DNA from: Sulfuricella sp. T08
GTDB lineage: Bacteria; Pseudomonadota; Gammaproteobacteria; Burkholderiales; Sulfuricellaceae
Length of the DNA stretch: 64,000 nt
Reading direction: 5' to 3'
Assembly: GCF_000971475.1 (NCBI RefSeq)
Contig: NZ_DF967522.1
Span: 85,403 to 149,402 of the forward strand
In this document: in pieces, positions 1 to 64,000 of the stretch
How the letters are laid out: every line of letters starts with the position of its first letter
Position numbering within the stretch: position 1 is the first letter of the stretch
Made by a program: the position numbers and the translations under genes
The notes under the pieces: generated by a model
What the model was told of the DNA's origin: nothing
Database searches by the model: none
What the model saw: only the letters and a program-made list of their open reading frames with translations

Positions 1-1154
1 ACGGTGTATGTACCAAGTACATTATTGCGCACCGCCTGCCAGGCATTTTCCTGCTCCATCAGCGGCACATGCTTGTAAGCGGCGGCATGGAAAATAGCGG
101 AGGGGGCGTATTGGCTCATGACTTGATTCAGTCGTGCCTCGTCCTTCACGTCGCCAATGGCGCATACCAAACACAAATTGGGGAATTGCTCCCCAAATTC
201 CTGTTCCATGCGATACAAAACAAATTCGTTCAACTCGAACAGCACCAGCGTCGCCGGATCAAAACGCGCGATCTGACGACACAATTCCGAGCCAATCGAA
301 CCGCCCGCGCCGGTTACCATCACCGTTCGGCCTTCCAGTAACCCATGCAGCCCCTTATCGTCCAGCATCACCGGATCCCGGCCCAACAAGTCGTCAAGTT
401 CGACCTGCCGGATCTGAGACAACGTCACCCTGCCGCTGGCAAGATCGTCGAACGCCGGCACCGTCATCGGCTTCACTCCTGCCAAGCCGCACAACTCGAC
501 GGCTCGACGCCGCGCCTGGTGCGAAGCCGCAGGCATGGCAATGATCGCAACTTGTACATCGTACCGCTCCGCCCACTTCGGCAACTCTTCTACCCGCCCC
601 AGCACCTTCAACCCCTGGATCAATCGGCCAACCATCGCGGGATCATCATCCAGCAACCCCTCCACCCGCCATTCCTTGCTGCGGGCCAATTCCTTGACCA
701 GTCCCGCGGCCACATCACCCGCCCCCAGTACAATAACCGGATTCCGCTCGACATCGGCAAACCGGTACAAGTGGTGCTCCTTCCATGATCGGTAGACAAA
801 GCGGCTCCCCCCCACGATCATCACCAGCAGCAGTGGATCCAACACCAGCACCGAGCGCGGCACTGGAACCGGAAGATGCACCATATACAGCACCACCGGT
901 GCACTCAATGCAGCCACGCCTACCGCAACTATAATCCGCTTCAAATCCGGCAAGCTGGCAAAACGCCACACCCCGCGATAAAGCCCAAAGCGCCAGAAAA
1001 TAAATGTCTGCAGAGGAACGACCCAAGCAAGCGTATTCCACATTGTTTGCATGTGGGGCTCGGGAACAGCGAAGTTGAAACGCAGCCAATAAGCCAGACC
1101 CCACGCCAGCAAAGTTGCCGCCACATCGTGGCCGACCACCAACCACAGCTTCAT
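1..1154 (-). CDS. wbpM: Membrane-bound NDP-sugar 4,6-dehydratase (WbpM/CapD/PglF type), C-terminus cut by window edge
   Basis: Encodes the first 384 residues of a polytopic nucleotide-sugar dehydratase, which in this family converts UDP-GlcNAc to its 4-keto-6-deoxy derivative at the inner membrane. It starts at ATG 1152-1154 (MKLWLVVGHDVAA); an in-frame TAG lies five codons upstream. Four hydrophobic segments fill roughly residues 1-130. A first Rossmann motif (VIVLGAGDVAAG) follows near residue 145, and a second (VMVTGAGGSIGSE) near residue 280. The frame is still open at base 1, ending in the NNVLGTYTV region, so about 240 catalytic residues lie outside the window. No strong Shine-Dalgarno sequence is visible. 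It is transcribed in the same direction as the sugar transferase upstream. Confidence 0.9.
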   Translation of the reverse strand, partial: MKLWLVVGHDVAATLLAWGLAYWLRFNFAVPEPHMQTMWNTLAWVVPLQTFIFWRFGLYRGVWRFASLPDLKRIIVAVGVAALSAPVVLYMVHLPVPVPRSVLVLDPLLLVMIVGGSRFVYRSWKEHHLYRFADVERNPVIVLGAGDVAAGLVKELARSKEWRVEGLLDDDPAMVGRLIQGLKVLGRVEELPKWAERYDVQVAIIAMPAASHQARRRAVELCGLAGVKPMTVPAFDDLASGRVTLSQIRQVELDDLLGRDPVMLDDKGLHGLLEGRTVMVTGAGGSIGSELCRQIARFDPATLVLFELNEFVLYRMEQEFGEQFPNLCLVCAIGDVKDEARLNQVMSQYAPSAIFHAAAYKHVPLMEQENAWQAVRNNVLGTYT

Positions 1155-1322
1155 ATTTTTTATTTTCAGAATCTAGCCTGCCTTTCATGTAAATAAGACA
1201 GCAATATTGTATTGAAAACCGTCATTCTAGGCTTGACCCGGACTCCAACTGTCAAAGGGCCATTCCCATTCGCCAGCAAGCTGCGCACTAAACCACCGAG
1301 CCTGTAAGGGACAGCAGGAAGT

Positions 1323-1883
1323 TCAATGCGACACCCCATCCCTCGCAAGCACTTTAATCAACGTCCGCCACAAAATCAGCCCATCAAACCCCAGCGAGCG
1401 CCTTTGCAAGTACGCCACATCCAGCTTAACCTTCTCGGTAATCGGCAGCTCATCCCGCCCGTTTATCTGCGCCCAGCCAGTCAGGCCCGGCACCAATTCA
1501 TCCACGCCGTAGTGCGTGCGTAGCGCAATCAGATCTTCCTGATTAAAAAGCGCCGGGCGAGGGCCGACAAAGCTCATGTCGCCTTTGAGAATACTCCACA
1601 GCTGTGGCAATTCATCCAGACTGGACTTGCGCAGAAAGCCGCCAATCGGGGTAAGGTGTGCCGCCGGGTCTGCAAGCAAATGGGTTGCCACCGCTGGCGT
1701 ACCCACCCGCATGGTGCGGAACTTGGGCATACGAAAAATCTTGTTATGACGCCCCACCCTGTCAGACCAGTAAAGAGCCGGCCCCTTGGAAGTCAACTTG
1801 ACCAGCAACGCCACCAGCACAATCGGCAACAACAAAACAAGCGCAGCGCAAGTACCCACGATCAAATCAAACAGTCTTTTCAT
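1323..1883 (-). CDS. Initiating sugar-phosphate transferase, monotopic PglC/WcaJ-C-terminal type
   Basis: A 186-residue polyprenol-phosphate sugar-1-phosphate transferase that would load the first sugar of the repeat unit onto undecaprenyl phosphate. One N-terminal hydrophobic helix (residues 4-30) is followed by the family signatures KFRTM, RKSSLDELPQLW with the Asp-Glu dyad, GDMSFVGPRP and PGLTGWAQINGR. The length matches the minimal catalytic domain, without the extra transmembrane part of WbaP or full-length WcaJ. It lies between a decayed epimerase and the WbpM-like dehydratase, an order known from clusters that start with a bacillosamine-, QuiNAc- or FucNAc-type sugar. The actual substrate cannot be read from sequence. 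Confidence 0.9.
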   Translation of the reverse strand: MKRLFDLIVGTCAALVLLLPIVLVALLVKLTSKGPALYWSDRVGRHNKIFRMPKFRTMRVGTPAVATHLLADPAAHLTPIGGFLRKSSLDELPQLWSILKGDMSFVGPRPALFNQEDLIALRTHYGVDELVPGLTGWAQINGRDELPITEKVKLDVAYLQRRSLGFDGLILWRTLIKVLARDGVSH

Positions 1884-1897
1884 GCAAACCTAGAAGT

Positions 1898-2367
1898 TCA
1901 CCAAACAACCACGTCATTGCTCGCCCGAAGGAGGGCGCGAAACCCCTGTGCTGTCCGTCTCAGCCCTTCATCAACCGAAATCAATGACTTCCAATCCAGC
2001 ATTGTACATGCCTTCGTATTATCCACTCGCAAAGAGCCACACAGCCGTTGGGCCAAATCGCTTTTTCCGACAGCCTTAAAACCCATCTCAAGCAATTTCT
2101 GGGGCACTGGTATCAAACGCGCCTGCACATTGAGTGCCGCCACCATCCGGCGTAACAACTCAGTAGTGGAAAGGTCTTCCCTATCCGAGACCAGAAATGT
2201 CTGATTGGCTGCTGCGGGGTGCTCCAGGCAAATAACAATCAAATCAATCAGATTATCGAAGTGCAACCAGGCTGCGATGGTTATGGATTGCGCCGAATGG
2301 CAACGGCACCCTTTATGCAACCAGCTCAGCATAAAGCACCGGTTACGAGAAGCTTATTGGAGGTTAT
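1898..2367 (-). pseudogene. Decayed NAD-dependent sugar epimerase/reductase (WbpV-like): start lost, internal deletion, two frameshifts
   Basis: Both ends of an SDR-family sugar epimerase/reductase remain. At 2367-2335 the frame reads ITSNKLLVTGA, a typical Rossmann N-terminus, but its first codon is ATA. It then jumps directly to the C-terminal third (FMLSWLHKG...), so about 180 codons are missing. Around 2310-2249 about 16 codons are out of frame: the expected VPLPFGAIHNHRSLVAL is readable only in another frame, bounded by a -1 and a +1 shift. After that DNLIDLIVICLEHPAAANQ and the rest of the C-terminus are intact. The first codon overlaps the stop of the upstream 2-epimerase as ATAA; an ancestral ATGA overlap changed by one G-to-A at 2365 would explain this. 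A 144-codon remnant frame could in principle still be translated but cannot fold as an SDR. Confidence 0.85.
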
Positions 2368-3494
2368 GTTAATTTTGACCACACCGTGCGATTCACATAA
2401 TCGGTATAGCTCAACACGACGCGCAGCAACTGCTTGGATACAGCACCTGCCTCATAATCTTCCACTGGCCTCATCACACGCTTATGCTTGTCGTGCTGCG
2501 CAATAATCACCCTTACCGCATCCAGCACGCGCTCTTTTTTCAACCCACTCATGATGAGAGTACCGACATCCATGCCCTCGGGGCGCTCATGTGCGTTACG
2601 AATGGTGATCGCTGGCAGGTTAAGCAACGAGCCTTCTTCGGTGATGGTGCCGCTGTCGGACACAACGCAGAGTGCCTCCATTTGCAATTTGATGTAATCG
2701 CAGAATCCGAAAGGCTTGAGGAACTGGATATGCGGGTTGAGCTTTCCCAATTCCAAAGCGTCCAAGCGCTTTTTGGTACGAGGGTGGGTAGAAACGATCA
2801 CAGGAATATCATATTGCTCGGCCAGTGCGTTCAACGTCTCGAGCATATCCAGCAAGTTCTGCGGCGTATCCACATTCTCTTCGCGGTGCGCGCTGACAAG
2901 GAAGAATTTGTCCGCCTCCAGCCCCATTCGCGCCAACACATCCGACTTCTGTATCTTCGGCATGTAATAGTCCAGCACCTCGCGCATATGCGAGCCGGTC
3001 TTGATGATGGTCTCGGGACGAATGCCCTCTGCGATCAGGTAACGGCGCGCGTGTTCGGTCAGCACTAGATTGATGTCGCTCAGATGATCCAGCACCTTGC
3101 GATTCAGTTCTTCTGGTACGCGTTGATCGAAGCAACGATTGCCTGCCTCCATATGGAACACCGGTATCTTGCGTCGCTTCGCCGCGATGACGGCAAGACA
3201 GGAGTTGGTATCGCCGTACAGCATGACAGCATCGGGTTGCTCTTTTTCCATGACCCCGTCGGATTTTTCGATCACACGCGCGATAGTCTGTGCCGCGTTC
3301 TCGCCCACGGCCTCGAGAAAATGATCCGGCTTGCGGATACCCAGATCTTCGAAGAACAGCTGGTTCAGTTCGTAATTATAGTTTTGTCCGGTATGCACCA
3401 GAACGTGTTTAGTGTGCAGGTCGAACTCTGCGATCACCCTCGACATTTTGATCAGCTCGGGGCGGGTCCCGACGATGGTCATGACTTTAAGCAT
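2364..3494 (-). CDS. Non-hydrolysing UDP-HexNAc 2-epimerase (FnlC/WbjD/CapG/WbvD group)
   Basis: A 376-residue member of the WecB/FnlC epimerase family, which inverts C2 of a UDP-activated 6-deoxy-N-acetyl-L-sugar. Visible signatures are TIVGTRPELIKM at the N-terminus, HMEAGNRCFDQRVPEELNR in the middle, SAHREENVD, and SDSGTITEEGSLLNLPAITIR. I chose ATG 3492-3494 (MLKVMTIVGTRPEL), which matches the usual family start and overlaps the dehydratase gene end by 8 bases; an ATG three codons upstream is the alternative. With the dehydratase and reductase upstream it completes a UDP-L-FucNAc or UDP-L-QuiNAc pathway. Its stop codon TAA overlaps the dead start codon of the next gene. Confidence 0.9.
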   Translation of the reverse strand: MLKVMTIVGTRPELIKMSRVIAEFDLHTKHVLVHTGQNYNYELNQLFFEDLGIRKPDHFLEAVGENAAQTIARVIEKSDGVMEKEQPDAVMLYGDTNSCLAVIAAKRRKIPVFHMEAGNRCFDQRVPEELNRKVLDHLSDINLVLTEHARRYLIAEGIRPETIIKTGSHMREVLDYYMPKIQKSDVLARMGLEADKFFLVSAHREENVDTPQNLLDMLETLNALAEQYDIPVIVSTHPRTKKRLDALELGKLNPHIQFLKPFGFCDYIKLQMEALCVVSDSGTITEEGSLLNLPAITIRNAHERPEGMDVGTLIMSGLKKERVLDAVRVIIAQHDKHKRVMRPVEDYEAGAVSKQLLRVVLSYTDYVNRTVWSKLT

Positions 3495-4497
3495 TAAGTT
3501 CATCCTGAATGAAATCCAGCTTCAGCAGCAGCGCTTTGACTTGTTCGACGTTCAAGCGCTCGGTATTGTGCGAGGTATAGTCATCCTGATGTGAGACCGC
3601 TTCCTCACCCTCGCTGAAGAACTTTGCGTAATTGAGGTCGCGGTTGTCCGCCGGGATGCGGTAATAGTCGCCCATATCCTTGGCGTGCGCCATCTCTTCA
3701 CGCGAGATGAGCGATTCATACAGCTTCTCGCCATGGCGAGTACCAATGATCCGGACCTCATTGTCTTTCTCAAAAACTTCCTTGAGCGCTTGCGCAAGGT
3801 CCGCAACGGTCGAGGCTGGCGCCTTCTGCACGAAAATGTCACCTTGCTGACCATGCTCGTAGGCATAGAGCACCAGATCCACGGAATCTTCCAACGACAT
3901 CAAGAAGCGCGTCATGTTCGGGTCGGTCACTGTCAACGGCTTGCCCTCTTTGAGCTGTGACACGAACAAGGGAATGACCGAACCGCGCGAGGCCATGACA
4001 TTTCCGTAGCGCGTCGCGCAGAATACCGTCTCACCTTCGATCTGCATGCGTGACTTGGCAACCATCAGTTTCTCCGTCATCGCTTTGGAGATGCCCATCG
4101 CATTGATGGGATATACCGCTTTGTCCGTACTGAGCACCACCAAGCGCTTGACGCCATTTGCGGTCGCCGCGTTCATCACATTTTCTGTACCCATGATATT
4201 GGTTCGTACCGCCTCCATCGGATAGAACTCGCAAGAGGGAACCTGTTTCAACGCCGCCGCGTGGAACACATAGTCCACGCCTTTCATCGCCTGATAGGTG
4301 CTATCGTAGTCACGGACGTCGCCGATATAAAACTTCAGCTTGCTGTTGTTCAGCGCAATGCGCATCTCTTCCTGCTTTTTTTCGTCCCGACTGAAAATGC
4401 GAATCTCCCGCACTTCCGTCGAAAGAAAGCGCTTGAGCACGGTGTTCCCGAAAGAGCCCGTCCCGCCTGTGATCATCAATACTTTGTCTTTGAACAT
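3487..4497 (-). CDS. UDP-GlcNAc 4,6-dehydratase/5-epimerase (CapE/FnlA/WbjB/WbvB group)
   Basis: A 336-residue soluble SDR enzyme expected to act on UDP-GlcNAc, first step toward UDP-L-FucNAc or UDP-L-QuiNAc. The N-terminal nucleotide-binding motif is GGTGSFG. The catalytic segment reads PINAMGISKAMTEKL, with Met in place of the usual Tyr of the YxxxK motif, a hallmark of the CapE/FnlA group. LSTDKAVYP and RYGNVMASRGSVIP are also typical. The gene overlaps the 2-epimerase and follows the RmlD-like reductase by 14 bases, so the three form one transcription unit. Confidence 0.92.
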   Translation of the reverse strand: MFKDKVLMITGGTGSFGNTVLKRFLSTEVREIRIFSRDEKKQEEMRIALNNSKLKFYIGDVRDYDSTYQAMKGVDYVFHAAALKQVPSCEFYPMEAVRTNIMGTENVMNAATANGVKRLVVLSTDKAVYPINAMGISKAMTEKLMVAKSRMQIEGETVFCATRYGNVMASRGSVIPLFVSQLKEGKPLTVTDPNMTRFLMSLEDSVDLVLYAYEHGQQGDIFVQKAPASTVADLAQALKEVFEKDNEVRIIGTRHGEKLYESLISREEMAHAKDMGDYYRIPADNRDLNYAKFFSEGEEAVSHQDDYTSHNTERLNVEQVKALLLKLDFIQDELNA

Positions 4498-4511
4498 TAT
4501 TCAATCCAGAT

Positions 4512-5366
4512 CTATTTATATGCGTGCATCAACTCGATCAATTCTTGCCAATTCGGCGCCACATAACCCGTGGCATCACGGAAACGGTCCGAATTGAGCG
4601 AACGGTCGATTACCAACTGATCGCTGGGGGTAATTTCAATCATTTTGCCGTACACATCGGTGATGAGCTTTAGCAAATCGTACTTGGAAATGGGCTGTGA
4701 GGCGACATGATATACGCCGGACAAATTGGTGCGCGGAATCACCACATCACGGACGATCTGCGCCAGAACAACGGTGGGCAATCCGGAGAATATCGCTCGT
4801 GTAAATCCCTTACAGCGGCCTTGCTGAGACAGGAACCAGCCAACCAGGCCATGCGTACTTTGCAACTCATGTCCTATGATAGAAGTGCGCAGCGTAACGG
4901 TATGCGGATAAGCCACTTCTCCGAGGAATTTCGATCTGCCATAAAGGTCCTTGGCATCCGATGGGTCGGATTCGTGATAACCACCCTTGTCTCCGGCGAA
5001 GACACAATCCGTGCTCATATGCACCAACCGCGCGCCTGATAATTCACACAATCTGGCCAATCTATGTGGCAACAACGCATTGATCGGTATCACCTGTAGC
5101 GGGTCTTCCGCTTCAGCCAGTTGTTTGATCAAGCCTACACAATTGATCACCACATCCGGACGAACTCGAATGATAGCTTGAATCAGCGAGTCGTACTGTT
5201 CGACATCTATGCCTGACAGCAATCGTTCGGCGATATCGGCACGAAAGAACCGCTTCGAACTCTCCGAACGAACCGTCCCATGAACCTGCCAATCGGCCGC
5301 CTCACTCAACACCCGGATCATCGCATTTCCGAGCATGCCGCTGGCACCCAATACTAATATCCTCAT
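4512..5366 (-). CDS. RmlD-like SDR reductase acting on a UDP-HexNAc 4-ketosugar (WbvR-like)
   Basis: A 284-residue reductase of the RmlD family. It shows GASGMLG at the N-terminus, STDCVFAG and the YGRSKFLGE active site. The start is set by a 4-base ATGA overlap with the upstream glycosyltransferase stop (5363-5366). It lies between WbuB-like and FnlA-like genes, where FucNAc clusters carry FnlB/CapF, a longer protein with a C-terminal cupin domain. That domain is absent here, as in the V. cholerae WbvR type that leads to UDP-L-RhaNAc and then UDP-L-QuiNAc. I therefore favour L-QuiNAc over L-FucNAc, as an inference. Confidence 0.8.
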   Translation of the reverse strand: MRILVLGASGMLGNAMIRVLSEAADWQVHGTVRSESSKRFFRADIAERLLSGIDVEQYDSLIQAIIRVRPDVVINCVGLIKQLAEAEDPLQVIPINALLPHRLARLCELSGARLVHMSTDCVFAGDKGGYHESDPSDAKDLYGRSKFLGEVAYPHTVTLRTSIIGHELQSTHGLVGWFLSQQGRCKGFTRAIFSGLPTVVLAQIVRDVVIPRTNLSGVYHVASQPISKYDLLKLITDVYGKMIEITPSDQLVIDRSLNSDRFRDATGYVAPNWQELIELMHAYK

Positions 5367-6592
5367 TTGGCTCTCTCTTGATGGCCACACTCAGACCACA
5401 AATGCGTGATCAATTGATCGATCAACCTATCATGCGAAAAATGCTCTGCATAGTATAACCGACCTCGCGTACCCATCGCCTCCCGTTCTTCTGGCGGCAT
5501 ACGGTACATTTGCAGAATGGCATCCGCCAAGGCTCGCGCGTTTTCGGCTGGCACCGCTAGCCCTGCACCGGCCTCCGTGATCAGGTTAGCCCCTTCTCCA
5601 TTGAGACATGCCAAGATTGGTCGTCCCGCAGCCAGGTATGCCTGCACTTTACTGGGAATAGTGGCCTTGAATATCTCCTGATCCGCCAGTGTCACCAGTA
5701 GCGCGGATGCCTTCTGCATGAAACCGGGCATGGTCTCGACCGGAAACCTGCCGGGCAGATGCAAGTTGTTAAGTTCACGATTCCGAACCTCCTCTCGCAT
5801 CCACTCCCAGCGACTCCCCTCCCCCAGTACGACAAAATGGATATCCGCATATTCTTCCAGTAACGAGGCCGCCTCCACAATCACCTCGACCGCCTGCGCG
5901 CTACCGATGTTGCCGGCGAACATGACCGAGAACCCTTCATCCAGCCCATCAACCATGGGGAGCTCACCCTTGGCCGGAACGGCGAATGTGTCATCCACAG
6001 AATTCGGGTAATACGCGATAGGAGTGCCCGACGCCAAAACACGAACTGGATCTTCGAAAGCCTTCGACTGCACCAAGAGCAGATCGGTATGCCGGTAGAT
6101 GAAGCATACTACCCGCTCGACCAGTTTGAGCACAGTCTTGTTACGGATATAACCAGTTGCCGACAAACTCTCCGGCCATAGATCCTGCACCCACAATACC
6201 ACTGGGCATCCCTTTATCCTTCCAAGGAAAAGCGCGGGAATAGCTTGAAGTATTGGCGATAGCGCGTAGACGAAGATCACATCAAATTTCTTTTTACGCA
6301 ACATCCAGGGCGCAAATACTAACCCCGAAACCACAAAGGACATGTAGTTCAACGCCAAACGCCATCCACCCCTCCCCCTTGGCAGTAGTGGAATGCGATT
6401 GATTTTAATGCCTTGATAGGTTTCTCGCTGACATCCCCATGCACGGTACCCAGAAAATATCTTCCCGCGAGGATAGTTCGGCTGACCCGTCAGCACCTCA
6501 ACCACGACGCCCTTTCCCAGCAAGGATTTGGCAACCTCGTTGATGCGGAAACATTCCGGCCAGAAATACTGACTGACAATCAAAATTTTCAT
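5363..6592 (-). CDS. wbuB: GT4 glycosyltransferase, WbuB-like (L-FucNAc/L-QuiNAc transferase)
   Basis: A 409-residue GT-B fold transferase. The N-terminus MKILIVSQYFWPECFRINE is characteristic of WbuB. Later motifs are VLWVQDLWPES, FAGNIGSAQ and the C-terminal donor-binding region (IPSKVQAYLAAGRPILA). An ATG 19 codons upstream lies inside the preceding gene, so I use the ATG at 6590-6592, which matches the family start and leaves a 10-base gap. In known clusters WbuB accompanies the UDP-L-FucNAc or L-QuiNAc genes, which directly follow here with a 4-base overlap. It likely adds this sugar early in assembly of the repeat on the cytoplasmic face. Confidence 0.85.
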   Translation of the reverse strand: MKILIVSQYFWPECFRINEVAKSLLGKGVVVEVLTGQPNYPRGKIFSGYRAWGCQRETYQGIKINRIPLLPRGRGGWRLALNYMSFVVSGLVFAPWMLRKKKFDVIFVYALSPILQAIPALFLGRIKGCPVVLWVQDLWPESLSATGYIRNKTVLKLVERVVCFIYRHTDLLLVQSKAFEDPVRVLASGTPIAYYPNSVDDTFAVPAKGELPMVDGLDEGFSVMFAGNIGSAQAVEVIVEAASLLEEYADIHFVVLGEGSRWEWMREEVRNRELNNLHLPGRFPVETMPGFMQKASALLVTLADQEIFKATIPSKVQAYLAAGRPILACLNGEGANLITEAGAGLAVPAENARALADAILQMYRMPPEEREAMGTRGRLYYAEHFSHDRLIDQLITHLWSECGHQERAK

Positions 6593-6602
6593 TTGCCTGT
6601 CA

Positions 6603-7763
6603 TCACTGCCCATATTCTTGGACGGCTTCAGGTTTTGATCGCGATGCATCCAACAGCCACTCGCTCACCTCCAATGCAGTGGATCCAATCTTATTCCAAG
6701 AGTACTTATCAATTACGAGCTGGCGCCCACGCTGCCCCATCCTCCTCAACTCTTCCGGATCACTCTCCAGCGCTTCAATCAACGCGGCAGACACTCCCTG
6801 TACGCCCGGCTCCACCCACCAACCGCAACGATGTTCCACCAAATCCCGCCATGGTGCACCAGTGGTGGTGATTACGGGTAATTCGTTGGCCAACGCCTCG
6901 GCGACGGCGATACCGAAGTTCTCGGAATAGGTTGGCAAAACAAAAATGTCGGCTGCGTCGAAGCAAGCCTGCTTACGAGCACCGTCAACAAAGCCGACAA
7001 ATTCAAAATCAGACTGAAGCCCCTTAGCCCGGATCAGAGCCTCTACCTTGGCGCGATAACCTTCCTCGTCGCCCCCCGCAATAGTAATCCGCCACCCCGA
7101 TTGGCGCACTCTCGCCCAAGCCTCAACCAAATCAAGCAATCCTTTTTTGGGATGAACGCGGGAGAGAAAGAGAATCGTCTTGACCGCCTCATGCGCAACA
7201 CGTCGGGGGGGCAGTCCAATATCAACACCATTCGGAATTACCGCAACAGGTTGGCTCAAATCTAACCGTCGAATGCTATTTACCTCTTGATCCGCTGTTG
7301 CAACAAACAAGGATGCCGAACGCAGAGCCGCGCCTTGATAGGTCTTCAAGGCGAGCCACTTCTTTCGGATCTTATATCCAAGCGCCCAGGGCTCTAGACA
7401 ACCATGCGGCGAGATAACAAGGGGGATGCTCATCCTGCGCGCAACCAGCGCAGCAACAGCCAAGAATGGAGACCACATTCCATGAATATGGATCAGATCA
7501 ATTTTATTTTGCTCACAAAATCTCCGAATAAAACCATATTGAGCAGGCAATTCAAACAGTAAATTATGCCGAGTCGGCGCAACCTGTAGCTTCAACACTC
7601 CCATCCCTTGAGATTCACAATTTTGCTGATCCGAAATATCTTTCGATAGCAGCGTAACCACACACCCAGCCCGCGCGATGGATTCGGCATAGCGCAGTGC
7701 CGCCAACCCCTCACCGCCGGAGGTCACAGCGGTATTTGCAACTATATGGAGTTGGTTTTGCAA
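6603..7763 (-). CDS. Family GT4 glycosyltransferase
   Basis: A 386-residue GT-B transferase for polysaccharide repeat assembly. N-terminal acceptor domain with GGEGLAALRYAESIARAG; HIHGMWSPF and SPHGCLEPWALG are typical of the family. The donor domain has VIPNGVD, LFLSRVHPKKG and the EX7E motif in YSENFGIAVAEAL. The start codon is TTG (7761-7763), supported by AAGGA six bases upstream. The gene is 10 bases from the WbuB-like gene. Sugar specificity cannot be predicted. Confidence 0.88.
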   Translation of the reverse strand: MQNQLHIVANTAVTSGGEGLAALRYAESIARAGCVVTLLSKDISDQQNCESQGMGVLKLQVAPTRHNLLFELPAQYGFIRRFCEQNKIDLIHIHGMWSPFLAVAALVARRMSIPLVISPHGCLEPWALGYKIRKKWLALKTYQGAALRSASLFVATADQEVNSIRRLDLSQPVAVIPNGVDIGLPPRRVAHEAVKTILFLSRVHPKKGLLDLVEAWARVRQSGWRITIAGGDEEGYRAKVEALIRAKGLQSDFEFVGFVDGARKQACFDAADIFVLPTYSENFGIAVAEALANELPVITTTGAPWRDLVEHRCGWWVEPGVQGVSAALIEALESDPEELRRMGQRGRQLVIDKYSWNKIGSTALEVSEWLLDASRSKPEAVQEYGQ

Positions 7764-7942
7764 TTTTTTCCTTGGGTCATAATTACTGAAATTTCTGTCT
7801 AGCCTTAAGCCAAGCTCTAGGGTAAGCGGTGATATCGGGAACTATTAGGGGCTGAGTATCAGCCACTCACAGTGGCGATGGCGCCGAAAGAATCCACACA
7901 AACATGCGCTTGCTTCATATTATTTTGCATCATCACGGTATC
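7764..7942 (-). other. Intergenic gap with no recognised gene
   Basis: About 180 bases between two same-strand glycosyltransferase genes that otherwise sit in a tightly packed cluster. I see no long ORF or clear terminator. It could hold a promoter for the downstream genes or the scar of a lost gene. Confidence 0.4.
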
Positions 7943-9157
7943 TTAGTACTTAAACACCAGTTCATCATAAGTCTCCAGAAATCTTGCACCAGCCACGCTA
8001 ATGTCATATTCATTCTCCACCTTTTTCCGAGCCAAATTCCCCATGCGAACATTTAGATCAGGTTCAGAACACAGTCTTTGAAGACGATCAGCCAAAATTT
8101 GCGCGTCCCCCAAAGGCACGAGATAGCCATCTACGCCATCATCGATAATCCCATCCGGGCCGCCACTTCGTGTAGAGACAACAGGCACCGCGCAGCCCAT
8201 TGATTCGATCACGACCATGCCAAATCCCTCTTCGTCAGATGGAAGTGCGAAGCAAGTAGCTTCTTGGTAAAGTCGGATTAATTCAGGAAAAGTGGGCCCA
8301 TGGACGAAATCTATTTTTGAATTTAAGCCATAATCCTTGGCGCATTTCCAAAATTTGTCCGGGGGCGGGGTCGCCCCGGCGAGTACAAGGCGTGGTGCGT
8401 CCTGCATGCGGTACGTTAGCAGGCGGTATGCATCAAGTAATAGACCAATATTCTTTCTCGGATCCTGCATCCTTCCGACAGATAGGATATAGGGCGAGTT
8501 TTCCGATAGCACACGGCCTGAAGGCGAAGGGCTGAAAACTCCCGTGTCGATACCTGGGGGCGCATACTTTATCTGGGTGCCATACCCGTTCGCCACACCT
8601 TGGCAATATTCCATCATCCATGGATTTTCCACCATCACTGCATCTGCCTGACGGATCGCGCAGTCATCAAGTTTGTCAGTTATCTTCGTCATGCGACGGC
8701 GCCAAGCGGCAGCAAATCCACGCCCTTGAATCTCCTGCATTCGCCGTTCGACGGTAGCCCGGGTTGCTACTTGTAGAACCACGGGCTTACCTAATCCAGA
8801 AACCGCAAGACCTAGAGCAGGACTGCCGCTTACCACTTGAATCACATCGCAATCCGCAAGGAGTGCTGACAGAATCCTCCTGGGTTTGTACCGTTGGAAT
8901 TCGAACTCGCTGAAATTTGCTCCGACATGAAAGTACTCGTCTGGCGGCCAATCATGCTCAGTAACAGAGGCCCCACTAAACCACGTCCCAGGAGAGAACA
9001 AGCGGCAACTATTTGAGTCGGAAGAACTCGACGCTAACGAAATAATCTTCGCATCGTATCTGTCAGAAGATCTAATGACATCGCGTAGAAACGCCACAAC
9101 TGTTTTGACGCCGCCATCAAAGGACAAATTTTGAGTAACCAAAGCCACCCTTTTCAT
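7943..9157 (-). CDS. Family GT4 glycosyltransferase
   Basis: A 404-residue GT-B transferase beginning MKRVALVTQNLSFDGGVKTVV. The frame stays open 56 codons further upstream, but that stretch lies within the polymerase gene. The chosen ATG overlaps the polymerase stop by 4 bases (ATGA at 9154-9157). Donor-domain features are APPGIDTGVFSP, ILSVGRMQDPRKN and SDEEGFGMVVIESMGCAVPVV with its EX7E pair. Its place directly after the polymerase and before other transferases argues for a role in the same repeat unit. Confidence 0.87.
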   Translation of the reverse strand: MKRVALVTQNLSFDGGVKTVVAFLRDVIRSSDRYDAKIISLASSSSDSNSCRLFSPGTWFSGASVTEHDWPPDEYFHVGANFSEFEFQRYKPRRILSALLADCDVIQVVSGSPALGLAVSGLGKPVVLQVATRATVERRMQEIQGRGFAAAWRRRMTKITDKLDDCAIRQADAVMVENPWMMEYCQGVANGYGTQIKYAPPGIDTGVFSPSPSGRVLSENSPYILSVGRMQDPRKNIGLLLDAYRLLTYRMQDAPRLVLAGATPPPDKFWKCAKDYGLNSKIDFVHGPTFPELIRLYQEATCFALPSDEEGFGMVVIESMGCAVPVVSTRSGGPDGIIDDGVDGYLVPLGDAQILADRLQRLCSEPDLNVRMGNLARKKVENEYDISVAGARFLETYDELVFKY

Positions 9158-10386
9158 GCCGCGCTTGTCCGCTTCGCAAAAATCGACAGCATATAGACAC
9201 ACAAAACAAATGTTAAAAACACCTTTATAAACACCAGCAACGTCGTTCCAACAAACGCCTCGAGCCAAAGTATGTTCAAAACAAATACGACCTTCAGCCA
9301 GTTTCCGGATGCCTTGAAGACCCACTCATCAATCAGCCTGGCAAACGCTCCAAGCAATGCCATTCCCATCACTAGTCCAAAAATCCCGTTATTCATATAA
9401 AACTCACCCATATAGGTAGGGGAGACATTAGTGATCGGATCGTCAAGCGCAACATGATCAAACAGCTGGCCGGTCCAATGTCCAGTGCTCATGTCCACTT
9501 TATCCGGCCAAAAGAGCCTTGGGACAAACGTTTCTATACCCTCGTAATAGGTGCTGCCGTTGAGATACGGTACGGCGTCACCGGCTTGCTTAAATATATA
9601 GGCAAGATAGGAAAACAGCCCGCGACCGATACTAAGCGACCGCTCTCCGTCTGGAGTAGCGGCCGGATCGAGCCAAGCAAAACCAAGGAAATAGTCGGAC
9701 AAGGCTGGAAGAAAAGAAAACGGGGTTTTGTCCGAAAGATCAAAATAGACCGCATATCTAAACCCTTGAACAACCGGGTATGCGAAACCGAAGAAAAAAA
9801 CAGCTAGAACGAAAATAGCTACGACAGGCACTCTGTTTCGAACAAAATAATATGCAAGAACAACTTGAATAAATGGAAAAAGAAGTGCCCCTTTAGAGTT
9901 CGCAAAGAGGGCAAATAACAATAACAGGAATAACGATAACCCGGGCAAAGCCAGGGATCTTTCCTTTCTGCCACTTTGAAAAAAAATCGACCATAGAATG
10001 ATATTCACATAGGCAAGCAGGGAAGAAATTATACTAATTACACCTCCAGCAGAACCTACTTCAGCGGAATCTCGATTGGTTAGGCCAAAGTAGCCGTAAG
10101 CCATCGACCACAGCGTGGCTACTGAAGCCAAAAATATAAAAAACAAAACACTTGGCTTATGGGAAAAAACCAATGCCACAAAGCGAGAATACCTCTCCGA
10201 TACGTTTCGCATGATAACGAAAGTCCTATTTAGACTTGTCAAAACATAAGTTACGACAAAAGTCACGATCCCAAGAGTACACAATATGTAGAGTCGTTCG
10301 ATATCTTCTTCCGTCGGCACGACAATATAATATTCATAGCTGCCGCTGACATAATTGATCAAAGGAAAAATAAGCAACATGAACAA
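9154..10386 (-). CDS. wzy: Wzy-like O-antigen/oligosaccharide repeat-unit polymerase
   Basis: A highly hydrophobic protein with about ten predicted membrane helices and a large periplasmic loop around residues 210-310. The loop contains PDGERSLSIGRG, a YFxGIETFVP-like segment and PTYMGEFYMNNG, as in O-antigen polymerases. No soluble domain is present. Start choice is uncertain. TTG at 10384-10386 gives 410 residues, but the frame is open upstream to a TGA at 10504-10506 and encodes a further hydrophobic helix (KIIILFGALFFLATLAGILL) without an ATG, GTG or TTG. Base use here is AT-richer than in the neighbours, common for wzy. It joins repeat units in the periplasm. Confidence 0.8.
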   Translation of the reverse strand: MFMLLIFPLINYVSGSYEYYIVVPTEEDIERLYILCTLGIVTFVVTYVLTSLNRTFVIMRNVSERYSRFVALVFSHKPSVLFFIFLASVATLWSMAYGYFGLTNRDSAEVGSAGGVISIISSLLAYVNIILWSIFFQSGRKERSLALPGLSLFLLLLFALFANSKGALLFPFIQVVLAYYFVRNRVPVVAIFVLAVFFFGFAYPVVQGFRYAVYFDLSDKTPFSFLPALSDYFLGFAWLDPAATPDGERSLSIGRGLFSYLAYIFKQAGDAVPYLNGSTYYEGIETFVPRLFWPDKVDMSTGHWTGQLFDHVALDDPITNVSPTYMGEFYMNNGIFGLVMGMALLGAFARLIDEWVFKASGNWLKVVFVLNILWLEAFVGTTLLVFIKVFLTFVLCVYMLSIFAKRTSAA

Positions 10387-10530
10387 GAAGTAGGCAGGGA
10401 CTAAACAACCCCACGATAGTACCCCAGCGTTACGCCTGCCTAAGAGAATCCCAGCCAGCGTGGCCAGAAAAAATAATGCCCCAAATAAAATTATAATTTT
10501 AATTCACCATTTCAAAAGAGCAAACAAACC

Positions 10531-11451
10531 CTATCCGACCAAGGGTTTCTTGAAATATTCCCTATATATCTTTCTAACAAAGGGTATCTTCGCTCCAAGT
10601 ATGCGCAAATTCATTATTAAACCCTTTACAACGAGAACACCATAAATCAACATATAATTACTTATTTTTCTAGTCAATGATGCCACTTTATATTCGTTCG
10701 ACTGAAAAATCAGTTGATTGGCAACATTCAGGCTCTGGGCAATCCAGGGAAATCTGGCATGCCAACGCGGCGCTCCAATGACAGAAACGATGCGTGCAAT
10801 AGAAGACGACGTACTATCCTCGAAATCTCTATGGACATGAACAGCAGGAACAATCTTGGCTTTTCCTCTGAGAAGAACACTAGCCATCCATACCCAGTCC
10901 CCTGCCAGACAATTCGGCATCCTGCAGTCCCTAACTCGATCGACACGATAAGCGCCACAGAATATGGAATTATCGCCTACGAGCCAGAGATATTTTAGTA
11001 CTCGCATCAACGGTAAATCCGAATCAGATTGGATCACGTTGCCATAGTGGGTGAGCGCATTGTCACCACCGTGATAAGCAGCAAGGCCTGACACGAGTAC
11101 CAGCGATGGATCTCGTTCCAGCTCATCAACACATGTTCTAATGTAATCAGGATCGAGATAATCGTCGTCGCCATGCCACAAAAAATATTTCCCGGTAGCC
11201 TGATTTTTAGCGAATTTAAAGTTCTCGGTCGGCCCCTGATTTTCGGCATGCCGGAAGTACTTCACTCGACTGTCGGATGCACGCAAAGCACTGCAAACAC
11301 GCTGTGTTTCATCGGACGAGGCATTGTCTGAAATTATTATCTCCAGGTTCTTATAGCCGCTTTTCACTAACGACTGAACTGCGCGCTCAAGCTTTTTTGC
11401 ACGATTGTAAGTCGGGATACAGACGCTTACCAATGGTTCTACTTGATTCAC
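10531..11451 (-). CDS. Family GT2 (GT-A) glycosyltransferase
   Basis: A 306-residue inverting GT-A transferase. The N-terminal nucleotide-binding part reads LVSVCIPTYNRAKKLERAV and IISDNASSDET; the metal-binding acidic cluster is FLWHGDDDYLDPDY. A later motif, CLAGDWVWMASVLLRG, supplies the acceptor-side acidic residues. The start is GTG (11449-11451), immediately after the Wzx stop codon, so translation is probably coupled. Two basic hydrophobic segments near the C-terminus could associate with the membrane. Substrate unknown. Confidence 0.87.
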   Translation of the reverse strand: MNQVEPLVSVCIPTYNRAKKLERAVQSLVKSGYKNLEIIISDNASSDETQRVCSALRASDSRVKYFRHAENQGPTENFKFAKNQATGKYFLWHGDDDYLDPDYIRTCVDELERDPSLVLVSGLAAYHGGDNALTHYGNVIQSDSDLPLMRVLKYLWLVGDNSIFCGAYRVDRVRDCRMPNCLAGDWVWMASVLLRGKAKIVPAVHVHRDFEDSTSSSIARIVSVIGAPRWHARFPWIAQSLNVANQLIFQSNEYKVASLTRKISNYMLIYGVLVVKGLIMNLRILGAKIPFVRKIYREYFKKPLVG

Positions 11452-12939
11452 TTAACCAAGCCTTTTAAGAAGTCGGTTGCGCAATATGGGTGCAGAAAAA
11501 CTGGCGGAAAAAACCATTGCACATCCAACCACTAAAAGCCAAATCCACTCTGTCAATTCCGACATGGAATGAGGCCAAATCAACCAAAAAATGATTGCCA
11601 TAATCAATGCACCCAATGTAGGGTAAACAACATCATATAGATACCAATGCCATTTCTCTGATTTTAATAGCCGCCGATATAAATAATGTGCAGCTATCAA
11701 CACATAGCCGGCATTAAGTATCACCCATATCCAAGCCGCCCCAATTGCTCCATAGCGTGGGGTTGCCCAAAGAATGGCAGGTATCAATATGATGACTGCA
11801 ACAAAATTCTGGCGCACAGCAAACCCCGGCCAACCATAAGCAAGGGTGAGCATGTAAGGGATGCCCATCAGGCTATTGAGCATCATTCCCAATGCCAATA
11901 AAACAAGTAATGGGGCAGTTTTATCTGCCAAGACTGCATTACCTGTCCACAGCAACAGAATTTTTTCGCCAAAGAACACCAAAATGAGCGCAGCAGGTAC
12001 GATGAGTACACTAATAAGCTGTGCGCTTTGGTGGTAAATTTTGATCAGTCCCCCAGTGTCTCCTTTAGCCACCAATTCGGTAAAGCGGGGATAATAGGCT
12101 TGAGTAATTGGTATAGTTAGCAGGGAGAGCACTGCTGCAGCGGTTCCAGCCAAGGTGTAATAGCCGAACATTTCCAGGCTCAACATACGAGAAAGAATGA
12201 TTTTATCTACCTGCATCAACAGCAATACCAGCAGGGTGGTTGCCATCATTCCACCTGCGAATCGCCAAATGTTTTTCAATTGAAGCCATGAGAATTTCGC
12301 CGCCTGAACTGAGGGCGGCAAATAACGATACACAGCAAAAACAAAAGCCAAAATAGTTATCACTGACACCAGGCCCTGCCAAATAAAGAACGCTTCAATA
12401 CTTGGCTTCACCCACACCAGTACGCAAACCGCACCACCCCCACGCAATGTAGCTAGCCCCGAACCAACTGCACTTAGCCACACCTGCTTTTGCAAGCCTA
12501 AAATCGCCCCACGGTAGAGGCTTTCCACAAAGCGTAATGCAACGACAAAGCCAATAATTGCGATCGCTTGGGCAACCTCTTCAACGGGCAGTTTTTCCGC
12601 CTGTAGCCAATTGACCGAAAACCAAGTAGCAGAGAGCCAAACCACTATCACGATTAACATTGCTATTGCAAGGCAAATTACTTCCAAGCTGCGCAATAGA
12701 TCGCGTATAGATTGGGCGGTATGAGCACCAGCCGTATAACGCGCCATTTCCCTGCTCAGGGTAGGAGTCATGCCCATATCCAGCAAGGATAGCCATGCCT
12801 GCAAGATGGCAAACACACCTATCAGCCCATATGCCTCCATACCAAGATATTTAATATACAGAGGCACAAAGGCGAGGCCCATCAGGGCTGACCACCCCTG
12901 ACCGAGGTAATTGGCGAGGACGTTTTTCTTCAGCGACAT
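11452..12939 (-). CDS. wzx: Wzx-type lipid-linked oligosaccharide flippase
   Basis: A 495-residue integral membrane protein of the polysaccharide transporter (MOP) superfamily with about 14 predicted helices. The N-terminus MSLKKNVLANYLGQGWSAL and the EAYGLIGVFAILQAWLSLLDMG region are typical of Wzx proteins; IILSRMLSLEMFGYYTLA marks the middle of the protein. It would flip undecaprenyl-diphosphate-linked repeat units to the periplasm for the Wzy-like polymerase encoded two genes downstream. It is 30 bases downstream of the CmcI-like gene and abuts the GT2 gene. Confidence 0.9.
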   Translation of the reverse strand: MSLKKNVLANYLGQGWSALMGLAFVPLYIKYLGMEAYGLIGVFAILQAWLSLLDMGMTPTLSREMARYTAGAHTAQSIRDLLRSLEVICLAIAMLIVIVVWLSATWFSVNWLQAEKLPVEEVAQAIAIIGFVVALRFVESLYRGAILGLQKQVWLSAVGSGLATLRGGGAVCVLVWVKPSIEAFFIWQGLVSVITILAFVFAVYRYLPPSVQAAKFSWLQLKNIWRFAGGMMATTLLVLLLMQVDKIILSRMLSLEMFGYYTLAGTAAAVLSLLTIPITQAYYPRFTELVAKGDTGGLIKIYHQSAQLISVLIVPAALILVFFGEKILLLWTGNAVLADKTAPLLVLLALGMMLNSLMGIPYMLTLAYGWPGFAVRQNFVAVIILIPAILWATPRYGAIGAAWIWVILNAGYVLIAAHYLYRRLLKSEKWHWYLYDVVYPTLGALIMAIIFWLIWPHSMSELTEWIWLLVVGCAMVFSASFSAPILRNRLLKRLG

Positions 12940-12969
12940 TCAGGTTGAGGTTGCACCCGACAAATGGGC

Positions 12970-13704
12970 TTAGCGAACCCGCTTCAAATAGCCATCTGGC
13001 GCAACCGTAATCAAAATCTTGTTCTGAATATCCCGGTCAATTTCAAATTCCGGGTGTGTTTTCAAATATTCGAACACCGCAGTTTTAGGATTATTCCCCG
13101 GCCCCCACGGACGATTCCCGGCCAACTCCTTCGGCATATCTTCCACTACCGTGTCAAACACCACACAATAACTTCCAACCGTAGTCAGCGCTGCATAAGC
13201 TTCCAACTCTGCGAGTACATGGTCATGGGTATGATTGGAATCAAGACAAACAAGAACGCGTTTTTTGCCTTTTGCTTTTTCAACGACTTGGGCAACAATC
13301 TCCTGGGCAATGCTCGAACCCTCAAGCATACTGATGCGCTTGTACATTGGGTGTTCTTCAATGGCCTTGCGGTTATGTGGGCGTATATCAATGTCGATAC
13401 CGAGCACTTCTCCTTCGCTGCCTGTACAAGCGGCAACCAGTTCCAGCATTGCCGCAGAGAAGATCAGGGAGCCGCCGTGCGCGATGCCGGTCTCAATAAT
13501 AAGATCGGGCTTTATTTCCCAGATGATTTCCTGTATGGCAATCATGTCTTGGGGATATTGAATAATCGGCCTGCCCAACCAGGAGAAATTGTACGAATAT
13601 TGTGGCTGTAGCGATGCCTCCAGAAAATTATGGGCGCAGGATTTTAATTTTTCATTTTGCCCAATAGCATTAACTCGTTCTTTTACTTCTTTTTCAAAGC
13701 TCAT
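12970..13704 (-). CDS. CmcI/RfbT-like family methyltransferase (cephalosporin hydroxylase family)
   Basis: A 244-residue protein of the family annotated as cephalosporin hydroxylase, whose polysaccharide-cluster members are mostly sugar O-methyltransferases. SAM-binding features are LIIETGIAHGGSLIFSAAML and VLGIDIDIRPHNR; the metal-binding region is VLVCLDSNHTHDHV. The start (ATG 13702-13704) lies 11 bases inside the upstream methyltransferase gene. In this setting it may O-methylate the deoxysugar made by the CDP-sugar block; this is inference. Confidence 0.8.
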   Translation of the reverse strand: MSFEKEVKERVNAIGQNEKLKSCAHNFLEASLQPQYSYNFSWLGRPIIQYPQDMIAIQEIIWEIKPDLIIETGIAHGGSLIFSAAMLELVAACTGSEGEVLGIDIDIRPHNRKAIEEHPMYKRISMLEGSSIAQEIVAQVVEKAKGKKRVLVCLDSNHTHDHVLAELEAYAALTTVGSYCVVFDTVVEDMPKELAGNRPWGPGNNPKTAVFEYLKTHPEFEIDRDIQNKILITVAPDGYLKRVR

Positions 13705-14758
13705 GGCGGTCCACCTGAATGTAATTAAATTGGTTGTTTGTTAGTGCAACAATTTCCTGGAGGTAATTGGAGTTCATTACGAAGACGTTATCACCTCCTT
13801 GCAATGCCTTCAAACCCTCCTTTGGCGAGGATATTTTTAGCCCGCTGCCCGCCATGAATTTGGCTTGTTTGGCCGGATTAATGTCAATTACCAGGTCAAC
13901 ATTTACTCCGGCACGCTGCATGTATAGTGCGAATATCACGCCTTTGGAAGCGCCACCCCAGATTGCATTTCGCTTTCCTTTGGCCATTGCGGCTACGTGC
14001 GCAATGTCAGCCAAAAAGTCAGTTGGGAATGCAAAAACATCACGGGGGTCGAACATGGGCTTTTGCAAAGTAGCCAATTCCGCGACGACATACAGGTATT
14101 GGCCACCAAAAACATGCCCGCCCTCGTGAACCTTACCAAACATACGGTGAAAGTCTGCGAGGCGAAAATAATTTACATGCTCATAAAAAATATCGAACCA
14201 TGCTCGGTGTTCGCAGATCCACTCAAGGCAGGGCACTTCGATATAGATTTGCCCCTTCCCCCCGTTTGCCTGCGCAATCGCGAAAAGGAAAGCAAGCGGG
14301 TTTGAAATATGCTCCAGGACATGCCGTAAAACAATGCCTTCAGCGGACATTCCTAGGCTTGCCTCAAAACGCGCTTTAATTACTTTTGGATTCTCGCCCT
14401 CGTAGGCCGGGTCAATCCCGGTGATCTCATAACCTGCCTGGTGCAGATATTCAAGAAAATAGCCCTTGCCGCAACCCACCTCTATGAGGGATTTTCCGGA
14501 AAAATGCCGCCGGATAATCTCCTTCACATCTTCCAGGTGCTTCTGAAAGACTTCTGAACAGGCCTGTTCATTTTGGTAGTCCGCATCGTATTCGAGCAGG
14601 CCGGCATCAAATGAGGCATTGAAGACCAAGCCTGTATCCAGATCCTGAACCAGTGTCATATCCCCTTTAGGGCAGACCAGTGCCGACATCTGGTCAGGAA
14701 ACATCTTGTTCTGGAAAACCGGCAGCTCCTCTACCTTGAATAACTCACGATATTTCAT
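13694..14758 (-). CDS. Two-domain class I SAM methyltransferase
   Basis: A 354-residue protein. The N-terminal half carries a Rossmann methyltransferase domain: LIEVGCGKGYFLEYL near residue 90, GITGIDPAY-like acidic loop, then VLRHVLEHISNPL. The C-terminal part has a second nucleotide-binding-like segment, IWGGASKGVIFALYMQRAG, followed by VDLVIDINPAKQAKF, as in C-methyltransferases of sugar pathways. No N-terminal zinc-ribbon cysteines are visible, unlike the paralogue at 16308-17540. The start overlaps the SDR stop by 4 bases (ATGA at 14755-14758). Confidence 0.75.
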   Translation of the reverse strand: MKYRELFKVEELPVFQNKMFPDQMSALVCPKGDMTLVQDLDTGLVFNASFDAGLLEYDADYQNEQACSEVFQKHLEDVKEIIRRHFSGKSLIEVGCGKGYFLEYLHQAGYEITGIDPAYEGENPKVIKARFEASLGMSAEGIVLRHVLEHISNPLAFLFAIAQANGGKGQIYIEVPCLEWICEHRAWFDIFYEHVNYFRLADFHRMFGKVHEGGHVFGGQYLYVVAELATLQKPMFDPRDVFAFPTDFLADIAHVAAMAKGKRNAIWGGASKGVIFALYMQRAGVNVDLVIDINPAKQAKFMAGSGLKISSPKEGLKALQGGDNVFVMNSNYLQEIVALTNNQFNYIQVDRHEL

Positions 14759-15615
14759 TGCTCTTCCAGAATGGAATCCAAACGATGCCGATCGCCCCAG
14801 AAGGCCAGGGGCTCGTAGTCGGGGTAAGGATAATAGCCAAGATTGAGCTCCATTTCCCAGTTATTTTCCAACAGCCATTGCTCTACCAGTTTGCGCACTG
14901 AGACTGGCTTCCCCGAACAAATATTGATTGGCCCGACATTGCATTTCGCTAACGCCAAACGCGCAATCTGGCGGGCAACATCTTCAACAGGGAGGTAGTC
15001 ACGCAATTGTTCGCCGCCTGACATATTGAATACTCTCTCCCCACGCAATACTGCGTCCTTGAGTTGTGGATAGAGAGAATGCTTTGGCTGCCCCTCCCCA
15101 TACATATAGAAAAGCCTTGCCCAGGTTAAGTTAAATGGTTTGACAGACTTTAAAAATTCCAATTGACGCCGCAAAGCATCCTTGGCATAACCATAAGGAT
15201 TACCGGGCAGCGTCACCAATTCTTCCACCAGCGGGCCGGACTGCATGCCGTATTCGAAGCAAGTGCCCGTTACCAATAATGACGGCAACCCCGCCTCGAC
15301 CATAGCCTTGAGAAAACGAAATTGCCGTGGCAGCTCGGTTTCGAAGTGATGCAGCGATTTGTAATTTGGCAAACCGTCCCAAGCGAGGTGGATCAATACA
15401 TCTGGCCTGCCAAGTCGATCAAAGCAGTTCGCGCCAAGAGCGGCAATGTCCATCTCAACAATACGACCCGCCATACCCAACCCCGCCAGGCGGGTTGCAT
15501 CACGAGTTACGGCGACGACCTCAACCTGATGTCGCTCAAGTTCTTCCAGCACGTAACGCCCGATGAAGCCGCTGGCGCCGGTAACGGCAATTTTCAAGGG
15601 GAATTTGAGATTCAC
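14755..15615 (-). CDS. SDR-family NDP-sugar epimerase/4-ketoreductase
   Basis: A 286-residue extended SDR protein. It has IAVTGASGFIGRYVLEEL at the N-terminus, TGTCFEYG in the active-site strand and the NPYGYAKDALRR catalytic YxxxK. It starts with GTG (15613-15615). The likely role is reducing the 4-keto group of the C-methylated CDP-6-deoxyhexulose produced by the genes upstream. A REP-like palindrome and an ORF6N gene separate it from those genes. Confidence 0.8.
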   Translation of the reverse strand: MNLKFPLKIAVTGASGFIGRYVLEELERHQVEVVAVTRDATRLAGLGMAGRIVEMDIAALGANCFDRLGRPDVLIHLAWDGLPNYKSLHHFETELPRQFRFLKAMVEAGLPSLLVTGTCFEYGMQSGPLVEELVTLPGNPYGYAKDALRRQLEFLKSVKPFNLTWARLFYMYGEGQPKHSLYPQLKDAVLRGERVFNMSGGEQLRDYLPVEDVARQIARLALAKCNVGPINICSGKPVSVRKLVEQWLLENNWEMELNLGYYPYPDYEPLAFWGDRHRLDSILEEQ

Positions 15616-15635
15616 TTCCTTTTACTCACCCCCTA

Positions 15636-15692
15636 CGTTCGCCCTGAGGCTGTCGAAGGGCCGCTCATGGTTCGACAAGCTCACCACGAACG
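15636..15692. repeat. REP-like imperfect palindrome
   Basis: The segment CGTTCGCCCTGAGGCTGTCG at 15636 is matched in inverted orientation by the segment ending at 15692 (TTCGACAAGCTCACCACGAA, then CG). The 22-base arms agree at 17 positions and enclose about 13 bases with GGGCCGCTCATGG. This is a dispersed intergenic repeat common in beta- and gammaproteobacterial genomes. It lies immediately upstream of the SDR gene and downstream of the ORF6N gene. Confidence 0.75.
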
Positions 15693-15734
15693 GGAAAGTT
15701 ATTTCGTAGGCGTTCCTTAAGGCGCAGATTTTCA

Positions 15735-16280
15735 TCATTTATTTTTCTTCTTTATCGTGTGCTTGAATTTCAAAACAGCGAAGTTCAGTTCGATCGATGT
15801 TTCTGTGTCGCTCGTTTGCAAGTCGTCATCGAAAATTTCAGCGATTAGCTCGCCGCTTTTTTGCATGAGTGATTTCTGCTCGGCTTTGTCTTGAACGGTT
15901 GATAACTCTTTTATGCTTCTGGACAACTCTCTGATTTTAGAGAAGGTCTCTATGATGGAAAATGTTGCCTCTATGGCTTGCTTACTCTTTAGTATTGTGG
16001 CGATCATGTACAAGCCTTTTTCAGTGAAGGCTTTAGGTGGAACTCTCGTTTTTGTAAATTTTGCGGTCGAAAATTTCGACCGCAAATCTGCAAACTCCGC
16101 CTCATTAAGCTCGAACATATAATCCAGCGGAAATTTATCGGGGTTGTTTTTTACGGCCTCGTTGATTCTTTTCGTCTCAACCCCATAAATCACTGCCACA
16201 TCGGTATCGAGTAAAACAGTTTTCTCTCTTACCTCGATAATCAGATTTTTTAGGTTCTCGATTTTTACTAGATCACTCAT
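15735..16280 (-). CDS. ORF6N-domain protein (phage antirepressor-like DNA-binding protein)
   Basis: A 181-residue protein with an N-terminal ORF6N domain (residues 5-90): VLLDTDVAVIYGVETKRINEAVKNNPDKFP, LDYMFELNEAE and RVPPKAFTEKGLYMIATIL. The remainder is predicted helical and charged, ending in a lysine tail. ORF6N proteins occur in prophages and as single insertions in chromosomes, with presumed DNA-binding or antirepressor roles. It interrupts the CDP-sugar block between the C-methyltransferase and the reductase, suggesting a small horizontal insertion. Confidence 0.85.
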   Translation of the reverse strand: MSDLVKIENLKNLIIEVREKTVLLDTDVAVIYGVETKRINEAVKNNPDKFPLDYMFELNEAEFADLRSKFSTAKFTKTRVPPKAFTEKGLYMIATILKSKQAIEATFSIIETFSKIRELSRSIKELSTVQDKAEQKSLMQKSGELIAEIFDDDLQTSDTETSIELNFAVLKFKHTIKKKNK

Positions 16281-16307
16281 ATCAAGTCATCCTCTGTGGT
16301 CTCTGCT

Positions 16308-17540
16308 TTAAGCAATTTTAATATTCGGCACTGCCGTCACGAATTGTCCGCCCCATTCGCGAATATAGGCCAATTGCTCCATGACTTCACCCCGCAGGTT
16401 CCAAGGCAGAATCACCACGTAGTCCGGTCGAGTTCGCTTTAAATGCGCTTCAGCAACAATCGGAATACGGCAGCCGGGCAAGAATTTCTCTTGCTTGGCG
16501 GGGTTGCGATCCACGACATAAGGGAATAAATCAGGGCGCACGCCAGCGTAATTAAGCAAGGTGTTGCCCTTAGCCGCAGCGCCATATCCGGCCACGGTTT
16601 TGCCTGCTCGCTTGGCTTCAATCAAGAAGACCAGAAAGTCGTTCTTAACCTGATTCGCCCTGGTTTGGAAGCCGGCGTAAAACTCTGCTGAGGCCATGCC
16701 TGCCGCGGCTTCGCGCGCCAATATCGCGGCCACATTCGGACTGGCTACTCGCACCCCCAGGTCCGCACGTTGCGCATAAACACGCAAGCTGCCGCCGTGG
16801 GTGGGCAACTCCTCCACATCGAATACGCTCAACCCGTTGTGCTCGAAGATGCGCTTCACCGCCGTCAATGAAAGGTAGGAGTAGTGCTCGTGGTAGATGG
16901 TATCGAACTGATTTTCGGACACCAGGCGTAGCAAGTGCGGAAATTCGAAAGTAGACACCCCGGTCGGTTTGAGGAGTGTGGCGAAACCAGCAACGAAATC
17001 ATTTATATCCGGCACGTGGGCAAGCACATTGTTGGCAGCTGTCAGATCAGCCTGCTTTCCTTGAATCACAAGGTCGCGGGCGAGACGAACGCCAAAGAAC
17101 TCTTCAACAATTTCAATGCCTTTAGCGCGTGCTGCGTTGGCTGTGCTCGTGGTTGGCTCCACTCCCAGGCAAGGAATACCACGCGCCTTGGCATATTGTA
17201 ATAAGTAACCATCATTTGCCGCTACCTCGACAATATGTGAGGTCGCGTCCAAACTGAAGCGCTGCACCATGTCTGTAACATATTGCTCGGCATGCTTGAG
17301 CCAGGTCGTCGAGAAGGAGCTGAAATACGCATAGTCGGCAGAAAAAAGTTCATCCGCTCCTGCATAATCCTCTGTTTGCACCAGCCAACATTCAGTACAG
17401 GCCAGCACTCGCAAGGGAAAATACTTTTCCGGGGCATGCAAGGTCTGCTCAGTCAGGTAGGCATTGGAGGGCGGCGCGCTGCCAAGGTCGATAAGCGGCA
17501 AGACAAGTTCGGCGCCACAGTGACGGCATTTCATAAGCAC
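16308..17540 (-). CDS. Sugar C-methyltransferase (TylC3/NovU-like, zinc-ribbon plus SAM domain)
   Basis: A 410-residue protein with the three-part layout of deoxysugar C-methyltransferases. The N-terminal zinc-binding segment has CRHCG near residue 5 and CTECW near residue 50. The SAM domain has IVEVAANDGYLLQYAK near residue 105. The C-terminal domain has VAGYGAAAKGNTLLNYAGV and DYVVILPWNLRGEVMEQL. In known pathways such enzymes add a methyl group at C3 of a 4-keto-6-deoxy nucleotide sugar. It overlaps the RmlC-like epimerase gene by 10 bases. Confidence 0.88.
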   Translation of the reverse strand: MLMKCRHCGAELVLPLIDLGSAPPSNAYLTEQTLHAPEKYFPLRVLACTECWLVQTEDYAGADELFSADYAYFSSFSTTWLKHAEQYVTDMVQRFSLDATSHIVEVAANDGYLLQYAKARGIPCLGVEPTTSTANAARAKGIEIVEEFFGVRLARDLVIQGKQADLTAANNVLAHVPDINDFVAGFATLLKPTGVSTFEFPHLLRLVSENQFDTIYHEHYSYLSLTAVKRIFEHNGLSVFDVEELPTHGGSLRVYAQRADLGVRVASPNVAAILAREAAAGMASAEFYAGFQTRANQVKNDFLVFLIEAKRAGKTVAGYGAAAKGNTLLNYAGVRPDLFPYVVDRNPAKQEKFLPGCRIPIVAEAHLKRTRPDYVVILPWNLRGEVMEQLAYIREWGGQFVTAVPNIKIA

Positions 17541-18094
17541 ACCCCCACGAATTCCGAGCCAATGAAGGGATGAGTACGATCGCGCTCAGACAGTTCGGTG
17601 ATGGGCAGCGGCCAGGCAATTCCAAGCCGAGGGTCGGTCACGTTTAACGCACCTTCTGCAGTTGGGTCATAGTAATCAGTATGAAAGTAAAGCAATTCGG
17701 AATCCTCTTCCAGAGTCTGAAATCCGTGGGCGAACCCCTCCGGGATGCATAGGGCTTGGCGGTTATCCGCGGAGAGGATTTCACCATGCCAGTGAAGGAA
17801 GGTCGGGGAATCCGGGCGAAGATCCACCGCCACATCAAAAATTTTGCCCTTGAGGCAAGAAACAATCTTGGTTTCCGCGTGGGGCGCATACTGGAAATGC
17901 AGGCCGCGCACAGCTCCTTTTTGGCGGGTGACGGAATGGTTGATCTGTGCAATGGGTTTGGACAAACCGATTTCCCGAAATTCTTCTGCACAAAATAAGC
18001 GGGCAAATGAACCACGAGCATCTTCATACGGTCGCCGAAGGATGACTGTCAGGGCAGCCAGAGGCGTAGACAAAAAATCAAAGCGAGATGACAT
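17531..18094 (-). CDS. dTDP-4-dehydrorhamnose 3,5-epimerase-like protein in CDP-sugar block
   Basis: A 187-residue RmlC-family cupin. The catalytic-type histidine lies in KGAVRGLHFQY, and the second half has PEGFAHGFQTL and YFHTDYYDP. It differs clearly from the canonical RmlC encoded at 27276-27821. Its position between CDP-glucose 4,6-dehydratase and a C-methyltransferase suggests C3 and/or C5 epimerisation, or C3 proton abstraction, of CDP-4-keto-6-deoxyglucose before methylation. It starts 2 bases after the dehydratase stop. Confidence 0.85.
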   Translation of the reverse strand: MSSRFDFLSTPLAALTVILRRPYEDARGSFARLFCAEEFREIGLSKPIAQINHSVTRQKGAVRGLHFQYAPHAETKIVSCLKGKIFDVAVDLRPDSPTFLHWHGEILSADNRQALCIPEGFAHGFQTLEEDSELLYFHTDYYDPTAEGALNVTDPRLGIAWPLPITELSERDRTHPFIGSEFVGVCL

Positions 18095-18096
18095 GT

Positions 18097-19167
18097 TTAA
18101 AACCCACCGTTGAAGGTGTCAATTTGAGCAAGGGTATAGGCATACATGTCTTTACCGGAATGCCAGGCCTTGTACCAGGAAACGGTTTCTTCCAGCGCGC
18201 GGTCAATCGACCAGCGGGGGTTCCAGTGCAGATGACTTCGCGCCTTGGTAATGTCCAGGCGCAGCAGTCCGGCCTCATGGGGTTGATTATGGGAGGTCGG
18301 CAGAATAACTTTGCCGTTGCCCCAGAACCCGGCCACTCGTTGGGCGATTTCCCCTACCGTGGCATCTCCGCTTGCGTCTGGCCCGAAGTTCCAGGCTTCT
18401 GCGTAGTAGGGTGCAGATTCTCCACATAACGCTTCCGCCAACATCAGGTAGCCGGAGAGCGGTTCAAGAACGTGTTGCCAAGGACGCACGGCCTCTGGAT
18501 AGCGCAACTCTACGCTCTGACCACGGCTGAAAGCCCGGATGCAATCCGGGACAAGGCGATCTTCGGCCCAGTCCCCCCCGCCGATAACATTACCGGCACG
18601 GGCGGTGGCAACCGCAGCGGCACTCTCTTTGCCGAAGAAACTAGCTCGATAGGAGGCTGCCACAATTTCAGCGCATGCCTTGCTTGCGCTGTAGGGATCA
18701 TGGCCGCCAAGAGGGTCATTCTCGCGGTAGGGATACACCCATTCGCGGTTTTCGTAGCATTTGTCCGTGGTGATGACGACAATGGCCCGCAACCCATCGA
18801 CTTGCCGGGCGGCTTGAAGCAGGTGGGCGGTGCCCATGACGTTGGTTGCGAGAGTTTCCAGCGGTTCACGGTATGAGGCTCGGACGAGGGGTTGGGCGGC
18901 CAGATGGAAGATGACTTCCGGATTCGCTTTTTTAAGCGCGCCTTCAAAAGCAGGATAATCCCGAATGTCGCCCCGAGTATCGCTTGCCAGCGTCTTTGCG
19001 ACTTGTGCGGTCTCGAAAAAACTGGGGGTAGTGGGTGGTACCAACGAAAATCCATGCACCTCAGCTCCAAGCCGCTGCAACCATAGCGCCAGCCATCCCC
19101 CCTTGAAGCCGGTATGGCCGGTGAGGAAAACCCTTCTCCCTGCCCAGAATGTATCGTCGATCACCAT
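18097..19167 (-). CDS. rfbG: CDP-glucose 4,6-dehydratase
   Basis: A 356-residue SDR dehydratase producing CDP-4-keto-6-deoxy-D-glucose. Motifs: [18 protein letters not shown] at the N-terminus, [12 protein letters not shown], and the active site [11 protein letters not shown]. The start ATG at 19165-19167 ([13 protein letters not shown]) fits the family; an ATG three codons upstream (19176) is equally possible. Both lie inside the end of rfbF, whose TGA is at 19161-19163. The pair forms the committed CDP-deoxysugar entry. Confidence 0.92.
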
Positions 19168-19931
19168 ATTTTCCATGGCGCCTTTCCGCTTTCCCATAGT
19201 TCTTCCAGGTGATTCTTGTCACGCAGGGTATCCATCGGCTGCCAGAAGCCATGATGGAGATAGGCGGACATCTGGCCCTCTGCGGCCAGTCTTTCCATTG
19301 GATCGCGCTCCCAGATAGTCTGGTCACCTTCGATGTAATCCAGCACCTTGGGCGAGAGCACAAAGAAACCGCCATTGATCCAGCCGCCATCGCCATGAGG
19401 CTTCTCCTGGAAGCTGGTTACTTGATGCCCATTAAGGCCCAAGGCCCCGAAACGGCCGGGTGGCTGAGTGGCTGTCAGTGTGGCGAGAGTGCCCTGGCTG
19501 CGATGAAACTCCAGCAGTCGGGTAATATCCACATCGCCCACGCCATCGCCATAGGTACAACAAAAATCTTCCCCCTCATCCAGATATGCGGCAACGCGTT
19601 TGATACGGCCGCCGGTCAAAGTGTTTTCGCCTGTATCCACCAATGTCACCCGCCACGGCTCGGCATTTCGTTGATGCACTTCCATCTTGTTGTGCGCCAT
19701 ATCGAAAGTGACGTCCGACATGTGCAGGAAGTAGTTGGCAAAGTATTCTTTGATCAAGTACCCCTTGTAACCAAGGCAAATGATAAAGTCATTGACGCCA
19801 TGGCTGGAGTAAGTTTTCATAATGTGCCAAAGAATCGGTTTGCCACCAATTTCGACCATGGGTTTTGGCCGTACCGAAGTCTCTTCGCTAATACGCGTTC
19901 CGAGCCCACCAGCAAGAATAACTGCTTTCAT
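19161..19931 (-). CDS. rfbF: Glucose-1-phosphate cytidylyltransferase
   Basis: A 256-residue nucleotidyltransferase making CDP-glucose from CTP and glucose 1-phosphate. The signature is [22 protein letters not shown] with the following [25 protein letters not shown] marks the metal-binding strand. It is the first intact gene of the CDP-sugar block; remains of an inactivated GDP-fucose synthase lie directly upstream, so a promoter is expected in about 50 bases at 19932-19981. Confidence 0.93.
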
Positions 19932-19981
19932 AACCTATTCATTCATCTAAAATAAAATCATTGCCTCTCGGGAGCTTCACA

Positions 19982-20310
19982 TTATACCTGACATGAATTC
20001 TTCATAAATTGGCCAAGGCCTTTCTTGAAGCCCATCGAAGGTTTCCAACCTAGCGCCTCCAACCTGCCTATATCCAGCAATTTTCGTGGGGCTCCATCAG
20101 GTTTGCTTTCATCGAAAACGATGCTCCATGCAAACCCCACGACTTATTTCACTAGTTCGGCTACCTCTCGGATCGTTTGATCCGTGCCACAACCAATATT
20201 AATCAAGGGTGAAGAGTTAGGGGTACGCAGTGAAGAAAATCGCTCATATGGCAGATTCATCAAATCAAAGACATGCATCGGCCATGTCGTCACTATAAAG
20301 CGAATAGCTT
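19982..20310 (-). pseudogene. fcl: C-terminal remnant of GDP-L-fucose synthase (fcl) with frameshift and nonsense codon
   Basis: Reading 20310 to 19982 gives SLYSDDMADAC, then after a frame shift VFDLMNLPYERFSSL, then LINIGCGTDQTIREVAELVK, a TAA stop at 20144-20146 in place of the usual Glu codon, and [35 protein letters not shown] to a normal stop at 19982-19984. This is the conserved C-terminus of GDP-4-keto-6-deoxymannose epimerase/reductase. The N-terminal counterpart is found as a separate fragment at 21921-21996, beyond wzz. Confidence 0.85.
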
Positions 20311-20499
20311 CTTGCGACACGAAGCCCGCATGCCTTTAGGATGGATAGCATCCAAATACCTACCAAAATATTCATTAAAGTACGTTAAGCCCCATTGCGC
20401 CATCGTGGAAGCGGTTGATAACGCTCCCCCGCAACTCGGGACGGGATAGCCTAGCCGCGTGGCGGCCTTTTTCGATATTCAAACTGTCGATTCTCGTAA
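20311..20499. other. Gene-free stretch with unidentified coding remnants
   Basis: Between the fcl remnant and wzz there is no intact ORF. On the minus strand short open stretches read like protein, for example LTYFNEYFGRYLDAIHPKGM in one frame and RLSRPELRGSVINRFHDGA in another. I could not assign either to a family. They are probably decayed gene pieces. Confidence 0.4.
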
Positions 20500-21336
20500 C
20501 TACTGCCGCGCCTTAGCCAGGGATTCGGCAATAAAGGCGACGATTATGCCCAACATAAAACCAAGCACAAGCGCGAGCACAAGCACAAATTTCGACTTGG
20601 GTTTGGTCTGGCCGTTAGGCAAAGTGGGCTCTCGCAGCAGTTTGGTCGGCTGCGACTGAATGTCACTCATGGCCAGTTGCAGGGCGGCGTATTCGGCCTC
20701 CAGCTTCGGTGCTTCGGTGAGCAGCTTGCCTTTTTCGATGGCGAGAATGGCGGCTTGGGCGGGATCTTGCTTGCGCACGGCCTCGATATGTAAAGACAAT
20801 TTTCCAATGTACTCATTCAGAGCCTGCATCCGCTTGTCCAGCGACTGCAAATGCTTGCGCTGGACATTCATAGCCTGGTTGTAGAGTTTTGTGTGCTCGG
20901 CCAGCAAGGCTTGCATCACTTGGGTGAGGTGTTTTTGTGCCTCCGCTGCGTTGTAGCCTTGCGCCAGGATGGTGATTGCACTGCTGGCGCCTTTCTTGTC
21001 CAGGCTGATGTCCGCGACCCTGGGCATCCCGGTAGCCGGGTCTTTGTCGTCTACACGGTATTGCTCTTTGAGCCGCTGCACCAGAACGGCGGGTACCTCG
21101 ACTTGTCCGACTTGTCCGACTTGTCCGACTTGTCCGACTTGTCCGACTTGTCCGACTTGGATGACCGCCCGGCTTTCGAAGATGGCCGGGGTGATCAGAA
21201 GATACACGGCGGCCACCAGTAGCGACAGCACAGGCATGACCAGAACAAGCGCCTTGCGCCTGGCGAGTACGCGCCAAAGGGCGATCAGGTTGATTTCATC
21301 GTCTGCCGGTGGTGATTGTCGGTTAGTATCCTGCAT
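20500..21336 (-). CDS. wzz: Wzz-like polysaccharide chain-length regulator with variable QVG repeat
   Basis: A 278-residue inner-membrane protein with the two-helix Wzz layout. A cytoplasmic N-terminus (DDEINLIALWRVLARRK) precedes TM1 (LVMPVLSLLVAAVYLLI), then a periplasmic helical region and TM2 (VLVLALVLGFMLGIIVAFI). After TM1 the strand AVIQVG is expanded into tandem QVG triplets encoded by six 9-bp units. I chose ATG 21334-21336, preceded by GGGA; a TTG three codons upstream is the alternative. The protein is shorter than typical Wzz. It would set the degree of Wzy polymerisation. Confidence 0.85.
   Translation of the reverse strand: MQDTNRQSPPADDEINLIALWRVLARRKALVLVMPVLSLLVAAVYLLITPAIFESRAVIQVGQVGQVGQVGQVGQVGQVEVPAVLVQRLKEQYRVDDKDPATGMPRVADISLDKKGASSAITILAQGYNAAEAQKHLTQVMQALLAEHTKLYNQAMNVQRKHLQSLDKRMQALNEYIGKLSLHIEAVRKQDPAQAAILAIEKGKLLTEAPKLEAEYAALQLAMSDIQSQPTKLLREPTLPNGQTKPKSKFVLVLALVLGFMLGIIVAFIAESLAKARQ
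21101..21159. repeat. 9-bp tandem repeat (ACTTGTCCG x6) inside wzz
   Basis: Six perfect copies of ACTTGTCCG run from 21101 to 21154, followed by a partial unit ACTTG. On the coding strand each unit adds Gln-Val-Gly. Because the unit is a multiple of three, copy-number change would alter protein length without a frameshift. Confidence 0.95.
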
Positions 21337-21501
21337 ATTTCCCAATTGGTTTTCTTATCTCAGTTAAACACAGACTGTGCTGGTCGTAGTCAAAAAGGCA
21401 TTGGCATGACTAAAAATCGAGGCCCATAAATTACAATTCACAGCCGCCATGCTGAGAATCCTATGCCGTTAAGGACGTTGGCATCGAATTTCGATTGACG
21501 T

Positions 21502-21811
21502 CTATGAAACATAGCTTTTCCCCTTTGTAATCGCCAAATAATCACGCAAAGGCAACAACACAAATCTCTGGTGAGCCACGGTCAGCACAATCGCATCGGC
21601 AACCGGAAGTACCCCCACTCTCCACAGAGTGCGCATAATACCATACTCGGCATTGGGCTCAATCGGGTCGGCAACCGGTTCGTGGACGGAAACGTTCACC
21701 CCATAGTTCTCAAGCTCCCTGATTAGGTCATATACCTTGGAATTGCGCAGGTCCAGGCAGTTTTCCTTGAAAGCCAAGCCAAGCGCGTTGGCCGTGGCGC
21801 CTTTGATGTGG
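21502..21811 (-). pseudogene. C-terminal fragment of UDP-GlcNAc 6-dehydrogenase (WbpA/TviB family)
   Basis: The frame reads SHIKGATANALGLAFKENCL DLRNSKVYDLIRELENYGVN VSVHEPVADP and then AIVLTVAHQRF, matching the C-terminal UDP-binding domain of WbpA/VipA-type UDP-N-acetylglucosamine dehydrogenases. An ORF of 91 codons can be drawn, but about 330 upstream residues, including both Rossmann and catalytic parts, are missing. It is fused at its 5' side to a phosphomannomutase fragment. Confidence 0.85.
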
Positions 21812-21821
21812 CTAGCGGTGG

Positions 21822-21907
21822 GGGACTGTGCGCGGGTTTAACTCTGCTGCGAACGCACGGCCAATTCGCCATGCAATATCTTCATTGAGCTCGTCCGGCA
21901 CGCGGGG
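21822..21907 (-). pseudogene. N-terminal fragment of phosphomannomutase/phosphoglucomutase (ManB/CpsG family)
   Basis: On the minus strand RVPDELNEDIAWRIGRAFAA followed by ELNPRTV is the conserved N-terminal helix region of alpha-phosphohexomutases. Only about 28 codons remain. Upstream it runs into the fcl N-terminus; downstream a TAG and the WbpA fragment follow. Confidence 0.75.
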
Positions 21908-21920
21908 CCTTGAGAGAGGG

Positions 21921-21996
21921 TTTGCAGGGCGGCGCAGAGGGCGGAGCCGACTAGGCCACGGTGACCGGTAATGTAGATTTTAGATTCAGAATTCAT
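21921..21996 (-). pseudogene. fcl: N-terminal fragment of GDP-L-fucose synthase (fcl)
   Basis: ATG at 21994-21996 begins MNSESKIYITGHRGLVGSAL, the diagnostic Rossmann N-terminus of GDP-fucose synthase. The match ends after CAALQT and runs into the mutase fragment in a different frame. About 20-25 codons remain. Confidence 0.8.
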
Positions 21997-22005
21997 CAAA
22001 AATGT

Positions 22006-22281
22006 CTATGCTGCAACGGCAATTTGAGCAAGCCAGACGGGGGGCTTGCCCGTCAACCGCTCGTACAGAAGCTCTGGCGAAAGGTCAAATCCGCATGACC
22101 ATGCCAGCGTAGGCCATTCGTCAAGGTAGAAGGCGGAAAACACACTTTCATCGACAAGCGGTGCTGCGGCTGGATAACGTCCCGGAATGTCGGCGAGATC
22201 CACTACACCCTCTTTGCCATCGTTGAATTTCAGCCAGACTTTGTATTGACCGGCATATTTTGCTTGCTGAACACCAACCAT
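22006..22281 (-). CDS. DUF2442 domain protein
   Basis: A 91-residue small protein of the DUF2442 family: YKVWLKFNDGKEGVVDLADI near residue 13 and FDLSPELLYERLTG near the C-terminus. DUF2442 genes commonly follow DUF4160 genes, as here with 12 bases between them, and the pair is regarded as toxin-antitoxin-like without firm proof. It sits at the edge of the decayed sugar-gene zone. Confidence 0.85.
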   Translation of the reverse strand: MVGVQQAKYAGQYKVWLKFNDGKEGVVDLADIPGRYPAAAPLVDESVFSAFYLDEWPTLAWSCGFDLSPELLYERLTGKPPVWLAQIAVAA

Positions 22282-22293
22282 TTTTCACCTCCA

Positions 22294-22542
22294 TCAGACC
22301 AGCGGCTCCACCTTGTGGAATTCCTTCGAGTCCCACATGGACAGCAGTTCATCGCCATGTTGCTCAGCCCATTCCTCGACCAGGCCTCTAACTCTGGCGG
22401 GCAAATGGCCGTCCAGCAGATTCCCGTTTCGTATCGCAATGACGGCACGGTATTCATTATACCGGACATGGAAATGCGGCGGATTGTGCTCGTCAAAATA
22501 CATGCTGATGACAATGCCAAGGAAGCGGCAGATTTCAGGCAT
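22294..22542 (-). CDS. DUF4160 domain protein
   Basis: An 82-residue protein with the DUF4160 signature: MPEICRFLGIVISMYFDEH and HNPPHFHVRYNEYRAVI, then ARVRGLVEEWAEQHGDELL. Conserved histidines and acidic residues suggest a small enzyme or toxin, but no activity is established to my knowledge. It pairs with the DUF2442 gene downstream. Confidence 0.85.
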   Translation of the reverse strand: MPEICRFLGIVISMYFDEHNPPHFHVRYNEYRAVIAIRNGNLLDGHLPARVRGLVEEWAEQHGDELLSMWDSKEFHKVEPLV

Positions 22543-22554
22543 CCCGTTCCCTAT

Positions 22555-22647
22555 TCATAAATAATAGTCGAAAGATTTGTAGCCATGCTTCTTGACCAGT
22601 TCATCGCGCTCGGCCGATTTGAGGTCTTCCCCGACCATCTCAGTCAT
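22555..22647 (-). CDS. 30-residue ORF translationally coupled to an orphan nucleotidyltransferase
   Basis: ATG 22645-22647 overlaps the nucleotidyltransferase stop as ATGA and reads MTEMVGEDLKSAERDELVKK then HGYKSFDYYL. It is charged and would be mostly helical. The 13-base gap to the DUF4160 gene makes it part of the same unit. I do not recognise the family. It is below the size usually annotated; the precise overlap is the main support. Confidence 0.5.
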   Translation of the reverse strand: MTEMVGEDLKSAERDELVKKHGYKSFDYYL

Positions 22648-22943
22648 AGCAATTCCCCTTCTTTGAATGCCATGTCATGAATGGGCAGGCGCATGAGGTT
22701 GGGTGCGCAGAGCAGTACGTCTACTTTGCGTCCGTGCATGATGCGCGACACTTGAGCGGACATCTGCGCGGCCATAAGTGCGGGGTTGTCTACGGGTTCC
22801 GGTAATTCAAGCATAAGGTCAAGATCTCCGCCGCGCGCAGCGTCATCAAGCCTGGAACCAAAAACTCGCACGCGGGATTGGCTTCCCGCCACTTGGCGAG
22901 CAAGTTGGCGAATAGCTTGGATTTGGTAGTCAGTCAGGCGCAT
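22644..22943 (-). CDS. Orphan MNT-type minimal nucleotidyltransferase
   Basis: A 99-residue MNT protein starting MRLTDYQIQAIRQLARQ. The active site is RVFGSRLDDAARGGDLDLML, with GS and the DxD pair. The frame is open 28 codons upstream, but that stretch overlaps the RelE region and has no family match. It resembles the MNT protein at 25966-26283, yet no HEPN gene is adjacent. Confidence 0.8.
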   Translation of the reverse strand: MRLTDYQIQAIRQLARQVAGSQSRVRVFGSRLDDAARGGDLDLMLELPEPVDNPALMAAQMSAQVSRIMHGRKVDVLLCAPNLMRLPIHDMAFKEGELL

Positions 22944-23033
22944 GCTTTTTGAACTTTCCCCGAAGCTTCGAAATAACGATCGGGAACAATTGGAGTTAGA
23001 CCCTTCGATCTTTGACCGGCGTAGCAATTGAAT

Positions 23034-23312
23034 TCATGACCGCTTCGCGGCTGCTTTATAGACTGCATTGCGTTCGCGCTTTCCAACTGCAACGACCACA
23101 ACAACAAGTTTGGTATCGCGGACGTCATAAACCAATCGATAACCCACATTCCGAAGTTTGATTTTGAATCTGTCTTTCTGTCCGGACAGTTTTGAAGCCG
23201 GAACACGTGGATTTGCCAACCGTTCTTCCAACTTCTTCTTGAACTGGTCGCGCACCGATCTATCTAGTTTGCCCCATTCTTCCAGCGCGTCCGGATGGAA
23301 TTCCAAATTCAT
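23034..23312 (-). CDS. RelE/ParE-family toxin
   Basis: A 92-residue basic protein with the RelE fold signature: LEFHPDALEEWGKLDRSVRD, KIKLRNVGYRLVYDV and VVVVAVGKRERNAVYKAA. Members cleave mRNA in the ribosome. Its ATG overlaps the antitoxin stop by 4 bases (23309-23312), the normal antitoxin-first order. Confidence 0.9.
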   Translation of the reverse strand: MNLEFHPDALEEWGKLDRSVRDQFKKKLEERLANPRVPASKLSGQKDRFKIKLRNVGYRLVYDVRDTKLVVVVVAVGKRERNAVYKAAAKRS

Positions 23313-23563
23313 AGTTCATCCAGCGTCACTCTCACTGTTGCCTTTCCATCACGCATGCGAGCATCGGCGATAGCGTTAAGCTCCATGTCTTCCAACTTGT
23401 CCATAAGCGCCTCGTAGGCTTTCGCCGGGACACAGTAAAAAGCCGGTTCGTTGCGGTTGAGGATCGCAACCGGAAAGCCATCGCCAGCCGCGACGGTACC
23501 CATAGGGTTCTTCTTCAACTCAGAAACGCTCGCTGTCGTTTCCGCCAAGATCACATGTGTCAT
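23309..23563 (-). CDS. Phd/YefM-type antitoxin
   Basis: An 84-residue Phd/StbD-like antitoxin: VSELKKNPMGTVAAGDGFPV near residue 13 and AILNRNEPAFYCVPAKAYEA following. The N-terminal part would bind the operator and the C-terminal part neutralise the RelE toxin encoded directly downstream. Likely autoregulated; no operator was identified with confidence. Confidence 0.9.
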   Translation of the reverse strand: MTHVILAETTASVSELKKNPMGTVAAGDGFPVAILNRNEPAFYCVPAKAYEALMDKLEDMELNAIADARMRDGKATVRVTLDEL

Positions 23564-23764
23564 GATGGCCCCCTATAGACGTTTAAAGCACTAACAATAG
23601 CACGTCAAACAGGTCTTTACAATTTCACCCATTCACCCATTGAATACCCGCGAATTGGCTCAAATAAAAAGCAACCGCGCGAAGGAGCGAAAAGGGGACG
23701 CACCTAAAATTGTTGGTAACCCGAAGCATAAGAGGTTACTAACGATGATGATGACTCCATTCAG

Positions 23765-24772
23765 TCATTCCTCCATGCAAAGCGTTAAAGAAGCATCCCA
23801 GGCAGGCAATGCCACACCAAATGACCGATTTAGCTTGGCGGAAGACAACATGGAATACAGGGGCCTTGGGGCAGGCAAAGGATATTCGGACGTGGCGATG
23901 GGAATCAAGTTCGGTGAGGGATGAGGGATGAGGGGTGAGAGGTTGTTTCCTTGAGGCGACACGGATTCAAGGATGGCTTTAGCAAACCCGTACCAGGAAG
24001 TCCGGCCGGCTGCCGTGAGGTGATAAAGACCTCCGCGATCGCTCAGCACTGGGGCAAATCCCCCCTGCCCCCCTTTCCTAAAGGGGGGAAAAGGCACTGG
24101 GCGATCATCCGGCTCCAGGAGGGGGCGCCTATCTGGTCGTCCACTATCTTCAATTTCCAAAGGGGGGAGGGAAAGGCACTGGGCGAGAATGATCGCCGTG
24201 GCCTCGGCGATCATCCGACTCCAGGTGGGGGCGCCGATCTGGTCGTCGACGATCTTCAATTCGTCCCGTTCTTTGGCCAGCCGCAGGATGGTCAGCAGGA
24301 AGTTCCTGCCGCGCAGGCCATACACCCAACTGGTCCGGAAGATCAGGTGCGGGATGCCCGCTGCCTGGACCGCCTGTTCGCCAGCAAGCTTGGTTTTGCC
24401 GTAAACGCTGATCGGGTTGGGAATATCTTCCTCGGTGTAAGGTGATGTTTTTGTGCCGTCGAACACATAGTCGGTGGAATAGTGAACCATTGCGGCACCA
24501 AGCTGCCTGGCCTCTTCCGCCATGATGCCAGGCGCGATGCCGTTGATCGCCATGGCCAGTTCAGGCTCACTCTCCGCTTTGTCGACGGCGGTATAGGCAG
24601 CGGCGTTGACAATCAAATCCGGCCGGATTGTTCGGATGGCGTTTCGGATCGAGTCGGGGTTCGCCAGATCCATGCCCTGGCGATCGACGGCGACCACGTC
24701 GCCCAAAATGGCCAAGGTGCGCTGCAGTTCCCACCCGACTTGGCCATTCTTGCCCGTTAGAAGAATTTTCAT
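23765..24772 (-). CDS. rmlD: dTDP-4-dehydrorhamnose reductase with two low-complexity inserts
   Basis: A 335-residue RmlD, about 35-40 residues longer than usual. Core motifs are LLTGKNGQVGWELQR, HYSTDYVFDG, the active site YGKTKLAGE, VDDQIGAPTWSRMIAEAT and GLYHLTAAGRTSWYGFAKAI. Between ILAQC and GLYHL an insert of about 45 residues includes LEIEDSGRPDRRPLLEPDDR and PFPPFRKGGQGGF. A second insert near the C-terminus (LSPLIPHPSPN) comes from GATGAGGG-type repeats at 23918-23941. Both lie in surface-loop positions, so activity may be kept. It is separated from rmlC by the HEPN/MNT genes. Confidence 0.88.
   Translation of the reverse strand: MKILLTGKNGQVGWELQRTLAILGDVVAVDRQGMDLANPDSIRNAIRTIRPDLIVNAAAYTAVDKAESEPELAMAINGIAPGIMAEEARQLGAAMVHYSTDYVFDGTKTSPYTEEDIPNPISVYGKTKLAGEQAVQAAGIPHLIFRTSWVYGLRGRNFLLTILRLAKERDELKIVDDQIGAPTWSRMIAEATAIILAQCLSLPPLEIEDSGRPDRRPLLEPDDRPVPFPPFRKGGQGGFAPVLSDRGGLYHLTAAGRTSWYGFAKAILESVSPQGNNLSPLIPHPSPNLIPIATSEYPLPAPRPLYSMLSSAKLNRSFGVALPAWDASLTLCMEE
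24088..24262. repeat. Partial duplication inside rmlD, second copy out of frame
   Basis: The block GATCATCCGGCTCCAGGAGG at 24110 onward, running to CTTCAATT at 24158, repeats the block GATCATCCGACTCCAGGTGG near 24210-24262 with a few changes. Both copies are preceded by GGCACTGGGCGA. In the downstream copy the coding frame gives ELKIVDDQIGAPTWSRMIA; the other copy would read KLKIVDDQIGAPSWSRMIA, but in a different frame from the one used. A G/C-rich palindromic repeat (CCCCCCTTTCCTAAAGGGGGG) at 24069-24090 lies next to it. Confidence 0.8.
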
Positions 24773-24784
24773 GTCGCCCTTCCG

Positions 24785-25171
24785 TCAGGTGCTCGCCGTT
24801 TTCAGTGCCGAGCATAGTCCCATCAGCGGCGGGATAAAACTTGGTAGGGAATCGTAGACAGTCAAGGCATCCTTGACCTTGTAAGTGTGGGACATCCTGT
24901 TGCGGGCCTCCAGCATTTCAAGCCAAACCTCTTCGCTATCGACCCAGCCGCTTGCAAAGGCCTGCTTCAGGCAAGCCTTGGGAGACAGGCATTCCGGAAG
25001 GCCGGCATCCCGAGATGCGGCTTTGATCGCCTTCCAGGCAAGTTCGAAGGTAAACTCGAAATACTGAATGCATCCTGCTCTTAGCAGATCGCAGTTCGCG
25101 GGTTGGGACAATGCTGAACGCAACTGGATCAGCGCATTCTCAAAATCCGCCAGAATCCACATCTTATTCAT
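24785..25171 (-). CDS. HEPN-domain toxin-like protein (HI0074 type), pair 1
   Basis: A 128-residue all-helical HEPN protein of the nucleotidyltransferase substrate-binding (HI0074) type. The RX4HXY-like motif is EARNRMSHTYK near residue 95; FEFTFELAWKAIKAASRDAG is also typical. ATG 25169-25171 overlaps the MNT stop by 8 bases; an ATG three codons later is possible. With the MNT partner it forms a putative type VII toxin-antitoxin pair in which HEPN is an RNase and MNT modifies it. Confidence 0.88.
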   Translation of the reverse strand: MNKMWILADFENALIQLRSALSQPANCDLLRAGCIQYFEFTFELAWKAIKAASRDAGLPECLSPKACLKQAFASGWVDSEEVWLEMLEARNRMSHTYKVKDALTVYDSLPSFIPPLMGLCSALKTAST

Positions 25172-25481
25172 ACAGAAACTCAATCTGCTTCATGGCCCAT
25201 TCTCTAAACTCCGGGCTGACACGATTGAAGTCCACCCAATCGATCTTGTAGAGCGTAGGCAACGCGTCGAGCATATCTTCGATCGCGAAGTAATCGCGCA
25301 GGGGCAAGGGTTCTCCCCCAAACACTCCCACATCAAAGTCTGAACGGGGGCCGGCATCCCCCATGGCGCGGGAGCCAAAGAGGAATACTTTATGACCAAG
25401 CAGCATTGGCCCGGCTTTTTGTAATTGCCGTCTTAGCATTGCTTTGATTTCCAGTTCACGTTCTTTATCACCATGCAACAT
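25164..25481 (-). CDS. MNT-domain nucleotidyltransferase antitoxin, pair 1
   Basis: A 105-residue minimal nucleotidyltransferase. The catalytic motif is FLFGSRAMGDAGPRSDFDVGV, i.e. GSX10DXD. It precedes and overlaps its HEPN partner, the standard order. In characterised HEPN/MNT systems (HepT/MntA of Shewanella) the MNT protein adds AMP to a tyrosine of the HEPN RX4HXY motif; that this applies here is inference. Confidence 0.88.
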   Translation of the reverse strand: MLHGDKERELEIKAMLRRQLQKAGPMLLGHKVFLFGSRAMGDAGPRSDFDVGVFGGEPLPLRDYFAIEDMLDALPTLYKIDWVDFNRVSPEFREWAMKQIEFLYE

Positions 25482-25504
25482 GGCACCATTCCTCTAAAGG
25501 ATTT

Positions 25505-25969
25505 TCACGTCAATCCAGCGGCGCCCAGACGGCCTAGCCAATCCTGGTACTGCGCGGCCAGAGACCGGGCTGCGTCAATTGCCGCCATTAGCGCGGCGAA
25601 ACGAACCTCTGGCTGGTCAGGATATTCGTGAGCCATGCGGTTGCGAACCTCGCGCCAGTCCAGCCAGTTTTCAACATTGAGGTAACCCATCTTTTCCAGG
25701 CGGTTAAGCCGGTCGCGCATGGGCCACTCTTCAAAAGGCTCGCGCAGAATGGAGAGTGTTGCCGGAATCAGGCGCTCCCCTACCGTGTCCTGCAATTTGA
25801 TGAAGCGGAAAAGAAGTTGGTCGACAATCCGTACCCTGACACGATCAGCCTCTAACACCTCCCATGAGGTGGCTGGCGAACGATCCCACTCGGCAAGCGC
25901 TTCAGCGAGCGTTTCCACGTGGCGATCCGCCTCCCAGATCGCCGCCTTGATCTTGTCCGTCGCACTCAT
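25505..25969 (-). CDS. HEPN-domain toxin-like protein, pair 2
   Basis: A 154-residue helical protein with the motif WREVRNRMAHEYPDQPE near residue 107, containing R-X4-H-X-Y. The upstream part (FRFIKLQDTVGERLIPATL) matches HEPN proteins found next to MNT genes. Its start overlaps the MNT stop as ATGA (25966-25969). It is 23 bases upstream of the pair-1 MNT gene, so pairs 1 and 2 may be co-transcribed. Confidence 0.82.
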   Translation of the reverse strand: MSATDKIKAAIWEADRHVETLAEALAEWDRSPATSWEVLEADRVRVRIVDQLLFRFIKLQDTVGERLIPATLSILREPFEEWPMRDRLNRLEKMGYLNVENWLDWREVRNRMAHEYPDQPEVRFAALMAAIDAARSLAAQYQDWLGRLGAAGLT

Positions 25970-26283
25970 ACCTGTGCCACCTTCAGGCCATCACGTTTCG
26001 CCATAGCCACCACCGCACGCGAGTCTTTCTGGCCCCGTGTGGCAATCACGACATCGATGCGCTGCTCATCGAGTGCTCGATAAATACGGGATACGAAACG
26101 GGTGCGGCGCTGCACCAGTTCAGCTGGCGACATGGCCTCCGGCGTTTCTACCAGGAGATCAATGTCACCGCCGCGCGCCGCGTCCTGCAACCGCGAGCCG
26201 AAGAGAAACACCGCCGTTCCGGGGGCGAAGGCATCGCGAGCAGCTTGCACGATGGCATCCACTTCTTTTGGCTGCAATCTCAT
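25966..26283 (-). CDS. MNT-domain nucleotidyltransferase antitoxin, pair 2
   Basis: A 105-residue MNT protein starting MRLQPKEVDAIVQAARDAF at ATG 26281-26283. The active site is FLFGSRLQDAARGGDIDLLV. Seven more codons upstream overlap the pair-3 HepT gene and were excluded. Sequence near the active site is very similar to the orphan MNT protein at 22644-22943, suggesting a shared origin. Confidence 0.86.
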   Translation of the reverse strand: MRLQPKEVDAIVQAARDAFAPGTAVFLFGSRLQDAARGGDIDLLVETPEAMSPAELVQRRTRFVSRIYRALDEQRIDVVIATRGQKDSRAVVAMAKRDGLKVAQV

Positions 26284-26293
26284 ATCTTTGCTT

Positions 26294-26707
26294 TCATAAA
26301 GCAATTTTCAGAATGATCTTCGAAAACTCCAAGAAGTCGGAAATGCGGTGCTGCAGGATGCTTCGTAGAATATCGAGATTAAGCTTCCGGTAATCGTGCA
26401 CTGCGATATTACGAAACCCAACCATCGCCTGGAGATGTTCGGACAGATCGCTCGGCAGAATCCCCGCCTGATGTAGCATAACGAAGGCATCCCGACTTTC
26501 CTGGGGAACCCCGAGGCGCCTCAGACGGACAATATGCATTGCCGCATCGATAGCCGCCTCGCAAGCACGCTGCAAATTAAGGATGATCGAGTCCTGCCGC
26601 GTGAAGTCTGTATCGAGTTCATTTTCGTGGTCTCGATATTCTTCGTCGATTCGTGCAAGGCACCGCTCAATAATTCCAGCCTTGTTGAGCAAAACGTCAT
26701 CCGGCAT
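26294..26707 (-). CDS. hepT: HepT-like (DUF86) HEPN toxin, pair 3
   Basis: A 137-residue DUF86/HepT protein starting MPDDVLLNKAGIIERCLARI. The RX4HXY active site is MVGFRNIAVHDYRKL near residue 105. CEAAIDAAMHIVRLRRLGVP is the conserved second helix. HepT proteins act as RNases that are silenced by AMP addition on the motif tyrosine. It overlaps the MntA-like stop by 11 bases. Confidence 0.9.
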   Translation of the reverse strand: MPDDVLLNKAGIIERCLARIDEEYRDHENELDTDFTRQDSIILNLQRACEAAIDAAMHIVRLRRLGVPQESRDAFVMLHQAGILPSDLSEHLQAMVGFRNIAVHDYRKLNLDILRSILQHRISDFLEFSKIILKIAL

Positions 26708-27101
26708 ACACGCTTCCCCTTGCCCGGATATCCGCCAGGATTTCGCGCCGCTCTTCATTTAATCTGGCATATTCCGAAAAAACCGTGGTCTCAAATAATC
26801 CAACCACAGCCTCATCGCGACAATAGAGCCGCTCTCCTTGCGCCACAACCTGCGACCTCATCACTGTTGATGCTGCTCGCAAATCTACCAAATCCACGTC
26901 ACGTGAAAGCATTTTCGCCAATTTTTGGGCTGTTTCCCAGCGGACAAGGGGGGGCAAGGGCTGTAATGGCAACACCGCCAAATCGATATCGCTCTCCCTT
27001 CGCTCCTGCTGAGTTCCCCAGCTACCAAAACGATAAACCGCCAATACGCCGGGCAGACTATTAAGAAGCATTTCGATAATTTGGGACTGCAATTTATTCA
27101 T
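26697..27101 (-). CDS. mntA: MntA-like nucleotidyltransferase antitoxin, pair 3
   Basis: A 134-residue MntA-type protein with the motif YRFGSWGTQQERRESDIDLA, a perfect GSX10DXD. It is larger than the other MNT proteins here and carries the extra C-terminal helices of MntA (VFSEYARLNEERREILADI). It is first in the run of HEPN/MNT genes, so a promoter may lie in 27102-27275 downstream of rmlC. Confidence 0.9.
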   Translation of the reverse strand: MNKLQSQIIEMLLNSLPGVLAVYRFGSWGTQQERRESDIDLAVLPLQPLPPLVRWETAQKLAKMLSRDVDLVDLRAASTVMRSQVVAQGERLYCRDEAVVGLFETTVFSEYARLNEERREILADIRARGSVYAG

Positions 27102-27275
27102 CGGGTATGAGACGCCTAGGGAAACACCAAATGGCCTTTTCCAAAAAAGGCTTATAGTTGGTCGCTCACAATAATACTATCTGCATCTTATAAATCACAA
27201 CCAACGCCAATCAAAACCAGCGCCGTTCACGTTTTCCTCCTCTCCTGCGAGCGGGAGAGGATTGATGAGAGGGAC

Positions 27276-27821
27276 TCAGGCAAACACTTCAGCATCTGGC
27301 AAACGGGAGCCCAACGAGTCCTTCGCAGAAAGCACTGGCGAGTTTTCAAGCGGCCACTGTATACCCAAGTCCGGATCATTCCAGACAATGCAGCGTTCAT
27401 GCTCAGGCGCCCAGTAATCAGTGGTTTTATACAAGAATTCAGCATAGTCGGACAACACCAGAAAGCCATGCGCGAAACCCGGGGGAATCCAGGCCATGCG
27501 CTTGTTTTCCGCCGACAGGTTGAACCCCGCCCATTTCCCGAAGGTGGGCGAGCTCTTGCGGACATCCACCGCAACATCGAACACCTCGCCTGCAATCACT
27601 CGCACCAGTTTTCCCTGCGGCTGTTTGATCTGGTAATGAAGGCCGCGCAGCACATTTTTTGCCGAGCGGGAGTGGTTGTCCTGAACGAAATGTGCCGTAA
27701 TCCCCGCCACCTCCGCCAGTACTTTCTCATTGTAGCTCTCGAAAAAAAAGCCGCGCTCGTCGCCATACACTTTGGGTTCGAGGATCAATACATCAGGGAT
27801 GGTGCTCCGAATAACCTTCAT
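27276..27821 (-). CDS. rmlC: dTDP-4-dehydrorhamnose 3,5-epimerase
   Basis: A 181-residue canonical RmlC cupin. It shows VIRSTIPDVLILEPKVYGDE, then QDNHSRSAKNVLRGLHYQIK with the catalytic histidine, PPGFAHGFLVLSDYAEFLYK and the YKTTDYW segment. The ATG overlaps the rmlA stop by one base (TGATG at 27819-27823). It acts on dTDP-4-keto-6-deoxyglucose in the dTDP-L-rhamnose pathway. Confidence 0.95.
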   Translation of the reverse strand: MKVIRSTIPDVLILEPKVYGDERGFFFESYNEKVLAEVAGITAHFVQDNHSRSAKNVLRGLHYQIKQPQGKLVRVIAGEVFDVAVDVRKSSPTFGKWAGFNLSAENKRMAWIPPGFAHGFLVLSDYAEFLYKTTDYWAPEHERCIVWNDPDLGIQWPLENSPVLSAKDSLGSRLPDAEVFA

Positions 27822-28696
27822 CAGAATAGTCTTTCCTGCAGCAGCCCCTGCAAATAACGCCCATAGCCATTTTTGCTCAATGGGATAGCCAGTTTTTCCA
27901 GTTGCTCCGCTGAAATATAGCCCATGCGGTAAGCGATCTCTTCCGGGCAGGCGATCTTGAGGCCTTGGCGCTTTTCAATCGTCTCGATGAACTGAGATGC
28001 CTCCAGGAGGGATTCGTGCGTACCGGTATCGAGCCAGGCCATGCCGCGGCCCATGACCGCCACTTCCAGCCGCCCCTGGCTCAGGTATAGCCTGTTGACG
28101 TCGGTAATCTCCAGCTCGCCTCGGGGAGAAGGCTTGAGCGACCGCGCTATTTCCACCACTCGATTATCATAGAAATACAGGCCGGTCACCGCATAGCGGG
28201 ATTTCGGCTTGAGTGGTTTTTCCTCAATGGAAAGAGCCTGGCCGGCTTGATCAAATTCCACCACGCCATAGCGTTCGGGGTCTTGCACCGGGTAGGCGAA
28301 TACCGTCGCCCCGCTGTCCTTTTTCGCCGCGGCCTGCAAATCATCCGCCAATTCGTGGCCGTAAAAGATATTGTCGCCCAGCACCAGGGCACACGGTTCA
28401 TCGCCAATGAAATCCGCGCCGATAATGAACGCCTGGGCAATGCCCTCCGGCTCAGGCTGCACCGCGTAGCGGATGTTGAGACCCCAGCGCGCACCATCGC
28501 CCAGCAATTGCTCGAAGCGCGGCGTATCCTGAGGCGTGGAAATGATCAGGATGTCGCGTATCCCGGCCAGCATCAGCGTGGACAGGGGGTAATAAATCAT
28601 CGGCTTGTCGTACACCGGCAGCAACTGTTTGGAAACCGCCAGGGTGACCGGATGCAGGCGTGTGCCGGAGCCCCCGGCGAGGACAATTCCTTTCAT
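27821..28696 (-). CDS. rmlA: Glucose-1-phosphate thymidylyltransferase
   Basis: A 291-residue nucleotidyltransferase: [20 protein letters not shown] at the N-terminus, [20 protein letters not shown] next, and [14 protein letters not shown] with the metal-binding Asp. The start is set by the 4-base ATGA overlap with rmlB (28693-28696); 31 upstream codons of open frame lie in rmlB. It makes dTDP-glucose, the first step of dTDP-L-rhamnose synthesis. Confidence 0.96.
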
Positions 28697-29763
28697 GGAA
28701 CCTCCCGATTCTGGTAATTCGCTTTCATCCATTTCTGGTATTCGCCGCTGACGATGCTCTCCACCCAGCCCATGTTGTCGAGGTACCATGCCACGGTTTC
28801 ACGGATGCCGGTCTCGAAGGTTTCCATCGGCTTCCAGCCCAGCTCGCGCTCGATTTTGCGCGCGTCGATGGCATAGCGGCGATCGTGGCCGGGACGATCC
28901 TTCACATAAGTGATCAGGGAAGCATAGGGTTTGCTGTCAGCAGCGGGCTTCAGCTCGTCGAGAATTGCGCACACGGTGTTCACCACATCGAGGTTGGTTT
29001 TCTCGTTCCAGCCGCCGATGTTATAGGTTTCGCCCAACCGGCCACCGCTCAGCACGGTACGGATTGCGGCGCAATGATCACCTACGTAAAGCCAGTCGCG
29101 CACATTCATTCCGTCACCGTAAATCGGCAATGGCTTGCCGTTCAGGGCATTAAGGATGATCAGGGGAATCAGCTTTTCCGGGAACTGGTATGCACCGTAA
29201 TTGTTCGAGCAGTTGGTGGTCAGCGTTGGTAGCCCGTAGGTGTGATGGTAAGCCCGCACCAGGTGATCGGACGCCGCCTTGGAGGCGGAGTAGGGGCTAT
29301 TCGGCGCATATGCCGTGGTTTCAGTGAACGGCGGATCGTTAGCACCAAGCGAACCGTACACCTCGTCGGTGGAAACGTGAAGGAAGCGGAATGCGGCTTT
29401 TTCTTCACCTTGCAACACCTGCCAGTAAGCCCGCACTTCTTCCAGCAGGCTGAAGGTGCCGTTGATGTTGGTCTGGATGAATTCGCCAGGGCCGTGGATG
29501 GATCGGTCGACGTGGCTTTCCGCGGCGAAATGAATTATGGCGCGGGGCTGGTGTTGGCTCAGCAGCTTGGCCACCAGTGTTCGGTCGTTGATGTCGCCCT
29601 GGACGAAAGCATGCCGAGGATCGTCTTTCAGATTGGCGAGATTTTCCAGGTTGCCGGCATAGGTCAGTTTATCCAGATTGACGACTGATTCACTGGTAGC
29701 TGAAATCCAGTCCAGGATAAAATTCGAGCCAATAAAGCCCGCACCGCCGGTAACCAGGATCAT
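28693..29763 (-). CDS. rmlB: dTDP-glucose 4,6-dehydratase
   Basis: A 356-residue SDR dehydratase starting [20 protein letters not shown]. The catalytic regions are [11 protein letters not shown] and [34 protein letters not shown] and YVGDHCAAI are also present. The start overlaps the stop of the upstream epimerase as ATGA (29760-29763). Gene order rmlB-A-C is continuous, while rmlD lies beyond the toxin-antitoxin genes. Confidence 0.96.
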
Positions 29764-30779
29764 TTTGTCGCGCGCTCCCCGTAGTAACCCTTGAACCAAG
29801 TGGCAAACTTCGCTACCCCTTCGCTCAACGGCGTGTGCGGTGCAAAGCCAACCGCCTGGCTCAGTTCCTCGATATCCGCATAAGTGGCGACCACATCGCC
29901 ATCCTGCATCGGCAGCATGTTCTTGACGGCCTTCTTGCCGCAGGCGCTTTCGATGGTTTCGATGAATGTCATCAACTCCACCGGCTCATGGTTGCCGATA
30001 TTGTAGATCCGGTAAGGCGCATCGCTGCTGGCGGTATCGGGGGCATCCCGGTCGAATGACGGGTTGGGTTCCGCAACTTTATCCAGTACCCGCACCACGC
30101 CCTCTACGATGTCGTCAATATAGGTGAAATCGCGCTGCATCTTGCCCTGGTTGAATACGTCGATCGGCCGATCTTCAAGAATCGCGCTGGCAAACAGGGA
30201 AGGCGACATATCCGGCCGGCCCCAAGGCCCGTAAACGGTGAAAAATCTCAGCCCGGTGGTCGGCAAACGATAAAGGTGACTGTAGGTGTGGGCCATCAGT
30301 TCGTTGGATTTTTTGGTGGCGGCGTAGAGGCTAACCGGGTGATCGACGTTGTCATGCACGCTGAACGGCATATGCGTATTGGAACCATAGACGCTGGAGC
30401 TGCTGGCGTAAACCAGGTGCTCCACACCATTATGGCGGCAGCCTTCGAGCACGTTCAAGAAACCCACGATGTTGGTGTTGACGTAGGCATGGGGATTTAT
30501 TATCGAATAGCGTACGCCGGGCTGTGCCGCAAGATTGACGACGCGCTGAAATTTTTCCGTGGCGAACAGCGCTTCCATTGCAGCGCGCTCGGCCATGTCC
30601 AGCCTGACGAAGCGGAAGCCCGGGAGCGGCATGAGCTGCTTCAGGCGATCTTCCTTCAACTGGACATCGTAGTAATCGTTGAGGTTGTCGATGCCGACCA
30701 CCTCGACACCCTGCGCCAGCAAACGCTGGGCAACATGCATGCCGATAAAGCCGGCCACGCCGGTAATTAAAACTTTCAA
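29760..30779 (-). CDS. UDP-glucuronate 4-epimerase-like SDR
   Basis: A 339-residue extended SDR. The N-terminus [20 protein letters not shown] is followed by [20 protein letters not shown], typical of the GalE-like UDP-glucuronate epimerases (CapI/Gla). [20 protein letters not shown] and [20 protein letters not shown] add the YxxxK active site. It would interconvert UDP-GlcA and UDP-GalA for polysaccharide or LPS core. It overlaps rmlB by 4 bases and the upstream transferase by 4 bases. Confidence 0.88.
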
Positions 30780-31537
30780 GATTTCCCCTTTTTGTTCAAT
30801 TCATACAGTTTCGCGTATTTCACAAAACTGTTGAAACATCCTATAGCGATATGCACCAACCCCGGAAAGCCATCGAGAAAGCCGAGCCGGAGAAAATAGA
30901 ACTTCACAAATCTAAGCAACGGACTGGCCACCAATCGTCCGAATGAAACCTGTTTTCCTCGCCTGCACAACTCGTCCGCCTGCAGACTGGTATAGCGATT
31001 CTGTTTTTCCAGATAGGCGGCGAGGCTTTCCTGCGACTCATGCAGCAAATCACCCAGCAAACTGCCAACCGGTGAATCGGTAAGCACTTTTTCGTGAACC
31101 ACGTCCTCGCTCCAGTTGGCAACGCGTCGATCAAACAGGCGCAGACTCCAGTCGGGATAGCCCTCGCCATGCCTGAGCCAGCGGCCCATGAAGCGATTGC
31201 AGCGCGGCATCCGATAGGCTCGAAAGCGCGGCGCCTGCAGCGCCTCCACTATGCTTGCGCGTAGCGGGTCGCTGATCCGCTCGTCCGCATCCAGACACAG
31301 CACCCAGTCATGGCTGGCCTGTTCGACCGCAAATTGTTTTTGCCGGCCAAATCCGAGCCAGTCCTGGTGCAGCACCCGAGCGCCATATTTTAACGCGATT
31401 TCCCGGGTATCATCCCGGCTGCCGGAATCGACCACCACGACTTCATCAACGAAAGCGGCGCTTTTCAGGCAAGCCTCGATCTGGCTTGCCGCATTCAGGG
31501 CAATGATGACCACCGACAAGGGGGGGTTCTGCTGCAT
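30776..31537 (-). CDS. Family GT2 LPS glycosyltransferase, WaaE/KdtX-like
   Basis: A 253-residue GT-A transferase starting MQQNPPLSVVIIALNAASQI. The family signatures are VVVDSGSRDDTREIALKYGA, GFGRQKQFAVEQA and CLDADERISD, then RCNRFMGRWLRHGEGYPDWS and LLHESQESLAAYLEKQNRYT. These match WaaE-type inner-core beta-glucosyltransferases. The frame is open 34 codons upstream, but that part is an inverted-repeat element, so I use ATG 31535-31537. The end overlaps the epimerase start. Confidence 0.87.
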   Translation of the reverse strand: MQQNPPLSVVIIALNAASQIEACLKSAAFVDEVVVVDSGSRDDTREIALKYGARVLHQDWLGFGRQKQFAVEQASHDWVLCLDADERISDPLRASIVEALQAPRFRAYRMPRCNRFMGRWLRHGEGYPDWSLRLFDRRVANWSEDVVHEKVLTDSPVGSLLGDLLHESQESLAAYLEKQNRYTSLQADELCRRGKQVSFGRLVASPLLRFVKFYFLRLGFLDGFPGLVHIAIGCFNSFVKYAKLYELNKKGKS

Positions 31538-31557
31538 CCGCACTATCTGCCGAAATA

Positions 31558-31825
31558 AGGACTCGCTAATGGATAAGTTGGGCATACGCTGGGGCTGGTT
31601 GGGGTGCAGTCCTAGGCGCGAGACGCGCCGTTGTGCCATTCACAACAAGCGGCTCGCAACACCGGAATGCACCCCAACCAGCCCCAGCCCGAAGGGTTGT
31701 CGCGTATTCGGGCGTCTGCGGCGTTGCAAGGCTTGCGAATGGAACAACCATTCGCTGCACCTCGCGCCTTGCATCCATCCCGAATATGCAGCAACGTATG
31801 TCCAACTTATCCATTAGCGAGTCCT
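31558..31825 (-). repeat. Element A: 268-bp nested inverted-repeat element
   Basis: Outer 31-bp inverted repeats (31558-31588 and 31795-31825; AGGACTCGCTAATGGATAAG start) match at 30 of 31 positions. Adjacent to the left one is a perfect 20-bp stem (31589-31608 with 31668-31687). A third stem pairs 31697-31712 with 31779-31794 and encloses hairpins TGCAAGGC/GCCTTGCA and GCGAATGG/CCATTCGC. The core, GCGAATGGTTGTTCCATTCG on the minus strand, recurs in element B at 54356-54625, with the same layout but different stem sequences. It sits between divergent genes; no target duplication is obvious. Confidence 0.9.
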
Positions 31826-31855
31826 CAAGCCCATATTCTAGGCTAAAATACCGCG

Positions 31856-32899
31856 ATGCCGAAGATATTGCTCGTCAAAACCTCCTCGATGGGGGATGTG
31901 ATCCACAACCTGCCCGTGGTCAGCGACATTCGCGCCCATTTCCCGGAAGCCGAAATCGACTGGGTGGTGGAAGAATCCTTCGCCGGTATTCCAGCCCTGC
32001 ATCCGGGCGTGAAGGAAATCATTCCCGTCGCCGTGCGGCGCTGGCGCAAAAACCTGTTCAGCCGCAGCGTACACGCAGAGATATCGGCCTTCATCAAACA
32101 CCTGCGCGGCAAGACATATGACGTAGTGCTCGACACCCAAGGGCTGATCAAAAGCGCAGTCATTACCCGCCTTGCCCAAGGCGCCCACTGCGGATTCGAC
32201 AGACAAAGCGCCCGCGAACCACTGGCTGCGCTGTTCTATGACAAAACACTGAGGGTCGAAAAAAATCAGCCCGCGGTTATGCGAAATCGCCTGCTGGCCG
32301 GCCTCACCTTCGGCTATTCCCCCGATGACCCGGTGAACTATGGCATCGCGGCACCATCCCTTTCCCTGCCCTGGCTGCCGACAACGCCCTTCGTCGTCCT
32401 TTTGCACGCCACCAGCCGCGACGACAAGCTCTGGCCAGAAGCCGACTGGATAGCATTGGGCGCTTCCCTTGCCAACAAGGGAATTGCCTGCATTTTGCCC
32501 TGGGGCAGCGCGTCAGAAAAGCTGCGCAGCCAGCGGCTGGAGGGAGAAATCTCACCGAGCGTTGTTCCTCCTGCGCTCACCCTCGGACAAGCCGCAACGC
32601 TGCTTTCACACTCCGTCGCAGTGGTCGGCGTGGACACCGGCCTGGTCCATCTGGCGGCGGCACTAAACGTGCCGACCATCGCCATTTACTGCGCCTCCGA
32701 ACCCGGCCTGACCGGCCTTCATGTTTCTTCCGGACAGGCCATCAACCTGGGCAGAGCGGGCACCCCGCCCGACACGGAAAGCGTGATCGACGCCCTGAAT
32801 TGCATGGTCAAATTATCTACAAGCACTCAGGTGCCGCCCCTCACCCCAACCCTCTCCCCAGAGGGGAGAGGAAGCAAACGTGAAGGGCGCTTGCTTTGA
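31856..32899 (+). CDS. waaC: LPS heptosyltransferase I
   Basis: A 347-residue GT9 heptosyltransferase. The N-terminus MPKILLVKTSSMGDVIHNLP has the KXSXXGD-type motif; LLHATSRDDKLWPEADWIAL and VVGVDTGLVHLAAALNVPTI are the conserved ADP-heptose-binding segments. The last 20 or so residues (VPPLTPTLSPEGRGSKREGR) are encoded by a common intergenic repeat and are not part of the fold. Transcription starts rightward here. A TAAAAT at 31844-31849 might be part of a promoter, but its spacing to the start is short. Confidence 0.93.
   Translation: MPKILLVKTSSMGDVIHNLPVVSDIRAHFPEAEIDWVVEESFAGIPALHPGVKEIIPVAVRRWRKNLFSRSVHAEISAFIKHLRGKTYDVVLDTQGLIKSAVITRLAQGAHCGFDRQSAREPLAALFYDKTLRVEKNQPAVMRNRLLAGLTFGYSPDDPVNYGIAAPSLSLPWLPTTPFVVLLHATSRDDKLWPEADWIALGASLANKGIACILPWGSASEKLRSQRLEGEISPSVVPPALTLGQAATLLSHSVAVVGVDTGLVHLAAALNVPTIAIYCASEPGLTGLHVSSGQAINLGRAGTPPDTESVIDALNCMVKLSTSTQVPPLTPTLSPEGRGSKREGRLL
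32836..32872. repeat. Dispersed C/G-rich repeat read as the WaaC C-terminus
   Basis: CCGCCCCTCACCCCAACCCT followed by CTCCCCAGAGGGGAGAGG forms a small hairpin and is a frequent intergenic repeat in proteobacteria. Here it is translated in frame as PPLTPTLSPEGRG. Confidence 0.65.
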
Positions 32900-34197
32900 T
32901 TCGCCGCCTTTATACCCTGCTGCTTTACCTGCTGTTGCCCTACATTCTGTTCCACCTGTTATGGCGATCCCGGCGCCAGCCCGAATACCTGCGCCATATC
33001 GGCGAGCGTTTTGGTTTTTATCGCAGCAAGCCGGCCGCTCCACTGATCTGGCTGCACGCCGTATCAGTGGGAGAAACCCGTGCCGCCGTGCCGCTGGTCA
33101 CCCAATTGCAGGCACGCTATCCGGGGCACCGTATCCTGCTCACCCATATGACACCCACTGGCCGGGAAACCGGCCGTCAGCTGTTCGGCGATCACGTGCT
33201 GCAATGCTACCTGCCCTATGATTTTCTGTTTGCGGCAAAACGCTTTCTCCGCCACTTCAAGCCAAAAATCGGGCTGCTGATGGAAACCGAAATCTGGTTC
33301 AACCTGGTGCAAACCTGCAAGGAAGTCGGGGTGCCGCTATTGCTGGTCAACGCGCGGATGTCGGAAAAATCGGCGCGCAAATATGGCCGCTTTAAAAGCC
33401 TCAGCCGTGTCAGCTTGCAAGCACTGTCGGCGATTGCCGCCCAGACCGAGACGGATGCACGCCGATTGCTCGAATTGGGCGCACCTGCGGTGAAAATCAC
33501 CGGCAACCTCAAGTTCGATGTGGCCGTACCGCAAGGCGCGATCGACCTGGGACAAAACCTGCGGGAACAGTTCGGGACTACACGCCCGGTGTTCCTTGCC
33601 GCCAGCACGAGGGAAGGCGAGGAAGTGCTGATTATGGAAGCGTTTGCAAAAATCGACATCCCCAACCTGCTCATCGTCATCGTGCCGCGCCATCCACAGC
33701 GCTTCAACCTAGTGGCGAATATGCTGACGCAGCGCAACATCCGTTTTCAACGCCGCTCTGAACTGGGGTTCGCAGGGATGGGCGACTTGTCGCCCAACTC
33801 GCAAGACCAGCCTGTCGCCCCGGAAACCCAAGTCCTATTGGGCGACAGCATGGGAGAGATGTTTGCCTATTACGCTGCCTGCGATATCGCTTTCGTCGGC
33901 GGCAGTCTGCTGCCGCTCGGTGGCCAGAATCTGATCGAAGCGGCAGCGATGGGCAAGCCGGTCCTGATCGGCCCCCACACTTTCAACTTTGCGGAAATCT
34001 CCGAACTTGCCGTTCAGGCTGGCGCCGCGTTACGCGTAGCCAATGCCGATGAATTGGTGCTAACGGTTGGGGATTTGCTAAAGGCGCCGGAGAAAATCAA
34101 AGCCATGTCGGTTGCGACACTTGCGTTTTCCGACAGACATCGCGGAGCAACGGAACGGTTGGTGGCTTTGATAGAAACATTTTTGGGTGAGGGGTGA
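32896..34197 (+). CDS. waaA: 3-deoxy-D-manno-octulosonic acid (Kdo) transferase
   Basis: A 433-residue GT30 enzyme that transfers Kdo to lipid A precursor at the inner membrane. The N-terminal membrane anchor is LYTLLLYLLLPYILFHLLW, then LIWLHAVSVGETRAAVPLV with the catalytic Glu, LLTHMTPTGRETG, METEIWFNL, and VGGSLLPLGGQNLIEAAAMG in the donor domain. The start is TTG at 32896, overlapping the waaC stop as TTGA, indicating coupled translation. Confidence 0.94.
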   Translation: MIRRLYTLLLYLLLPYILFHLLWRSRRQPEYLRHIGERFGFYRSKPAAPLIWLHAVSVGETRAAVPLVTQLQARYPGHRILLTHMTPTGRETGRQLFGDHVLQCYLPYDFLFAAKRFLRHFKPKIGLLMETEIWFNLVQTCKEVGVPLLLVNARMSEKSARKYGRFKSLSRVSLQALSAIAAQTETDARRLLELGAPAVKITGNLKFDVAVPQGAIDLGQNLREQFGTTRPVFLAASTREGEEVLIMEAFAKIDIPNLLIVIVPRHPQRFNLVANMLTQRNIRFQRRSELGFAGMGDLSPNSQDQPVAPETQVLLGDSMGEMFAYYAACDIAFVGGSLLPLGGQNLIEAAAMGKPVLIGPHTFNFAEISELAVQAGAALRVANADELVLTVGDLLKAPEKIKAMSVATLAFSDRHRGATERLVALIETFLGEG

Positions 34198-34340
34198 TAT
34201 GTAGGTTGGGTTAGCGGCTTCATCGCGTAACCCAACAAACCTAAAACCTCAAAATCCACCTTTAGAAGGAAGTTTGGGTTTGTTGGGTTACGTCGCAAAA
34301 AGCCGCGCCTAACCCAACCTACATGCGCTCATCACCCCTC
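34178..34340. terminator. Long imperfect inverted repeat between convergent waaA and tolC
   Basis: TGTAGGTTGGGTTAGCGGCT at 34200 is mirrored by AGCCGCGCCTAACCCAACCT ending near 34320, with inner arms CGTAACCCAACAAAC (34226-34240) and GTTTGTTGGGTTACG (34278-34292). The outer part extends into GGGTGAGGGGTGAT at 34185-34198 and its complement at 34331-34340. The last codons of both genes are made of this repeat. It is a common repeat type and could stop transcription in both directions, though no U-tract follows. Confidence 0.6.
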
Positions 34341-34342
34341 AC

Positions 34343-35677
34343 TCACCCAGCCAGCCAGCGATTGACCTGTTCGACATCCTCGTCTTGCAGCGCGCCTACC
34401 GCAGACTTGAGCTTGAGCTGGCTGAGAATGTAATTGTAGCGTGCCTGGGACAAATCACGCTTGGCAGTGTAAAGCTGCTGCTGGGCATTGAGCACGTCCA
34501 CGTTGGTACGCACCCCCACTTCCTGGCCCAGCCGGGTGGAGTCGAGAGAGCTCTGGCTCGAAACCAGCGCCTGTTCCAAAGCCTTCACCTGAGCCAAGCC
34601 ACTGGTCACACCAAGAAAAGCCTGACGGGTCTGCAATGCGGCCTGTCGATTGCCCAGTTCCAGATCCTGGCGGGCTTTTTCCTTGTTGGCCAAGGCTTCG
34701 CGCACCCGCGAGTTCACCGCTCCGCCCTGGTAGATTGGCAGGTTGAGTTGGAGGGCGATCGCCGAACTCTTAATCTCGCCGCCAACACCAAAACTCAGGC
34801 TGGCGTTGGTGCTGTCCCGATAGGACGCCACTAGATCAAGGGTGGGATAGTGGCCGCCACGATTTCTTTCAACTTCCTGGCTGGCAATTTCAAGTGCAGC
34901 GCGCTGGATAGCGATCTGCGGACTTTGCTGTTCGGCCTGCTCGACCCATTTCGTCATATCATTGGGCTCGGGCAGGACAAGAGGAAGCTTGTTGTTCAAC
35001 GCATTGAGGTGCGCCGGAATTTTGCCGAGGATCAGTTGCAAAGCGCGATTCTTGATTTCGAGGTCGTTCTGCGCGGCAATTTCCTGAGCCGTAGTGAGAT
35101 CGTATCGCGCCTGGGCCTCGTGAGTATCGGTAATGGTGACTGTGCCAACCTCGAAGTTGCGCTTGGCCATTTCCAGTTGCTCGCCGATGGCGGCCTTCTG
35201 TGCGCCGGCCAAGGCAACATTGTCCTGGGCGAGCAGAACGTCAAAATAGGCCTGTGCGACTCTGACGATCAGGTCCTGCCGGGCGATGGCAAACTGCGCT
35301 TCGGCCTGAGCAACCTGGCTTTTGGATTGCTCGTACTGCGCGAAATTCTGTTTGCGGTAGACGGGCTGGCTAAGGGAAAGGCTGTAGCTGTGGGAATTGA
35401 AGTCAGTGGTAGTGCCGCCGCGGTCCACCCGGTTGCCGGTGGTATCCGCGCTCAGGCTCGCTGTTGGGAGCAGCAAAGCCAAGCCCTGTGGCGCCTTTTC
35501 CTGGCCAGCTTCATAGGCGGCACGCGCCGAGGCATACGCCGCATCCTGCTGCTGCGCCTCGCGATACACCTCTACCAGATTGGCGGCATAGGCAGGGCTG
35601 GCGAGCAGCACAAGAAGCGCGAGAGGCAAGGATTTCATCCTGATGCCCGGTAAGCGGAATGTCACGCGAGACTTCAT
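34343..35677 (-). CDS. tolC: Outer membrane efflux channel TolC family
   Basis: A 444-residue TolC protein of type I secretion or efflux systems. A signal peptide with hydrophobic core KSLPLALLVLLASPAYA ends near residue 31. Two repeats of the alpha-barrel family follow, including ALLLPTASLSADTTGNR, QAYFDVLLAQDNVALAGAQK, VGTVTITDTHEAQARYDLTT, LNLPIYQGGAVNSRVREALA and EVGVRTNVDVLNAQQQLYTA. ATG 35675-35677 has GAGGAA eight bases upstream; a second ATG at codon 14 would give a shorter signal peptide. Confidence 0.93.
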   Translation of the reverse strand: MKSRVTFRLPGIRMKSLPLALLVLLASPAYAANLVEVYREAQQQDAAYASARAAYEAGQEKAPQGLALLLPTASLSADTTGNRVDRGGTTTDFNSHSYSLSLSQPVYRKQNFAQYEQSKSQVAQAEAQFAIARQDLIVRVAQAYFDVLLAQDNVALAGAQKAAIGEQLEMAKRNFEVGTVTITDTHEAQARYDLTTAQEIAAQNDLEIKNRALQLILGKIPAHLNALNNKLPLVLPEPNDMTKWVEQAEQQSPQIAIQRAALEIASQEVERNRGGHYPTLDLVASYRDSTNASLSFGVGGEIKSSAIALQLNLPIYQGGAVNSRVREALANKEKARQDLELGNRQAALQTRQAFLGVTSGLAQVKALEQALVSSQSSLDSTRLGQEVGVRTNVDVLNAQQQLYTAKRDLSQARYNYILSQLKLKSAVGALQDEDVEQVNRWLAG

Positions 35678-35761
35678 TTTCTATTCCTCAGAACAACGAC
35701 GACAGCGGCCAACACATACTGACCGACAGGTCAGCCAGTTGATTGGCAGCAAAGAAACTTT

Positions 35762-36427
35762 TTAAAATACGAAGCGCTGGGGCTGCATTGCGTTCTTCAG
35801 AGGCGGGACGCTGGTCTCGAATAAATTGGTCGTGCGATACACGCCTTTGGCAACGCAGGTAATCAATTGGGCCTCCATGACCGGTGACTCCCCAACCACG
35901 GCAAACAGTCTGCCGCCAACTTTCAGATCTGCCTGAAACGCCTCCGGCAATACTGGAACCGAACCAGTAAGCACAATCACGTCATAGGGTCCGCCCTGTT
36001 TCCATCCACGGGCGGCATCCCCCACCTCCAGGGTAATATTTGTGATGCCATGCTCCCTAAGTATAGCCATGGCTCGCGAGGAGAATTCAGGGATGATTTC
36101 CACACTATGCACTAAGCCCCTGTGGGCCATGCGCGCCAGCAAGGCGGTCATGTATCCGCTGCCGGTGCCCACTTCCAGCACTTGGTCCGTGGCTTTCACG
36201 CCAACTTCCTGCAGGATTCTTGCCTCAAGCTTGGGCGACAGCATCGCTTCACCGTGGCCGAGGGGAATTTCCATGTCGGAAAAAGCCAGCTCGCGGTATT
36301 GTTCGGAAACAAAATCCTCGCGCCGAACCTGGCGCAGCAAGTCCAGCACATCCTGATCCAGTACATCCCATGGACGAATCTGCTGCTCCACCATATTAAA
36401 ACGGGCCTGTTCAATGTCCATGTTCAT
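35762..36427 (-). CDS. pcm: Protein-L-isoaspartate O-methyltransferase family protein
   Basis: A 221-residue SAM methyltransferase. It has the family N-terminus ARFNMVEQQIRPWDVLD, the SAM motif VLEVGTGSGYMTALLARMA, VHSVEIIPEFSSRAMAIL and YDVIVLTGSVPVLPEAF. In betaproteobacteria such genes precede tolC, as here with about 85 bases between. The catalytic isoaspartyl-repair signature is less canonical than in E. coli Pcm, so the substrate may differ. GGAGG lies just before ATG 36425-36427. Confidence 0.85.
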   Translation of the reverse strand: MNMDIEQARFNMVEQQIRPWDVLDQDVLDLLRQVRREDFVSEQYRELAFSDMEIPLGHGEAMLSPKLEARILQEVGVKATDQVLEVGTGSGYMTALLARMAHRGLVHSVEIIPEFSSRAMAILREHGITNITLEVGDAARGWKQGGPYDVIVLTGSVPVLPEAFQADLKVGGRLFAVVGESPVMEAQLITCVAKGVYRTTNLFETSVPPLKNAMQPQRFVF

Positions 36428-36498
36428 ATCCCTCCGAAATTAAGGTTATGCTAATACTTGCAATTATTCCACATTTCCATTAGTTTCACACACTTTGC

Positions 36499-36582
36499 TA
36501 GGGGTCCGCGCTTAAACAACCTGAAGCCGGTGAGAAATACCCTCTGAACCTGATACGGGTAATGCCGTCGTAGGGAAGTATT
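36499..36582 (+). promoter_or_regulatory. TPP riboswitch (THI element) upstream of thiC
   Basis: The conserved aptamer segments are in order: AGGGGTCC at 36499, GCCGGTGAGAAATACCCTCT, GAACCTGATACGGGTAATGC and CGTCGTAGGGAAGT. These correspond to the CTGAGA, ACCCTTTGAACCTGAT and GCGTAGGGA signatures of thiamin pyrophosphate riboswitches. It would reduce thiC expression when TPP is abundant. Confidence 0.96.
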
Positions 36583-38638
<2,056 letters not shown>

Positions 38639-38641
38639 TAA

Positions 38642-39469
38642 ATGGATTCCGTACTTCTGCTCAAAGCCCTGATCCTCGGCATCGTCGAGGGTCTCACCGA
38701 GTTCCTGCCGGTTTCCAGCACCGGTCACCTGATCCTGGTGGGCGACCTGCTCGATTTCAACGACGACAAGGGCAAAATGTTCGAGATCGTCATCCAGTTT
38801 GCGGCGATCCTCGCGGTATGCTGGGAATTCCGTTCCCGGCTGTTTGACGTTGCCTCGGGCCTGCGGAAGGGAACAGAGGAGGCCCGCCGCTTTGTGTTCA
38901 ATCTGGCTGTGGCCTTCATGCCCGCAGCAATTCTCGGCCTGCTGTTCGCCAGCAAGATCAAGCAATTTCTGTTCAAGCCGGTGCCGGTAGCGTTGGCCTT
39001 CATTGTCGGGGGACTGTTGATTCTGTGGGCGGAACGACGCAAGCATGTAATCAGCGTCGAGAGGGTCGATGACATGGGTTGGCGCGATGCGCTGAAAGTC
39101 GGGCTGGCGCAGTCACTGGCACTGATCCCCGGCACCTCTCGCTCGGGTGCGACCATCATTGGCGGGCTGTTCTTCGGTCTTTCGCGCCAGGCAGCCACCG
39201 AATTTTCTTTCTTCCTGGCGATCCCGACGCTATTTGCCGCTACCGCTTACGAATTGATCAAATACCGGCACCTGCTGAATGTGGATGATCTGGGAATGTT
39301 CGCGGTGGGCGGGGTGGCCTCATTTATCAGCGCTTTCTTCGCGGTAAAGGGGTTGTTGCGCTACATCAGCCGCCACGACTTTTCTGCCTTTGCCTGGTAC
39401 CGCATCGGTTTCGGCATTATCGTACTGCTGACCGCCTACACCGGTGTGGTCAGCTGGTCGGTTTCTTGA
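38642..39469 (+). CDS. uppP: Undecaprenyl-diphosphatase
   Basis: A 275-residue membrane enzyme that regenerates undecaprenyl phosphate for peptidoglycan and polysaccharide synthesis. It carries the BacA motifs [20 protein letters not shown] near residue 14 and [20 protein letters not shown] near residue 155, with about seven helices. Start ATG 38642 follows thiC by 3 bases. Its last 20 bases overlap the 3' end of pilL on the opposite strand. Confidence 0.96.
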
Positions 39470-42400
39470 TGAATCCGGCGATGTGGCCCAGCAACTCATC
39501 TTCCTGGAAAGGTTTGCCCAGGTAGGCGTTGACGCCCAGCTCCATAGCGTAGTTGCGGTGCTTTTCCGCAGTCCGCGAGGTGATCATGATGATCGGAATA
39601 TGCGCAGTCTTTGGGTCGCTGCGCACATTCTTGGTCAATTCGAAACCGTCCATGCGCGGCATTTCGATATCCACCAGCATGACGTCTGGCAGAATCTCCT
39701 GCAAGTGCTGCAAGGCGTCCACGCCATCCTTGGCAGTCACCACCTGATAACCTTCCTTCGCCAGCAGACGGGTGGTGATCTTGCGCACCGTCAGGGAATC
39801 GTCGACCACCATGATGGTCGGCACAACGGCTTCCACTATCGGCACCATGGGCGCCACCGCACCGGTGGAGGGAACCTGCATAGCAATGCGCTGCACCAGC
39901 GGCGCAGGGTTGATAATCAGCGCGACCTGGCCATTACCCAGCACCGTCGCCCCTGCAACACCCGGTACGCGGGCAAGCTGCGGCCCGATATTCTTGATAA
40001 CGATTTCCTGGTTGCCCAGAATCTCATCCACTTGCACTGCGACACGTTGGCTACCGCTCCTGAGCAGCAGCGTCATGGCGTAACGATGCTTCTCTGGCAT
40101 CTGCTCCTGATCGCCCAGGAGTCGCGGCAGATAGAACAGCGGATAGCGGTTGTTCTGCCACTCAATCTCACCTTTCCGCTGAATCTCCTCCAATCCGGCT
40201 GTTTTGAACTCCTTAACCTGCTCCACCATCGCCGATGGCAAGGCATAAATTTTTTCGCCGGTACGTACCAATACGGCCTGTGCTACGGCAAGGGTAAGTG
40301 GCAAATAAATGCTGAAATTTGCGCCGCCATGCTCTCCGGGAACAGCCTCGACACGTCCGCCGAGACCGGCGATTTCGCTGCGCACCACATCCAGACCAAC
40401 ACCACGCCCGGCAACTTGGGTCACCTCCTGGGCGGTGGAAAATCCGGGCTCGAAGATCATGTCGACCAGCCGGGCGGGGGGCATATCGCTGTCTGCCTCG
40501 AGCTTGCCGATTTGGACTGCGTGTTTACGAATCGCTTCCATATTGAATCCGGCCCCATCATCCCCCAGGGTCAGCACAATTTCATTACCCTCCTGGCGCG
40601 CCTCGATGCGGATAGCCCCGGCTTCCGGCTTGCCGGCACGAATCCTGTCTGCAGCACTTTCCACGCCATGAGCGAGCGAATTCCGCAGCAGATGTTCGAA
40701 TGGTGCCGTCATTTTTTCCAGCACACTTCGGTCCAGCTCCACGTCTCCGCCCTTTATCTCCAGGCTCGCCTTTTTGTCCAATTCCCTGGCTGTTTGCCGC
40801 ACGATGCGATGGAGCCGATCAGTAATGCTGGATAGCGGCACCATCCGGATGTGCATCAGTTCTTGCTGCAATTCACGGTTCTGCCGTGCCTGCTGCAGCA
40901 ACGCAGCATCGGCTTCACCCAAACTCTTCAGCAAGCTCTGCTGCACCGTAGCGACGTCGTTTACGCTCTCGGCCAGGAAGCGGGTCAACTCCTGAAAACG
41001 GGTAAATCGGTCGAACTCAAGCGGATCGAACGTCTCTGCAACGCCGCCGGTCTGATTTGCCTGGGACTGCATCCGGCTTTCCGCCTGGATTTCAATTTCG
41101 CGCACCTGGTTGCGCAGGCGGATGACGTTTTCCGTCAACTCTAGCAACGACTGCTTGAAGCCCTGCATCTCGCCTTCGACACGGGAGCGCGCAATGCTGA
41201 TCTCACCCGCTTCGTTGACCAGCCGGTCCAGAATATCTGCACGCACCCGCAAATGTTGCGCGCCAGGTTTTACCGATGATGGAAGCGGCTGGATATCCGG
41301 TTGACCCGCCTCGATTTCCGCAGATATTGGAGCTTCTGGCCCAGCCTGCAGGCGGTCCAGCAAGTCGCCGATCTTGTCAAAATAGGTGAAGAGTTCATCG
41401 AACAAGGAGGCAGCCGGAGCCCCTGCCTCCGTTGAATCAACCACCCGGGTTTCCATGTTGTGTACCAGGTCACCCAACTGCAACGCGCCGGCCATACGGG
41501 CACTGCCCTTGAAGGTATGCAGCGACCTCTGCAGATCTTGCGGCGTCTGCCCGTCCGCAGGTTTCTCCCGCCAAGTACGTACCTGAGTACCAACCAGCGG
41601 ATACAGGTCCTGCGCTTCCTCCAGAAACAGGGGCAGGATATCCAAATCGATGTCATCGCGGGATGTCGGCATCGGCACCTCAAACGCCGCTGTCCGAACC
41701 ACTTCGGCTCGCCTCTCCACCTCGGGGAATGAGGCAATTGGCTCCACGATTTCGGCTGGCTTCACGAATGCTGCTGTCGCGCGCCCTGCCAGAGCCGATG
41801 ATGCGGCCTTTTCGCCGTCCGCACGCGATTTTTTAACCAACGCTTGCAGCGAACGCACTACCTGCTTTGCCGGTTTCGGCATTTTTTGGTCTTCGACCGT
41901 CTGCACCATCTTATTCAGCGCGATGACGGCGTCACCGGTCACTTTGACCTGCTTCCCATTGGCCGGCCGTGGGTGCTCCAGCATTTCCCTGAGCCATTCC
42001 TCCAGTTCAAAACTAAGCTGGGCCGATGCCGGAAATCCCACGGTGCGGGAAATGCCGCACAGGGTATGGGCTGCGCGCATGAAATCTTCCCGAATCGGCA
42101 TGTCCGGCTGATCTTCCAGACGCGCCAGTTCTTCCCGCAGAACCGCAACCCGCTGCTTGGCTTCGCTCATGAAAATGTCGAAAAGCGCACTCGGCAGGGT
42201 GACATCGCCAATCACAATCTCGGATTCTGGCAACAACTCAGGTGCTATCTCGTCCGCCCCCAAATCAGGGACCACAGAAGTATGCTCCTCAATGACTGGC
42301 GCCTCTATTTCATCCTTTTCAATGGCTTCGAAGGTAGGCTGGCTAATTTCTTCATCCAGCTCCGGAGCTTCAAGCATAATCTCTTCAGCAGGCAACGCTT

Positions 42401-45152
42401 CTGCCCCTGGAGATTCTTCAACAGCAGGTGCAGCCATTTCGGAAGCCGCTTCTTCGATGAAATCGAAGTCCATAACCGGCAAACTGATTTCCTCGACCGG
42501 CTCGACAGTTTCCGTCACCGCCTCTTCAGGCTGCGGTTCGAAGGTGAGAGGCTCTTCCATGACTGGAATGCCAATTTCGGCTGTACCCTCCTCAACCACA
42601 TCGAAGCTTGGCAAGCTAATTTCTTCCGCGGGTTCAGAAGACTCCTCTGCGGGAGCGAGTTCCTCCTCGACGGCAGCTGGCATTGCACTGACCTGCGGCA
42701 CAACTTCAGCCATTTCCTCACAGCTCTTTAACTGCTCTGCCGAGGCCATCAGGGCATCGGCCTCGACAACCACCGAGCCTTTGCTCTGCAGTTGCCCCAC
42801 CCATTGCCCGAACGCAGTGCATGCCTGCTCGATAAAATTCAGCAGTGCGGGTGTTGCGCCTCTCTCATCCTGCAGCCATTTGTTCATCACCTGTTCGACC
42901 GCCCATGCAACCTCCCCCAGATCCGTCAGACCGACCATGCGTCCACTGCCTTTCAGGGTGTGAAAGCCACGACGGATCGTGTTTAGGGCCTCGCGGTCGC
43001 GAGGCTGCTCATGGCAGGCCTGCAAATTCTCGCTGACAGTAGCCAGTACCTCGGTCGCTTCTTCCAGGTAAATCTCGAGCATTTCCGCGTCGACCGCTTC
43101 CTCGGAGGCGTCCAGCAAACGTTCGGTTTCTTGCGATGGCGCTACGGGTATTTTGGTCTCGACCAGGGCAGCAACCGCGCTCGCCAGCCCGGGAGCGGGC
43201 ACTCCCTGCTCTTCATCGAGCAGACGCCTCGCTGTGGCGGCCTGTTCCTTCAGTTCCAAATCAGCCACCAGATCGGCGTCATGAGCCAGTCCGTTCAGCG
43301 ATTTTTCCAGCTTCTGGCGTGCTGCCAAATCCTCGGGGTTAGCCTGCCACTCCTGGAAGCTTTCCTGCGCCAGTTGTTTTTGCTTATACAGACTGGCTTC
43401 GATACTTTCATCCGCACGAGTTTCCTCGATTTCTTCTTGAGGTGCAGCCGTTTTTTCCTCCGGCTCTCCCGTCAGGCGAGACAGAGTCCGGCTAATAATA
43501 TTTTCCGCATCTGCACGTCCATACTGAACTTCTTCGATGTAAAAACCCAGGCTGCTCAGGCCTTCAGCCACCCCCTCCAGCTCCTGCGGGCTCGGCTCAT
43601 AAGCTGGATCGGCAAAGCGCTGGATACTGGAATGGCAGATACCAAGCAGCTTGTCCGCCTTTCCAAGGTCGAGAATTGTCAGGGCACCGGATATCTGCTT
43701 CAGGACGGATTCGAGAGAGGGAATACCCTCGCGCTTGGTCGTGTCCCTGAAGAACACATCCAGCACTTCCTCAATCCGTCGCAGATTTACCTGAATTTCA
43801 TGCGCAACCTGAGCCAACAGGAGTTTTTCCTGGGCTTTGCGGCTGATGTCGCCAAGGTGCGGGATTCCCGCTGCATCGATTTCCTCCGGGCGGCCACTTA
43901 AAACAGCCGACATACGCTTGGTCTGGATTTCCAGCTGCGTTGCCATTTCATCATTGAACTGGGCAAAGTTTTCCAGCACATTCTCCGCCAGCAGCAGAGC
44001 CGTAGCCACTTCTATCGCTAGTATTTCCCCGGCACTGTCCTGCCCCGGTTGAGTTGCTGCGAGCGCTTGCGTCTGCAAGAGCAGACCATGCAAAGGGCGG
44101 TTATCCAGCACCAGACTTTTTTCTACCAGCCGACCTAAGGGCTCCTGCAAATTTTTCAGGCTTTCTTTATGGCCCGTTGTGAATTTCAACCACAACTCCT
44201 TGACCGGCGTCAGCAGCTCCTTCAGTTCCCGAAGCAGGGGCTGGAGCCGAGTTGCATCGACCGCTGCAGCAGTGGCCGCCTGCGGCAAACAGCTATCCAG
44301 ATCGAATGCATGCTTGACCTGCTTGATCCGCTCGCTCACCGGCTGACTACATGCCACCCGGTATAGCAGATCGCGCAGCAGGTGTTCCGCCACCTTGGAC
44401 GAGGATTCTGCCAGCTTGCGAATCTGCTGATCAATCCTGCCAAGCAGGCGCTTGGCTTCGAAGTCGGGACTCAAACCCTTGTTGAGCAAACCTTCTATCA
44501 GAGCCCCCGCGGACCACCAGAAGGTTCGTTGCGCCGGCAAGCTCTGAGCTCGTTCGATGACCAGCAATGCCTCGCGCATCGCCTCCATTCCCGCCGGGTC
44601 GCCCGGCGTGCGAAGGAATTTAAGCAGCCCCCCCTGAAAGCGCGCACGCTCAGCCTTGGCCAGCACTTGCAGTTCGGCCTCACTCACTGGCTTCGCATTG
44701 ACATCCTTCGGTGCGCGCGCGGACAGATCCGGGAAAAACAAGTCGCTTTCGGCAAAATCCGAGGAGTTACGTGCCTGGCGCAAACTTTTATACACAGGGT
44801 AGAGCCTGAGCGGCACATCCGGCTCGCCATCAAGCAGACTGGAGAGATACTTGGAGAGCGCAGCAATGGCCTGGTTAAGGACTTCGATATTGGCGGCGGA
44901 TGGAGTAACCTCCTGCTTCTCCAGAGCGGCCACCAGCTTTTCGATTTCACCGCTAACGCGCGCAGCCCCTTCCAGGCCGACCATCAGGATGGCGCCGTTC
45001 ACCTGATGCAGGTGAGTCAGGCAATAGCGTAGCGGAGAAAGATCGTCGGGGTTGCCAAAGAATCCCGCCAGATTCTGCTTGGCCTGGTCCAATGCCTGGT
45101 CGATTTCGCCTTTGACCCAGCTCAGTGGGCCGATGTCCAACTCGGTGGCCAT
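39450..45152 (-). CDS. pilL: Pil-Chp hybrid histidine kinase (PilL/ChpA), multi-Hpt CheA with receiver
   Basis: A 1900-residue CheA-like kinase controlling type IV pilus twitching. The N-terminus has degenerate Hpt-like helices ([17 protein letters not shown] near 46). Three Hpt domains with a histidine follow: [12 protein letters not shown] near 731, [12 protein letters not shown] near 1027, [12 protein letters not shown] near 1212. An acidic Glu/Pro-rich linker lies around 830-990. Then come the dimerisation helices, the ATPase N-box ([13 protein letters not shown], about 1490) with DDGAGF and GRGVGLDVV, a CheW-like domain, and a receiver ([11 protein letters not shown], phospho-Asp in [11 protein letters not shown] about 1822, K in GKPF). 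It is shorter than the P. aeruginosa ChpA of about 2470 residues. Confidence 0.95.
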
Positions 45153-45165
45153 GCTCTTCGATTAC

Positions 45166-47316
45166 CTATGCAAGTTTGAAACCTGCCACCGAGCCTTTCA
45201 GCTCGGCAGCCAGTTCGGTCAACTGACCAACAGAAGCGGCGGTCTGCTTGGTACCGTCCGTAGTCTGGTTGGTAATGTTCTGAATATCCTGCATGTTCGT
45301 TGCCACTTTGCTAGCGGCCTCCGCCTGCGCCTGGGTCGCTCTGGAGATAGTATCGATCAGATCCGCCAGGCTGCGCGTAACCCGCTCGATCTCGGACAGA
45401 GCCTGGCCCGCCGCATCTGACAGCTTGGCGCCTTCCACCACACCCTGAGTACTCTGCTCCATAGCTGCCACCGCATCGTGGGTATCGGTCTGAATGGTCT
45501 TCACAATCGCGCCGATCTGTTTGGTTGCCTCGCCCGAACGTTCCGCCAACCGCTGCACCTCTTCCGCCACCACGGTGAAGCCGCGCCCCGCCTCACCGGC
45601 GGAAGCCGCTTGAATCGCCGCGTTCAGTGCCAGAATGTTGGTTTGTTCGGTAATGTCGGAAATCAGCTCCACGATCTCGCTAATCTCCTGGGAGCTTTCA
45701 CCCAGCCGCTTGATCCGTTTTGCCGTTTCCTGAATCTGGCCGCGAATCTCGTTCATGCCGGCAATGGAGTTTTGCACCGCCACGGCACCCTTGTCCGCGG
45801 CCTGCAGGGATTGCTGCGCCACTTTCGCCGACTCGGCTGCGTTGGCAGACACCTCGTTAATGGAGTCCGCCATCTGCAGCACCGCAGTACTGGTTTCCTC
45901 AATTTCACGCGACTGCTTTTCCGAAGCCTGCAGCAGATGCTCGGAGGTGCCCTGCGCCTCTTGGGAAGCGCGTGCCACCTGCTCTGTCGCCTTGTTCACC
46001 CCGACCACCAGCGATCGCAACTCGTCAATTGCGTAGTTGATCGAGTCCGCGATAGCGCCGGTGATATCCTCGGTCACTCGCGCCCTCACGGTCAGGTCAC
46101 CTTCCGCCAGATCGCCCATTTCATTGAGCAGCCGCAGAATCGCCTCCTGGTTTCGTTTGTTTTCCTGCTCGCTGATGGCCGCCTTACGCTTGGCATCATC
46201 CAGCATCACCTTTGAAAAGAGTACGGCAAGCAATAATGCAGAGCTGCCAAAGATGACGGTCAGCAATGCTTCCAGCACACCGCTGCTGGCATTCTTGTTG
46301 TAACTCTCAGTCAGCTTGCTGGAGAAGTCCAGCATCTTGTCGCCATCTTTAAACAAGGAACGCTGAGCATTTTTTGCCTCAACCAGACCCTTAATTTCTT
46401 TCAGGATATTATCGACGTGGACCGCAAAATCCCGGAACGTATCATTAATTTCTTCCAGTGTTTTCCTCGCCTCTAGATCCTTAACGGAACCCAGGTGCAG
46501 TTCGTCACTCCCGTTCAGCAAGCCCGCCACAATCTTCCTGTAAGCACTGATATCCTGGCCCAATGCAAGAGCGTTTTCCGGATCGATATTGGCACTCGAC
46601 TGCAAGGCATTGGCAACCTTCACAATCCGCTCTGCCAGCATCCCTAACTCCCGGGCAGCAGCAGCCTCCCGCGCTCCAGTACCCGACTGAAGCACCCGGC
46701 TCGATAGTTGCTCGGATAATTCAAGCAAGGTCTCGTCACTGGCATTAATACCCATAACACTGTTACTCAATACCGCCAGCTTTTTCTCCTGGGTTAGAAT
46801 CTGGCTGATGTCTGTACGCATTTTAGCCCACAGCTTGTTCATCTCTTGCAGCAGGGGTTGGACAGCGGACGATGATGCGAGCACACCATCACCACCCTGG
46901 GTCAGATTTTTGATGTCTCTAGAAAAGCCCTGGTCGGCTTCTTTCAACTGGGCAAAAGCGACAGGACTACCCTGCGCCGCCTGTTGTGCGCCCTTCGCGA
47001 TCCGTTGCGACAACATCTGCATTTCTGTCGAAATACTTGTATGCTGATTCAGGATATACAGGTTCGCACCGTACCAGACCAGCGGAGAAAAAGAGAAAAG
47101 CACAGCAACGGCCCACGCGGAACCCAGTATCTTCAACTGCTGCTTCATGGGTTTTTCGCCGATAAGCGGCAGTGGCTGCCCCGTATCGCCGACCATCTTC
47201 TGGAGGCCTTTCATCACCAAGGTGGTATTCAGCCCCAACTTCGTCGTCGGTCCGGTCGGAGCAGCCTGTCCAGGCTTCCCCTTGAAAAAGTTGAAACTTG
47301 GCAACTTGAATCCCAT
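45166..47316 (-). CDS. pilJ: Type IV pilus methyl-accepting chemotaxis protein
   Basis: A 716-residue chemoreceptor. A cytoplasmic N-terminus of about 60 residues precedes TM1 ([20 protein letters not shown]). The periplasmic PilJ-type helical domain includes [19 protein letters not shown]2 is [20 protein letters not shown] near residue 350, then a HAMP segment ([17 protein letters not shown]) and the signalling tip ([40 protein letters not shown]). It ends GSVAGFKLA. It lies between pilI and pilL. Confidence 0.95.
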
Positions 47317-47387
47317 GCTTAAATCTCCATCCCTAGTTTTATTTGCAACTCACAGAAATGATCGTTCATAGTACCCGTCGAACACTC

Positions 47388-47906
47388 TTATGACAGGCCC
47401 ACATTCAAGAACTGGGCGTGACCGGTCAATACCTGCATGTTCAGTTCCTGCCACCTCCGTCCGGTTTCATCATGATATTCGGCAGCAACCCAGAGCGGAG
47501 CCTCCCCATCTATTTCCACCCGTTGCATTTTCTCGGGATTGCGCAATCCCAGCATGCGGCTGACGACGATTCCGCAATTGACAGAAAATTTCTGGTGGAC
47601 CAGAAGCAGGCGACAATCCACTCCAAATTGTGTTGGTATGCCGCCGAGAAAATGGGAAAAATCAACAATGCTATAGAGATTGCCGCGAAAATTAGCCACA
47701 CCGCAAAACCATGACTGCGCCAGGGGGACGGGCGTCAGCTTTGGAATAGGCAACGCCTCGCTGATATCGGAAAGATTGACCAGCCAGAATTGCGAGCCAA
47801 TCTGGACACCCAGCTTGGAGGGGTTGGCCTTATCGCTAGATGCCAAGCTCTGCAGCTTGGCCATCACGCTCTCATGAAATGCTCGCAGGCTGATTTTTCT
47901 TGCCAT
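47388..47906 (-). CDS. pilI: CheW-like adaptor PilI
   Basis: A 172-residue CheW-domain protein coupling PilJ to PilL. It shows GVQIGSQFWLVNLSDISEAL, VPLAQSWFCGVANFRGNLYS and IVDFSHFLGG, the pattern of PilI proteins. The gene has 71 bases to pilJ and 44 bases to pilH, all on the same strand. Confidence 0.92.
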   Translation of the reverse strand: MARKISLRAFHESVMAKLQSLASSDKANPSKLGVQIGSQFWLVNLSDISEALPIPKLTPVPLAQSWFCGVANFRGNLYSIVDFSHFLGGIPTQFGVDCRLLLVHQKFSVNCGIVVSRMLGLRNPEKMQRVEIDGEAPLWVAAEYHDETGRRWQELNMQVLTGHAQFLNVGLS

Positions 47907-47950
47907 CTGCTATCCTTGTAAGCTCCAAGCAACGTACGTTGACATGGAGA

Positions 47951-48316
47951 TCAACCGAGTGCCGTAATTTTTTTCAGCAGTTCATCCTGGTTCACCGGTT
48001 TAACGATGTAATCCTTCGCGCCCTGCCGCATTCCCCATACCTTATCGGTTTCCTGCCCCTTGGTGGTGCACATGATGACAGGAATATGCTTGGTTTCTTC
48101 ATCCTTGGAGATTGCCCGTGTCGCCTGGAAGCCATTCAGGCCCGGCATCACCACATCCATGATGATCAGATCAGGCTTTTCCTGCTTGGCCTTGGTGATT
48201 GCCTCCTCGCCACTTTCGGCGGTAACCACCTGGTAGCCCTGTTTAGTCAGCAAGCCACCAAGAAAAAATCTTTCGGTAGGCGAATCATCCACGACCATAA
48301 TCTTATTGATAGCCAT
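47951..48316 (-). CDS. pilH: Single-domain response regulator PilH
   Basis: A 121-residue CheY-like receiver. [20 protein letters not shown] has the acidic pair; the phospho-acceptor is in [22 protein letters not shown] in [10 protein letters not shown] and the lysine in [12 protein letters not shown] complete the site. In Pil-Chp systems PilH acts as phosphate sink or retraction regulator. Confidence 0.94.
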
Positions 48317-48327
48317 TTGTTCCCTCT

Positions 48328-48732
48328 CTAGCTGACACTGCGCTGAGCCATGTACTGACCCACGGTTTTAAGCAGACTTTCCTTGGTAAAAGGTTTGGTC
48401 AAATACTCATCGGATCCCACCATCCTGCCTCGAGCGCGGTCGAACAAACCATCCTTGCTGGATAGCATGATAACGGGAGTGACTTTGAATTTTGGGTTTT
48501 TCTTGATCAGCGCACAAGTCTGGTAGCCATCCAGGCGCGGCATCATGATGTCAACGAAAATGACATCGGGTTGGTGATCGGCAATCTTGGATAGAGCGTC
48601 AAACCCATCTTCTGCGAGGATAACCTCACAACCGGCCTTCACCAGAAAAATCTCGGCACTGCGGCGAATGGTATTACTGTCATCAATCACCATCACCTTG
48701 GTTCCCGCAAGGGTTTGTGTTTCTCCGCTCAC
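48328..48732 (-). CDS. pilG: Single-domain response regulator PilG
   Basis: A 134-residue receiver: VMVIDDSNTIRRSAEIFLVK, phospho-Asp in VIFVDIMMPRLDGYQTCALI, VIMLSSKDGLFDRARGRMVG and YLTKPFTKESLL. It heads the pilG-H-I-J-L operon, 11 bases before pilH, so the promoter should lie between 48733 and 48970, a region shared with the divergent thiD gene. Confidence 0.94.
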   Translation of the reverse strand: MSGETQTLAGTKVMVIDDSNTIRRSAEIFLVKAGCEVILAEDGFDALSKIADHQPDVIFVDIMMPRLDGYQTCALIKKNPKFKVTPVIMLSSKDGLFDRARGRMVGSDEYLTKPFTKESLLKTVGQYMAQRSVS

Positions 48733-48970
48733 TCGCCTCCTCCAAGCTTTTTATTACCCAAGACTATCCACCCTGTCCGGGTAATGGTATCAGCCTTTGA
48801 GTTTATATGAAGACACTATTTTGGAGCATTGTATAATAAATTCTCTTCAGGTAAAGCGCCTTACCATAACTCATTCGGCAAAATGCCGGGAATCTCCATG
48901 TCAATTTAGGTTAAGATACTGTCTTTCGATCAACCTCTACCACCGTAGGTACCACTCGATTTTTTCCAGC

Positions 48971-49828
48971 ATGACAATGTCCGTACTCATGGCAAACACG
49001 CGCGAAACACCCCCGATCGTCCTTACTTTTGCCGCTTCCGATCCGAGTGGGGGCGCCGGCCTGCAAGCTGACATCCTGACCTTATCCAGCATGGGATGCC
49101 ATCCCCTGTCAGTGGTCACCGCCATCACGGTGCAAGACACCTTGGGCGTGGAGGACGTGATGGCCATGGAGGCCGAATGGGTTGCCGACCAGGCGCGCTG
49201 CGTACTGGAAGACATGCCGGTGGGGGTTTTCAAGGTTGGCCTGATCGGCAGCGTTGAAAATGTTGCCGCCATTGCCGAGGTGGTTGCTGATTACCCGGAT
49301 ATCCCGCTGATATTGGATCCGGTACTAGCCTCTGGCCGGGGAGACGAGTTGGCTGGCGATGACATACTCACTGCCTTGCAGGAAATGCTCATCCCCCAAA
49401 CCACCCTGCTCACGCCCAACAGCCTGGAAGCAAGGCGTATCGCACAGCTCGATGACGATGATGGTGATGCCGAACCCGATCTCGCCGAATGTGCCCGGCG
49501 CATAATCGAAATGGGCTGCGAATTCGTGCTGATTACCGGCACCCATGAAAACACACCCCAAGTGGTAAATACCCTCTACGGCGAAAGCGGCGTGTTGCGT
49601 AGCGACAGCTGGTCCCGTCTGCCCGGCAGCTACCACGGGTCGGGCTGCACCCTGGCCTCAGCGATCGCCGCCTCGATCGCCCACGGCCTGGATATTCCGG
49701 AAGCGGTGAAGGAGGCGCAGGAATTCACCTGGCAAGCATTGAAAGCCGGCTTCCACCCGGGCATGGGGCAAAACATTCCCGACCGTCTTTTCTGGGCGCG
49801 AGAGGAAGAAGATGCCGCCCGCGATTAG
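48971..49828 (+). CDS. thiD: Hydroxymethylpyrimidine/phosphomethylpyrimidine kinase
   Basis: A roughly 285-residue ribokinase-like enzyme acting after ThiC in thiamin synthesis. IVLTFAASDPSGGAGLQADI gives the substrate-binding N-terminus; GSYHGSGCTLASAIAASIAH gives the anion hole and catalytic Cys. The start is uncertain: ATGs at 48971, 48977 and 48989 are all possible, and none has a clear ribosome site. A longer upstream frame from 48797 has no family match. No TPP riboswitch is seen here, in contrast to thiC. Confidence 0.92.
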   Translation: MTMSVLMANTRETPPIVLTFAASDPSGGAGLQADILTLSSMGCHPLSVVTAITVQDTLGVEDVMAMEAEWVADQARCVLEDMPVGVFKVGLIGSVENVAAIAEVVADYPDIPLILDPVLASGRGDELAGDDILTALQEMLIPQTTLLTPNSLEARRIAQLDDDDGDAEPDLAECARRIIEMGCEFVLITGTHENTPQVVNTLYGESGVLRSDSWSRLPGSYHGSGCTLASAIAASIAHGLDIPEAVKEAQEFTWQALKAGFHPGMGQNIPDRLFWAREEEDAARD

Positions 49829-50456
49829 CGGCCTGTATGCCATCACCCCCGAGTGCGCCGACACCGAAGGTCTGGTGCAACAGGTCAGACAGGCCTTGTC
49901 CGGCGGTGCTCACCTGGTGCAATACCGCAACAAGGGGGGCGATGTTGGATTGCGCCACGAGCAGGCCAGCGAATTATTAGCGCTGTGCAAACAATTCCAT
50001 GTACCGCTGATCATCAATGACGACATTCGCCTCACCGACCTGACCGGAGCGGACGGGGTACATCTGGGCAAGGACGACGGCGGTGTGCGTGAAGCCCGGC
50101 TGATCCTCGGCCCGGATAAAATCATCGGCGTATCTTGTTATAATGACTTGCAACGGGCGCTCGATGCCGAAGCCCATGGCGCAAATTATGTTGCCTTCGG
50201 CAGTTTCTTCCCGTCGCCGACCAAACCCGACGCGGCTGCGGCACCTTTAACTCTTTTGCACGAAGCTAAACGGAGCCTGAACATACCGCTCGTTGCCATC
50301 GGCGGCATTACCGCGGATAACGTCACCCCCCTGATCGAAGCCGGCACCGACGCCGTGGCTGTTATCTCTGCGCTATTCGACAGCGATGATATCAGGGCTG
50401 CCGCCAGCCGTTTTGCCGTGTTATTCGAAAAATCAATCCACCATACATTGCACTAA
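49812..50456 (+). CDS. thiE: Thiamine-phosphate synthase
   Basis: A 214-residue TIM-barrel enzyme joining HMP-PP and the thiazole phosphate. Motifs: SGLYAITPE at the N-terminus, [46 protein letters not shown] and [11 protein letters not shown]. It overlaps thiD by 17 bases and precedes hemL by 10 bases, a thiD-thiE-hemL arrangement frequent in betaproteobacteria. Confidence 0.96.
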
Positions 50457-50466
50457 GGTAATAACC

Positions 50467-51756
50467 ATGACCTCACGCAACCAGCAGCTTTTCGAGAAAT
50501 CCCAGCAGTTCATCCCCGGTGGCGTCAATTCGCCTGTACGCGCTTTCGGCTCGGTCGGCGGCACGCCGGTGTTTTTCAAGCGCGGCGCAGGTGCCACCGT
50601 CTGGGATGAGGATGGCCAGGCGTATATCGATTACGTCGGCTCCTGGGGACCAATGATCCTCGGCCACGCCCACCCCGAGGTGATCAAGGCTGTGCAGGAA
50701 ACCGCCGCCAATGGCTTGAGCTTCGGCGCGCCCACCGCGCTGGAACTGGAAATGGCCGAAGCTTTGTGCACGCTGCTACCCGGCATGGATCAGGTACGCC
50801 TGGTCAGCTCCGGCACCGAGGCCACCATGAGCGCCATCCGCCTGGCGCGGGGATACACCGGCCGCTCCAAGATCATCAAGTTCGAAGGCTGTTACCACGG
50901 CCACGCCGACTCACTACTGGTCAAGGCCGGCTCTGGCGCACTCACCTTCGGCCAACCCAGCTCCGGCGGAGTGCCGGCAGAAACTGCGGCGCATACCCTG
51001 GTGCTGGCCTACAACGACAGCGCCGCACTGGTAGAAACTTTCGGGAAAATCGGCAACGAAATTGCCGCAGTGATCGTTGAACCGGTGGCCGGCAACATGA
51101 ACCTGGTCGCACCCAAGCCCGAGTTCCTCAAGGCGCTGCGCGAACTGTGCACCCGGCACGGCAGCGTACTGATTTTCGACGAAGTGATGACCGGTTTCCG
51201 CGTTGGGCCGAAGTGCGCCCAAGGCCTGTTCGGCATCGTTCCCGACCTGACCACGCTCGGCAAGGTGATCGGTGGCGGCATGCCGGTCGGGGCATTCGGT
51301 GGCCGCCGCGACATCATGCAGAAGCTCGCTCCGCTTGGCCCCGTCTACCAGGCAGGCACCCTGTCCGGCAATCCGGTGGCGGTAGCGGCAGGGCTGACCA
51401 CGCTCAGGCTGGTGCAGGCCCCGGGCTTCTACGACAGACTGGCTGCAGCAACCCACAAGCTAATCGATGGCCTGACCGCGGCAGCCAAGAAGCATAGAGT
51501 AACTTTTTCGGCACAGTCCGTCGGCGGCATGTTCGGCGTCTACTTCCGTGCCACGCCCCCGACCAGCTATGCCGAAGTGATGGAATGCGACAAGACCGCC
51601 TTCAATCATTTCTTCCACGCCATGCTGGATAAAGGCATCTATCTTGCGCCTTCCGCATTCGAGGCAGGATTCGTTTCGGCTGCCCACACCGACGTGGAAA
51701 TCGGGAAAACCTTGCAAGCCGCAGACGAAGTGTTTGGGGAAATGTCCCGGCTTTGA
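50467..51756 (+). CDS. hemL: Glutamate-1-semialdehyde 2,1-aminomutase
   Basis: A 429-residue PLP enzyme giving 5-aminolevulinate for haem. It begins [20 protein letters not shown], continues [20 protein letters not shown], and has [40 protein letters not shown], and the PLP lysine in [18 protein letters not shown]. The ATG at 50467 follows AAGGTAATAACC. An open frame 27 codons upstream lies in thiE and is not coding. The product feeds HemB, encoded at 59 kb. Confidence 0.97.
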
Positions 51757-52037
51757 CGATACCAGCTCATGCCTCTTGCTACGATTACACCGACTACCGA
51801 TTAAGCGGTGCCGCAATCCGATCATCACCAAATACAAGGCGGGAAACAGGACTTCGTGCCGGTGCAGTGATGTATGAGAGAAGTCATACCATAAGGTGAT
51901 CAAGTCAATGCTTCGTGGTTTGTGGCATAGCCCCCCTTGAAGTGAACCTCTGCACGCCACACATAGCAGGTCTGTGTATAGTATTTTGCTCTCGAACTCC
52001 GATATAATTAAACTTAGTCTAAATTGAGGAATGCACC
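51757..52037 (+). promoter_or_regulatory. Intergenic region with probable promoter of the moxR operon
   Basis: About 280 bases without a gene. TATAAT at 52003-52008 lies 30 bases before the moxR-like ATG, with no convincing -35 at 17-bp spacing (TTGCTC at 51986 is too close). AATTGAGGAATGCACC provides the ribosome site. No strong terminator for hemL was seen. Confidence 0.45.
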
Positions 52038-53084
52038 ATGCGTCCGGCCCAACTCTCCATCATTCTGGATCGCGAATTTCTTAGCGCCCAGGATGGGCAT
52101 CACACACCCGTCATGTTATGGGGTCCCCCGGGCGTGGGAAAATCCCAGATCATCGCTCAGGTTGCGGCACGCCACGGCGTACCGATGATAGATATACGAC
52201 TGTCGCAAATGGAGCCCTCCGACCTGCGCGGCATCCCATTTCGAATCGAGGATCGTGTTGAATGGGCGATCCCCTCGATGCTGCCCGATACCAAGAGGCA
52301 TGGTCCTCAAGGCATCCTGTTTCTGGATGAAATCACCTCGGCCCCGCCCAGTGTTTCCGCGGCAGCCTACCAGCTGATTCTCGATCGACGCCTGGGCGCC
52401 TATCAAATCCCGGAAAGCTGGGCGATTTTTGCTGCCGGCAACCGTCAGGGCGACCGTGGCGTCACCTATACCATGCCGGCACCGCTGGCCAACCGATTTT
52501 CTCATTTCGAGGTTGAGGCCAATCTCGACGACTGGGTCGCCTGGGCTTACGCCAACAAAATCGACGAGCGCCTGATCGGCTTTCTGCGCTTTCGTCCCGA
52601 ACTGCTGTTCGATTTTGACCCGGCGCACAACCCCGTCGCCTTCCCCAGCCCGCGTTCGTGGGAATTTTCCCACCGCGCACTGCAAAAATTCGGCGATCAC
52701 CCGGAGTTATTGCTGCCCACTCTGCAAGCCTGCGTCGGCCCGGCAGCCGGCCTTGAACTCAACGCCTTCATCGAAAATCTCGACCGGATGCCGGATCTGG
52801 ACGCGATCCTGCGCGGCGAAGAAGTCGCCGTACCGCGCGAAATAGACCTGCAGTATGCCGTCGCCTCCGCCCTGGTAGGACGGGCGATCCGCGCCAAAAG
52901 TAACGCCAATGCCCGCGATATTTACGGCCACATCCTCGACTACGCCAGCCGTTTCCCGCTCAAGGAAATGGGCATCATGCTGGTGTCCGACATGCACCGC
53001 GCCGTCGGCCAGAACCTGTTCGCCGTACCCCAGTTCTCCAAGTGGGCGAATGCCGTCTCTGACCTGATGCTGTACGAAATGTAA
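52038..53084 (+). CDS. MoxR-family AAA+ ATPase
   Basis: A 348-residue AAA+ protein. Walker A is MLWGPPGVGKSQIIAQ near residue 35; Walker B is ILFLDEITSAPPSVS near residue 95; sensor region FAAGNRQGDRG and an arginine-finger region PLANRF follow. MoxR ATPases work with VWA-domain proteins as chaperones or metal-insertion factors, and such a partner is encoded next. Which complex it matures is not visible. Confidence 0.9.
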   Translation: MRPAQLSIILDREFLSAQDGHHTPVMLWGPPGVGKSQIIAQVAARHGVPMIDIRLSQMEPSDLRGIPFRIEDRVEWAIPSMLPDTKRHGPQGILFLDEITSAPPSVSAAAYQLILDRRLGAYQIPESWAIFAAGNRQGDRGVTYTMPAPLANRFSHFEVEANLDDWVAWAYANKIDERLIGFLRFRPELLFDFDPAHNPVAFPSPRSWEFSHRALQKFGDHPELLLPTLQACVGPAAGLELNAFIENLDRMPDLDAILRGEEVAVPREIDLQYAVASALVGRAIRAKSNANARDIYGHILDYASRFPLKEMGIMLVSDMHRAVGQNLFAVPQFSKWANAVSDLMLYEM

Positions 53085-53094
53085 GGTCACCGTC

Positions 53095-54357
53095 ATGGCA
53101 GGGGGAGATCTCGAAACCAAGCTGGCTGCCGCTCGCACCCGGCTGATCCTGGACAAGCCATTTATCGGCGCTCTCGCCCTGCGCCTGCCGATGATCGCCG
53201 CCAATCCAAAATGGTGCCGCACCACGGCCACCGATGCCCGCAACTTCTATTACAACCCGGAATACATCCAGGCGCTGAGCCTGGACGAAACCCAGTTCGT
53301 ACTGGCGCACGAGGCGCTGCACTGCGCACTGTCCCATTTCGCGCGGCGCCAGCATCGCATCAAACAGCGCTGGGACGTCGCCTGCGACTTTGCCATCAAC
53401 CCCCTGCTGATCAAGGATGGCCTCAGGGCACCGCCCGGCGCCCTAGTTCTGGATCTTTACGAAGGCATGACTGCAGAAGAGATCTACCCCTGCATCGATG
53501 AGAACAACACCGATGAACCGATGGATCAGCACATCTATGACGGCGAGGACATAGACCCAACCAGCAGCGGCCAGCAAAAGGGGGACGAGCAGCGCGAAGG
53601 CGGCCAAAGCCAGCAAGACCAGCAATCCGATCCGCAAAACCAATCCCAGTCCGGCGGCAGTTCGCAAGGTCAGCAGAAGGATGATCAGTCTGGCGGCGCA
53701 CCCCAGCCCAAGCCGCTGACTGCGGCAGAACGCGAGGAGCTGAGCGCGCAGTGGCAGCAGCGCCTCGCCGGCGCTGCCCAGCAGGCGCAGCAGGCCGGCA
53801 AACTCGGTGGGTTGCTGGCGCGCATGGTGGGCGAACTGCTGCAACCAAAGCTCCCCTGGCGCATGCTGCTTGCACGCTACATGACCCAGGTTGCCCGGGA
53901 TGATTACAGCTACATGCGCCCTTCGCGGCGTGAAGGGCAGATGATCCTGCCCTCCCTGAGAAGTTCCCAGGCTGATATCGTGGTTGCGCTCGACACCAGC
54001 GGCTCGGTCAACACCGAGGAACTGAACGAATTTCTGGCCGAAATTAACACGCTCAAAGGCCAGTTGCGTGCCCGGGTCACCCTGCATGCCTGCGACACCG
54101 CTCTTGCCGACGGGGGTCCGTGGGTCTTCGAACCCTGGGAGGAATTCAAGCTGCCCAAGGAATTTAAGGGTGGTGGCGGCACCGACTTCCGACCAGTATT
54201 CAAATGGGTCGAGCAACAGGGGCGATCGCCCGACTTGTTGCTTTATTTTACCGATGCCGAGGGCGATTTCCCGCCATCAGAGCCTCATTACCCCGTAATC
54301 TGGCTGGTCAAAGGCAAGGCACCGGTGCCATGGGGACAACGCATTCAACTGAATTAG
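53095..54357 (+). CDS. Putative metallopeptidase-like and VWA-domain protein (DUF2201)
   Basis: A 420-residue partner of the MoxR ATPase. The N-terminal DUF2201 domain has the zinc-type motif LAHEALHCALSHFARR (HEXXH) near residue 70. A Gln/Ser/Gly-rich linker spans about 155-205. The C-terminal VWA-like domain has VVALDTSGSVNTEEL (MIDAS DXSXS), the GGGGTDFRPVF loop and YFTDAEGDFP. No signal peptide, so it acts in the cytoplasm. The TAG stop at 54355-54357 coincides with the left end of element B. Confidence 0.88.
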   Translation: MAGGDLETKLAAARTRLILDKPFIGALALRLPMIAANPKWCRTTATDARNFYYNPEYIQALSLDETQFVLAHEALHCALSHFARRQHRIKQRWDVACDFAINPLLIKDGLRAPPGALVLDLYEGMTAEEIYPCIDENNTDEPMDQHIYDGEDIDPTSSGQQKGDEQREGGQSQQDQQSDPQNQSQSGGSSQGQQKDDQSGGAPQPKPLTAAEREELSAQWQQRLAGAAQQAQQAGKLGGLLARMVGELLQPKLPWRMLLARYMTQVARDDYSYMRPSRREGQMILPSLRSSQADIVVALDTSGSVNTEELNEFLAEINTLKGQLRARVTLHACDTALADGGPWVFEPWEEFKLPKEFKGGGGTDFRPVFKWVEQQGRSPDLLLYFTDAEGDFPPSEPHYPVIWLVKGKAPVPWGQRIQLN

Positions 54358-54625
54358 GGCGTGTTAACACTAATTTCACGCCTGCGTTGCTGCGAGAAAG
54401 CGATGGATGCTAGGCGCAAGGCGCGGCGAATGGTTGTTCCATTCGCAAGCCTTGCAACGACGCAGACGCGCTTTTCTCGCAGCAACCCTACGGGACGGGG
54501 GCGATTTGGGCGCCCCCCTTTGTCGCAAGCCACTTGTGGTGGCTTGCACCACGTCGTGTCTTGCTTCGCGGGCTGCATCCCAAATCGCCCCCGTCGCAGA
54601 CGCGAAATTAGTGTTAACACACCCT
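54356..54625 (+). repeat. Element B: 270-bp nested inverted-repeat element
   Basis: Outer 31-bp inverted repeats at 54356-54386 and 54595-54625 (AGGGCGTGTTAACACTAATT start) match at 28 of 31 positions. A stem pairs 54387-54402 with 54469-54485, with one bulged base. A perfect 17-bp stem pairs 54494-54510 with 54579-54595. The conserved inner core GCGAATGGTTGTTCCATTCG lies at 54425-54444, and CCCTACGGG links the two stems. Element A at 31558-31825 has the same order and sizes in opposite orientation. The element separates the VWA gene from dsrS. Confidence 0.9.
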
Positions 54626-54634
54626 AGCCTACCC

Positions 54635-55789
54635 ATGTCCGAACTCACTCCCGAAGACGCCCTGCGTCTCAACGTACTGCTTGCAGGAGAAATCCAGGCA
54701 ATCCGCATCGACGAAGCCAACATGACGGTTCTCGGCTTGTCCCCACGTGGCGAAGCAGCGGTCAAATTGCATCCGGTCGGGCGCAGCGACCAGTACCTGC
54801 GCCGGGTACGCGAACTGCTTGCGGGCCACGCCATCGGCTCGCCTGGCGGCTATCCGGTATATATACAGCGCTGGACGCGCATGGGACAGGCGCGCGACAA
54901 GGGACTGGATCGCCTGCTGCTACTCGGCGAACCCGAGGCGGTGGTATCAGTCGCCTATTCCAACGGCCTCACCGACGAACTGGCGCGCTTCGCCTGGTGG
55001 GCCATGCCGACCGCTGACAACGCCCGCCGCATGCTGGAGAGAGAATGTGTCGTACAAGGGAAAATGGGCAAAGTTCTGGCAGAATACCTGATCGAACATC
55101 TACCCTTCGAAAACGAACCACATATCATCATCGACACCGTGCGGATCGTGCTCCAACCGGGATTGACCGATGCGGCAGCCCGACAGCGCCTGTGGAAAAA
55201 AGGCGCCTACGACAATGCCTATTACATCGGCTTTCTCGAGCGCATGCCAGACGATCTGCCGGAACAGCACGCTCCACGCGCCGATTGGGAGGCACAACGG
55301 GCAAAGCTAACACCCCTAATTGCACAGGGCAATACTTACGCCCGTCAGTTGGAGCGATTTCTATCCGGGCCGGGCCAAGCCTTCCTCCAGACTAGCGAGG
55401 AAGTATTGCGTCGCCCGGAAAATCAGGACGTTGTCGTCGCCCTGTTGAACGCGATTGCAGCCTATTTTGCCACGATACGGCAAGCAGGTTGCAATGGGAA
55501 CTCAATGGAAGCGATTCTTGCCGATGCGGCGGCGGAGGTCGGAAAGGCTCAATCGGCAGAACTGTGCGAGCTTCTGAACACCGCACCTGAATTAGCCGGG
55601 GAGGTGAGCGCAATGCTGGCGCTGGCGCGCATGGATGCGCAGGTGGCCACGCCGGTGCTGGCGCGAACAACCGCCGCCGGCACCTTGATGCGCAAGAAGC
55701 TGGAACCGGTTGCTATCCCCATCCTGCAGCAACTGGCCGTGTTGAGGGGACAGCCTTTCAACGCCGCCCACCCGAGACGGCGGCGCTAA
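54635..55789 (+). CDS. dsrS: DsrS-like protein (sulfur metabolism associated)
   Basis: A 384-residue soluble protein without recognised enzymatic motifs. Its N-terminal half (LRLNVLLAGEIQAIRIDE, YLRRVRELLAGHAIGSPGG, VYIQRWTRMGQARD, ARFAWWAMPTADNARRMLER) agrees with my recollection of DsrS proteins from dissimilatory sulfite reductase clusters of sulfur oxidisers. I used ATG 54635; a longer open frame upstream reads through element B. Other dsr genes are not in the window. The link with the MoxR/VWA pair upstream is by position only. Confidence 0.65.
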   Translation: MSELTPEDALRLNVLLAGEIQAIRIDEANMTVLGLSPRGEAAVKLHPVGRSDQYLRRVRELLAGHAIGSPGGYPVYIQRWTRMGQARDKGLDRLLLLGEPEAVVSVAYSNGLTDELARFAWWAMPTADNARRMLERECVVQGKMGKVLAEYLIEHLPFENEPHIIIDTVRIVLQPGLTDAAARQRLWKKGAYDNAYYIGFLERMPDDLPEQHAPRADWEAQRAKLTPLIAQGNTYARQLERFLSGPGQAFLQTSEEVLRRPENQDVVVALLNAIAAYFATIRQAGCNGNSMEAILADAAAEVGKAQSAELCELLNTAPELAGEVSAMLALARMDAQVATPVLARTTAAGTLMRKKLEPVAIPILQQLAVLRGQPFNAAHPRRRR

Positions 55790-55802
55790 TTCAGGGAATA
55801 AA

Positions 55803-56516
55803 TCACCTCTTGGCGGCGCTGCGCTCCGGCATGGAAAGCCGGGACATATAGTCCACCACTGCTTCCATGTCCGGGTCGGCGTAATTCTGCACCACTTTCA
55901 CCATCTTGGGGTTGGCGTTCCCGCGCTTTCCATCGCGGATATTCATGATCTGGCGCAGCATGTATTTGTAATGCTGCCCCGCCAGAACAGGGTAAAACTT
56001 CTTCTCGTTGCCCTCGCCGTTTTCACCGTGGCAGACCTGGCAGTCGTTCTTGTATAGCGCTTTGCCGCGATCCAGGCTGGTGCCCGGACCTTTGCCGTTG
56101 TCGTGCGGAATTTTCATGTTCTGCAGGTAAATGGCGACATCGGCGATTTCCTGCATGTCGATGATGTGCTTGCCGGCGAATGGGAACATCTTTGGGTTTT
56201 CCCTGCGCCCATCGCGCACGTCGGCCATCTGCTTGATCAGCACGGTAGCGTGCTGGCCCGCCAACTGCGGGTAGGTCCCGTCCGACAGTCCGGCGCCATT
56301 CGGCTTGTGGCAGCCTTGGCAAACGCGGTAGGCGTTACGGCCGCGCTCGGCGTCGCCCTTCAATTTGAGGATTTCGGCCTTTTCACCAGCCGGTTCATTC
56401 CAGACATAGTCCTTGGATTCGATCCCCGGCGCCTTGGGCTGCTGAGGCGCACCGGCCAAGACAGGTATGGCCAGTGCCAAAGTCAATGCCAGCGCCAGGA
56501 AGCTAAGTTTTTTCAT
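55803..56516 (-). CDS. Dihaem c-type cytochrome (c4 family)
   Basis: A 237-residue exported cytochrome. The signal peptide MKKLSFLALALTLALAIPVL precedes cleavage near AGA. Haem-binding sites are CQGCH near residue 67 and CQVCH near residue 162. Each half carries QLAGQHATVLIKQMADVRDG or VLAGQHYKYMLRQIMNIRDG, the repeat seen in c4 cytochromes. It likely shuttles electrons in the periplasm. It is longer at the N-terminus than its two neighbours. Confidence 0.9.
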   Translation of the reverse strand: MKKLSFLALALTLALAIPVLAGAPQQPKAPGIESKDYVWNEPAGEKAEILKLKGDAERGRNAYRVCQGCHKPNGAGLSDGTYPQLAGQHATVLIKQMADVRDGRRENPKMFPFAGKHIIDMQEIADVAIYLQNMKIPHDNGKGPGTSLDRGKALYKNDCQVCHGENGEGNEKKFYPVLAGQHYKYMLRQIMNIRDGKRGNANPKMVKVVQNYADPDMEAVVDYMSRLSMPERSAAKR

Positions 56517-56614
56517 TATCGGTTTCCTTGTCTACGATTAATGCCCCGTGCGGTCCGGCAGGACGCGCAGATTAGCCGACACTCTTTAACTGGCATGGGG
56601 CTAAATGGTTTCGC

Positions 56615-57244
56615 TTATTTTAATTGGACACCCGCAAGATACTCCGCCACGGCCCTCATTTCCTGCTCTGTCATTTTAGCCGTTACCGACTGCATCGCCA
56701 GCCCTTTGTCGTTATCGCGCTCGCCGGTATTGAAACGCTTTAGCTGCAACAAAGTGTACTCGGTATGCTGTCCTGCGAGGTGGGGGAAAAAGCCATACCC
56801 CAAGGCATCCACTTCGTGGCAGCCGGCACAGGCCGGCACGCCGGCATCCGGATTGCCATCCATGTAAATCTTTTTCCCCTGGGCCACCAGGGCAGGGTTT
56901 TTGACCACGCCAGGCTTGGCTTTCTGGCCTGCGTAATAGAGGGCAAGGTTGGCCATGTCATCGGGAGTCAGGTTCGCCACCATGCCGGCCATGATCTCGT
57001 TCTTGCGCTTGCCCGACCTGAAATCCTTGAGCTGTTTGAGAAGGTATTCTGGCTGCTTGCCCGCCAGCTTGGGAAATTCCGGGTTGGTCGGCTCGGTGCC
57101 GTTGCCATCTACGCCATGACAGGCCAGGCAGACTTGAGAAGCAATCTGCTTGCCCTTTTCCGGGTCGCCCTTGGGGGGAGCGGCCATTACCCACCAGGAT
57201 GCCGTTAAACCAACCATCGCTGCGAGAATTACGAACTTTTTCAC
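56615..57244 (-). CDS. Dihaem cytochrome c4
   Basis: A 209-residue periplasmic cytochrome with signal peptide (KKFVILAAMVGLTASWWVMA). Haem motifs are CLACH near residue 38 and CAGCH near residue 140; FPKLAGKQPEYLLKQLKDFR and FPHLAGQHTEYTLLQLKRFN show the internal duplication. It is one of three tandem paralogues on the minus strand, with about 100 bases to the next. Confidence 0.93.
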   Translation of the reverse strand: MKKFVILAAMVGLTASWWVMAAPPKGDPEKGKQIASQVCLACHGVDGNGTEPTNPEFPKLAGKQPEYLLKQLKDFRSGKRKNEIMAGMVANLTPDDMANLALYYAGQKAKPGVVKNPALVAQGKKIYMDGNPDAGVPACAGCHEVDALGYGFFPHLAGQHTEYTLLQLKRFNTGERDNDKGLAMQSVTAKMTEQEMRAVAEYLAGVQLK

Positions 57245-57395
57245 GTTTCATTCCCCCTAATAACCGCCGCAATGCTTCTAAAAATCAGGAATTATTAGTA
57301 ATTATTTTACCTTAAAACAATGCATTGAACCCAACCGCTCATAAACGGCTCTGAAAAACGGTGTGCACATTGCTTGAATGGGGACCCTAACTGAC

Positions 57396-57421
57396 AAAAA
57401 AAGGGTGGCTCGCGCCACCCA
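57396..57421 (-). terminator. Rho-independent terminator of the 57463-58080 cytochrome gene
   Basis: On the minus strand GGGTGGCGCGAGCCACCC forms a GC-rich hairpin followed directly by TTTTTTT, about 45 bases after the cytochrome stop codon. Confidence 0.9.
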
Positions 57422-57462
57422 TTCTCTATATTGCCGTCTGATTTCAATCAGATCAGGTCAGA

Positions 57463-58080
57463 TTAGTGCAACCCGGAAATATATTCCGCCACGGCTTTCA
57501 TGTCCTGGTCGGACATTTTCATAGCGACCATCTGCATCATCTTGCCAGGGTCGTTGGCACGTTCGCCGATACGGAAATTCTTCAGCTGGGTTTCGATATA
57601 TTCACCATGCTGGCCGGCCAAGCGAGGGAACATCGCCGGGATGCCGGAACCGGTAGGGCCGTGACAACCGCTACAGGCCGGCACGCCCATCGCAGCAACA
57701 CCACCGCGGTAAATTTTTTCACCTTTCGCTGCCAAAACCTGGTCCTTGGCAGCGGCCGGCGCCAGCTTTTGTCCACCAAAATAGGCCGCCAGGTTCTTCA
57801 TGTCTTCCGGGGAAAGGGCCGCGGCCATGCCCGTCATGATTGGATTCTTGCGTTCACCCGATTTGAAGTTAGTCAGCTGCTTATTAAGGTAATCAGGATG
57901 CTGGGATGCCAGTTTCGGATTCGCCGGGGCCGGGCTATTGCCATCAGCACCATGGCACGCAACGCAAACTGTATTGACGATCTGCTGAGCCTTCGCAGGG
58001 TCGGCCTTGGCTGCTTCCGCGTTTACCCCTGATGCGGCCATCAACCCGACAACCGCTGCCACCACCATGGCTTGTTTCAT
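57463..58080 (-). CDS. Dihaem cytochrome c4
   Basis: A 205-residue exported cytochrome. Signal peptide MKQAMVVAAVVGLMAASGVN A; haem sites CVACH near residue 39 and CSGCH near residue 137; PKLASQHPDYLNKQLTNFKS and FPRLAGQHGEYIETQLKNFR mark the two halves. It has its own strong terminator, so it may be expressed separately from the two paralogues downstream. It is divergent from engB. Confidence 0.94.
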   Translation of the reverse strand: MKQAMVVAAVVGLMAASGVNAEAAKADPAKAQQIVNTVCVACHGADGNSPAPANPKLASQHPDYLNKQLTNFKSGERKNPIMTGMAAALSPEDMKNLAAYFGGQKLAPAAAKDQVLAAKGEKIYRGGVAAMGVPACSGCHGPTGSGIPAMFPRLAGQHGEYIETQLKNFRIGERANDPGKMMQMVAMKMSDQDMKAVAEYISGLH

Positions 58081-58179
58081 CGCTTACTCCTTAATTAAAC
58101 CGTTGCATGAATTTGCTAAAAATAACTTGGCATTCTATATCAAATTTGCCTTATCATGCCAGACTGAAAAAGGAACAAT

Positions 58180-58806
58180 ATGGCATTATTTCAAGAAGCA
58201 CAGTTTTTTATCTCAGCGGACAAGCTCACCGACCTGCCGCCACCCAGCGGCATAGAGATCGCCTTCGCGGGCCGCTCAAACTCTGGAAAATCCAGCGCAA
58301 TCAATACGCTGGCCAACAGAAACCGCCTTGCATTCGTCAGCAAAACACCGGGCCGCACCCAGTTGATCAATTTTTTCAGCCTTGGCAATGATCGCTTTCT
58401 GGTTGACCTTCCCGGCTACGGCTACGCCAAGGTGCCTGAGGCCATGCGCGTACATTGGCAAAGCGTGCTGAGCCGCTACCTGATGGAGAGGGAATCTCTT
58501 TACGGGCTGGTGCTGATCATGGATGCCCGCCACCCACTCACCCCGCTGGATCATCAAATGCTCAACTGGTTTATCCCCACCTGCAAGCCGGTACATGTCC
58601 TGCTCACCAAGGCGGACAAGCTCAGCAAGCAGCAAGCCACGACTACTCTGCGTGCAGTTCGGACGGAACTCGAGCGCACCTACCCAAACTGCACGGTTCA
58701 ACTTTTTTCCAGTCTGAAACGAATTGGCCTCGACGAGGCGGAAGCGATGATAGGGAAATGGCTGTCCGCCCTCCAGGAGGATGGGGGAGGCATTGTTGCG
58801 CATTGA
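58180..58806 (+). CDS. engB: Ribosome biogenesis GTP-binding protein EngB/YihA
   Basis: A 208-residue GTPase. G1 is [16 protein letters not shown], switch region [16 protein letters not shown]3 [16 protein letters not shown]4 [21 protein letters not shown] before ATG 58180 is the ribosome site. Such genes are divergent from cytochrome c4 genes in many betaproteobacteria, as here. Confidence 0.96.
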
Positions 58807-58836
58807 CGCGATGTGGTGACATAGGTAATCTCTGAA

Positions 58837-58990
58837 AATAAAAAACCCCCGGGTAAAGGGGAGTAAACCCGGGGGGGATAAAACGCCTTAACAGAGGGTT
58901 AAGGCACCCGCTCAGGGAGGGAAAGCGGGGGACGAAAGGGTTATCGTCCACCTGCTCAGAGTGGAATGGCCTGGATAAAGTTCCGCGCTT
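58837..58990 (-). ncRNA. Candidate small RNA or hemB leader: run of four to five hairpins
   Basis: Between engB and hemB lie consecutive hairpins: CCCCCGGGT/ACCCGGGGG (58846-58875), GCCTTAAC/GTTAAGGC (58885-58905), CCCGCT/AGCGGG (58907-58929), GACGA/TCGTC (58931-58948) and a weak CCAC/GTGG (58948-58964). Read on the minus strand, the first hairpin is followed by TTTTTTATTTT, a good terminator, so the region could be a minus-strand RNA ending near 58838. Read on the plus strand it would be the hemB leader. A conserved RNA motif upstream of hemB is known from betaproteobacteria, but I cannot confirm a match. Confidence 0.45.
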
Positions 58991-59043
58991 AATATCGATT
59001 TCAGCATTTCCGATAACCCATTACAGATACACCATTATAGTGA

Positions 59044-60087
<1,044 letters not shown>

Positions 60088-60096
60088 AATTCCGGG

Positions 60097-60870
60097 CTAT
60101 TCCCGGTCCAGGTCCATGGCCCGTCTATCCCGCTCCACTTTGATAATGTAGCGTTGAATCATGGACTGCATATTTGCCGACAAGTTGATGAACTGACAAC
60201 CAGCCCGCTTGGTTTTCAACCCGTTTCTTAAAGTCACTTCAAATACGTTCCGTATTTCCATGGTCGCCACAATATTGCCGATCTCGGGCAAAACCAGGTT
60301 GCATCCATTAAATATCATTCCTGGCTCAACGGCAGCATCTGCCGGCGGGAGAACCACGCCTACTCCGCCGATGCTGATATCTGCAACCACCATTTCAATC
60401 TTGCACTTGTCGTCCATTAACACGATACATTTCAATGGGTTGACGACAGGCGTCGTCACCCGATAATATTCCCGCCGCTGCAGCTTGATCAACGACTTGG
60501 GAATCTCGGTTCTGAACACATCGCGGCCTTCGAGCCGGGTCTTTTCTATCCAGTTGGTGACAAACTGAACTTTGACCTTCTCTTGGGCCGTAACAAAAAT
60601 GATTTTTCCACTATCGAGAATTTTTTCGTTGAGCGCTTCGTTTGCACCTAAATCCAGAAAAACCAGTTCCTCGTCCGGGTCTATATCAATGATTGATGTC
60701 AGTATGAAACTTTCGCCGCGATTAAAATAAGCGCTTACCAGTTCAGTTTTTTCCATCACTGCGCGAAGAATATAGACAATTTCTTTCTTCCAGCTAACCG
60801 TAAAACTGCCGGCATCGCCTTCGTCGGCAACCGATAAGCCCTGGGATGAGTTCGGGGTGGGATTTACCAT
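60097..60870 (-). CDS. YcgR-like flagellar brake protein, PilZ domain
   Basis: A 257-residue protein with an N-terminal YcgR domain and a C-terminal PilZ domain. The c-di-GMP binding residues are in KLQRREYYRVTTPV near residue 130 and ADISIGGVGVVLPP near residue 165. It would link c-di-GMP to motility; in this window the motility genes present are type IV pilus control genes, not flagellar ones. It is convergent with hemB. Confidence 0.9.
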   Translation of the reverse strand: MVNPTPNSSQGLSVADEGDAGSFTVSWKKEIVYILRAVMEKTELVSAYFNRGESFILTSIIDIDPDEELVFLDLGANEALNEKILDSGKIIFVTAQEKVKVQFVTNWIEKTRLEGRDVFRTEIPKSLIKLQRREYYRVTTPVVNPLKCIVLMDDKCKIEMVVADISIGGVGVVLPPADAAVEPGMIFNGCNLVLPEIGNIVATMEIRNVFEVTLRNGLKTKRAGCQFINLSANMQSMIQRYIIKVERDRRAMDLDRE

Positions 60871-61071
60871 GTTGTCCCACCAGGAGCCGCGGAAGGAATG
60901 TCATTCTGACGACCGACAAGGAGTGCCCACAAATTTTTATGGCAAGAGCACGGGCAGGAAGGCATCGAAAGGGTCATTAGCATTTTGACTCTAAACTATT
61001 CGAAAAACAAAACCGCAAAATCCTTTATACCATGTGCAACAGGCAAAAGTGCGCTTGAAAGTATAAGGGCA

Positions 61072-61719
61072 TTATCCTTCTTCAAGCAATGCCTCGACCA
61101 GCCTGGCGTGCGCGCGTGCATTTTTTTCAGAAGGACCACGTGGGATTTGGCGTATATCCTCCGCAGCAAATACCGTAACATTAATTTCTGCGGGGCCATC
61201 CAGCAAGGTGAAGACGGGGAAGGCGCGCTCCGCACCCCCCAAATGGAAATGTTTTTCGCCACTTTTATAGGGCACCTGCCTGGCCAGTAGAAACAATTCC
61301 ACCTCCTTGGCGCTATCCGTGAACAACTGCAGGTTAATATCCGAATGGCGGGTTGCCGTGCCATTCAAAACCGAACCTATAAGATACGGATTGAACGGCT
61401 CCAGCAAGCGCATCGCATCCAATGCCTGCTGCCGCAACTGACCCAAACGCTCTCTTTGCTCATCCCGCTGGAAAATCGCCTGATAATCCCTTAAGGCCCG
61501 CTCTACTTCATCGTTATCAGGCAAATTATGGGTGTCCGGCGCACCTATCTGGCGAGCAGCCTTGTGCTTGGCCGAAGCATAATTCTGAAGACCGTCCTCT
61601 GCAATGATGCGGGCCGCCTGATGTGCGATTCGCTCACGCATGCGGAGATTCGCCGCTTTTTCTCTCTCCCGATACTGCAGAGCGGGCTTTTCACCCAAGT
61701 CTTTATCCCGCCCCGACAT
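61072..61719 (-). CDS. Nucleotidyltransferase-fold protein of unknown substrate
   Basis: A 215-residue protein. Residues 110-175 look like a nucleotidyltransferase core: NPYLIGSVLNGTATRHSDIN LQLF, with GS and D-x-N instead of the strict DxD. The N-terminal half is helical and basic (REREKAANLRMRERIAHQAA). A longer frame upstream overlaps the penicillin-binding protein gene in another frame and is not used. It starts two bases from that gene's stop, so they are probably co-transcribed. Function unknown; absence of the second Asp may mean altered or lost catalysis. Confidence 0.7.
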   Translation of the reverse strand: MSGRDKDLGEKPALQYREREKAANLRMRERIAHQAARIIAEDGLQNYASAKHKAARQIGAPDTHNLPDNDEVERALRDYQAIFQRDEQRERLGQLRQQALDAMRLLEPFNPYLIGSVLNGTATRHSDINLQLFTDSAKEVELFLLARQVPYKSGEKHFHLGGAERAFPVFTLLDGPAEINVTVFAAEDIRQIPRGPSEKNARAHARLVEALLEEG

Positions 61720-61720
61720 T

Positions 61721-64000
61721 TCAGAACAATTGATCCTTAACCTCTTCTGCGGACTTTCCGCCGCCGCCAAAGAGGCCTTCGAAGAAACCGGTCTGCTCGG
61801 CCGGAATATTTTCCTGATAAAAATATTCCAAAATTCCTTCACTTCCCTCGGAAACACGACGTCCACTTTTCGGGTCGATCTTGACTGTCGCCACACCTTC
61901 CGGGACAACCAAATCCGCTTCCGGCACACCTTTCAGCACCTTGCCCATATAACTCATCCAGATCGGCAACGCTGCCTGAGCACCCGTTTCTGCTCCACCC
62001 ATGGATCGAGGCTGATCAAAACCGATCCAGGCAATCGCCACCAATCCCGGGTTGAAGCCCGTAAACCAGGCGTCCACCTGATCATTGGTAGTTCCGGTCT
62101 TTCCGGCAAGATCCTGACGTTTCAGTTGCATGGCACGCGCACCGGTACCAAAACGTACCACATCGCGCATGATGGAAGTCATGATAAAAGCATTACGCGC
62201 ATCAATCGCGCGCTCGGTATCAACACCAGCACGCTTGGGTTTGGCCTGCACCAGCAGGGTGCCGCGCGCATCGACAATCCGGTCGATCAAATAAGGCTGC
62301 GTACGGTAGCCCCCGTTGGCAAACACCGAGTAAGCCGCGGCCATTTGCATCGGGGTTACCGACCCCGCACCCAGTGCCATAGTCAGGTAGGGTGGGTGCT
62401 TCTCAGGCGAAAAGCCGAAACGGGTGATGTAGTCCTGTGCGTACGATGGGCCGATAGACTGCAGCACACGGATAGAAACCAGGTTCTTCGACTTGGTCAG
62501 GGCGGTGCGCAAACGCATCGGGCCATCATAATCATTCTCGTAATTTTTTGGCTCCCAGACCTGACCACCGGTTTGGGCCGCATCCACAACGATGGGGGCA
62601 TCATTGATCACAGTTGCGGCGGTCAGGCCTTTTTCCAGCGCCGCCGAGTAAATGAATGGCTTGAAGCTTGACCCCGGCTGGCGCCACGCCTGCGTGACGT
62701 GGTTGAATTTGCTGCGGTTGAAATCGAACCCTCCGACCAGAGCGTGAATCGCACCGTCCTGAGGCACCACCGAGATCAGCGCCGATTCGACTTGCGGCAA
62801 TTGTAAAATCTGCCACCCTGCCTTGTCACCCTTCTGGACGTGAATCAGCGCGCCTCGGCGCAACCGTGTTTTCGGGCTGGTATTGTCACTCAGGTTTTTA
62901 AGCACGAATTTCAGGCCTTCGTTGCTAATCTGGGCAGTTTCACCCCCCTTGATGTAGCACTTTACCTGCTTCGAACTCGCCTCCAGAACAATCGCCGGCA
63001 CCAAGCCATTACTTTCATCCGCATCCGCCAAAGCGTCTTCCAGCAATTCTTCCAGATTTGCCGCTCCAATGGGTAACTCAACAAAACCCTCCGGCCCACG
63101 GTAGCCATGACGACGGTCATAATCCAGCACGCCTTGGCGCAACGCCAGGTTGGCGGCTTCCTGGTCCGCCTTGCGCAGCGTCGTATATACTTTCATGCCG
63201 CTATTGTAAATCGCCTCCTTATAGCGTTCGAACATCGCCTGCCTGACCATTTCCGCTGCATAATCCGCATTGACCTCTGCATTATGCACCTCACGCTTCA
63301 CCACCAAGGGTTGCGCCAGAGCAGTTTGATACTCTGCGTCGGTAATGTATTTGAGATCATGCATGCGGCGCAGGACATAGTGCTGTCGAAGCTTTGCCCG
63401 CTTCGGATTAACCACAGGGTTGTAGCGCGAGGGCGCCTTGGGGAGTCCCGCCAGCATCGCAACCTCTGCCACGGTCAATCGTTCAAGCGGGCGCCCGAAG
63501 TAGGTCTGGGCTGCGGCGGCGAAACCGTAAGCACGCTGTCCCAGGTAAATCTGGTTGACGTACAGTTCGAAAATTTGGTCCTTGGACAAATAGTGTTCAA
63601 TTTTCAGTGCCAGCAGCACTTCGCTGAATTTGCGTGTCAGCGTTTTCTCTCCAGACAGGAAAAAATTCCGCGCAACTTGCATAGTAATCGTGCTCGCGCC
63701 TTCCCGAGCGCCGCCAGCAGTCAGATTTGCCAAGGCAGCGCGCGCCACCCCCATGTAGTCCACCCCACCATGGCTATAGAACCTGTCATCCTCTGCAGCA
63801 AGAATCGCTAGCCGCATAGGCTTGGGTACATCCCCAATCTTGATCAGCGCACGCCGCTCCTCGCCAAACTCAGCAATCAACGCGCCCTCCGCCGTATAAA
63901 CGCGCAGAGGGATTTTGGGCCGGTAATCGGTCAGAACCTCCAGTGAAGGAAGATCAGGGTAGGCCAAAATTCCCGCCAGCATGATTGCAGCAGAAAAAAC
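61721..64000 (-). CDS. mrcA: Penicillin-binding protein 1A (bifunctional peptidoglycan synthase), N-terminus cut by window edge
   Basis: At least 759 residues of a class A PBP; the frame is open to base 64000, with VFSAAIMLAGILA forming the end of the membrane anchor. The GT51 transglycosylase has EDDRFYSHGGVDYMGVARAA and GGAREGASTITMQVARNFFL. The transpeptidase has the catalytic serine in RQPGSSFKPFIYSAAL, SKN in LTKSKNLVS and KTGTTNDQVDAWFTGF. Only the first few residues are missing. It polymerises peptidoglycan in the periplasm. Confidence 0.95.
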   Translation of the reverse strand, partial: VFSAAIMLAGILAYPDLPSLEVLTDYRPKIPLRVYTAEGALIAEFGEERRALIKIGDVPKPMRLAILAAEDDRFYSHGGVDYMGVARAALANLTAGGAREGASTITMQVARNFFLSGEKTLTRKFSEVLLALKIEHYLSKDQIFELYVNQIYLGQRAYGFAAAAQTYFGRPLERLTVAEVAMLAGLPKAPSRYNPVVNPKRAKLRQHYVLRRMHDLKYITDAEYQTALAQPLVVKREVHNAEVNADYAAEMVRQAMFERYKEAIYNSGMKVYTTLRKADQEAANLALRQGVLDYDRRHGYRGPEGFVELPIGAANLEELLEDALADADESNGLVPAIVLEASSKQVKCYIKGGETAQISNEGLKFVLKNLSDNTSPKTRLRRGALIHVQKGDKAGWQILQLPQVESALISVVPQDGAIHALVGGFDFNRSKFNHVTQAWRQPGSSFKPFIYSAALEKGLTAATVINDAPIVVDAAQTGGQVWEPKNYENDYDGPMRLRTALTKSKNLVSIRVLQSIGPSYAQDYITRFGFSPEKHPPYLTMALGAGSVTPMQMAAAYSVFANGGYRTQPYLIDRIVDARGTLLVQAKPKRAGVDTERAIDARNAFIMTSIMRDVVRFGTGARAMQLKRQDLAGKTGTTNDQVDAWFTGFNPGLVAIAWIGFDQPRSMGGAETGAQAALPIWMSYMGKVLKGVPEADLVVPEGVATVKIDPKSGRRVSEGSEGILEYFYQENIPAEQTGFFEGLFGGGGKSAEEVKDQLF

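Follow-up and report, generated by a model that had tools for sequence, protein, structure and literature searches.

Insertion sequences of the IS5 family that duplicate TA and have two overlapping frames form what we take to be the IS427 group, and those of the IS1380 family duplicate 4-5 bp of target. Two kinds of smaller element are also close to the ones described here. According to PMC10969869, prokaryotic MITEs are short and non-coding, with terminal inverted repeats, target duplications and stable stem-loops. REP and REPIN sequences (PMC3733652, PMC3116915) are small non-autonomous palindromic repeats, and PMC3733652 describes a hairpin of 20-40 bp that carries GTAG or CGTC as a tag at its foot.

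We analyzed a stretch of 64,000 nucleotides from Sulfuricella sp. T08 (the window) in which two elements, A and B, have these same features of MITEs. They differ from the MITEs described there in that an inner module is kept across genera while the ends switch insertion sequence type. Like REP and REPIN sequences they are small, non-autonomous and palindromic, but unlike them, elements of the A/B family have terminal repeats with target duplications and ends that do not start with GTAG or CGTC. On present evidence this is a MITE-like family rather than an RNA, and its unusual, conserved double-hairpin core outlives changes of ends and of transposase family. Going by literature searches alone, the family is apparently undescribed: the core sequence, in either orientation, was in no paper of the literature searched, and among the entries listed by searches on MITEs, IS families and host taxa there was no description of it.

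Anatomy and insertion sites of elements A and B

A sequence-only reading of the window had proposed two copies of one folded layout. We found both, with slightly shifted limits: 31559-31824 for A (266 bp) and 54357-54624 for B (268 bp). The outer arms, inner stems, CCC-NNN-GGG linker and GAATGGAACAACCATTC core that it described are all where it had placed them (Table 1). It had not described the inverted copies of the module, the match of A to itself, the insertions with target duplications or the very large family.

The two elements share one anatomy, A on the plus strand and B on the minus strand. Read so that the core is GAATGGAACAACCATTC, each consists of a terminal repeat, hairpin 1, a small linker hairpin, hairpin 2 and a terminal repeat. 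Inside the outer inverted repeats are two inverted copies of one hairpin module of ~83 nt, the second of which has diverged in B. A matches its own reverse complement at 68% over its whole length, and hairpin 1 of B is 73% identical to hairpin 1 of A over 63 nt (E 3e-8). Folded as single-stranded DNA, the 283-nt stretch holding A reached -109.2 kcal/mol compared to -47.9 for dinucleotide shuffles (z -15.0), and the 283-nt stretch holding B reached -105.2 kcal/mol compared to -52.5 (z -12.4); 0 of 200 shuffles reached the observed value in either case. Neither element has a transposase gene, and at their lengths there are only overlapping frames that run through.

Table 1. Features of elements A and B, in positions of the window. 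R1 is a covariance model built from 42 modules.
Feature	Position	Strand	Remarks
A left target-site duplication TAA	31556-31558		empty sites in G005, G002 and G004; that of G002 is GAAATAAAGCCC
A left terminal inverted repeat	31559-31588	+	30 nt
A hairpin 1 lower stem, left arm	31587-31608	+	
A module copy 1 (inverted)	31594-31676	-	R1 52.6 bits, E 4.0e-11 in its genome; outside the R1 training set
A module copy 1, apical hairpin	31630-31646		GTTGTGCCATTCACAAC
A hairpin 1 lower stem, right arm	31668-31688	+	
A linker hairpin	31688-31696	+	CCCGAAGGG
A module copy 2	31707-31789	+	R1 96 bits (a member of the training set, so by construction)
A conserved core in module copy 2	31737-31753		GAATGGAACAACCATTC
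A right terminal inverted repeat	31795-31824	+	
A right target-site duplication TCA	31825-31827		one base off TAA
B left target-site duplication TA	54355-54356		
B terminal inverted repeat	54357-54386	-	first 19 bp as in left ends of IS5-family insertion sequences
B module copy	54392-54474	-	R1 85.9 bits (in the training set)
B conserved core in module copy	54428-54444	-	
B linker hairpin	54486-54494	-	CCCGTAGGG
B diverged second module copy (inverted)	54506-54588	+	R1 14 bits, E 5.2e-4, on 301 bases without filters; missed at E 0.01 with default filters
B second module copy, stem arms	54495-54510, 54579-54594		
B second module copy, apical hairpin	54536-54552		
B other terminal inverted repeat	54595-54624	-	
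B right target-site duplication TA	54625-54626		empty site in G011 is CTGAATTAGCCTACCC

Both elements are insertions with target duplication. Empty sites were found in sister genomes for each: the site of A is without A in G005, G002 and G004, and the site of B is without B in G011 and G004, with B present at the same place in G005. Comparison of occupied and empty sites gave duplications of TAA/TCA at A and, with no mismatch, TA/TA at B. B sits in a stop codon that is still readable, the TAG at 54355-54357 that ends the open reading frame 53095-54357. A is located between two divergent open frames, one on the minus strand, which by eye we take to be glycosyltransferase-like, and the other starting at 31856. 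The short gap between these frames (31538-31856 of the window) is made wider by A. Among 68 end pairs, the flanking repeats were TTA/TTA in 15, TAA/TAA in 10, TGA/TGA in 2 and CTA/TAG in 8; these pairs had passed a filter (left flank ending in A, right flank starting with T, ends starting with G[GA][GA]), and three elements are counted twice among them.

The sequence-only reading had set the two copies apart from ordinary MITEs, in which terminal repeats are the conserved part. This contrast was not supported: terminal inverted repeats, target duplications and empty sites are all present, and positions 1-8 of the A-type arms are nearly invariant. For these reasons A and B are MITE-like, and they are non-autonomous transposons.

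The hairpin module and the spread of the family

Three stems make up the consensus of the module: P1, P2, which has a bulge, and P3, whose usual cap is GG-AAYRR-CC. In the genome that holds the window, blastn with A recovered A, B and one weak third place, and the module model gave 12 matches. At least one module was detected at E 0.001 in 76 of 150 relatives, from 41 of 83 genera. In 5 of these 76 all 30 scored candidates matched, and with 150 candidates scored in each, G056 had 78 module matches and G045 had 56. An exact 20-nt core occurred in 60 stretches of a species-level genome collection, and 58 of them contain the module, a few cut by the end of the locus. The other two, L047 (Salinarimonas) and L056 (Thalassospira), have a bare core of 19-23 nt and no module, and we regard them as chance matches. 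A pattern search that allowed one mismatch found the core in 23 of 200 relatives, at least one of these by chance (L015, which has no match to the module model).

Among plasmids, blastn with A matched one from Azotobacter, where the module part alone aligns within a two-module element that has other ends, and B had no match. There was no match to A among phages, and the exact core was in none of the viral contigs.

In 50 of 51 neighboring pairs, parsed from the best 150 of 166 matches, a module on the minus strand is followed by one on the plus strand, and 41 of the 51 are spaced by 30 or 31 nt. L074 has the sole pair with both modules in one orientation: its two-module element (L074:4115-4400) resembles what an inversion of the interior, or of one hairpin, between the arms would leave. 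Spacer inversion could give such an arrangement. Shortened forms also occur, some with one module and some that are bare end-to-end hairpins of ~50 bp with the duplications kept. Examples of the latter, in L174, L176, L177 and L183 (around 6751), are palindromes of ~47-50 bp that consist of end repeats only, with nearly no spacer, between TAA/TAA or TTA/TTA. A hairpin in the middle of L219 (G044) resembles the module but has another apical stem (ATGTAC/GTACAT). It is located upstream of a tRNA and downstream of the end of a gene that is, by eye, presumably of the chaperonin type (GGM-rich), and it may be related to the module in a wider sense.

Ends and candidate transposases

The inner sequence is kept while the ends vary. 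Judged by eye, module-bearing elements have a dozen or more end types, including the A type (GGGCTCGT), the B type (GGGCGTGTTAAC), GAGCCTATTTC, GAGGGTGTTAAAGG, GGCTCTGTTGACG and GGGAGCCTCTGA. The ends of A itself are GGGCTCGTTAATGA.

The left end of B, GGGCGTGTTAACACTAATT, recurs unchanged over 19 bp, or 21 when the TA is counted, at the left ends of IS5-family elements of ~830 bp on plasmids NC_007949.1 and NZ_LR594668.1 (Polaromonas sp. JS666 and Variovorax sp. SRS16). The right end of B has one position different (GGGTGTG). The plasmid elements sit between CTA and TAG, as do the 8 end pairs counted above, and the Polaromonas element matches Pfam DUF4096 and DDE_Tnp_1 and NCBIfam transpos_IS5_3. 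On its left, B has an IS5-family end, shared with autonomous elements on plasmids of other species rather than in its own genome, and like them it is inserted beside TA. Unlike them it has no transposase gene, its palindromic arms are longer than the shared end, and its two modules are absent from the insertion sequences examined (no convincing R1 match in L266, L267, L268 or L189). The sequence-only reading had suggested looking for a dedicated recombinase or transposase in the genome. Plasmids gave these matches to the left end of B and no mover for A: no autonomous element with A ends was found in them. Among the matches listed, facing A-type ends are ~400 bp apart or less.

Several other candidate partners were rejected. 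In the insertion sequence L189 of the same genome, which has a DUF4096 match, the ends are GAAGCTGTTTT and correspond to those of neither A nor B. Another DUF4096 match, in G006, is enclosed in 595 bp (L190:1192-1786) with CTAGGTTCTGTTGACG ends, also other than those of A and B; this stretch is perhaps a decayed insertion sequence related to the GGCTCTGTTGACG end type. L191, L192 and 13 further DUF4096 loci had no convincing insertion sequence ends. A pair of CCTGGAAAC matches 4.1 kb apart in the same genome is a chance pair flanking an electron-transport-like cluster, which by eye we take to be rnf-like. On plasmids, four more end types yielded no usable partner (one Proteus match was inspected); the CCTAGAAAC type led to the IS1380-like element described below. 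In genomes chosen for carrying elements, DUF4096, the sole model with which IS5 transposases were sought there, was absent from 11 of 15. An integron attC site was also considered. The GTTGGGC/GTCCAAC pair in the arms of A fits the attC core-site consensus, but the arms of B lack it.

A second set of elements in the same genome points to another transposase family. Four other module-bearing elements have CCTAGAAAC..CAGTT ends, and ends of this type flank an IS1380-like transposase on a plasmid of Polaromonas sp. P1-6, where a module-bearing element adjoins (23.5 bits, E 6.2e-5 in 20 kb). One end, that of L158, matches the right end of the IS1380-like element on CP087967.1 over 17 bases. The right end of the IS1380-like element, CCTAGAAACGGCAGTTAGCC, is well matched, and the left end fits at only 15 of 20 positions; the NCBIfam score of the transposase, 155.5, is under the curated cut-off of 180. 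Two of the four copies have inexact near-repeats at their flanks (ATCAT/ATTAT and TTTAA/TTGAA), and none is clear in the other two. The likeness to the IS1380 family is limited to this second set and does not extend to A or B. Because B has an IS5-family end and the second set has IS1380-like ends, one module lies between the ends of two transposase families.

Pairing of the arms and its possible causes

The stems differ between copies yet stay complementary within each, as the sequence-only reading had noticed in A and B, and this could be confirmed on many more copies. The 30-nt A-type arms of 33 copies have 1.52 differences within a copy compared to 5.87 between copies, and 0 of 5000 re-pairings were as low as the within-copy value; 62 of 75 elements could be anchored for this test. 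Covariation in the module was strong against shuffled and slid controls. In a MAFFT alignment of 42 modules, 90.1% of cells pair compared to 70.1% when shuffled and at most 48.1% when slid, with covariation scores of 0.465 and 0.141 for observed and shuffled; this alignment was not fitted to the structure, although it was the source of the structure prediction. For 145 distinct modules fitted to the model, a set that pools first and second modules, 89.7% pair compared to 63.2%, and the scores are 0.593 and 0.159.

Arms might agree because RNA or DNA is under selection, or because one arm is copied onto the other. Homogenization would yield agreeing arms just as selection for pairing would, and strong covariation alone is no proof of a functional RNA. 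In the A-type arms, positions 9, 10, 14, 19, 20 and 26 vary between copies and do so in step within a copy. Over 32 A-type arm pairs, double transversions account for 45 cells and double transitions for 37, compared to 27 cells with G·T, 13 with A·C and 8 with a transversion mismatch; all are counts of cells rather than independent events. The excess of G·T over A·C in these arms leans towards pairing on one strand; 15 of the G·T and 4 of the A·C are at positions 23-24. At P3 columns 32/59 and 34/57 of the 145 modules, all four Watson-Crick pairs are found with no G·U and no mismatch.

The module could be a functional structured RNA (a regulator, terminator or stabilizer) that is spread by transposition and whose pairing is kept by selection on the transcript. 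It has a clear consensus fold and a conserved loop, with compensatory changes in 15 of 20 pairs (19 of 20 on the structure-fitted alignment), and both shared insertions described below have changed less than the DNA around them. G·T outnumbers A·C in the A-type arms, in the outer stems of 75 elements (99 compared to 77) and, as G·U, over all 20 module pairs of the 145 modules (146 compared to 110); in the hairpin-1 stems of 64 of the 75 elements the counts are 37 and 29. The excess is not consistent, however. It is reversed to 50 G·U and 75 A·C over 18 of the 20 module pairs, when columns 6/89 and 29/63, where G·U is a standing state, are left out, and the hairpin-2 stems of 73 of the 75 elements have 26 G·T and 50 A·C. 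Nine tRNAs in the same loci have 13 G·U and 0 A·C in 198 pairs, a weak control because ARAGORN scoring favors G·U. Double transversions are common in the A-type arms, and the longest flanking frames, which are frames rather than verified genes, have random directions (++ 17, -+ 16, -- 15 and +- 15 at 63 usable of 75 elements). No element matched Rfam at the gathering score in the whole window or in 16 element loci, where one tRNA was detected, and A alone at E up to 1 matched microRNA hairpin models only, far below gathering. The claim of a structured RNA, one of two suggested by the sequence-only reading, therefore fared poorly, and we consider it very unlikely; the other, a folded DNA substrate, is possible. 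The Rfam search of the window also found a TPP riboswitch at 36490-36593 (plus strand) and an anti-hemB sRNA (Burkholderia RNA 7) at 58838-58932 (minus strand), which has a terminator-like hairpin of its own and is unrelated to the elements.

Two readings without a transcript also need to be weighed. If these were ordinary MITEs derived from insertion sequences, the inside would be the relic of one insertion sequence and the shared inner sequence would reflect common descent. Terminal repeats, target duplications, empty sites and an end common to IS5-family elements fit such an origin. It seems improbable all the same, given that the IS5-family elements examined lack the module, that the module persists even though its ends have split into so many types, and that it is also found between IS1380-type ends. 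Selection by itself might keep the arms alike, if copies with mismatched hairpins transpose less well and so go unseen. The match of arms within a copy agrees with this, and near invariance at positions 1-8 is expected of transposase sites. Variable positions that change in step, with many double transversions and few intermediates, are hard to reach by two independent mutations, and we regard selection alone as unlikely.

PMC8604942 describes how template switching in replication homogenizes the arms of inverted repeats and inverts spacers, and PMC8794818 proposes that it keeps RNA hairpins paired. The mutation pattern suggests that template switching, which would homogenize the hairpin arms in DNA, is a better fit than an RNA. 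Given the mismatch types, the double transversions, the directions of flanking frames, the P3 pairs and this literature, we take homogenization at the DNA level to be the main process, alongside which selection would act on the outermost bases and on the module.

Our favored explanation, which we think probable, is that A and B belong to a single large family of non-autonomous transposons, served in trans by an IS5-type transposase, with homogenized arms and a selected module. The transposase would recognize the terminal repeats by their outermost base pairs, and insertion would occur at TNA for the A type or TA for the B type. We infer both the movement of A and B themselves and, for A, an IS5-type mover. 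Since the two arms form long inverted repeats, a replication template switch inside the hairpin could carry a mutation from one arm over to the other, which would keep each copy paired while copies drift apart. The sequence of the module would be kept by selection for some job at the DNA level. That this job is protein binding, or a hairpin that helps transposition or copying, is a guess that we offer tentatively.

Shared insertions allow a comparison with the surrounding DNA; two were found among the loci compared. B differs between G000 and G005 at 4 of 272 positions compared to ~9% over the surrounding ~2.5 kb (B included). The insertion shared by L048 and L060 has 15 changes in 268 positions, in a region that is 85.4% identical overall (14.6% different). 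Both elements are therefore more conserved than their surroundings, which may be due to function, to replacement by related copies, or to repeat insertion at the same site. Function at the site could be hinted at by this conservation, and a purely selfish reading does not predict it. All 4 changes in the B pair are one-sided, so no homogenization is visible there. In L048/L060, with 8 nt of flank on each side, 6 changes are at unpaired positions, 6 pairs have a change in a single base and 2 pairs have both bases changed.

Here the core is conserved and the ends are exchangeable, which is the inverse of the usual picture of MITEs and suggests that small transposons share a functional hairpin that is absent from the matching insertion sequences. 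With the family in about half of the relatives sampled, hundreds of natural hairpins are available for weighing homogenization of arms against selection. It is conceivable, though we hold it doubtful, that the module is a selected, structure-specific DNA site in its own right, bound by a host or transposon protein, carried and retained by independent non-autonomous transposons from two or more transposase families (IS5 and IS1380), and with stems continually repaired by template switching. If this is true, the module would be either an accessory that small transposons have in common or a parasite moving from one of them to another.
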